NCBI GenBank assembly: GCA_903844155.1
Contig: CAIMSU010000318.1
Span: 1-32,890, forward strand
Length of the DNA: 32,890 nucleotides
Direction of reading: 5' to 3'
Source of the DNA: an uncultured Pseudomonadota bacterium
GTDB lineage: Bacteria > Myxococcota_A > UBA796 > SXON01
Part shown: positions 1 through 32,890 of the stretch, in pieces
Layout: every line of letters begins with the position of its first letter
Numbering within the stretch: the stretch's first letter is position 1
The notes under the pieces: model-generated
What the model saw: only the letters and a program-made list of their open reading frames with translations
Told to the model about the DNA's origin: nothing
Database searches by the model: none
Translations under genes and position numbers: made by a program

Positions 1-41
1 CGCGCCCGACGCGGAGCCGCCGGCCGGAGCACTGCGACGGC

Positions 42-60
42 GAACGCCGACAAGGCGTTC
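42..60. other. Short perfect hairpin near window start
   Basis: GAACGCC (42-48) and GGCGTTC (54-60) form a 7-base-pair stem around a 5-base loop. It lies about 85 bases past the stop of the minus-strand repeat lipoprotein, so it could end or stabilise that transcript. No T-tract follows on either strand, so a classical intrinsic terminator is not shown. The rest of 1-143 holds no gene I can support. Confidence 0.3.
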
Positions 61-143
61 AGGCGGCGTAGCCCGCCCACGGAGGACGCCCGCAAAGGGC
101 GGCCGCGAGAGGGGTGTGCCGAGCGCCGGGATCGGCGGGCCGA

Positions 144-1406
144 TCACGGACACTCCGCCGTCCCGCTACAATCCGGATCGTCGCAGTCCGTCAAGCCGTC
201 GCTGTCGTTGTCGGTCCCATCGGCGCAGTCGGTCTCAGGTCCCGGAAGGCACGCGGTGTCCGTCCCACAGTCGGGATCGTCACAGTCGACAAACCCGTCG
301 CCATCGTTGTCGACACCGTCGCCACAATCGGTCTCGGGGGCGGCGAGGCAGGCGGCGTCCGGGCCGCAGTCCGGGTCGGCACAGTCGATGAGCCCGTCAC
401 CGTCGTTGTCGAGGCCGTCCGTACAGTCGATCTCGGCGCAGGCGGGGTCGGCGCTGCACTCGGGATCGGCGCAATCGGTCAGACCGTCGCCATCGTTGTC
501 GACACCGTCGGTGCAGCTCACCTCGGCGCAGGCTGGGTCGCTGCCACAGTCGGGGTCGGAACAGTCGGTCAGGCCATCGGCGTCGTTGTCGACGCCGTCG
601 GTGCAGGCAAGCTCGGCGTAACAGGCCGGGTCGTCGTGGCAGTCGGGGTCGGTGCAGTCGATCTCTCCGTCGCCATCGTTGTCGACCCCGTCGGTGCAGT
701 CGGTCTCCAGAGGTGGCAAGCAGGCATACGACGCCGCGCAGTCGGGATCGTCGCAGTCGATGAACCCGTCGCTGTCGTTGTCGAGGCCGTCGATGCAGGC
801 GGTCTCCGGGACGGCCGCACACTGGGGCGTGCCCGAGCAGTCCGCATCGTTGCAGTCGGTCTCCCCGTCATTGTCGTTGTCGACGCCGTCGTCGCACACG
901 GCCTCCGTGCCATCGGTCGAACACTCCGGCGTCCCCACACAGTCCACGTCCGCGCAATCGATCATGCCGTCGCCGTCGTTGTCGAGGCCGTCGGCGCACG
1001 CCGTCTCCGGAATGGCGCAGGCCGGGTCGGTCACGCAGTCGGGGTCCGCACAGTCGACGTGGCCGTCCTGGTCGTTGTCGACGCCGTCGGTGCAGTTGGC
1101 CTCGTGCGCGGGCACGACGCACCCCTCGGCGTCCGCACAGCCATCGTCGGCACAGTCGATGAGGCCGTCGCCATCGTCGTCGACGCCATTGGTGCAGTCC
1201 TTCGCCATGGCACTTTCGAGGTGCCAGAACGGGCCAGTGTCGACGGCGTTTCCGCTGTCGGCGGGACTGGAGTCTGCTGCGGCCGAGTCAGGGACGCCGG
1301 ACTCCGCGGCGGGCGTGGATGTGCAGCCCGACGCCATCATCGCGAAAACCAGCGCAACCGAAAGGCCGAGCAAGGGGAAGCGAGGACGCGCGCGATCACC
1401 GGGCAT
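144..1406 (-). CDS. Lipoprotein with 11 DNDGDG/Cys calcium-type repeats
   Basis: Predicted 420-residue surface lipoprotein. The signal peptide ends in a lipobox (ASGC, Cys28) and is followed by an Asp/Ser/Thr-rich linker. Nearly all the remainder is 11 tandem units of about 30-37 residues, each with the pattern C-x-D-G-x-D-N-D-x-D-G-x-x-D-C-x-D-x-D-C. The D-x-D-x-D-G core resembles Ca2+ loops of thrombospondin type 3 or dockerin repeats, so calcium-dependent folding is likely; the paired cysteines could form disulfides. The first unit has DDD where the others have DND. No enzymatic domain is visible. I chose ATG at 1406; an in-frame GTG at 1421 adds five residues. Neither start has a clear Shine-Dalgarno. 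The exact role (adhesin, matrix or stalk protein) is unknown. Confidence 0.85.
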   Translation of the reverse strand: MPGDRARPRFPLLGLSVALVFAMMASGCTSTPAAESGVPDSAAADSSPADSGNAVDTGPFWHLESAMAKDCTNGVDDDGDGLIDCADDGCADAEGCVVPAHEANCTDGVDNDQDGHVDCADPDCVTDPACAIPETACADGLDNDGDGMIDCADVDCVGTPECSTDGTEAVCDDGVDNDNDGETDCNDADCSGTPQCAAVPETACIDGLDNDSDGFIDCDDPDCAASYACLPPLETDCTDGVDNDGDGEIDCTDPDCHDDPACYAELACTDGVDNDADGLTDCSDPDCGSDPACAEVSCTDGVDNDGDGLTDCADPECSADPACAEIDCTDGLDNDGDGLIDCADPDCGPDAACLAAPETDCGDGVDNDGDGFVDCDDPDCGTDTACLPGPETDCADGTDNDSDGLTDCDDPDCSGTAECP

Positions 1407-1474
1407 GAAGCATCGTAGCACCGCCAGGGGCCAGACGGCGGACGGGGTGGAGGGAGCGCAGAGCGCAGCGACGA

Positions 1475-1494
1475 GTCGTCCCGTACAGGAAGAT
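1475..1494. promoter_or_regulatory. hipBA operator box 1 (palindrome-like)
   Basis: The 20 bases at 1475-1494 match box 3 (1553-1572) at 19 of 20 positions. The core TCCCGTACAGGA (1479-1490) is an imperfect dyad centred on GTAC. HipB-family antitoxins bind TCC-spacer-GGA operators upstream of their own operon, so this is a probable HipB site. Confidence 0.6.
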
Positions 1495-1513
1495 GCCAGT
1501 AGACGAAATCAAA

Positions 1514-1533
1514 ATCATCCCGGTCGGGAATAA
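1514..1533. promoter_or_regulatory. hipBA operator box 2 (palindrome-like)
   Basis: The core TCCCGGTCGGGA (1518-1529) keeps the TCC-six bases-GGA frame of boxes 1 and 3. It starts exactly 39 bases after box 1 and 39 before box 3. The right arm is weaker (TAA in place of GAT). It overlaps AATAAT at 1529-1534, a possible -10 element for hipBA, so binding here could block the promoter. No good -35 is visible. Confidence 0.5.
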
Positions 1534-1552
1534 TCGCCGCGCAAGACATGCT

Positions 1553-1572
1553 ATCGTCCCGTACAGGAAGAT
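1553..1572. promoter_or_regulatory. hipBA operator box 3, overlapping the hipB ribosome site
   Basis: ATCGTCCCGTACAGGAAGAT is a 20-base imperfect palindrome (16 of 20 positions symmetric). Its right arm contains AGGAAG (1565-1570), which also serves as the Shine-Dalgarno of hipB (ATG at 1576, five bases on). A protein bound here would sit just upstream of the hipB start. Confidence 0.6.
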
Positions 1573-1575
1573 CCG

Positions 1576-1833
1576 ATGCCCCCCGCCACCCCTGGCCTGC
1601 GCGCCACCCAGGTCCACACCCCGGCCGATCTCGGCTCAGTCATCCGCACGTCGCGCAAGGAACAAGGCGTCGACCAGTTGACGGCTGCGGGGCTCTCCGG
1701 CGTTGGGCCAAGATTTCTTGGCGAGCTGGAGCGCGGCAAGGAGACGCTGAGGCTCGCGCTGGTCCTTCGCGTGCTGGAGCGCCTCGGGCTCGACGTCTGG
1801 ATCGTGCCGCGCGGCGAACGGCCTCCGGAATGA
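1576..1833 (+). CDS. hipB: HipB-like antitoxin, XRE-type helix-turn-helix
   Basis: An 85-residue DNA-binding protein of the type paired with HipA kinases. The helix-turn-helix spans about residues 17-70: 'LGSVIRTSRKEQGVDQ' opens the domain, and 'GPRFLGELERGKETLRL' matches the recognition helix and the E-x-G-K turn common in this family. The start is supported by AGGAAG five bases before the ATG. The last codons overlap hipA by four bases (ATGA), so the two are translationally coupled. In characterised systems HipB neutralises HipA and represses the operon by binding upstream palindromes; three such boxes lie at 1475-1572. Family assignment is strong; repression here is inferred. Confidence 0.9.
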   Translation: MPPATPGLRATQVHTPADLGSVIRTSRKEQGVDQLTAAGLSGVGPRFLGELERGKETLRLALVLRVLERLGLDVWIVPRGERPPE

Positions 1834-3083
1834 CGGGGGAGCTGGAGGTACGGTTCGAGGACGGGTTGGTCGGGCTCATCACCGCAGATCCCGAATTCCG
1901 CCTCACCTACGCCGCTGAATGGCTGGCTCGCGCAACCGCGTTCCCAATCTCCGTGAGCCTGCCGCTGCGCAGTGAACCCTGGGGCGGGCCGGTCGCAGCG
2001 GCCTGGTTCGGGAACCTGTTGCCAGAGGGCGCGGCGCGACAGGCTGTCTGCGGGCGCCTCGGGATCTCGGACGACAATGATCTCGCCCTGCTGCGGGCAA
2101 TTGGCGGGGAGTGCGCTGGCGCGCTCACGATCATCGATCCGCGCGCATCGCCATCGCTCACGACCGACGGGGCTAAACCCGAGGAATTGGACGGCCGCGC
2201 CCTCTCCGCCGTGGTCGCGAGCGGCGCTGCACCCCTGCTGATCGGCGGCCCAGGCCTACGGCTCTCGCTCGCCGGGGCCCAGAACAAGCTCCCCGTCACG
2301 CTCGTCGACGGTCGAGTCTGTCTCCCCAGCGCCGGCGCAGCCAGCACGCACCTGCTGAAGTTGCCGCACCCACGATTCGCTCACCTGCCGATCAACGAGG
2401 CGTTCGTCATGGGGCTGGCCGCTCACATCGGCCTTGACGTGGCACACGTCCAGGTGTTCACCGGCACCACGCCGCCGAGCCTGCTCGTCGAGCGCTACGA
2501 CCGCGTCGTCGCCGCTCCCAACGCCGGTGTGCGTCGTCTGCACCAGGAGGACTTCTGCCAGGCGACAGGCCGATCAGCGGGCCGCAAGTACGAACAGGAG
2601 GGCGGACCGTCGCTCGCCGAGGGTGTGTCGCTCGTCGCCCGGCACACCACAAGGCCGCTGCCGGACGTGAGGCGCCTCCTCGAATGGCAGGCGTTCAACC
2701 TCATCGTCGGCAATTGCGATGGACACGGCAAGAACCTGTCGTTGCTGCGCGAGGGCGGCGGGCTCCGGCTCGCACCGTTCTACGATCTACTGTCCACACG
2801 GCAATACCGGGTCCTGGACCGAAACCTCGCGATGTCGGTCGGCGGTCGCCGCGACCCCGACGTCGTCCACCGCGCCCAATGGCAGGCCCTTGCCCGCGAC
2901 GCCTCCTTCGCCGAGCGATTCGTCCTCGATCTCGTCGGCGCAACGGTTCATCGGGTCATGGACGGACTCTCGGCGTGGACCGAGGCGTTCAGCGCGACGA
3001 ACGGGCGCCAGGCGATCATTCCCACACTGCCAAGGTGGATCGCGAAGAACGCCATGGCGGCGGGGCGACGCGCGCAGGGATGA
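1830..3083 (+). CDS. hipA: HipA-like serine/threonine kinase toxin
   Basis: A 417-residue HipA-family kinase. The N-terminal HipA subdomain covers about residues 5-105 and the kinase part about 140-375. Visible motifs are the Gly-rich 'SLAGAQNKLPV' (146-156), the 'QEDFCQATG' segment (239-247), the catalytic 'NCDGHGKN' (295-302, Asp297 as likely base) and the metal-binding 'FYDLLST' (Asp319). All key positions appear intact, so an active kinase is expected. E. coli HipA phosphorylates glutamyl-tRNA synthetase; related HipA/HipT kinases hit other tRNA synthetases, so the target here is open. The gene starts inside hipB (ATGA overlap). It ends five bases before the stop of the convergent gene at 3089. 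Confidence 0.92.
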   Translation: MTGELEVRFEDGLVGLITADPEFRLTYAAEWLARATAFPISVSLPLRSEPWGGPVAAAWFGNLLPEGAARQAVCGRLGISDDNDLALLRAIGGECAGALTIIDPRASPSLTTDGAKPEELDGRALSAVVASGAAPLLIGGPGLRLSLAGAQNKLPVTLVDGRVCLPSAGAASTHLLKLPHPRFAHLPINEAFVMGLAAHIGLDVAHVQVFTGTTPPSLLVERYDRVVAAPNAGVRRLHQEDFCQATGRSAGRKYEQEGGPSLAEGVSLVARHTTRPLPDVRRLLEWQAFNLIVGNCDGHGKNLSLLREGGGLRLAPFYDLLSTRQYRVLDRNLAMSVGGRRDPDVVHRAQWQALARDASFAERFVLDLVGATVHRVMDGLSAWTEAFSATNGRQAIIPTLPRWIAKNAMAAGRRAQG

Positions 3084-3088
3084 CCGGC

Positions 3089-4315
3089 TCATCCCCCCAC
3101 CAGAACCCGCCCCTCGCCCGTCCCCAACGTCACGCTCGTCACCGCCCCAAGCTCCGGGTCCAAATACGTCCCGCCAAGCTCCACCGTCGCGCCGTCGCTC
3201 GTCGACGGGTTCACGACCACGATCCCGCCCGAGTACCTTCGCACCCACACGACGCCGTCCAGCACGGCATCCTCGACGGGCAGGCCGATGTCCGGACCCC
3301 ATTCGGCGCTGTACGGGTCGCCGCTGCCCTCGTAGTAGCCCCACGAGGTATCGCTGACCCCGTCCCACGCCAAAAGCCAGCTTGCTCGCCCGTAGCGCTC
3401 GCCCGCGACCGCGCCCTCAGCGCCCGGGCCGTAGGTGAGCGCGTAGTACGCGACGCCCGCGGACTGCGCTGCCGTCATCGTGTCGAACGTCGCCTGCCAG
3501 TCGACGCCGACGAAGTTGGCCGAGTCGTCCCAGCGCATCCAGTATTCCCGCATCCACGCCGAGATGTAGGGGAGCATCGCCTCGGATTGCGCGAGCATCG
3601 TGGCGTCCCAGGGGTTCATGCCGATGTTTGGGGCGACGAGCAGACCCGCGGACTTCAGGGTTGGCCCGACCGCGGCGACGAACCCAACGGTCGCGTCACC
3701 GTAGGCCTCGTCCGTCGGATATTCGGCGATGGACGTGCCAAGGGAGCCGAGGCAGTGACCGGGGAAGGTGTTGGTGTCATCCATCATCACACCATCGAAA
3801 CCGTCGGCGGTCACGCGCGCCTGCACGTCGGCGCGCCAGCGCGCGCGGTAGTCGTCGTTCCCGACGTTGGCGGCCCAGACCCCGGCGTAGTCGCAGAACT
3901 TCAGGCGGTTCCCGGCGGCGTCGTGGAGAAACCAGGATTCGGCGGCTTCATCGGTGCGAACGCCGGTGGAGGGGTGGGCGTCGCCGTCAGCCCGCATCCC
4001 GCCGACCTTCTGATACGCGAGGATGAGGGCGTCGGGATTCACGGCCCGGATCGCCGGGAGCAGCGTGTACATCGACTCCTGCAGCAGGATCACGTTGTAC
4101 TCGCCGGCGCCCGTCGCCGTCGGCACGGTCGCGTCGTCCCAGGACTGGGCGACGAGGAGGCCGCGGGGACCGGCGAGGTCGATGCCGCTGTCGCCGGGAG
4201 CGGAGTCAGACCCGGCACTATCGGACGTGGCGCCCACGTGCGAGCCGTCTGGCGCCTCGCTCACACCCTTCGCGGTGCAGCCGAAGAGCACCCCGAGGAG
4301 CCCGAGCGCGAGCAC
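3089..4315 (-). CDS. TIM-barrel glycoside-hydrolase-like lipoprotein
   Basis: A 408-residue predicted lipoprotein: a 12-residue hydrophobic signal, lipobox Cys13, then a linker rich in Ser, Asp and Gly. From about residue 50 it looks like a (beta/alpha)8 hydrolase of the GHL15-type 'hypothetical glycosyl hydrolase' group. 'DGFDGVMMDDTN' carries a pair of acidic residues at the end of a predicted barrel strand, and 'NIGMNPWD' and 'AYYALTYGPG' are typical of later strands. A C-terminal beta domain (about 340-408) follows. Substrate is unknown. The start is GTG at 4315; no longer start codon was found nearby upstream, so the signal is unusually short and uncharged. It begins eight bases after the stop of the upstream gene, so it is probably the last gene of that run. 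A second barrel protein of similar style lies at 31150. Confidence 0.72.
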   Translation of the reverse strand: MLALGLLGVLFGCTAKGVSEAPDGSHVGATSDSAGSDSAPGDSGIDLAGPRGLLVAQSWDDATVPTATGAGEYNVILLQESMYTLLPAIRAVNPDALILAYQKVGGMRADGDAHPSTGVRTDEAAESWFLHDAAGNRLKFCDYAGVWAANVGNDDYRARWRADVQARVTADGFDGVMMDDTNTFPGHCLGSLGTSIAEYPTDEAYGDATVGFVAAVGPTLKSAGLLVAPNIGMNPWDATMLAQSEAMLPYISAWMREYWMRWDDSANFVGVDWQATFDTMTAAQSAGVAYYALTYGPGAEGAVAGERYGRASWLLAWDGVSDTSWGYYEGSGDPYSAEWGPDIGLPVEDAVLDGVVWVRRYSGGIVVVNPSTSDGATVELGGTYLDPELGAVTSVTLGTGEGRVLVGG

Positions 4316-4323
4316 GCCGCCCG

Positions 4324-6093
4324 CTACTGGACGGTGCGCGCGGACGTGATGACGCTCATCTCGCCAAGATCGACCGCGCCGCTGGAGATCCAGTCGTTGT
4401 ACGCGCCGTCTGTCGTCTGGACGGCGGTGACCTCGACCGTCGCCGTGGCCTTGCCGAACGTCGAGAACGCCGCCGGCAACGTGCCGGTCCAGGCACCGCT
4501 CGGGACGAACAGGTCGTAGACGTGGTGGTGGCTGTCCGTGAACCGCACGCGGACGATGGCGGCAGCGGTGTCCGTGGTGACACCGAGCGCGCTCGTCGCC
4601 GGGTCCCAGGCGTCGATCGACGCGATGGCCTGAAAGGGCGGCAGGGTGATGCTGCCGTCCGCCGCGACGGAGGCGAAGCTCGACGCCGACTGGCCGCCCG
4701 AGCCGATGCCACCGACCTCGGCGAACGCCATCACGCCGCTGTCGACCGTGTCGAGGACGGAGCCCGAAGGCACCGTTTCGACGTTGGCGGTGCTCGTCCC
4801 GGTGGTGAGCCCGGTGACCATCCAGCCGTCGTTCACGTCCTCATCCGCCGCGAACACAAGCATGCTCTCGTCGCCATGAAAACCGATGGACAAGGCGGGG
4901 AGCGTGACGGAGAGCGTGTCCGAGAAGGGCGTGGCCGGCGCGATGTCCAGCTCGCTCTGGGTCGCGGCCACGGCGGTCGCGCCGGTCGCGTAGCCCCACG
5001 CCATGTTCGGCATGTTCGCGATCATCAGGTTGAGCGCGTCGGCGGTGCTCGTCGTGCCGCTCGACACGTCCGAGTCCTTGATCGGCCCGGCGAAGCCCCA
5101 GCTTCCGGCGTTTCCAGGCCAGGCGTTGCAGTAGTAGTCCTCGGCGCTCCCCTCGATGATGAGGTTGGACGGCAGGCTGACGGTCACGCCGAAGACGGTC
5201 ACGTCGCGCTTGTCGCTGAACAGGTCGTCCGTCGTCAGGAGCGCGAGCGGCCGGGTCTGGCTGGGGACGACGACGCCGACGGCCATCTCGTCGAAGGCGG
5301 GTGCGGTGACGCCGGTGAAGTCGACGTTGCCGTGCAACGTGGCGTCGTTGCTGCCGAGGTCCTGCGGCCAGAGGTACATCGCGACGCTGCGGGAGGTGAC
5401 CGCAGCGTACGAGACGATGGCGTAGGTGTCATCGACGTAGGCGGTGACGTTGGCGGGGCCGCCATCGGGGACGGGGGCAGTTGCCAGGCCGGTCGCGTCC
5501 GTGCGCGCGGTGCCGACGTCCGTCTTGACCTTCGCGCCCTCGATCGGCAGGCCGGTCGACGCGTCGTAGACCATGACGATCATCGCGTTGTCGTCGAGCA
5601 CCTGCACCGTGACGGGCGTGTCGATGCTGCCGAGGACGGCGTGCAGCGTCGTAGAGCCGACGGCCAGACCGGTGACGAGGCCGGTCGCGTCCACGCTTGC
5701 GATGGTACCGTCGTCGACGGACCAGGTGGGGACGACGTCCGTGCGCGTGCCGTCGGTCGCGGTTGACACTGCGCGTTCCGTCCAGGTCGCGCCGACGTCG
5801 ACGGTGATGGAGGCCGGGTACACGTCGAGGGTCGCGGCCGGGGCGGTGCCGGTGTCGCCCGAATCCGCGGTGCCGGAGTCGGCGGGTGCTGAGTCGTGAT
5901 GTGTGTCGTGGTCGGTGTCGTGGTCGGTGTCGTGGTCGCTGTCAGCCGAGTCGGTCGAGTCGATGACCTGCGAGGTGTCGTGCGAGGCGTACCCGGTGTC
6001 GCCGCCGCTGTCGGCCGCCTTGTAGGCGTTGGAGCAGGCGCCGAGGAGCACGAACGCGACGGGCATCGAGAAGGACAGGAGAGAACGGGTCAT
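4324..6093 (-). CDS. Lipoprotein with BIG2-type Ig domain and His/Asp linker
   Basis: A 589-residue predicted lipoprotein. The signal 'MTRSLLSFSMPVAFVLLGAC' ends at Cys20. Residues about 28-85 are a linker of Asp, Ser, Thr and His containing a perfect DHDT tetrapeptide repeat. A bacterial Ig-like (BIG2) domain follows at about 88-165, with the 'ASVDATGLVTGLAVGSTTL' signature. The next segment, 'AMIVMVYDASTGLPIEGAKV', resembles a carboxypeptidase-regulatory-like beta domain. The C-terminal 350 residues are a large secreted domain I cannot name. It lies 31 bases after the 6125 gene and eight before the 3089 gene. Function is unknown; an extracellular structural or binding role fits the domains. 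Confidence 0.75.
   Translation of the reverse strand: MTRSLLSFSMPVAFVLLGACSNAYKAADSGGDTGYASHDTSQVIDSTDSADSDHDTDHDTDHDTHHDSAPADSGTADSGDTGTAPAATLDVYPASITVDVGATWTERAVSTATDGTRTDVVPTWSVDDGTIASVDATGLVTGLAVGSTTLHAVLGSIDTPVTVQVLDDNAMIVMVYDASTGLPIEGAKVKTDVGTARTDATGLATAPVPDGGPANVTAYVDDTYAIVSYAAVTSRSVAMYLWPQDLGSNDATLHGNVDFTGVTAPAFDEMAVGVVVPSQTRPLALLTTDDLFSDKRDVTVFGVTVSLPSNLIIEGSAEDYYCNAWPGNAGSWGFAGPIKDSDVSSGTTSTADALNLMIANMPNMAWGYATGATAVAATQSELDIAPATPFSDTLSVTLPALSIGFHGDESMLVFAADEDVNDGWMVTGLTTGTSTANVETVPSGSVLDTVDSGVMAFAEVGGIGSGGQSASSFASVAADGSITLPPFQAIASIDAWDPATSALGVTTDTAAAIVRVRFTDSHHHVYDLFVPSGAWTGTLPAAFSTFGKATATVEVTAVQTTDGAYNDWISSGAVDLGEMSVITSARTVQ
5903..5938. repeat. Perfect 12-base tandem repeat, three copies
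   Basis: GTGTCGTGGTCG is repeated three times without mismatch on the plus strand. On the coding minus strand it encodes the DHDT repeats in the linker of the 4324 lipoprotein. The unit is a multiple of three, so copy-number change would lengthen or shorten the linker without breaking the frame. Confidence 0.9.
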
Positions 6094-6124
6094 TTGGCAG
6101 TCTCGGAGGAGTGGGATGGGACCG

Positions 6125-6502
6125 TCAGGGCACCGTGAAGCGTGCGAAGAACGGCGCGACTACCTCGCCGGTGGGCGTTGCGCACGTCCCATCCACGGTG
6201 AGCGCGTAACTGTACCCGGTGTGCAGCGGAATGTCGTGGTCTAATTTGAGCTTCTGGTCGGCCGAGCTCCACGCCGGGGTCGTCTGGACGGCGGATACGA
6301 CCTCGTCCCGGTCGTTCACGACCGAGAGCGTGGTCGCCTGCGCGCACGCGTCCTCGCCCGCCGCCTCGGAGAACCGCACCTCGGGCACGGCGACCTCGAC
6401 GACATCGGCCTCGCCGTCGACCGGCGTCGATCCCAGGACGTGAAACCCGCCGCTGTCCAACGTCGGCTCCTTCACGCACGCGAGTGCGACAAGCAGCATC
6501 AT
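6125..6502 (-). CDS. Small Ig-like lipoprotein
   Basis: A 125-residue predicted lipoprotein. The signal is very short (Cys9 from ATG 6502; an upstream GTG at 6508 would make it Cys11). The rest reads as a single bacterial Ig-like domain: 'STPVDGEADV', 'VPEVRFSEAAGEDAC' and 'LHTGYSYALTVDGTCATP' match the pattern of SbsA-type Ig domains (Big_5), in which 'P-x-D-G-x' and 'V-F-S-E' are common. The start ATG at 6502 shares one base with the stop of the preceding gene (TGATG), implying coupled translation. Its function is unknown, probably as part of the same envelope assembly as its neighbours. Confidence 0.68.
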   Translation of the reverse strand: MMLLVALACVKEPTLDSGGFHVLGSTPVDGEADVVEVAVPEVRFSEAAGEDACAQATTLSVVNDRDEVVSAVQTTPAWSSADQKLKLDHDIPLHTGYSYALTVDGTCATPTGEVVAPFFARFTVP

Positions 6503-6924
6503 CACCACGTCTCGCTCGTGAACCGCGTGCCGAGCACCCAGCTCGCCTCGTCGCTGCTGACCGGCTGCCCGTCAGCCGCGCACGGGGTGGTCCGCTTGTC
6601 CTGCGGCGCCTGCACCCACGCCGTCCCGACATCAAAAACAACCGGTCCGACCCCGCCGATCACCGCCCCGGACGTGTCCGTGAAGTCCAGCGTCACGGTG
6701 GTCGCGACATCCGCCGGCAACCCGGCGAACATCACGCGACCATTGCCAGCCCCCTCGCTGAGCAGCCCCGCGCCCTCGACGCACATGTCGATGGTCTGCG
6801 CGTCGTTCGGCACCGCGCCGACGACGTCCAGCTGCAGATCGATCGGCGAGTAGGTGATGCTCGCGCACCCCGTCAGGCCGCCGAAAACCGCCGCCAGCGC
6901 ACCCCCCGGTCGCCCGCCTCGCAC
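6502..6924 (-). CDS. Small lipoprotein of unknown function
   Basis: A 140-residue predicted lipoprotein. A longer frame open to 7002 overlaps the preceding gene, but the best start is GTG at 6924: GGGAG lies six bases upstream, the previous stop is only two bases away, and it gives a normal signal peptide ending in 'GGLTGC' (Cys20). The mature part is beta-rich ('IDLQLDVVGAVPNDAQTIDMC', 'VMFAGLPADVATTVTLDFTD') and has one likely disulfide pair. No known family is recognised. It is sandwiched with two-base and one-base spacing between two other lipoprotein genes, so it probably works with them. Confidence 0.65.
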   Translation of the reverse strand: MRGGRPGGALAAVFGGLTGCASITYSPIDLQLDVVGAVPNDAQTIDMCVEGAGLLSEGAGNGRVMFAGLPADVATTVTLDFTDTSGAVIGGVGPVVFDVGTAWVQAPQDKRTTPCAADGQPVSSDEASWVLGTRFTSETW

Positions 6925-6926
6925 GA

Positions 6927-7583
6927 TCAGCTCCCGCCGCCCGTATCCCAGTTGTAATCGGACAACTTCCACGGCTGCGTGAAGCCGGTGGTCTGCAGCC
7001 ACGCCTCACCGTATCGGGCCACGAGCCAGTAATCCCCGGCGAACAGCGGGCCCTTCGTGTTGTCACCGTCGCCATCGTCGATGGTGATGTGCGCGCAGCC
7101 GGTCCAGGACAAGCCGCCCCACAGCACCGGGCAATCTTCCGGGCCCACGTAGGTGCCCGTGAACGTCGTTCCGCCGGTCGTCGTCGTGACGGCGTCGCCG
7201 CTCACCATGTCCGCGTTCACCACGTCGATGGGCGGATCGTAGACGGTGAAGTCGGCCGTGCCCTCGGCGTATGCCTCGATGCGCACGGGCTGGTTGGATC
7301 GGACGGACCACTTCACCGCGTAGAGCAACGTGCCGTCATCCTTGGAGTATTCGAGGGTGTAGGTGACGCGCGTGTCGGACGCGGTCTCGACCGGCTGGAC
7401 CTCGTGGGTGAGCATGTGCCAGGTGACGTTGGTCGAGTCGTCGTTCACATACTCGGCGTCGCGGCTGCCGTCGGACGGGAAGAAATCGGCCATCACCGTA
7501 CCATTCCAGGAATCGGTGGGCGGGCCGCCGCAGCCGGCGAGGAGGGCGAGGGCGACGGGAATAGCGACCGGGAACAAACGCAT
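6927..7583 (-). CDS. Lipoprotein of unknown function
   Basis: A 218-residue predicted lipoprotein, 'MRLFPVAIPVALALLAGC' with lipobox Cys18. The frame is open to 7865, but that upstream part runs into the end of the TldD-like gene and does not look coding, so ATG 7583 was chosen. The mature protein appears all-beta, with Asp- and Thr-rich loops, one 'DDGDGDNTKG' segment that could bind a cation, and two nearby cysteines (about residues 155 and 166). No family is recognised. The gene follows the TldD-like gene by about 100 bases and precedes the 6502 gene by two. Confidence 0.68.
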   Translation of the reverse strand: MRLFPVAIPVALALLAGCGGPPTDSWNGTVMADFFPSDGSRDAEYVNDDSTNVTWHMLTHEVQPVETASDTRVTYTLEYSKDDGTLLYAVKWSVRSNQPVRIEAYAEGTADFTVYDPPIDVVNADMVSGDAVTTTTGGTTFTGTYVGPEDCPVLWGGLSWTGCAHITIDDGDGDNTKGPLFAGDYWLVARYGEAWLQTTGFTQPWKLSDYNWDTGGGS

Positions 7584-7686
7584 GGGACGCTCGGTGCGAA
7601 GGGTTCGCTGGGAGATACCACCGGAAGGCGGCGATTGGCAAGGGGAGAGCAGGCCGCCAGCCCCGAAGGGCCGACGACGCCTGGGA

Positions 7687-9393
7687 TCACATGCCCGGGG
7701 GCGGGAGGATCGGCGGCCGATCGTTGGCTTTCTCGCGGCGTTGAACCTCGACTTCACCGATGAGCAGGCTCGGGGACGACGCGCTGACAGGCACCCAGCC
7801 GCTCTCTGCCCCGCAAACGCCGTTGAACACGTCCACGTCGTCACCCGCGGCCATGATCCGCTCAAACGTCGTCAATGGCGTGCCGATGAGGTCGACGCCG
7901 CGCACCAATTCGTCCGGTCGCCCGTCCGGGTACACCCGCCAGACGACGACGGGCTGCACCGCAAAGGCGTTCGGCTCGCTGCGACCGGTGAACGTGAAGC
8001 CGCCGGAGATGTCGTCAAAGATGAGGCCAAAGGGCTTCTTCTGCTTCTTGACCTCGTCGATCAGCATCGTCCGCAGCGTCGCGTACGGCACCGTTTTGGA
8101 CGCCTCGACCATCAAGTTGCCCTGCCGCGGCGTGACCGCCATCCCCGCCTGTCGTCGACCATGCCCGTTGGACGCCGGGAAGTTGTCGATCGGCGAGCGC
8201 GACATCAGAAAGTTGCGGAGGATCCCGCCCTCGACCAACGAGACGCGCTGCGCCGGCACGCCCTCGTCGTCCCACCGGTACGTCCCGTTCAGGTCGATCC
8301 CGTTTCGGGACGGCATCGTTGGGTCGTCCGACACACTCAGGAAGTCCGGCAGGATGTGCTGGCCAACGCGGCTGGTGAACGTCTGGCCTTCATCCTCGTC
8401 CTTCTGGCGGTGCCCCTCGATGCGGTGACCGAAGATCTCGTGGAAGAAGACGCCCGCAGCACGTCCGCGCAGGATGGCCGGACCGCTGTACGGGTCGACG
8501 ATGGGCGCGTGCCGCAGCGCCGTCACCCGCTCGGCCGCGCCCGTCGCCATCGCGAGGATCTTCGCCGCGTCTGGCAAATGATCGAGCGATTCGACGTCCA
8601 CGTAGTCGTAGACCTGCAGCTCCATGCCATCCTCGGCGACCGTGTCGGCCCAGGTCGCCACGCGGTAGTGATGGAAGCCATCCGTGATCCGCGTGCCCTC
8701 GCTCGTCGCGAGCCAGCGGTGGTTCGTATCGGCGACGAGCTGTACGCCGCTGTCGTAGACCTCAGGAAACTTGAGGTAGACCGAGGATGTTTCCGTCAGC
8801 AGCTTCCGCCAGGCGGCCTCATCGAGCGGGACGTCCGGGACCGGCACGTAGCCCTGGACGGGCCGCGCGGGCGAGAAGTCGTCGCTTTGATCCTCGCGGA
8901 GCACCTTCACGGCGTCGTTGGACTTGATCTTGATGAGCTGGCGGCGGGCGGCGCGCCACGAGTCGTCAAGACCGCGGAGGAGGGCTTGCTCGATGACCAT
9001 GGGGTCGTCCAGCAGCGGCGGCGTGACCTGGACCCGCTCGGGCTGCTCAAAAAAGCCGGCGTCGCGGAGCTTGTGCGTATTGTCAAGCTTCATCGTGCCG
9101 ACGCGCACGTCCACATCCCCGGTGCGATGGTGGTTGTGCTGCACCCCGGCCCAGGTGCCGTTGGAGCCCTGCAGGATCGTCGAAGCCTCGTCGGTGACGG
9201 CCAGCTCCGTGAAGTAGGGCGCGTCGTCCTGCCCCTTCGTCTGCGCGGCGAGGCTGTCGAGCGTGGCGTTCAATGCCGACATTACCGCGTCCGGCGCGGC
9301 GGCTGCGGTCGGGAACTCTGCCGCGTGGACGGTGACGACGAGCGTGAGGGCCGGGAGGACGGCGAGCAGGACAACGGTGCGGCGATGAGTCAC
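7687..9393 (-). CDS. Secreted TldD/PmbA-family metalloprotease homologue
   Basis: A 568-residue TldD/TldE-family protein carrying an N-terminal export signal (residues about 1-24, 'VVLLAVLPALTLVVTVHAA'). The zinc motif is 'HEIFGHRIEGH' (from 318), a form of the family's HExxxH-G-x-E-G-D box; Glu319 would be catalytic. Cys527 in 'CGAESGWVPVSASSPSLL' fits the third ligand position known in E. coli TldD. E. coli TldD/TldE is a cytosolic pair that trims microcin B17 and degrades CcdA. This copy is predicted to be exported and has no TldE partner in the window. It begins with GTG at 9393. Neighbours on both sides are lipoproteins, so envelope proteins or peptides are plausible substrates, which is inference. 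Confidence 0.88.
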   Translation of the reverse strand: MTHRRTVVLLAVLPALTLVVTVHAAEFPTAAAAPDAVMSALNATLDSLAAQTKGQDDAPYFTELAVTDEASTILQGSNGTWAGVQHNHHRTGDVDVRVGTMKLDNTHKLRDAGFFEQPERVQVTPPLLDDPMVIEQALLRGLDDSWRAARRQLIKIKSNDAVKVLREDQSDDFSPARPVQGYVPVPDVPLDEAAWRKLLTETSSVYLKFPEVYDSGVQLVADTNHRWLATSEGTRITDGFHHYRVATWADTVAEDGMELQVYDYVDVESLDHLPDAAKILAMATGAAERVTALRHAPIVDPYSGPAILRGRAAGVFFHEIFGHRIEGHRQKDEDEGQTFTSRVGQHILPDFLSVSDDPTMPSRNGIDLNGTYRWDDEGVPAQRVSLVEGGILRNFLMSRSPIDNFPASNGHGRRQAGMAVTPRQGNLMVEASKTVPYATLRTMLIDEVKKQKKPFGLIFDDISGGFTFTGRSEPNAFAVQPVVVWRVYPDGRPDELVRGVDLIGTPLTTFERIMAAGDDVDVFNGVCGAESGWVPVSASSPSLLIGEVEVQRREKANDRPPILPPPGM

Positions 9394-9420
9394 CCCGCGG
9401 GCGTATCGCGGGCACGGCCG

Positions 9421-9966
9421 TCAGGGCCTTGGCATCCACCGGGGCCACCAACGCGGCGGTTGCCAGGGCGGCCGAGGAAAGCCCGAAAACGGCGCCACCG
9501 TGCACGTTCCCGTGGACGTGCTCTCGTAGTGCTGGCTCGCGGGATCGCCCGCTTCGAACACCTCGACGCGATGCATGGCGCCCGTCGTGCTGTCGATCAC
9601 GAGGTCGTCCTTGTTGTCGCCCGCGAACATGGAATTCCAGTTTCCCGGTCGCCGGGTGTGCGCGGCGTGGTCCTCGTCGGCCAGGGCGTCGTCGAAGTGG
9701 TACTCAAGCGACGACGGCGTCACGACGTGAAGGTGGTACACGGCCGGGCAGTCGTCCTCGCAGAACTCCCGCGTCGCCGGGTCGACGCGCAGGCGGGTAG
9801 CGAACGTGTCATCGCGCGGGGGTGAACGCGAGGCCGTCCGATGGCGCGTCCCCGCACACTGGAGATCGAAGGCCTGAGGGTGCGACGCGCATGAGGACGT
9901 CGAGAGCATCGCGATGGTCGGGGCGAGCCCGAGGACAACGCGAACAGAGCGGCGAAGAGGCGGCAT
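9421..9966 (-). CDS. Small lipoprotein of unknown function
   Basis: A 181-residue predicted lipoprotein with a basic n-region (RRSVR), a hydrophobic core and lipobox 'STSSC' (Cys26). Features include 'REFCEDDCPAVYHLHVVTPSS' with a CxxxC pair, an Asn/Asp-rich stretch 'NWNSMFAGDNKDDLVID' and a Trp/Pro/Arg-rich C-terminus (PPWQPPRWWPRWMP) that could be a flexible tail. No family is recognised. It starts 11 bases after the marR stop and ends 27 before the TldD-like gene, so co-transcription with both is likely. Confidence 0.65.
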   Translation of the reverse strand: MPPLRRSVRVVLGLAPTIAMLSTSSCASHPQAFDLQCAGTRHRTASRSPPRDDTFATRLRVDPATREFCEDDCPAVYHLHVVTPSSLEYHFDDALADEDHAAHTRRPGNWNSMFAGDNKDDLVIDSTTGAMHRVEVFEAGDPASQHYESTSTGTCTVAPFSGFPRPPWQPPRWWPRWMPRP

Positions 9967-9977
9967 GCCCGCCGACT

Positions 9978-10445
9978 CTACCCCTTCAGCGCGCGCTTTT
10001 CCAGCACCGCCAGCAACACGGTCAGATCCCCGTGGAGCCGCGAGAGCCGCTCCGACCCGAGCTCCCCCTCCAGCTCCCCGGCCAGGCCGAGCAGCACGGC
10101 TAGCCCCTCTCGCACGCCCGCCAGCCCCCGAGCCGAGAAGCGCACGAGATGGGCGCGCCGGTCGGAAGGGTCTGGCAGTCGCTCGACGACGCCGAGCTCC
10201 TCCATCTCGCCGAGCAGCACGCCGACCGCCTGCTTGCTGATCCCGAGCCGTCGGGCGATCACGGTCGGGCGAACGCCGACCGCGTCCAGATGCGGGAGCA
10301 CCTGGGTGTGTGACAGCCGCGCGCTGGGGTTCGTCCGCTGGATCTCGGCGATGGCGGCCTCGTTGTAGAGCCGCGCCGCCCGAAACAGCACCTGCCCCAG
10401 CGAGGCCCGCTTCAGCGCTTCGATGTCGGCTGGCATCTGCGGCAT
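9978..10445 (-). CDS. MarR-family transcriptional regulator
   Basis: A 155-residue winged-helix regulator. The recognition region 'TVIARRLGISKQAVGVLLGEMEELGVVERL' is followed by the wing 'PDPSDRRAHLVRFSARG', the D-x-R signature of MarR proteins; helices for dimerisation flank it. The frame is open to 10472, but AGGAGG seven bases before ATG 10445 fixes the start. MarR proteins bind palindromes in their own divergent promoter and release on ligand binding. A perfect 8+8 palindrome lies just upstream (10456-10473), in the promoter of the divergent DUF4336 gene, so both genes are likely its targets. The genes downstream on the same strand may be in its operon. Confidence 0.9.
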   Translation of the reverse strand: MPQMPADIEALKRASLGQVLFRAARLYNEAAIAEIQRTNPSARLSHTQVLPHLDAVGVRPTVIARRLGISKQAVGVLLGEMEELGVVERLPDPSDRRAHLVRFSARGLAGVREGLAVLLGLAGELEGELGSERLSRLHGDLTVLLAVLEKRALKG

Positions 10446-10455
10446 CGTCAACCTC

Positions 10456-10473
10456 CTTGACGAGTTCGTCAAG
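10456..10473. promoter_or_regulatory. Probable MarR operator palindrome
   Basis: CTTGACGAGTTCGTCAAG is a perfect inverted repeat: 8-base arms around GT. It sits between the divergent marR and DUF4336 starts and overlaps the -35 and spacer of the promoter at 10457-10485. Size and place match MarR-family sites. Binding by the neighbouring MarR protein is inferred. Confidence 0.75.
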
Positions 10474-10485
10474 AGCCTTTACTAT
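10457..10485 (+). promoter_or_regulatory. Sigma-70-like promoter of the DUF4336 gene
   Basis: TTGACG (10457-10462) and TACTAT (10480-10485) are separated by 17 bases, close to the housekeeping consensus. Transcription would begin near 10492. GAAGGAG (10494-10500) then serves as ribosome site for ATG 10506. The operator palindrome covers the -35, so a bound repressor would block polymerase. Confidence 0.65.
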
Positions 10486-10505
10486 CTCGTTCTGAAGGAG
10501 TCGCC

Positions 10506-11225
10506 ATGCCTACACTTCGCCCCCTCGCCGATGGCCTCTGGTGCGTCGACCACCGTGAATTCTCGGTTGGCGGCCTGCAGATCGGCACGCGCACGACCGT
10601 CATCCGCCTCTCGGACGGCACCCTCGTCGTCCACTCACCCGGGCCGCTGTCGCCTGCGAACTTCGACGAAATCCGGGCGATCGGCCTCGTCTCCCACGTG
10701 ATCGCTCCCAACCGCATGCACAACCTCTACTACGCAAGCGCCTGCGCGGCGTTCCCCGACGCCTCCCACCTCGCCGTCCCCGGCTTCAGCCCGAAGCAGC
10801 CCGGCGCCCGCCTCGACGGCATCCTCACCGAGACGCTCCCCGCCTCGCTCGCTGGCGATCTGGAGGCCATCCCGCTCCTCGGCGCCGCGAAGCTCAACGA
10901 GCTCCTCCTCTTCCACCCGTCCACCGCGACCCTCCTCGCCGTCGACGTCGCATTCAACATCCGAAACGCCACGGGCTTCCTCCATTTCGCGATGTGGCTG
11001 AACGGCGCCAACGACCGGTTCTGCATGACGCGCCTCGGCAAGTCCCAGTACCTCGACGACCACGCTGCCAGCGCCAAGAGCGTCGATCGCGCCTGCGACG
11101 CGTGGCCGATCGAGCGCGTGGTCGTGGCGCACGGGGAGGTGCTGGAAACGGGCGGGCGACTAGCACTTCGGGACGCCTACGCGTTCGGGCGGGTGGCGAA
11201 GAGCTACTCCGCCTCACAGATGTAG
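10506..11225 (+). CDS. DUF4336 protein, metallo-beta-lactamase-like fold
   Basis: A 239-residue predicted cytoplasmic protein of the DUF4336 family, which is related to metallo-beta-lactamase-fold enzymes. Characteristic stretches are 'LWCVDHREFSVGGLQIGTRT', 'LVVHSPGPLSP', 'VSHVIAPNRMHNLYY', 'LLFHPSTATLLAVDVAFN' and 'ERVVVAHGEVLE'. The full HxHxDH zinc motif of classical members is not present, so catalytic activity is uncertain. The start is firm (GAAGGAG five bases before ATG). It is divergent from marR and shares its operator, so expression probably responds to the MarR ligand; a role in stress or detoxification is possible but not shown. Its 3' end overlaps the convergent lectin gene by 22 bases. 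Confidence 0.82.
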   Translation: MPTLRPLADGLWCVDHREFSVGGLQIGTRTTVIRLSDGTLVVHSPGPLSPANFDEIRAIGLVSHVIAPNRMHNLYYASACAAFPDASHLAVPGFSPKQPGARLDGILTETLPASLAGDLEAIPLLGAAKLNELLLFHPSTATLLAVDVAFNIRNATGFLHFAMWLNGANDRFCMTRLGKSQYLDDHAASAKSVDRACDAWPIERVVVAHGEVLETGGRLALRDAYAFGRVAKSYSASQM

Positions 11226-12532
11226 TACGTCGTGGCCGTGCAATCGGCGTCGTTCCACTGGCCGTCCAGATAACCGGTCAGACCAGCACAATCCTCGCCC
11301 GGGTACATGCCGCTGTTGCTCGGCTCGCCGGTGTACCAGTCCGTGTACGTCGAGGCCGACCCGTCGTCCCAGACAAAGTGCCCCTCGCTGGCGATGTCGT
11401 TGTACCCGATCCACCAGACGGTCCCGCCGTAGTCCGTCGCGATCGCCCAGAGGTAGGCCTGCTCCGTCGCGTCGTTGATGGTGACGAGGTCGTAGTTGTA
11501 GGTGTTGCAGGCGAGCTTTGCGTCGGCCCAGGTGACCGAGGGACCGCAGAATTGGTAGGTGTGGCCCCCGTCGTACTCGAGCGCGCAGGGGCACGGCGCG
11601 TCGTCGTCGATGACGCCGTCGCAGTTCTCGTCCACACCATCGCAGGCCTCGGCCACGCCGGGGTTTTCGGCGGCGTCCGCGTCGTCGCAGTCGGTGTTGT
11701 CGGCGACGTAGCCGGCGGGGGCGGTGCAGCCCAAGGCGGTCGTGGTGGCGACGCCGTAGCCATCGCCGTCCGCGTCCAGGTACCAGGTGGTTGGGTCGAC
11801 GGCGTCCTCGTCGACGACACCGTCGCAGTCGTCATCGATGCTGTTGCAATACTCGGGCGCGCCAGGGTGGACCGTGGCGACGGCATCGTCGCAATCGCTG
11901 TCGTCGGCCACCCGACCGGCCGGCGCCGAGCATGCCAGGACCATGTCGGCACGGTCGCCGTACCCGTCCACGTCCGCATCCTCAAACCAGGCCGCAGCAT
12001 CGACGGCGTTGTCGTCCACGACGCCGTTGCAGTCATCATCGATGCTGTTGCAATACTCGGGAGCACCTGGGTACACGCTCGCGTCTGCGTCGTTGCAGTC
12101 GTCCCCGACCGCCGCGAAGCCAGGCCCGACCGTGCAGACGGCAGCCGGCTCGCCGACGCCGTGGTCGTCCTCGTCTGAATCGACGTATTCCGCGACCGTC
12201 ACGCCCTCGTCCACGTTCCCGTCGCAGTTGTTGTCAACGCCGTCGCAGACCTCGATCGCCGCGGGCGAGACGGCGGCTTCGGCGTCGTTGCAGTCTGGCC
12301 AGCCGCATGATTGTGCCGGGTAGCCGTCGCCGTCGACATCGCAGGGGTCGGGGCCAGTGTCGGCATCCGTGTCCGTGTCCGCGTCGGCATCCGTGTCCGC
12401 GTCGGTGTCGGCATCCGTGTCGGCATCGCCGTTTGTGTCGGCAGTGACTCCAGAATCCGTGACGACCCGATTCTCCACCGCCGACTTCGGGATGTACAGG
12501 CAGGCCGGGACCAGGACGAGGAGTAGCTTCAC
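11204..12532 (-). CDS. Lipoprotein with MopE-type metal-binding repeats and C-type lectin domain
   Basis: A 442-residue predicted lipoprotein (Cys11, short signal; GTG start). After an Asp/Thr/Ala linker (about 25-60) come four MopE-type 'putative metal-binding' repeats (about 62-320), each with a D-x-D-x-D-G loop, 'DC-[DN]DADA', 'P-G-A-x-E-x-C' and 'D-D-x-C-x-G-x-x-D'. The C-terminal 115 residues are a C-type lectin-like domain: 'YQFCGPSVTWADAKLAC', 'WWIGYND', 'EGHFVWDDGS', 'DWYTGEPSNSG' and 'GQWNDADCTATTYYICE'. The WND motif is present, but the sugar-contact site reads EPS in place of EPN or QPD, so specificity cannot be predicted. Likely a surface binding protein. Two middle repeats are a recent duplication (204-base period). 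Confidence 0.88.
   Translation of the reverse strand: MKLLLVLVPACLYIPKSAVENRVVTDSGVTADTNGDADTDADTDADTDADADTDTDADTGPDPCDVDGDGYPAQSCGWPDCNDAEAAVSPAAIEVCDGVDNNCDGNVDEGVTVAEYVDSDEDDHGVGEPAAVCTVGPGFAAVGDDCNDADASVYPGAPEYCNSIDDDCNGVVDDNAVDAAAWFEDADVDGYGDRADMVLACSAPAGRVADDSDCDDAVATVHPGAPEYCNSIDDDCDGVVDEDAVDPTTWYLDADGDGYGVATTTALGCTAPAGYVADNTDCDDADAAENPGVAEACDGVDENCDGVIDDDAPCPCALEYDGGHTYQFCGPSVTWADAKLACNTYNYDLVTINDATEQAYLWAIATDYGGTVWWIGYNDIASEGHFVWDDGSASTYTDWYTGEPSNSGMYPGEDCAGLTGYLDGQWNDADCTATTYYICEAE
11832..12061. repeat. 204-base duplication inside the MopE repeats
   Basis: A 26-base stretch is identical at 11832-11857 and 12036-12061, 204 bases (68 codons) apart. Flanking sequence is similar but diverged. 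It marks two MopE repeats that were duplicated more recently than the others. Confidence 0.8.
12357..12440. repeat. Imperfect hexanucleotide repeat in lectin lipoprotein linker
   Basis: Degenerate GTGTCG/GCATCC-type 6-base units on the plus strand encode the alternating Asp-Ala/Asp-Thr linker of the lectin lipoprotein. The 6-base unit keeps the reading frame when copies are gained or lost. Confidence 0.75.
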
Positions 12533-12586
12533 GAAAACCCACTATGCCGGGCGGTAAACGCGCGCGGACCGGGGAGAGCTACGGCG

Positions 12587-13168
12587 TCATCCGGGCGAAT
12601 TGCCCGGGGCGTGCATCGGGTTCGGGCCGACGTTCTCTTCCGTCGACGGCGACTTGTCCTTCTGGAAGAGAAATTCAAGGCCGAAGAGGATGACGCCGAC
12701 GACAATGGCGGAGTCCGCGATGTTGAAGATCGGCCAGACGTTCGTGCCGAGGTTCTGGATCAGCCAGTCGCGCGCGCCGCCCGTGCCAGCGAACACCTTG
12801 ATGAAGTCGGTGACGGTGTGCTTCGGGGACATCCGATCGATCGCGTTGCCGATGGCACCGGAGAGGATCAGCCCGGTGGACGCCGCTCGAAGGCGCTCGT
12901 CGGGCTCCAGGCTCCGAAACATCTGGATCAGCGCGATCACCGCAACCAGGGTGAAGGTGCCGAAAACCCACAGCCGGTAGGGGGAATCCGCGAGCGTGCT
13001 CCAGGCAGCGCCGGGGTTTTCTGCGTGGATCAGCTCGAGCCAATTCGGGATCACCACCACCCGACCGGCATCCGGCGAGAGGTTCTGTTGCACCCACCAC
13101 TTTGAGCCTTGATCGAGCACAAGGCTCCCGACGAGCACACCAACGAGGACCTTGAGTTTGGGGGACAC
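12587..13168 (-). CDS. lspA: Lipoprotein signal peptidase II
   Basis: A 193-residue integral inner-membrane aspartyl protease that removes signal peptides from prolipoproteins. Family motifs are all present: 'LDQGSKWW' (18-25), 'HAENPGAAWS' (48-57), 'GAIGNAIDR' (104-112), 'VTDFI' (catalytic Asp121) and 'FNIADSAI' (catalytic Asp152). Four membrane helices are predicted. The C-terminus is about 20-30 residues longer than in E. coli and ends in a polar Pro/Asn tail. Start is GTG 13168, with GGAG upstream. The usual neighbour ileS is absent. The gene sits among many lipoprotein genes that would be its substrates, upstream of the lectin lipoprotein on the same strand. Confidence 0.95.
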   Translation of the reverse strand: MSPKLKVLVGVLVGSLVLDQGSKWWVQQNLSPDAGRVVVIPNWLELIHAENPGAAWSTLADSPYRLWVFGTFTLVAVIALIQMFRSLEPDERLRAASTGLILSGAIGNAIDRMSPKHTVTDFIKVFAGTGGARDWLIQNLGTNVWPIFNIADSAIVVGVILFGLEFLFQKDKSPSTEENVGPNPMHAPGNSPG

Positions 13169-13183
13169 GGGGACACTCCAGAC

Positions 13184-13199
13184 GTGGGCAATAACCCAC
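13184..13199. other. Small dyad upstream of lspA
   Basis: GTGGG and CCCAC (13184-13188 and 13195-13199) flank a six-base AT-rich loop, 15 bases upstream of the lspA start. It could be a regulator site or leader hairpin. The arms are short, so chance is possible. The remainder of 13169-13366 shows no clear promoter. Confidence 0.25.
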
Positions 13200-13366
13200 C
13201 ATGCCCGGCCGTTCCGTCAGCCGCCCGCCTTCTTTCGTCACGGCCGTGCACCCTGGCTACAGCAGGTCGGGACCGATCATTACTCAGCACCCGTCGACCC
13301 GCTCCGCGCCCCCGGTTACGCCGCGCGCCCCTTGCGGTTTGCAGCCGCACATCCGTCGGAGTGCCC

Positions 13367-14545
13367 ATGCGCCTGCGTCCCCTCCTCGCATTTGTCCTGC
13401 CTGTAGCCGGCATCTACCTCGTCGCCGCTCTCGGTCCCGCCGCGTGTGACAGCCCGGCCACCAACGGTTCGTCCGCCTCAGCAGCCGCGCCAGCACCGAA
13501 GGCCGCCCCCGCGGGTCCCGCGCCCGCCGCCGAGACCGCGCCCGCCGGAACCGCAGGCGGCACCGTCGTCGCCTCGTGGAACGGCGGCTCGCTGAAGTAC
13601 GACGACGCCCTGAAGGACGACGCCATCAAGCTTCAGCAGATGCAGGGCGAGTACCTCTCCAACCGGTACGACGAAGAGTCCAACGCGGTCGACGAGAAGG
13701 TCAACAAGGCGATCTGCCAGTTGGAGGCGGACAAGCGGAAGATCACGCTCGACGCGCTGATGAAGGCCGAGGTCGAGGGCAAGGTGACTCCCAACACCGA
13801 GGCCGAGATCCAGGACGCGTACAAGCAGCTCCAGCGCAAATTCCGCGGCAAGCCCCTCGATGATCCGCCCGGCGAGGGTGGCGGCGGGCAAGGCGTGCGC
13901 CCGCAGGTCATCGAGGCGCTGACCCAGAAGAAGCAGGGCGAGCGCTACGCGGCCTACATGGACGAATTGCGCAAGGACTATGGGGTGAACGTGACCCTGC
14001 CCTTCCCCGACATGCCGCGCATCCCCGTCTCGGCCGACGACGACCCGAGCGAGGGCGCCGCAGCCGCGCCCGTCACAATCATCCAATTCGCCGAGTTCCA
14101 GTGCCCCTACTGCGGCGCCGCGAACCAGACGGTCAACAAGGTGCTCAAGGACTACGACGGCAAGGTGCGCTTTGTGTTCCGCGACTTCCCGCTTGGTTTT
14201 CACGAGAACGCCATCCCCGCCGCCATCGCCGCGAATTGCGCGTTTCAGCAGGGTCCCGACAAGTACTGGAAGTTCCACGACCATTTCATGCAGAACCAGC
14301 AGGCCGAGACCGAGGCCGACATCGAGAAGACCGCACAGGACGTCGGCGTGGACAGCGCGAAGTGGGAGGCTTGCCGCAAGGATCCCGCGATCGAGGAGGA
14401 GATCCACAAGGACCAGGCCGACGGCGCCGCGGTCGGCGTGACCGGGACGCCTGCCTTCTTCATCAACGGCATCTTCCTGAACGGCGCGCAGCCGTACGAC
14501 AAGTTCAAGATGATCATCGACTCCGAGCTGGCGAAGAAGGGATGA
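13367..14545 (+). CDS. DsbA-like thioredoxin-fold lipoprotein with SurA-like N-terminal region
   Basis: A 392-residue predicted lipoprotein (GPAAC, Cys27) with an Ala/Pro linker to about residue 63. Residues about 65-215 are helical and charged, resembling the SurA/parvulin N-terminal chaperone region. The C-terminal part (235-392) is a DsbA/thioredoxin_4 domain: 'VTIIQFAEFQCPYCGAAN' with active-site CPYC at 246-249, 'FVFRDFPLGFHENA', and the cis-proline motif 'VTGTPAFFING'. It probably oxidises or isomerises disulfides in exported proteins, and the window encodes many Cys-rich ones. ATG 13367 has GGAG upstream; frames extending to 13109 are not coding. Its stop overlaps pheS (ATGA). Confidence 0.88.
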   Translation: MRLRPLLAFVLPVAGIYLVAALGPAACDSPATNGSSASAAAPAPKAAPAGPAPAAETAPAGTAGGTVVASWNGGSLKYDDALKDDAIKLQQMQGEYLSNRYDEESNAVDEKVNKAICQLEADKRKITLDALMKAEVEGKVTPNTEAEIQDAYKQLQRKFRGKPLDDPPGEGGGGQGVRPQVIEALTQKKQGERYAAYMDELRKDYGVNVTLPFPDMPRIPVSADDDPSEGAAAAPVTIIQFAEFQCPYCGAANQTVNKVLKDYDGKVRFVFRDFPLGFHENAIPAAIAANCAFQQGPDKYWKFHDHFMQNQQAETEADIEKTAQDVGVDSAKWEACRKDPAIEEEIHKDQADGAAVGVTGTPAFFINGIFLNGAQPYDKFKMIIDSELAKKG

Positions 14546-15555
14546 CGGGACTGCCCGAGGCCGCCAGCATTCGCGGCGAGGCGCTCGCGTGCACGGATCT
14601 TCTGGCCCTGGAGGAATTCCGACTGCGTTGGCTCGGCAAGAAGGGCGAGATCACGGGGCTTTTGAAGGGCCTTGGGGCGGTGGACCCTGCCGAACGCTCG
14701 GCGCGTGGTGCGGCGATCAACGCGCTGCGCGACATCGCCCAGACCGCGTGGGAGGCCCGAAAGGCCGAGCTTGAGGTCATTGCCGAGCAGGCCGCGTTGG
14801 ACGCCGGCTGGATCGATGTGACCGCGCCCTCGTCCGCGCGCGCCGCCGGGCGGTTGCACCCGATCACCGTGCTGCTGGAGGAGGTCATCGACCACTTCAC
14901 CGGGCTTGGCTTCGAGGTCGCCAGCGGCCCCGAGATCGAGGATGAGTTCCACAACTTCGACGCGCTGAACATCCCGAAGGACCACCCCGCCCGCGACGTC
15001 TGGGACACGTTCTACACCGACCGCCGCGAGATCCCGCGCACCCACACGTCCAGCGTCCAGATCCGCGCGATGCAAACCCGCAAACCCCCGATCCGCGTCA
15101 TCTCGCCGGGGCGCGTCTTTCGCAACGAGACCATCGACGCGACACACCACGCCAGCTTCAATCAGGTCGAAGGCCTGCTGGTCGACCGTCACGTGACCGT
15201 CGGACATCTCAAGCACACGCTCGAGACCCTGGTCACCCGGATCATGGGTCGCAAGCTCGAAACCCGCTTCCGGCCGGCATTCTACCCGTTCGTCGAGCCG
15301 GGCCTGGATCTCGACGTCCAGTGTGTGTTCTGCAACGGCGTTGGCTGCAGCATCTGTAAGGGCTCGGGCTACATCGAGCTGATCCCCGGCGGCCTCGTCC
15401 ACCCCAAGGTCCTCGCCTCCTGCGGCCTCGATCCGGACGAATGGCAAGGCTTCGCGTTCGGCATGGGGTTCGATCGCATGGTGATGATGCGGTACGGCAT
15501 CGACGACATTCGCCGTCTCTACGACGGGCGGCTGCAGCTCGTCCGGCAGTTCTGA
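14542..15555 (+). CDS. pheS: Phenylalanyl-tRNA synthetase alpha subunit
   Basis: A 337-residue class II tRNA synthetase alpha subunit that, with PheT, charges tRNA-Phe. Diagnostic stretches: 'RTHTSSVQIRAMQ', motif 2 'GRVFRNETIDATHHASFNQ', 'RFRPAFYPFVEPG', and motif 3 'GFAFGMGFDRMVMMRYGIDDI'. A Cys4 insertion, 'CVFCNGVGCSICKGSGY' (zinc-ribbon-like), occurs in many PheS proteins. The motif-2 tail reads FNQ where E. coli has FHQ. Start ATG overlaps the preceding stop (ATGA) and the stop overlaps the next start (TGATG). The usual partner pheT does not follow; an adaptor lipoprotein gene does. The beta subunit must lie elsewhere. Confidence 0.96.
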   Translation: MTGLPEAASIRGEALACTDLLALEEFRLRWLGKKGEITGLLKGLGAVDPAERSARGAAINALRDIAQTAWEARKAELEVIAEQAALDAGWIDVTAPSSARAAGRLHPITVLLEEVIDHFTGLGFEVASGPEIEDEFHNFDALNIPKDHPARDVWDTFYTDRREIPRTHTSSVQIRAMQTRKPPIRVISPGRVFRNETIDATHHASFNQVEGLLVDRHVTVGHLKHTLETLVTRIMGRKLETRFRPAFYPFVEPGLDLDVQCVFCNGVGCSICKGSGYIELIPGGLVHPKVLASCGLDPDEWQGFAFGMGFDRMVMMRYGIDDIRRLYDGRLQLVRQF

Positions 15556-16697
15556 TGCGAGCCTTTGGGGCGTTGTTCCTGTGCCTTGGCGTCGCCGGCT
15601 GTCCGGCCAGCCACGGGTCGGCACCATCCGGCGGGGTGCGGGTCGTGACCGCCCTGGTCCGGCGCGGGCCTGTCGACGACGTCATCGAGGCGACCGGAGA
15701 GGTCCAGCAGCCCGAGGAGGCACGGTTGGGCGCGGAGATCTCCGGGACAGTCGCGCTCGCCCCAGGTCGCGTGGGGACCGTGGTCCACAAGGGCGACGTG
15801 CTCGTCATCTTCGACGATCGGCCGTTCCAGATCGCGTTGGCGACGGCGAAAGCGCGCCTCGCCCAGTCGCAGGCGACGCTCGAGACCCGCCGGGTCCAAC
15901 AGCAGCGCGTGGCGCTGCGTTCAAAGGGCGTGCTCTCGGTCGCGGCGGAGGCGGGCGGCGCAGTGTCGGGCACAGAAGCGGAGGTTGCTCGACTCGATGT
16001 CCAGGAGGCGGGTGCGTCCGTGCAAGGAGCCGAGGCCGACACGCTGGCCGCGACCGCGGCGGTTGACGCGGCGACCCTGGACGTCGCGCGCACCCGCGTG
16101 CTCGCTCCGTTCGATGGCGTCGTTCGCGAGCTTCAGGCCATTCGCGGCCAGCGCGTGGGGGCCGGCACGCCGCTCGTCACCGTGCTGGGTCGGGGCGACC
16201 TGGAGGTAATCGTTGACCTGCCCCGCGCTGGCGCCGGCGAAGGGCAGGAGGCGACGCTGGGGACGGCACCGAACACGGTGCAGGGTACCGTCCGCGGGGT
16301 TGTTCCAGGGCTTTCGTCTGCGCGTACGCAGCGTGTGCGCGTGGTCATCCCGAGCCCGCCGGACTGGCTCCTTCCCGGCTCCGTCCTTCCAGCGCGCGTC
16401 GTGATCGGGCACGCGGACGACGCGATCTCCGTGCCACGGGACGCCTTGACCGGTGGTGCGGTCTTTGTTGCCATCGTGGCGCCGAGCCAGATCGCGGGTG
16501 CTTCGCCGAACGCGCCCTCCGCCGGCCTGGACACCACCTCGCGAACCGCCCGACGCGTCCCGGTGACCGAGCGTTGGGACGGCGGCGACGAGGTCGTGGT
16601 CGAGGGCGATCTGAAGGCGGGCGACGAGGTCGTCGTCCGCGGGAACGAGGCCCTGAGCGATGGGGCGACGATCACGATCGGCGCCCCGGGGCCGTAG
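15555..16697 (+). CDS. RND/HlyD-type periplasmic adaptor lipoprotein
   Basis: A 380-residue membrane-fusion protein. Lipobox 'GVAGC' (Cys16) would anchor it in the inner membrane. Order: barrel-sandwich half (about 45-95, 'GEVQQPEEARLGAEISGTVAL' and 'VGTVVHKGDVLVIFDDRPF'), coiled-coil hairpin (95-190, Ala/Gln/Glu-rich), second lipoyl half ('TRVLAPFDGVVRELQAIRGQRVGAGT'), beta-barrel and membrane-proximal domain. Such proteins bridge an inner-membrane pump or ABC transporter to an outer-membrane channel. No pump gene follows, so the partner must be elsewhere. The start ATG shares a base with the pheS stop. It ends 34 bases before a convergent gene. Confidence 0.9.
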   Translation: MRAFGALFLCLGVAGCPASHGSAPSGGVRVVTALVRRGPVDDVIEATGEVQQPEEARLGAEISGTVALAPGRVGTVVHKGDVLVIFDDRPFQIALATAKARLAQSQATLETRRVQQQRVALRSKGVLSVAAEAGGAVSGTEAEVARLDVQEAGASVQGAEADTLAATAAVDAATLDVARTRVLAPFDGVVRELQAIRGQRVGAGTPLVTVLGRGDLEVIVDLPRAGAGEGQEATLGTAPNTVQGTVRGVVPGLSSARTQRVRVVIPSPPDWLLPGSVLPARVVIGHADDAISVPRDALTGGAVFVAIVAPSQIAGASPNAPSAGLDTTSRTARRVPVTERWDGGDEVVVEGDLKAGDEVVVRGNEALSDGATITIGAPGP

Positions 16698-16699
16698 TC

Positions 16700-16725
16700 G
16701 GTGGGCCGCCAGAGCACCGGCCACC
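16700..16725. terminator. Possible hairpin between convergent genes
   Basis: GGTGG/CCACC and CCG/CGG arms form an 8-pair stem with one bulged G and a loop of nine bases, in the 34-base gap between the adaptor gene and the convergent 16732 gene. There is no T-tract on either strand, so its role as terminator is only plausible. Confidence 0.3.
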
Positions 16726-16731
16726 AAGCGC

Positions 16732-18612
16732 TCACCACTCCAGCTTCACCGCCTTGTTCCCCGCCTTGTTCTCAAAGCTGTGGGTCTCGCCGCCAGGCAG
16801 CGTGACCGTCACGGAGTCGACCATGCACACGTCGCCCAACCCGAACTGCGCGACGGTGTCGTTCGTGATGCCGGACGTGCCATATCCGCCGTTCACCTCC
16901 GCCATCTGGTACTGACCGCCCGCGTCGATCTCAACCTTCGCGCCGACCGGGAGCCCGGTGAACCGCACAAAGTTGCCGCTCTGCTGGTTCTCGTACAGGT
17001 GGGCAGCGTGGGTTGTCCACGGCGTGCCGGTCCGTGCCGTGGACGACCCGGTGACGACGTCGAGATCCCCGTCCAGGTCAAAGTCCGCGATCGCGAGGCC
17101 GCTGGGCCACTCCTGGTTCATGCCCGTCGCGTCGGAGACCTCCTCGAACTGCCCCGGCGAGGTTTGCCGCCAGAGCCACATGTGGGTGTCCGGGTAGTCC
17201 GACTGGACGACCAGGATGTCGCGCCAACCGTCGTTGTCGAAATCGAAGAAGCCGGCGAAGAGGTCGCCCTCGTTCCAGCTTTTGTTCGCCGGGCGTTTGC
17301 GGGCGAGCCCGTCGGTGTCGTTGTCCACGCGGTCGAACACGCCGGTGCCGTCGTTCAACAACAACTGCGTGCGATCAGCGGAGTTTCCGGCCCAATCGTG
17401 CGCGATCTCGGCGGTGAGGATGTCGTTGTCCCCGTCGTTGTCGATGTCCGCACAGACGGTGGTGAACGAGTTGCCGGCGAGCCGCGCTGGCTGATCGTCG
17501 AAGCCCGGAGACCAGGAATTGCTGTCGAAGGACCCGTTGCAGGCGGCAGCCGGAGCTGGATCGCAGGTATTGGCGCTGCAGTAGCACTCGTACGCCCAGT
17601 TGTCGGTGTAGTCGAGGTCGGTGTCCGCGTCGAAGTGCGCGCTCTCGGCCACCTCTCTGAATCCGGCCCCGTTGTTCTGCCAGAGCTGGTTCCACGCCCG
17701 GCCGTAGCTCGACGAGATCAAGTCAGGCAGCGCGTCGCCGTTCACGTCGCAGGCGGTGGCGCCGTAGCTCGCGTGCCGCACGTCCCGGTCAAGGTAGTTG
17801 TTGTTTGTGCCAGCCTTGAGCTTCAGGCCCTCCACGTCGGTGACATCCGTGAACGTACCGTCGCCGTTGCCATGGTACAGGTGCGCCTGGGCGGCCTCGT
17901 AGCTTGAGCCGTACGCGAGGTACCAACCGGTCACCCACAGGTCGAGGACACCGTCGCCATCGTAGTCGGTGAACGCCGCGGCGGTGGTCGGGTAGCCCTC
18001 TGGAATGCACACGTCGCTCTGGGTCGCGAGGGTGAAGTGGCCCTGGCCATCGTTCAGGTAGATCTCGGAGCAGTCCCCGGTCGCGTCCGGCGTTCCGGCA
18101 TCGTAGTCTCGGGCCGCGAACAGGTCGATGTCCCCATCGTTGTCCACGTCGCCCTCCACGTAGAAGTTGTGCGAAGTCCCCGTGGTGTTTCCGTCGCGAG
18201 CCACGAGCAGCCCACTGGACTCGGTCTCGTCGACGAAGGTGCGTCCGCCGCTGCCGTTGTCCCGGTTCATCATGACATAGCGGAGCCGAACTGTCGGGTA
18301 GTCGTCCCGCTCGTTTGTCGTGCCCTCCGTGACGAGCAGATCCGGGTACCCATCGCCGTCAAGATCCCCGGCCTCGTAGTGGACGCCTGTCACTGCCGAA
18401 AGCCCCCAGTCATCCGTCCCCTCCACGAACGCCGCGTTCCCCGTCCACGCTCCGGACGCGACGGGCGTGCAGGACTCGGCCACGACCGCCGGCTTCTTCT
18501 TCGCGGCCGGACAGCCCCCCGCGACGAGGAGGAGCGCAGCTCCGACGGCGAGCGGCAGGCCCCGCGGGACGAGGACCGAGAGTGCGCTGGCGACACGGGC
18601 GTAGAGGGTCAT
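16732..18612 (-). CDS. FG-GAP/VCBS repeat lipoprotein with UnbV (CRTAC1-like) domain
   Basis: A 626-residue predicted lipoprotein (VAGGC, Cys34). It carries about seven FG-GAP/VCBS repeats with D-x-D-x-D-G calcium loops, for example 'DLDGDGYPDLLVTEG', 'DVDNDGDIDLFAARD', 'DYDGDGVLDLWVTG', 'DIDNDGDNDILTAE' and 'DFDLDGDLDVVTGS'. These build a beta-propeller like that of integrin alpha chains. The C-terminal 70 residues ('VGAKVEIDAGGQYQMAEVNGG' to 'LPGGETHSFEN') are an ASPIC/UnbV domain, giving the CRTAC1-type architecture. The open frame reaches 18717, but ATG 18612 begins the signal peptide and avoids the divergent gene. Likely a Ca2+-stabilised surface or periplasmic binding protein; the ligand is unknown. 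Confidence 0.9.
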   Translation of the reverse strand: MTLYARVASALSVLVPRGLPLAVGAALLLVAGGCPAAKKKPAVVAESCTPVASGAWTGNAAFVEGTDDWGLSAVTGVHYEAGDLDGDGYPDLLVTEGTTNERDDYPTVRLRYVMMNRDNGSGGRTFVDETESSGLLVARDGNTTGTSHNFYVEGDVDNDGDIDLFAARDYDAGTPDATGDCSEIYLNDGQGHFTLATQSDVCIPEGYPTTAAAFTDYDGDGVLDLWVTGWYLAYGSSYEAAQAHLYHGNGDGTFTDVTDVEGLKLKAGTNNNYLDRDVRHASYGATACDVNGDALPDLISSSYGRAWNQLWQNNGAGFREVAESAHFDADTDLDYTDNWAYECYCSANTCDPAPAAACNGSFDSNSWSPGFDDQPARLAGNSFTTVCADIDNDGDNDILTAEIAHDWAGNSADRTQLLLNDGTGVFDRVDNDTDGLARKRPANKSWNEGDLFAGFFDFDNDGWRDILVVQSDYPDTHMWLWRQTSPGQFEEVSDATGMNQEWPSGLAIADFDLDGDLDVVTGSSTARTGTPWTTHAAHLYENQQSGNFVRFTGLPVGAKVEIDAGGQYQMAEVNGGYGTSGITNDTVAQFGLGDVCMVDSVTVTLPGGETHSFENKAGNKAVKLEW

Positions 18613-18653
18613 GGCGGCTCCGCTGACGGAGATAATCTGTTCGCTGAAGTGAG

Positions 18654-19664
18654 ATGACCATGAACGCGACGCCGCGCGCCGTGCAGAACGACCGGCCAAC
18701 CCCGCCCCGATCCCCAATCCGTGTTGTGGCGCTTGTCGTCCTCGGCGCCCTGGGCGGAATCACTGGCTGCCCGACCCAACAGTTCCACGCGAAGGACCTC
18801 GCCAACGGCGACTCCGGGGCGGTCGCCGACGACGTGTCCATCACCGCGCTCTCGCCGGATTCCGGCCCGGCGGCGGGCGGCACCACCGTGACGGTGAGCG
18901 GCAGCGGGTTCAGCACCGAAAGCTTCGCCCGCGTCGGCGCCGCCGCCTGCTGGTCGCTCAGCTACGTCTCGCCGACGGAGCTCATCTGCGTCACCCCGCC
19001 CGGGCCGGTCGGCGCCGTCGATCTGGCGGTCTCCGACCCGCTCAGCGTGGCCCACGCCACATTCACCTACGAGGCGCCGGCCGGTGACAGCGGTTCGGAC
19101 TCGGCCGGCGACAGCGGTGCGGACTCCGGCACCGACTCTGCGGGCGACACCGCCACAGGAGACTCCACGGCGGACACCGCCACCAGCGACTCGGGCAGGG
19201 ACTCGGGCGGCACCGACTCCGGCGCCACCCCGGTCCCCATCGACTACTGCCAGATCCAGTACCCCTGCTCGATGACCGCAAGCGCGGGCGCCGAATCGGA
19301 CCCCGTCTACGGCTGGGTGTACCTCGCCGCCGTCACCCCCGGCGTGGGGCAGGGCCCCGGCGTCCGCCTCCAGCTCGGCATCGGCGGCGACGGCACTGAC
19401 CCCGCCACCGGCGCGTGGACGTGGACCGAAATGACCTACAACACCGACAAGGACGGCCTCTCCGCCGGGGACCTCTCCAACGATGAGTACGCCGGCACGT
19501 TCATCGCCCCGGAGGCCTCGGGCGCCTACGACTACGCCGTTCGCGCCACCGCGGACGACGGGCTGAGCTGGCTGTATTGCGACCAGGGGGGCGATACCTG
19601 CGGCGGCCTCGGGTCGGACGACGGGTACACGCCCGCCGAGGCGGGCGCCTGCACAGTCCCGTGA
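18654..19664 (+). CDS. IPT/TIG-domain lipoprotein
   Basis: A 336-residue predicted lipoprotein. Signal 'RVVALVVLGALGGITGC' ends at Cys39. An IPT/TIG immunoglobulin-like domain covers about 60-140: 'ITALSPDSGPAAGGTTVTVSG' and 'PTELICVTPP' are its signature. A linker of Asp, Ser, Gly and Thr (about 143-195) lies inside the protein, unlike the N-terminal linkers of its neighbours. The C-terminal 135 residues form another beta domain with two cysteine pairs, in a style seen in secreted starch- or glycan-binding modules ('SAGDLSNDEYAGTFIAPEA', 'YDYAVRATADDG'); no family name is certain. An alternative start is ATG 18660. It is divergent from the FG-GAP gene, with 41 bases between. Confidence 0.75.
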   Translation: MTMNATPRAVQNDRPTPPRSPIRVVALVVLGALGGITGCPTQQFHAKDLANGDSGAVADDVSITALSPDSGPAAGGTTVTVSGSGFSTESFARVGAAACWSLSYVSPTELICVTPPGPVGAVDLAVSDPLSVAHATFTYEAPAGDSGSDSAGDSGADSGTDSAGDTATGDSTADTATSDSGRDSGGTDSGATPVPIDYCQIQYPCSMTASAGAESDPVYGWVYLAAVTPGVGQGPGVRLQLGIGGDGTDPATGAWTWTEMTYNTDKDGLSAGDLSNDEYAGTFIAPEASGAYDYAVRATADDGLSWLYCDQGGDTCGGLGSDDGYTPAEAGACTVP

Positions 19665-19699
19665 AGGCGCCGGGACTGATCCTCGCTGGCGGCCTGTGT

Positions 19700-20857
19700 T
19701 CAAGCCCACAGCGACACCTGCCGCGACGGCACCGCGACGTCCGCCCGCGCAGGCCCGAGAGCACTGACTGCGACGGCCCAGACCGACGCCCCGAACCCGA
19801 GTGACTGACGGACGGCGTTCTCCACGCGGCTGTGGACCTCGGTCCTCCCCGCGTTCGCCGGCAGCGTGAGCTCCGCAGCCAGCCGCCCCCGATCCGTCCA
19901 GAACGTCAGCCCGACGTCCCGGTCACGGGCCGAGCCCGCCCCGACCAACGCTTGCGCGAGGCTCACCACGCTCTCAACGTCGACCAGCGCCTGCCCATCC
20001 CACCGCGACCGTGTCCCACCCGGCCGCACCCGCTCGGTGACCCGCACCGCAGGCCACACAGACGCTGCGCTGGAAGGGAGCACCGCGACGCAATTTCCCG
20101 GCATGTGACGCGCCGCAGCAGCGACTGAGCGCGGGTCCGGCCCCGAAACAACCTTGACCGTCAGCCCCGTGACCTGCCAGAGCCGCGCCCGGAGCTGCGC
20201 GAGCACTCCGAGGCCATTCGCGGCGTCGCCCGCGGGTCCCCCACGGATCAGGAAGCCACCTCGCATCCGCTCGACCGCCCCGTACGCTGCCGCGAGGTGG
20301 TCCTCGAGCCTTGAGAGCGCGGCCGCCTCGTCCCCCCCAACAACAACCTGGACCCCCAGGGAACCCGCCTTCGCCACCGACGTTCCCGGCCCGGCGCCGC
20401 GCGCACTCGCGCGACCGTTCACCGCGACGAGCCGCCCCCCGACGGCAACCCCGGCGGGAGCGCCCTCGCTCACGCGCGCCACGCTCAGCGCCAGCCGATG
20501 AACACGGACGAACGTCCACGCGCCGGCGTGCAGCGCCACCTCCCCCACCGGCGTGGCCGGCCGGGGTGCCGGCAGCTCCCGCAACCAGGCGGCTACCCCG
20601 CCGACCGGCTGCCACCGAACGGGCGAGCACGTGGCACCGCTGCGTGCCTCCAGGAATTGTGCGCCGCGTTTGACCGCAAGCACCGGCAGGCCGTGGCCGC
20701 GCGGGACCATGACGACCGTTCCGCCTTGCCCCGGAAGCGTGACGAGACGATCCCCCCCGGGGACCCGGAAGATCCGGGCGCCTCGGGCCACGAGTGGGAG
20801 CAGAGACGCGCTGAACCCGGGAACCATCGCTTGCTGGGGGGAGTGAGGAGAGACCAT
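19700..20857 (-). CDS. Protein of unknown function
   Basis: A 385-residue protein with no signal peptide or membrane helix and no family I recognise. The frame is open to 21031, but ATG 20857 with AAGGTG seven bases upstream is the best start and leaves a normal divergent gap. The sequence is rich in Ala, Val, Arg and Gly, with an early beta-like part ('GGDRLVTLPGQGGTVVMVPRG') and a later alpha/beta part ('LSRLEDHLAAAYGAVERM', 'VDVESVVSLAQALVGAGSARD'). Codon use resembles the neighbours, supporting a real gene. An 8-base inverted repeat overlaps its start region. Possibly functionally linked to the divergent membrane protein at 21010. Confidence 0.55.
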   Translation of the reverse strand: MVSPHSPQQAMVPGFSASLLPLVARGARIFRVPGGDRLVTLPGQGGTVVMVPRGHGLPVLAVKRGAQFLEARSGATCSPVRWQPVGGVAAWLRELPAPRPATPVGEVALHAGAWTFVRVHRLALSVARVSEGAPAGVAVGGRLVAVNGRASARGAGPGTSVAKAGSLGVQVVVGGDEAAALSRLEDHLAAAYGAVERMRGGFLIRGGPAGDAANGLGVLAQLRARLWQVTGLTVKVVSGPDPRSVAAAARHMPGNCVAVLPSSAASVWPAVRVTERVRPGGTRSRWDGQALVDVESVVSLAQALVGAGSARDRDVGLTFWTDRGRLAAELTLPANAGRTEVHSRVENAVRQSLGFGASVWAVAVSALGPARADVAVPSRQVSLWA

Positions 20858-20898
20858 GACGCACCTTGGGTGTGGACAGCATACTGCGCCGTGCGTCA
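20857..20898. promoter_or_regulatory. Inverted repeat in divergent promoter region
   Basis: TGACGCAC (20857-20864) and GTGCGTCA (20891-20898) are perfect inverted 8-base arms, 26 bases apart. One arm touches the start codon of the 19700 gene. This could be a two-site operator for a dimeric regulator or a leader hairpin. The rest of the gap to 21009 includes an A-rich stretch (20909-20937) that may hold the promoter of the 21010 gene. Confidence 0.4.
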
Positions 20899-21009
20899 CC
20901 GCATAGGCCAAAAAATGTCCGCTTCTGAAAAAACATGCTCCGTCAGCCCCCGCGTCCATGCCACGAGCGAAAGCAGGCGCGGGCCGCGAACCCGGGGTAA
21001 GCGCGCCCC

Positions 21010-22557
21010 GTGCTCGATTCCCTCGGCCCACTCGCGCCGCTCTTCCTGCTGCTCCTCGGTCTCGGGTTGCCCGTCCAATTCCTGCTCGGCGGCCTGATCG
21101 GCGTTGGCCGCAGGCTGCCCGCCACGCTCGCCTTGCTGGTGCCAGCCTTGCTCCTCACCCTCGGGGGCGTCGGTTTCGGGGTTGGGCTCACGAGCGCGGC
21201 CACCGCGATCCTGGAGACAGGCGATCCCGCGTGGGTCCCCTGGTTCGCCCTGCAGGATCGGGCGCGCGCCTGCATCCCGGGGCTGGCGGGGGCCCTTGGC
21301 GCCGTACTCTGCGTGCTGCCCGTGCTGGTCGGGGCGTCGTCCCGCGTGGTCCCGGCCACACGGCGAAGCCTCTGGCCCGTGCTCGTGGCGTTGCCGATGG
21401 CGGCGGTTGTCAGTCTTGGAAGTGCCTTCTCCACGGGAGCGCGCGGTGGTCCGATCGCCGGTGCACTGGCGGTCCTGCTCGTTGGGGCCGCGCTCGCCTG
21501 TGTCGAGGTGCAACCCCGATCGGCGGCAGGTGCGCTCACGGGAATGGGGTCGCTGATGATCGGGGGGCTCGCCCTCGGGCTCGTCCACGCGCTGGGACTG
21601 CACGCAGACTTCCTCGTCGCACTCCCCGACTTCAACTTCCCTTTTCTCGCGGTGCCACGGATGGACGCGGCAGCGGACAACGCCGTCGCCCTGTCCGCCG
21701 CGGTCGTGCCCTGGGTGCTGCTTGCGTGGCTGGCAGGCCTGCCCGCGATCTTCGCCCGGGCCGCAACCGGGGCGACGCGCCGGGACGGCTCCGATGGCCT
21801 CGGAATCGTCGTCCTCGTGCTCCTTCCGCTCGTCGCCTGGGGCTGGGGAGGCCTGCAGTGGGCCGTGCTCTCGCGACGCGCCGGGGCCGAGGTTGCCAGC
21901 GTGCTCTCCAACGGCGGTGGCCCCGCCGTGCCGATGCGGACGCCGGTCCCACCCCGCGTGCTCTACGTGCTGCCCGGGGGCTCGCACTGGGTGGAGCTGG
22001 GCGAGGCAGGGGGGAGTCGAGACCGGCCGGAGCCGACCGCGATGGACTCCGTCGGCCCGCTGTTGCACCTCGGCGACGGGGTGGTGTTCCCGGCCGGCAT
22101 GACGATGGACGACGTCTACTTCGCCTTCGCCGATGCCGACGCAGGCGCCGTGCAGTTCGTGAGCTGCACCGCGTCGAGCGGTACGCTCGCGGACACCGTC
22201 TTTCGCGACCCATTGCGGGCGACGGGACACTGCGGCGCGACGCCGGTCTACCTGCGCGTGACGCGCGACCTGCTGCACCCCGTCAAGCTCATCGTGCTGA
22301 AGGACGGCGAGGTTGATCAGTCCGGTGAGGTCTACCCAGCGTCCGAGATCCCGAGCCACGTCGATCTCGCGGGGCGCGACGTCATCCTGCGCGCCCAGGT
22401 CGACGCGACGATGGCGGATTTTGCCGCGGTGCTGCGCCTGGCGCGAAACGCGTCGCGCGTCTACCTCGGCTGGGGGGTCAGCCTCGATGGCGCCGATCTC
22501 CCCATCGGGATCAATCCCGGACTCCGTGTCCGCGTCTCCGAGCCCGCTCCCCGCTGA
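21010..22557 (+). CDS. Polytopic membrane protein of unknown function
   Basis: A 515-residue protein starting at GTG 21010. About eight hydrophobic segments are visible in residues 8-285 (e.g. 'PLFLLLLGLGLPVQFLLGGLIG', 'VLVALPMAAVVSLGSAF', 'IVVLVLLPLVAWGWGGLQW'). A polar C-terminal domain of about 225 residues follows. Its last part, 'DVILRAQVDATMADFAAVLRLA', vaguely recalls the periplasmic domain of ExbD/TolR, but the usual single anchor is absent, so I do not assign it. The layout resembles an ion-channel or transporter subunit with a periplasmic sensor, but no family is recognised. No strong ribosome site is seen, so the start is uncertain. Confidence 0.62.
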   Translation: MLDSLGPLAPLFLLLLGLGLPVQFLLGGLIGVGRRLPATLALLVPALLLTLGGVGFGVGLTSAATAILETGDPAWVPWFALQDRARACIPGLAGALGAVLCVLPVLVGASSRVVPATRRSLWPVLVALPMAAVVSLGSAFSTGARGGPIAGALAVLLVGAALACVEVQPRSAAGALTGMGSLMIGGLALGLVHALGLHADFLVALPDFNFPFLAVPRMDAAADNAVALSAAVVPWVLLAWLAGLPAIFARAATGATRRDGSDGLGIVVLVLLPLVAWGWGGLQWAVLSRRAGAEVASVLSNGGGPAVPMRTPVPPRVLYVLPGGSHWVELGEAGGSRDRPEPTAMDSVGPLLHLGDGVVFPAGMTMDDVYFAFADADAGAVQFVSCTASSGTLADTVFRDPLRATGHCGATPVYLRVTRDLLHPVKLIVLKDGEVDQSGEVYPASEIPSHVDLAGRDVILRAQVDATMADFAAVLRLARNASRVYLGWGVSLDGADLPIGINPGLRVRVSEPAPR

Positions 22558-22631
22558 TTCTGCGCTATCCTCAAGCGTGCGCGCTCTGGTCTCCGGACCT
22601 GCGCGTAATGCCCCATCGCTCCGGAGCCCCG

Positions 22632-24284
22632 ATGCGCCCGATTTCCCGCCCCCTGGCCCCCTTCGTCCGTCTCCTCGTCCTCCCCCTGGCCGCCGCCTGC
22701 ACCGGGAGCAACCCCGCGGACCACTCCGGCACCACCAACTCAGGCGACGACTCGCAGCCCGTCGAGCACGACACGGCGCCACCGCCGTTTGACCCGACCA
22801 CCGACTGCGACGCGCTCGGCATGCCCTCCATCCCCTTCGTGGACGCGACGGCGAGCCCCATCCTCTATGAGACGGCCGCCGACATCACGCTGAACACGAC
22901 GGATGGGGCGTGGAACCTGAAGACCGAGTGGTCGGGCTGCGATGTCTACCTCTTCGTGCCGGACGACCCCAAGCAGAACCAGGGGCTGCCCTACGCAACG
23001 TGGTCCAAGAAGAAGGACAACAAGACGCTCATCGACACGATGCCGCTGAACACGCAGATCTTCTTCCTGTCCTCCGAGATGGGCACGGATTCGCGTCAGG
23101 CGGCGCTCGACGCGATGAAGGCCGATGTGGACGCCCAGCTCGACACCTACGACGCCGACACAAAGGCCTGGAAGTCCCGCCACATCCACTATGTGACCGA
23201 CAAGACGACCAAGGCGGACGGTTGGCTCGGCGAGGCGCTGACGTCCCCCGGGGTTGGCGCAGGCATCGACCGCATGCAGCGGGTGCGGGAGATCGGCAGC
23301 ATGGCGGATCCGACGCGCTACGACAGCAGCATCAGTTGGTTTGACTCCAACATCGTCATGGTCGCCAACGAGGCTGTGTACTACAATTTCGAGGCGGCGC
23401 GTCAGGAGAAGCTGGACGCAGAGGACGCGACGATCGTCCCGGCCTGGCAAAGCCAGGAGGTCTACGGCTCGGCCGACATCGACATCACCCTGCCCGACGC
23501 GGCGACGATGGCAACGTTCGACACCCTTGAGCTGGACATGACCAAGCTCTGCGTCGGCGACGGCGAATATGGCGCCTGCCCCGCCTGGGACTACCTCGAC
23601 TACGTGTATCTCTGCGACGCGGCCGACAACACCGTCTGCAACACGGAGCTCGGCCGATGGATCACGACATACTGGCGAGAGGGGCGCTGGGTGACGGACG
23701 TTTCACCGCTGTTGGGCCTACTCAAGGATGGCGGCACCCGTCGGCTGCGGATCCAGAACTCCAACGACTACGTCACAACGCTGAACCTGCGCCTGTCGGA
23801 CTCCGGGACCGAGACCGACCACCCGAGCGAGGCGCAGGTGATCTACACGGGCGGGTATGTCAGCGCGACGTTCAATGACCGCGATCCGCTCAGCATCGAC
23901 GTTCCCGCCGATGTCAGCCGCGTTGCCCTGGGTGTCGTGATGACCGGGCACGGCAACCCCGGCTGCATGGAGTTCTGCGGCACCGAACACACCTTCAACG
24001 TCAACGGCACCGACAACGTCTTCAGCTTCCCGATCACCGATCAGAGCTACGGTTGCATGGACCAGATCGGCGAGGGCACGGTCCCGAACCAGTACGGCAC
24101 GTGGTGGTACGGGCGCGACGGCTGGTGTCCGGGCAAGCAGGTCGACATGGAGGTCACCGACATCACCGACCAGGTGCTCTTCGGGCAGACCAACACCTTC
24201 AATTACACCTTCGCGAACCTCGACGGTACCCTCGACGACGGCGGCAACATCGTGCTGAACGCATGGCTGATCTACTATCGATGA
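22632..24284 (+). CDS. PNGase F-like lipoprotein (peptide-N-glycosidase F-related)
   Basis: A 550-residue predicted lipoprotein (PLAAAC, Cys23) with a short Ser/Asp linker. Residues about 60-300 form an extra N-terminal domain that could be thioredoxin-like. The rest matches the two-part PNGase F fold: 'CPAWDYLDYVYLC' (Asp320 aligns with catalytic Asp60 of the Flavobacterium enzyme), 'LGRWITTYWREGRWVTDVSPLL', 'NPGCMEFCGTEHTF' (Glu447 aligns with Glu206) and 'WYGRDGWCPG'. The region matching Glu118/Trp120 reads 'RIQNSNDYV', so that pair appears replaced. PNGase F cleaves N-glycans from asparagine; activity here is uncertain. ATG 22632 has GGAG upstream and is preferred over 22608. It overlaps the next gene by four bases. 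Confidence 0.82.
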   Translation: MRPISRPLAPFVRLLVLPLAAACTGSNPADHSGTTNSGDDSQPVEHDTAPPPFDPTTDCDALGMPSIPFVDATASPILYETAADITLNTTDGAWNLKTEWSGCDVYLFVPDDPKQNQGLPYATWSKKKDNKTLIDTMPLNTQIFFLSSEMGTDSRQAALDAMKADVDAQLDTYDADTKAWKSRHIHYVTDKTTKADGWLGEALTSPGVGAGIDRMQRVREIGSMADPTRYDSSISWFDSNIVMVANEAVYYNFEAARQEKLDAEDATIVPAWQSQEVYGSADIDITLPDAATMATFDTLELDMTKLCVGDGEYGACPAWDYLDYVYLCDAADNTVCNTELGRWITTYWREGRWVTDVSPLLGLLKDGGTRRLRIQNSNDYVTTLNLRLSDSGTETDHPSEAQVIYTGGYVSATFNDRDPLSIDVPADVSRVALGVVMTGHGNPGCMEFCGTEHTFNVNGTDNVFSFPITDQSYGCMDQIGEGTVPNQYGTWWYGRDGWCPGKQVDMEVTDITDQVLFGQTNTFNYTFANLDGTLDDGGNIVLNAWLIYYR

Positions 24285-25288
24285 GTGCTCCGATGCGGCC
24301 GCCGCCCACACCCCGCCACCCACCGCGCCGCAGCGCCGATGATCGGCCGCCAGAGCCATTTGTGGAGCCGGCCGGCCCGTTTGACGCGCCGACGGTGGCG
24401 GCGGTGCTCCCGTTGTCCACCCGCTTTACCCTGGGACCGGCGGTCACCGACGTCCAACGGGCATTTCTCGACCGGCACGGCTTCATCCTCTACACAGAGG
24501 TCGCGAGCGAGGCCGAAGTCGACACCATTCTCGCCGAGATCGACGGGATCGAGGAGGACCTCCTCAATCGGGGCGAGACGAAGGTGTTCGGCGTGCCCGT
24601 TTGGTTCGGGCTCGACCCCGATGGGAACGACTACCTGTTCCGCATGGGGTTTTCGTCGGTGCATAGCCAGTATTTGAGCCGGTTCGTCAACGACGCGCGC
24701 TTCGAGCCGATCCGCACACTCATCGGCGTCAATGCACGCATCGGGGAGCGCGAGAAGGACGGGGTCGTGTTCAACCGCTACGTGCGCGCATCGACGAGCC
24801 TGCGCCCGAACCTCGCCTGGCACACCGACGCCCTGCGCGACGTCTTCTACAATTGGAAGATGCCCGGTCCGATGCTGAACGTTGGCCTGCATTTCGACCG
24901 CATCAAGCCGACGGACGGCGGCCTGCACCTGGTCCCCGGCACACACACCCAGAGCGCGTGGTCGACGCTCTTCTCCAAGATCCACTTCGTGTCTGACGGC
25001 CCCGACCCGAAGGAGCTGGCGGTGGAGACCTGGCCCGGCGACCTGACCGTGCACGACGGCCGCATGTGGCACCGGGTCGTGGCCTCGCCGGAGACCGGTT
25101 GGGCCAGCCTGCGCCGGAGCATGTATGTACCGTACGTGTGTGACGCCTACCAACCGAAGTCGGAGACCAGCGCCACGCCGATGTACATGCGTGTGTTCGA
25201 CGCGATCGTGCGGTCGCGAGCCCGTTCCACCGCGCGAGCTGCACAGCGCGAGAAGGATCGGCAGCGACGCTTGCTCAAGGGCGGATAG
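24281..25288 (+). CDS. Phytanoyl-CoA dioxygenase (PhyH) family protein
   Basis: A 335-residue non-haem Fe(II)/2-oxoglutarate dioxygenase of the PhyH family. The jelly-roll core begins near residue 55 ('VQRAFLDRHGFILYTEVASEAE'). Iron ligands are His181 and Asp183 ('WHTDAL') and His264 ('HDGRMWHR'); Arg279 ('LRRSMYV') is placed to bind 2-oxoglutarate. The 50-residue N-terminal extension is Pro/Arg-rich and probably disordered. No signal peptide, so cytoplasmic. It starts inside the stop of the PNGase F-like gene (ATGA) and ends eight bases before the 25297 lipoprotein, so the three are probably one operon. Members hydroxylate small molecules, lipids or natural products; substrate unknown. Confidence 0.9.
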   Translation: MSAPMRPPPTPRHPPRRSADDRPPEPFVEPAGPFDAPTVAAVLPLSTRFTLGPAVTDVQRAFLDRHGFILYTEVASEAEVDTILAEIDGIEEDLLNRGETKVFGVPVWFGLDPDGNDYLFRMGFSSVHSQYLSRFVNDARFEPIRTLIGVNARIGEREKDGVVFNRYVRASTSLRPNLAWHTDALRDVFYNWKMPGPMLNVGLHFDRIKPTDGGLHLVPGTHTQSAWSTLFSKIHFVSDGPDPKELAVETWPGDLTVHDGRMWHRVVASPETGWASLRRSMYVPYVCDAYQPKSETSATPMYMRVFDAIVRSRARSTARAAQREKDRQRRLLKGG

Positions 25289-25296
25289 GGGGCGCG

Positions 25297-26337
25297 ATGC
25301 TCAACGCCAGCGTCATCGGCTCCGTCGTCCTTCTCGCCCTCGCCTCTGCCGCCGGCTGCACCGCAAAACCAGCCTCGGACGTCGCGGGAGACTCCCAGGG
25401 CGACGAGTCCATCTCCGGCGTCGCCCCCGGCCGCTATTTCCCGGACGACGCCGTCTGGTACCAGCAGGTGACGGACAGCGCCGTGGATCCCGGTTCGGGC
25501 ACCGTCATCGGCGCCCTCCAGAACGCGGGGTGGGGCCTGGGAAAGTTCCAGATCGACTTCTCGCTCGATGTGTTGGAAGCGGATGCCAACACAGCGAAGC
25601 AGGACTTCACGCCGACCGGCGACTTCTACGCGCCCGACTGCGATCAAGTGCCCGTGCCGCTTCCCGATGGTGGCAACGTGGAGGGCGAGACGGGCTACGC
25701 GTGCACCAGCGGGGGTGACTGTCACCTGCTCGTGAAGGACGCGCCTGAGGGCCGGCTCTACGAGATGTGGCGGGCGAACGTCGATAGCAGCGGGACGTTC
25801 CATGGAGGCTGTCTGGCTTCCTGGGACATGAACCGCGTGTACGGGCCGGATGGACGCGGGAACCAATGTACCAGCGCGGACGCGGCCGGGTACCCCATCG
25901 CCCCGCTCCTGTTCAATGCCGACGAGGTCGCCGCCGGAGAAATCACCCACGCAATCCGGTTCATCCTGCCCAATTCCAGCATCCGGGACGGCGCCTACTA
26001 CAACCCCGCGACGCACGGCACCAACTCCGACGGCGGAGGCCCAGAGGCCGTGCCCTACGGCGCCCGTCTGCGGTTGAAAGCGGATTTTGACACGACGCGC
26101 ATCTCCGACCCGGACGCGCTCGTCGTCGTGCGCGAGCTACAGACCTACGGGATGGTGCTGGCCGACGGCGGGAACATCGCGCTCACCGCACAAGCCGACA
26201 CCCACACGACCGCCAAGTGGGCGGATCTCTTTGATTCCCACGCGCTCATCGGCATCGAGCCGCAGGACTTCGAGATGCTGGCGCTCGGGGGCTCGTCGAT
26301 CCCGCTCACGTTCGATTGTGTGCGAACTGCCTACTGA
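25297..26337 (+). CDS. Conserved-looking secreted lipoprotein of unassigned family
   Basis: A 346-residue predicted lipoprotein (ASAAGC, Cys21) with a short Asp/Ser linker. The mature part is a large beta-rich domain with motifs such as 'RYFPDDAVWYQQVTDSAVDP', 'DCHLLVKDAPEGRLYEMWRA', 'GCLASWDMNRVYG', 'ITHAIRFILPNSS' and 'VVRELQTYGMVLADGG'. I recall similar arrangements in unannotated secreted bacterial proteins that look like polysaccharide-active or binding beta-sandwiches, but I cannot name a family or catalytic residues. Six Cys residues probably form disulfides. The ATG follows 'GGATAGGGGG', eight bases after the PhyH stop. Possibly acts on the same extracellular material as the PNGase F-like protein; this is inference. 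Confidence 0.72.
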   Translation: MLNASVIGSVVLLALASAAGCTAKPASDVAGDSQGDESISGVAPGRYFPDDAVWYQQVTDSAVDPGSGTVIGALQNAGWGLGKFQIDFSLDVLEADANTAKQDFTPTGDFYAPDCDQVPVPLPDGGNVEGETGYACTSGGDCHLLVKDAPEGRLYEMWRANVDSSGTFHGGCLASWDMNRVYGPDGRGNQCTSADAAGYPIAPLLFNADEVAAGEITHAIRFILPNSSIRDGAYYNPATHGTNSDGGGPEAVPYGARLRLKADFDTTRISDPDALVVVRELQTYGMVLADGGNIALTAQADTHTTAKWADLFDSHALIGIEPQDFEMLALGGSSIPLTFDCVRTAY

Positions 26338-26353
26338 ACGGCCCTACTGAAGC

Positions 26354-27661
26354 CTACAGCCTTGCCTCGATCGTGACCATCGCGCCCCCGCGCGGGCCGA
26401 TGGCGAGGTTTCGGCGTTCGGCGATCGGCGAAGGTCCCGCGACACTTTTGAGGCGGACCGTGCGAAGGACCGTGGCCAGCACGATCTTCATCTCGTACAT
26501 GGCGAAGGCCTGACCCAGGCACCGCCGAGAACCACCGCCAAACGCCAGGAACTCGTGGGGGGCGAAGGTTCGGTCGATGAAGCGCTGTGGACGGAATTGC
26601 TCGGGTTCGGGGTAGAGATCCGGCCGGCGATGCGTGAGGTAGATGCACGGAGCGATACGCGCGCCGACGGGAAGGTCGAGCGGCCCGTGCGACCAGGGCT
26701 TCACGGCGACGCGCATGACGATCGGAAAGACAGGAAGAATGCGGAGGACCTCGTTGCACACTGCGCCGAGCCACGGGAGCTTGCTGATGGCGTCGGGCTC
26801 GTCCGGGGCGGTCGCCAGCTCAGAGAGCACGCCAGCGAGGACCTCCGGCTGCGTCGTCAGCCACGCCAGCGCCCAGGCGAGCGAGTTTGCCGTCGTCTCG
26901 TGTCCCGCCAACAAGAGGGTCACAAGCTCGCTTTTCAGGGCTTCGTCGTCGAGCGGCTTGCCGTCCTCGTCCCGCGCCGCGATGAGCAGGGAGAGGATGT
27001 CGTCGCCCGGCGCCGCTTTCCGGCGCGCGATCACGTCGTACAGCAGCTTGTCGGTGATCGCGCGGCGCCGCTGGTACTTGCCGCCGGGGCTCCACGAACC
27101 AAAATCCCGGCGAAGTAGCTCAAAAAAGACCGTTGCTCCGCTGACCGTGGCGAGCATGTCCGTGATCGCCCTTTGCCCCGCGGCCAGGTCATCGCCATCG
27201 TCCACGCCGATGACCGCACGGAGGATCACCTCCAGCGAGACTGCCTGCATCGCCGCATGGGCTGGCAGGGTGCGCCCGGGCGCCCAGTCCGCGATGGCGC
27301 GCTCGGCCGCTCGGGCGATGATCTGCCCGTACGCGCGCATGCGTTGGCCGTGGAACGGCGGCGTCATCAGGCGACGGTCGCGTGCGTGTGGGGCGCCATC
27401 GAGCGTCAATACAGATTGTTCGCCGACAAATGGAAGGAGGACGTCGTTTCCCTTGCCGGCGCAGAGCGTGTCGGTCGGGGCAGTGAACACGGCGTGGATG
27501 AGGTCGGGATCGTCGGTGAAGACGGACTCGCCGTAGCCGAGGAGGCGCAAGGTGAACGTGCCACCGTGTGCGGCGCGACATGCGTCGAGGAAGGGGTAGG
27601 GCGTTTGTACCCAGCGAACCAGTTGAACGAGCGGGTGGCTGGACGGGCCTGGCGGGAGCAT
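26354..27661 (-). CDS. Cytochrome P450
   Basis: A 435-residue soluble bacterial P450. All hallmarks are present: I-helix 'LLLAGHETTANSL' (AGHETT 252-257), 'NEVLR' (ExxR, Glu304 and Arg307), and the haem loop 'FGGGSRRCLG' with Cys381 as haem ligand. The N-terminus 'MLPPGPSSHPLVQLVRWVQT' and the overall pattern resemble CYP110-type enzymes; that subfamily call is tentative. No ferredoxin or reductase gene is nearby. The frame is open to 27919, but ATG 27661 starts the family-typical PPGP motif and leaves a 51-base divergent gap to the alpha/beta hydrolase. It likely oxidises a lipid, terpene or similar hydrophobic molecule. Confidence 0.95.
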   Translation of the reverse strand: MLPPGPSSHPLVQLVRWVQTPYPFLDACRAAHGGTFTLRLLGYGESVFTDDPDLIHAVFTAPTDTLCAGKGNDVLLPFVGEQSVLTLDGAPHARDRRLMTPPFHGQRMRAYGQIIARAAERAIADWAPGRTLPAHAAMQAVSLEVILRAVIGVDDGDDLAAGQRAITDMLATVSGATVFFELLRRDFGSWSPGGKYQRRRAITDKLLYDVIARRKAAPGDDILSLLIAARDEDGKPLDDEALKSELVTLLLAGHETTANSLAWALAWLTTQPEVLAGVLSELATAPDEPDAISKLPWLGAVCNEVLRILPVFPIVMRVAVKPWSHGPLDLPVGARIAPCIYLTHRRPDLYPEPEQFRPQRFIDRTFAPHEFLAFGGGSRRCLGQAFAMYEMKIVLATVLRTVRLKSVAGPSPIAERRNLAIGPRGGAMVTIEARL

Positions 27662-27712
27662 CCCCGCGGGTAACCCGGCGACATCCGGCCGCCGGGCGGC
27701 TAAGACAGGCCG

Positions 27713-28651
27713 ATGCCCGCCTGGACGCCTGCGTTGAAGTTCATGCTCGCCATGCAGCGCCCGATGCGCGAGGACGTTGCGGGCATCGGGGTCGAGAGCG
27801 AGCTGGCCGGCACGCGGGCGATCCGTTTTGCGCCTCGGGGCGTCAAGCGGGCACGCGGGAAGGTGCTGGTCGTACACGGGGTGACACCGCGCGGGCTCGT
27901 CGACCCACGCATGGTCCACCTCTCGGACAGCCTCGCAGCGGCGGGATTCGAGGTATTTGCACCGGAATTCCCCGGCCTGCAGCGCGCCGACCTGCGACCC
28001 GTGACCGTGGCGCAGATCAGCACCTACGCAGAGGCGCTCGGGCCCGAAGTGCGCTTGCTGGCTCCCTCATTCGCTGGAGGGCTCTGTCTGCGGGCCGTCG
28101 CCGAGGGTGCAACGGTGCGCAGCGTCTGCTCGATCGGGGGCTACGGTCACGTCCGCGACAGTCTCGCGCGGCTCCTGACACCCGCCGTGGACGCCTACCC
28201 ACGCATCGCCGTGTGTCTCAACCTCGGTGTCTTTGACGACGCCGAGGCCGAGGCGCTCCGCGCGTGGCTCTGGGACGACAGCGTGCGCGGCCCGGAAAGG
28301 CGCTATCCCCCCTTTCGTGCGGGCCTTTCCCCGGAACAGGGCGCCCGCGTGGACGGCGTGATCGCCGGGACCTGGCCCGACCTGCCCGACTGGTTCACGA
28401 AGCTCCCCGACGACGTCGATCGGCTCGACGTCTCCTCCGTCGCCGACCGGATCCGGGTGCCCGTCGTGCTCATCCACGGCGCCGGCGACCGCGTCATCCC
28501 GCCCTCCGAGTCCGTTGAGTTGGCCCGCCTGCTCCCGGACGCGACCGTGTGTGTCACGTCACTGTTGACACACGGCGACGCCGTCCCCGCCTGGAAGAAG
28601 CCCGCCGCGATCCGCTCGATGGGCGCTGCGTTTGCGCGGTTCCTGGGCTGA
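27713..28651 (+). CDS. Alpha/beta hydrolase
   Basis: A 312-residue cytoplasmic alpha/beta-hydrolase. The oxyanion region is 'VLVVHGVTPRG' (51-61), the nucleophile elbow 'LAPSFAGGL' (Ser119; a P-S-F-A-G version of GxSxG), the acid 'HGAGDRVIPP' and the catalytic His in 'LLTHGDAVP'. Residues 1-45 contain a hydrophobic Met-rich segment. The sequence resembles uncharacterised esterase/lipase-like hydrolases; substrate unknown. It is divergent from the P450 gene by 51 bases, a hint of shared regulation, and ends five bases from the convergent P5CDH gene. Confidence 0.88.
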   Translation: MPAWTPALKFMLAMQRPMREDVAGIGVESELAGTRAIRFAPRGVKRARGKVLVVHGVTPRGLVDPRMVHLSDSLAAAGFEVFAPEFPGLQRADLRPVTVAQISTYAEALGPEVRLLAPSFAGGLCLRAVAEGATVRSVCSIGGYGHVRDSLARLLTPAVDAYPRIAVCLNLGVFDDAEAEALRAWLWDDSVRGPERRYPPFRAGLSPEQGARVDGVIAGTWPDLPDWFTKLPDDVDRLDVSSVADRIRVPVVLIHGAGDRVIPPSESVELARLLPDATVCVTSLLTHGDAVPAWKKPAAIRSMGAAFARFLG

Positions 28652-28656
28652 CGGAC

Positions 28657-30276
28657 CTACCCGAGAAACCCGTAGCGCCAGTCCGTCGGCGGCACGAAGG
28701 TCTCTTTGATCGTTCGCGGCGAGATCCAACGCAGGAGGTTGTGGGGCGCGCCGGCTTTGTCGTTGGTCCCGCTCGCTCGACCACCGCCGAAGGGCTGCTG
28801 TCCGACGACCGCGCCGGTGGGCTTGTCGTTCACGTAGAAGTTTCCGGCCGCGCCTCGCAATTCGCGTGTGGCTTCGTCGATCGCGTAGCGCTCGCGCGAG
28901 AAGACTGCGCCGGTCAGCGCGTACGGACTCGTCGTGTCGACGACGCGCAGCGCATGCCGCCACTCGGCCTCAGGGTAGACGAACACGCTGACGATGGGCC
29001 CGAAGATCTCCTCGGACATGAGCCTGTGGTGCGGATCGGCGACGCGAACGAACGTCGGTTCGATGAACCACCCCGTTTGGCCATGCGAGTGCCCGCCGGC
29101 GACCACCTCCTCCGTATGTGCCAACTCAAGGTACTGTTGGTGCTTGCGGAACGCGCGTTGGTCGATGACCGCCGAGACGAAGTTGGAAAAGTCTCGGGGA
29201 TCGCCCTGTTTCACCTCACCCAGCATCCCGCGAACCCGCTCCCTCACCTCCGGCCACAGGTTGTCCGGCACGTAGATCCGGCTCGCCGCGGAGCACTTCT
29301 GCCCCTGGTACTCGTACCCGCCGCGCACGATCGCCACCGCGAGCGCGAGCGGGTCCGCGGACGCATGCGCTAGGATGAAGTCCTTCCCGCCCGTCTCCCC
29401 GACGATGCGGGGATATTGCCGGTACTTGGCGATGTTCTCGCCGATCGTCTTCCACATCCCCTGGAACACACCCGTCGACCCGGTAAAGTGGATGCCCGCC
29501 AGCTCCGGCCGCGCGAGGATCGGGGCCGCTACGTCGCCGCCCTGCCCCCAGATCACGTTGATGACGCCGTCCGGCAGCCCCGCCGCGCGCAACAGTCGCA
29601 CAAGCTGCCAGCACGAGAGCGCCGACGTCGTCGCCGGCTTCCAGATCACGGTGTTGCCTGCGATCGCCGGGGCTGTGGGGAGATTCCCGGCGATCGACGT
29701 GAAGTTGAAGGGACTGACCGCGAAGATGAAGCCGTCCAGCGGACGGTGCTCCAGCCGATTCCACACGCCCGCCGAGTGCTCCGGCGGCTGGTCCGCGAGG
29801 ATGGTCCGGTAATACTGACAGTTGAACCGCCAGAAGTCTGCGAGCTCACAGCACGCGTCGATCTCGGCCTGATGCACCGTCTTTGCCTGCCCCAGCATCG
29901 TCGCCGCGTTGACCTTGTCGCGCCACGGTCCCGAGAGGAGGTCGGCTGCCTTCAGGAAGACGGCCACGCGGGCCTCCCAGGGGAGCGCGGCCCAGTCGGC
30001 ACGTGCCTCCTCAGCGCTCGCCACCGCGCGCGCCACCTCACCCGGCCCGGCCATGTGCACGTTCGCGAGCACATGCCCGTGCTCTGCCGGCATCGTGATG
30101 GCGACCGTGTTTCCCGTGTAGACGTCCACCCCGTTGATGACACAGGGAATCTCGACCACTTCCGCAGCCTGAATCGTCAGTTCCCGCTGGATGCTCGTCC
30201 GCTCCGCCGAGCCGGGGAGGTAGCCGCGGACTGGCTCGTTGACGGGACGGGGGACAGACGCGATGCCGATGCTCAT
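28657..30276 (-). CDS. pruA: 1-pyrroline-5-carboxylate (glutamate semialdehyde) dehydrogenase
   Basis: A 539-residue NAD-dependent aldehyde dehydrogenase that oxidises glutamate 5-semialdehyde (from P5C) to glutamate in proline breakdown. Length and motifs match stand-alone P5CDH: 'GQAKTVHQAEIDACCELADF' (P5CDH-specific), 'SPFNFTSIAGNLPTAPAIAG', 'FTGSTGVFQGMW', catalytic 'GETGGKDF' (Glu294) and 'GYEYQGQKCSAASR' (nucleophile Cys328), 'EEIFGP' and 'PFGGGRASGTNDKAG'. Proline dehydrogenase is not fused or adjacent, so PutA function is split in this organism. A 17-base perfect hairpin lies just upstream. Confidence 0.95.
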   Translation of the reverse strand: MSIGIASVPRPVNEPVRGYLPGSAERTSIQRELTIQAAEVVEIPCVINGVDVYTGNTVAITMPAEHGHVLANVHMAGPGEVARAVASAEEARADWAALPWEARVAVFLKAADLLSGPWRDKVNAATMLGQAKTVHQAEIDACCELADFWRFNCQYYRTILADQPPEHSAGVWNRLEHRPLDGFIFAVSPFNFTSIAGNLPTAPAIAGNTVIWKPATTSALSCWQLVRLLRAAGLPDGVINVIWGQGGDVAAPILARPELAGIHFTGSTGVFQGMWKTIGENIAKYRQYPRIVGETGGKDFILAHASADPLALAVAIVRGGYEYQGQKCSAASRIYVPDNLWPEVRERVRGMLGEVKQGDPRDFSNFVSAVIDQRAFRKHQQYLELAHTEEVVAGGHSHGQTGWFIEPTFVRVADPHHRLMSEEIFGPIVSVFVYPEAEWRHALRVVDTTSPYALTGAVFSRERYAIDEATRELRGAAGNFYVNDKPTGAVVGQQPFGGGRASGTNDKAGAPHNLLRWISPRTIKETFVPPTDWRYGFLG

Positions 30277-30303
30277 GGGGTGGTCCTCGGGTCGCGGGGC
30301 TTA

Positions 30304-30320
30304 TCCCGCTCGCAGCGGGA
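30304..30320. terminator. Perfect 7-pair hairpin between lipoprotein and pruA genes
   Basis: TCCCGCT-CGC-AGCGGGA is an exact inverted repeat. Flanking GGGG (30296-30299) and CCCC (30321-30324) can extend it by four pairs across an internal loop. It lies after the 30338 lipoprotein stop and before pruA on the same strand. It could end the first transcript or act in the pruA leader. There is no T-tract. Confidence 0.45.
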
Positions 30321-30337
30321 CCCCACGTCGCCGCCGC

Positions 30338-31111
30338 CTACAGCCGGGCGGGCACGGCGTAGGTGACGCGATCGCCGCTCATCAGCGTTCCCGCGAGCGC
30401 AACGGAGTGTGTGGCACCGCTCGCCGTCACCCGGTATTCCAGGGGGGAATCGGACATCTGCACGGTCCCGGTCACGGCGAAGGCCGCGAGCACGGACTCG
30501 GCGTAGGACGTCGTGGTCCCGGTCTCGAAGACGACATCGACCTTGGTCGCGGAGTAGTCGACTCCTTCAGTCCAGACCGTCTCCACCGTCAACACATTCG
30601 CCCCGTCGGCCCCCGCGACGAGGAGCTGATGCGCCCCCATGACGGCCGTTGCGGGGCTCCCGTTGCTGCTGCCGAGGCATTGGGCGCTGACGTACCGGGT
30701 GTAGCTTAGCGCGTCGCCGGCGGGGATCTCGACGATCTGCGACACCCAAGTCTGTACGCCCGCAGTCGCTGCCTGCACGTTGAGTTGGGCGCCCCCAGCC
30801 GTGATGTCCTGGTAACTGACGGCTGCGGACGCCGGATATGTGTCACACCCGCTGCCGACAGTCGCGAACGCGAGCAGCCCGGACGTGCCGCCGGGGTCGG
30901 TGTCGGTGTCCGTGTCGGTATCGGTGTCGGTGTCGGTGTCGGTATCGGTGTCCGTATCGGTGTCCGCATCGGTGTCCGAGTCGGTGTCCGTGTCGCCCCC
31001 ACCCGAATCGCCCGTCGCGCCGCTGTCGGACGCATCCGGTACGCACAAGCCGCCAGACACGTGCGTTCCAGGGCCGCAGGGGACCGAACAAGCGAGCGCG
31101 AGGATTAGCAT
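30338..31111 (-). CDS. Lipoprotein with long Asp-Thr repeat linker
   Basis: A 257-residue predicted lipoprotein. The signal is only seven residues before Cys8 (LALAC); an in-frame stop just upstream and GGAG five bases before ATG 31111 exclude a longer one. Residues about 25-72 are a linker dominated by alternating Asp-Thr. The C-terminal 180 residues are a beta-rich domain ('VQTWVSQIVEIPAGDALSYT', 'TTSYAESVLAAFAVTGTVQM') that I cannot assign. The linker is encoded by a hexanucleotide repeat (30896-30995). Either export uses an unusually short signal or the protein is not a lipoprotein; the linker style argues for export. Confidence 0.68.
   Translation of the reverse strand: MLILALACSVPCGPGTHVSGGLCVPDASDSGATGDSGGGDTDTDSDTDADTDTDTDTDTDTDTDTDTDTDTDPGGTSGLLAFATVGSGCDTYPASAAVSYQDITAGGAQLNVQAATAGVQTWVSQIVEIPAGDALSYTRYVSAQCLGSSNGSPATAVMGAHQLLVAGADGANVLTVETVWTEGVDYSATKVDVVFETGTTTSYAESVLAAFAVTGTVQMSDSPLEYRVTASGATHSVALAGTLMSGDRVTYAVPARL
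30896..30995. repeat. Hexanucleotide (GTGTCG-type) tandem repeat, about 16 units
   Basis: A run of GTGTCG, GTATCG and GTGTCC 6-base units on the plus strand encodes the Asp-Thr linker of the 30338 lipoprotein. Several adjacent units are identical, so slippage is likely. Gain or loss of units changes linker length in steps of two residues without a frameshift. Confidence 0.9.
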
Positions 31112-31149
31112 TGGAACTCCGTTTCAGAGAGGGTAACCGGCCATCGCCG

Positions 31150-32133
31150 TCAGCGCAGCGTCGACCAGCTCTGATAACTATCCACCATGAACCCAACGAA
31201 GTTCGGGTCCGAGCCGACGGAATCGTTCATCGCTGTCATCGCCGCATCGACGGCCGCGGCGCCGTCATCGGCAAAGGTCAGGTCAGCGCCTTCGCTGTCC
31301 GGGCCGGTCTCCATGCCGATCCAGATCGGGCCGTTTGTCAACTCCGTCGCGGATTGTTCCAAGGTGGCGGCCGCCGTGTCGCGGTAGGCCATCACGCCGA
31401 CCTCGTCGACCGTCTCGGCCGTCCACACGTCGAGCGTCGCGCTCGTCGCGCTGGCATCGACCGAGAACGGCGCCAGCGTGTCGTACCAGGACGGGATCGC
31501 GACGCCAAGCGGAAGCCCGCCGATCCGGTCGCGGATGCCGTTCAGGTACGCGATCTCCCAGCCAGCGCGCTCCACGTAGTCGGTCGTGAAGCTCCCGTCG
31601 GGCGTGGACGCAGGCTCGGTGTCGTCCATGATGCCGTCAAAGCCAACGTTGGAAGCGGCACATGCGGCGTAGAGGTTCCACCCCTCGGTCCAGCACGTGT
31701 CCTGGCCGACGAGGCCAGCGTCACACGGCACCGAGAACCACGGCGCACCGCTGGCAGCGTAGACGAGCAGGCCATTTGCGTGTGCGAGGGCAACGAAACT
31801 GGCGTAGCGGTCGGCCGCGCCATCGACGCCGTAGCCGACGGGATCGGCGGTCATGAACAGCGTGGTGACGGCGTGGGAGGCCGAGAAGGCGAGGAGGTCA
31901 GCGGTCGCGGCGTCATCCCCCGGGATGGTGTCGTCCCAGACCCAGAGGGCGACGGGTGCGGGGCTCGCGCTGGTGTCGCCGTCCGAGGAGTCGGTGGCAG
32001 ACGAGTCTGTCCCGGACGAGTCGGCGCCGTTGAGGCCGCTGTCCGCTGGGTTCGTATCGACGGAGGCGGTGCGGTGCGGGGTGTGGGTGCAGGCGAGGAG
32101 CAGCAGCGGGAACACGAGACCAGCGTACCCCAC
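31150..32133 (-). CDS. TIM-barrel-like putative glycosidase lipoprotein
   Basis: A 327-residue predicted lipoprotein. The open frame reaches 32217, but GTG 32133 has an excellent ribosome site (GAGGAAGG six bases upstream) and gives a typical signal, 'GYAGLVFPLLLLAC' (Cys15), then a Ser/Asp/Thr linker to about residue 55. The domain runs from 'PVALWVWDDTIPGDD' to 'VGFMVDSYQSWSTLR', and 'ASNVGFDGIMDDTEP' has the acidic DD pair at a barrel-strand end, similar to 'GFDGVMMDDTN' in the 3089 protein. 'DEVGVMAYRDTA' and 'WIGMETGPDSEG' are further barrel strands. No named family is certain and the substrate is unknown. Confidence 0.72.
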   Translation of the reverse strand: MGYAGLVFPLLLLACTHTPHRTASVDTNPADSGLNGADSSGTDSSATDSSDGDTSASPAPVALWVWDDTIPGDDAATADLLAFSASHAVTTLFMTADPVGYGVDGAADRYASFVALAHANGLLVYAASGAPWFSVPCDAGLVGQDTCWTEGWNLYAACAASNVGFDGIMDDTEPASTPDGSFTTDYVERAGWEIAYLNGIRDRIGGLPLGVAIPSWYDTLAPFSVDASATSATLDVWTAETVDEVGVMAYRDTAAATLEQSATELTNGPIWIGMETGPDSEGADLTFADDGAAAVDAAMTAMNDSVGSDPNFVGFMVDSYQSWSTLR

Positions 32134-32151
32134 GCGCGATACCTTCCTCGC

Positions 32152-32352
32152 ATGGACCGCACATTTCACCTCTCCCAATCTCACGCTGAGGCCGACCAGT
32201 ATGACCGCGAGCAGCATTGGGCGATGACGCCGGACGAGCGCCTGAAGGTGGCACGAGCGCTCCAGCTCCGGGTGTACGGCGCGGCCGCACCGGACGTCCG
32301 GGCAGCGGGACCCGAATTTCAGGGGATCTGGCGCCCCATGCGCCCGAAATGA
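32152..32352 (+). CDS. Small antitoxin-like protein paired with nucleotidyltransferase
   Basis: A 66-residue protein: 'MDRTFHLSQSHAEADQYDRE', then 'TPDERLKVARALQLRVYG'. This pattern (an acidic N-terminal 'A-D-x-x-D' followed by 'W-x-x-x-T-P-E-E-R-L') is common in small proteins encoded just before nucleotidyltransferase toxins of the MNT/AbiEii-like group. It overlaps the next gene by four bases (ATGA). No Shine-Dalgarno precedes the ATG, and only 18 bases separate it from the divergent lipoprotein start, so a leaderless mRNA is possible. Antitoxin function is inferred from gene order and resemblance. Confidence 0.62.
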   Translation: MDRTFHLSQSHAEADQYDREQHWAMTPDERLKVARALQLRVYGAAAPDVRAAGPEFQGIWRPMRPK

Positions 32353-32890
32353 ACGGCCTCGCCTCGGCCGACTTCTCGCCGGACGTGCGCGAGTTCATCC
32401 GGATTCTCGGCGTACATCAAGTGGAGTATCTGCTGCTCGGGGGCCACGCCCTTCTTCCACGGGTACGCCCGGCTCACGGCAGACGTCGACTTCGCATACG
32501 GGCCGACTCCCCAAAACACCGTACGGCGCCACGCGGCGCTCGTCGAATTCTGGGGTGGACCCGTCCCGGGCCTCCCGACGCCCCAGCAGCCCGCGCTCCC
32601 CGGCCAGGTCCTCGAATTTGGGCGTCCGCCGAACCGCATCGACCTGCTGAGCGGCCCGGATGGACTTGACTTTCCGGGCGCCTGGACACGCCGGCTGACG
32701 ACGCCGCTGGACGATCCGGGGGGGCCAGTCCGGGCGCTCGGCAAACATAGCGTTCGCATCCACCTGAAATTGCGGCGATGGCTGGTCGGATTGGCCCCCC
32801 ACCGTGGCGTTCCCGCACGTTTGGTGCCGGCTGCCGTCTTCGGCGGCTGGCGGCGAACGTGGCCTTGGAACGCCGAAAAATCAGCGCCGA
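32349..32890 (+). pseudogene. Frameshifted nucleotidyltransferase (toxin-like), cut by window end
   Basis: The reading frame from ATG 32349 gives 'DFSPDVREFIRILGVHQVEY' and 'LLLGGHA', the start of a nucleotidyltransferase domain, then loses similarity at about 32451. From 32455 a different frame continues with 'FHGYARLTADVDFAYGPTPQ' (the D-x-D metal site) and 'NRIDLLSGPDGLDFPGAWTR' without a stop to the window end. Four bases lie where six are expected between 'GGHA' and 'FHGY', so about two bases are missing. After about 32750 the usual C-terminal 'NK...GR-KD' region is not recognisable, so the gene is probably decayed. Sequencing error at 32451-32457 is the alternative. Confidence 0.65.

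Follow-up and report, generated by a model that had tools for sequence, protein, structure and literature searches.

A predicted exported TldD-type metalloprotease, its separately encoded partner and an unrelated lipoprotein module in an uncultured bacterium

The window is the whole 32,890 nt stretch of DNA which we have analyzed (contig CAIMSU010000318.1 of assembly GCA_903844155.1). Eight consecutive ORFs, all on the (-) strand, are found between positions 3089 and 10445 (Table 1). All of them look like coding sequences according to the GC content of their codon positions, with GC3 values of 0.84–0.93. They correspond to the eight same-strand genes proposed in a preliminary description of this DNA, made from the sequence alone. 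The MarR regulator, the glycosidase-like lipoprotein and the two Ig-like lipoproteins which it recognized all have the Pfam matches expected of them. It also counted six lipoproteins: Five clear lipoboxes are present (LAGC, LTGC, ALAC, LGAC and LFGC), while the sixth candidate, the 181 aa protein, has only a marginal one.

Table 1. Genes of the 3089–10445 region, in the direction of the (-) strand. "None" indicates no Pfam family above the cut-off.
Gene product	Position	Strand	Lipobox	Pfam match
MarR-family regulator	9978..10445	-		PF12802, 9.8e-12
Predicted exported protein, 181 aa	9421..9966	-	TSSC (marginal)	None
Subunit A, predicted exported TldD-type metalloprotease, 568 aa, GTG start	7687..9393	-		PF19289, 4e-29
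Lipoprotein 1 of the four-gene module, 218 aa	6927..7583	-	LAGC	None
Lipoprotein 2 of the module, ~140 aa	6502..6924	-	LTGC	None
Lipoprotein 3 of the module, Big_5 Ig-like	6125..6508	-	ALAC	PF13205, 2.2e-5
Lipoprotein 4 of the module, Big_2 Ig-like, 589 aa	4324..6093	-	LGAC	PF02368, 9.9e-9
GHL15 glycosidase-like lipoprotein	3089..4315	-		PF14885, 6e-25

Several other genes of the window deserve mention. Positions 1548–3083 (+) code for what we take to be a HipA-like kinase; a small helix-turn-helix ORF resembling HipB lies just ahead (1576–1833), and both presumably form a HipBA toxin-antitoxin-like system. At 144–1421 (-) a lipoprotein is encoded in which acidic double-disulfide repeats occur eleven times (NF033662, E 1e-107). 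The gene at 11204–12532 (-) presumably codes for a MopE-like protein made of acidic repeats; judged by eye, its C-terminus looks similar to a C-type lectin domain.

The TldD homologue, which we call A, contains HEIFGH at residues 318–323 and a candidate third ligand, Cys527, within NGVCGAES. In the alignment both coincide with the metal ligands which PMC5810440 describes for E. coli TldD. In our reading of the alignment, the salt bridge formed by Asp272 and Lys456 in the E. coli protein is replaced by His328 and Ala529, so active-site details may differ between both proteins. The PF01523 domain is not detected in A by sequence comparison, and in its own genome this domain is only found in the cytosolic TldD/TldE pair (contig C162). 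Nevertheless, an AlphaFold model of A, obtained from 28 natural sequences (mean pLDDT 86, pTM 0.84), has E. coli TldD as its best Foldseek match (5njf_A, E 3e-31). A comparison with VIA-align gives a Z of 31.6, with 447 aligned residues and a rmsd of 3.6, while Z is about 27 for TldE chains. The match to the TldD fold spans residues 30–554, in spite of the undetected PF01523. Motif, Cys ligand and fold place A in the TldD (M103 metalloprotease) superfamily, its peptidase activity being predicted. The view of A as an exported TldD homologue thus agrees with its PF19289 match, its intact catalytic motif and a signal-peptide-like N-terminus after the GTG start, export remaining a prediction. A further PF19289 protein is found in the same genome, outside both pairs (L006, G000:C113:120294-120905).

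The scores of A fall well under the curated TldD cut-offs NF008006 and NF040952: 59.2 vs. 513 bits and 65.7 vs. 635 bits. Since these cut-offs are missed while the catalytic motif is intact, an undescribed member of the superfamily, active in envelope proteolysis or peptide processing, is plausible. This part of the original suggestion of an undescribed envelope proteolysis or peptide-maturation system stands; its other part, a single system formed with the neighboring genes, does not.

We have searched for A in 58 genomes, its own and those of 57 relatives. A close A is found in nearly all of them, and in most A-bearing genomes outside the window's genus it is adjoined by a weaker match, about 30% identical. 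This second protein, which we call B, follows A, has a signal-like N-terminus and lacks HExxxH. The preliminary description considered A to be a TldD without a partner, and proposed to look for a TldE homologue elsewhere. A TldE-like partner is found in the same genome: A predicted exported B, with a signal-like N-terminus and without HExxxH, is encoded on contig C172 (G000:C172:208-1950). Together with the abundance of adjacent B genes described below, this leads us to reject a partnerless TldD.

In each of the 11 linked pairs which we have examined in this order, the stop of A and the start of B share 4 bases; such an overlap is also frequent in loci beyond the order. From a collection of named genomes we have kept 80 loci. 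B lies directly downstream of A in 72 of them, and in three more (L090, L095 and L112) A and B form a single chain. The remaining five have no adjacent B: Two belong to the window's genus, and another one ends soon after A. The HExxxH motif is present in every unfused A (77/77) and in no adjacent B (0/72); each fusion has a single HExxxH, located in its A half. The Cys motif is found in 75 of the 77 unfused A. According to the record titles, which may err for MAGs, the loci belong to Myxococcota, Acidobacteriota, Planctomycetota, Verrucomicrobiota, Gemmatimonadota, Cloacimonadota, Eisenbacteria, Kapaibacteria, Obscuribacterales and others. A plasmid collection gave only distant TldD matches. 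We have not found any universal third partner beside the pair, the recurring neighbors vary from group to group. For example, ten loci, mostly acidobacterial, have downstream of the pair a permease gene which we take to be LptF/G-like from its sequence. From their motifs, A is the predicted active half of a TldD/TldE-type pair of active and inactive subunits, B being the paralogue without HExxxH. The exported A–B pair is widespread and apparently unstudied.

The window's genus is a particular case. In the other genera of the family, A and B are preceded by the gene of an acidic protein and followed by that of a membrane protein. This ancestral cluster is dispersed in the window's genus, where both A and B are kept: All five genomes (its own and G001–G004) contain both genes, on different contigs, and the acidic gene is found in a third, separate place. 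In two of these genomes a gene distantly related to that of the membrane protein persists near B. Because A, B and the acidic gene lie apart here and are clustered in other genera, A appears to have moved out of the ancestral cluster. It is found near lspA in the four genus-mates, one of which (G003) also has a second, linked A–B pair besides the split genes. Three members of the order lack both A and B, among the matches listed.

Both subunits are predicted to be exported: A signal-like start is found in nearly all loci, 74 of 80 for A and 66 of 72 for B. These figures come from a home-made hydrophobicity rule, which is also positive in five out of 17 TldD/TldE controls presumed to be cytosolic. 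One of these five has a genuine-looking Tat/lipoprotein signal and the other four score at most 1.88; exported A and B mostly score higher. We have also noticed a TldD which contains PF01523 plus a Tat/lipoprotein-like signal (L138, G007:C401; MLSRRTFLKEASVGSAMLAMPAFLAAC). It may represent a further line of exported TldD.

We have built a tree of 67 proteins, which has long stems and in which TldE is represented by four rows only. Cytosolic TldD and TldE fall on one side of a branch with 99/99 support, exported A and B on the other. B forms one clade (99/98), and so does A (82/67). Grouping A with TldD is rejected by the AU test (p 0.017). Since A and B appear as sisters, apart from TldD and TldE, an independent origin of the dead subunit is suggested. 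The pairing of an active and a dead protein has probably evolved a second time in the exported line, a conclusion which we hold moderately. We have also considered that A might be the orthologue of TldD, and B that of TldE, which is disfavored by the 99/99 split and the AU test, within the limits set by long branches and four TldE rows.

The natural fusions give an indication of how both halves are arranged. A model of the L095 fusion, obtained from 43 unaltered sequences (1121 residues, mean pLDDT 85.8), forms one body, and its A half matches E. coli TldD with a Z of 37, a rmsd of 3.2 and 446 aligned residues. Its pTM over both halves is high (0.84), so their relative placement is confident; this value refers to the arrangement of the halves within the chain.

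Both subunits are required in E. coli TldD/E, whose mechanism has been described: They form a hollow shell, short or unfolded peptides are threaded into it and trimmed without sequence specificity (PMC5810440, PMC10885120). By analogy, A and B, both exported, would assemble as a heterodimer which encloses the metal site in a hollow shell. Unfolded peptides would enter the shell, where A would trim them at its metal site. This would take place outside the cytoplasm, presumably in the periplasm or at the cell surface. Most lineages would produce A and B as one fused chain or, with coupled translation, from a single message; in the window's genus the genes would have been separated and both retained. 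The function is most likely that of an extracytoplasmic heterodimeric peptidase which trims short unfolded peptides, and we infer that its substrates are probably proteolytic leftovers or small envelope peptides. A more general proposal is that the pair represents a second, independently evolved TldD-type heterodimer of active enzyme and pseudoenzyme, a self-compartmentalising envelope peptidase which processes or clears small peptides in many bacterial phyla. Such a role is not known for this family. We would give this proposal about even chances.

An unlikely alternative is that the exported pair, instead of being a general peptidase, is an N-deacetylase or a RiPP-type maturation enzyme with one dedicated product. 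Both N-deacetylases, as indicated by a title cited in PMC10885120, and RiPP leader-removing enzymes, as far as the same source mentions them, are found in this family. However, the distribution of the pair is very wide, its clustered loci share no biosynthetic neighbor and the neighbors vary by phylum. It is still less probable that A acts alone as an exported homodimeric peptidase, B being a separate protein with another role: A and B do lie on different contigs in the window's genus, and activity has been claimed for an archaeal TldD homodimer, at least as discussed in PMC5810440, but the coupled overlap, the adjacency in 72 of 80 loci, the three fusions, the conservation of both genes after their unlinking and their joint absence from the three genomes mentioned above, among the matches listed, all argue against it.

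The genes around A have a different history. Matches to lipoprotein 1 are found in 28 of the 29 genomes searched, and to lipoprotein 4 in 22 of 29, both having clear relatives throughout the family. In most genomes they are about 1 kb apart, on contigs other than that of A. The four genes between 4324 and 7583 are arranged in the same way, strand included, in other members of the genus, the family and the order (loci L172–L185), although we have not detected lipoprotein 3 in some of the remoter genomes with the module. The module is often flanked by genes for a carbohydrate kinase of the FGGY family and for a phosphomannomutase-like protein. These four lipoproteins are therefore a separate conserved module, unlinked to TldD outside the window. 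The GHL15 lipoprotein is sporadic, being found in 5 of 19 genomes; outside the window it is never on the contig of A. Neither the MarR regulator, the 181 aa protein, the GHL15 lipoprotein nor the other lipoproteins are found near A in the four genus-mates: The gene order of TldD with respect to all the other genes is not conserved across relatives.

The MarR gene is divergent from a DUF4336 gene (10506–11225, +), and divergent regulator and target genes are a usual layout. The only promoter-like site of the region is found between them, at 10457–10485 (+), a count close to that expected by chance; terminator-like and promoter-like sites in the region show no excess over shuffled sequence.

It had been proposed that MarR, the lipoproteins and TldD form one system, led by MarR. 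We reject such an operon as a conserved unit, although the whole run may be co-transcribed in this organism. In a single co-transcribed envelope system, MarR would control TldD, the 181 aa protein and the lipoproteins, and the lipoproteins would be processed or turned over by TldD. Such a system is very improbable: It would account for the short gaps between eight genes on one strand, for a (-) strand in which we have found no terminator-like site across the region, and for products which all look exported except MarR, but TldD is unlinked to these genes in the genus-mates, the module is conserved elsewhere without TldD and with other flanks, and MarR is divergent from the DUF4336 gene, as is usual for a regulator and its target. 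The window is a junction of at least two unrelated units, because the lipoproteins are conserved as their own cluster away from A. We consider it likely that the TldD homologue is the active subunit A of an exported TldD/TldE-like heterodimer, whose partner is unlinked and which has no relation to the lipoprotein module. In this genome a rearrangement would have placed A beside that module, which is conserved independently.

We have not found any description of an exported TldD/E in the open-access literature searched. If our interpretation is right, the unusual TldD/E protease fold, known as a cytosolic peptide trimmer, extends to the cell envelope, and this would be a second independent case of a dead subunit being kept in order to build a shell. 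The genus with unlinked genes and the natural fusions make the A–B pairing directly testable.

In summary, the exported pair may be compared with two known systems. It has in common with E. coli TldD/TldE (MEROPS M103; PDB 5NJ5, 5NJC and 5NJF) the fold and the HExxxH motif with a remote Cys; the E. coli proteins are an active and an inactive subunit forming a hollow heterodimer, and the same is expected of the exported pair. On the other hand, identity is only about 20%, PF01523 is not detected in exported A, and both exported subunits have signal-like N-termini. The exported pair is often encoded as one bicistron or one fused chain, unlike the E. coli proteins, and the tree joins its two subunits to each other and not to the cytosolic TldD and TldE. 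The second system is the cytosolic TldD/TldE pair of the same genome (G000:C162), also an active/dead pair of this superfamily. In contrast to the exported pair, it contains PF01523 and its TldD has no signal-like start: The exported pair exists in addition to the cytosolic one and does not replace it.
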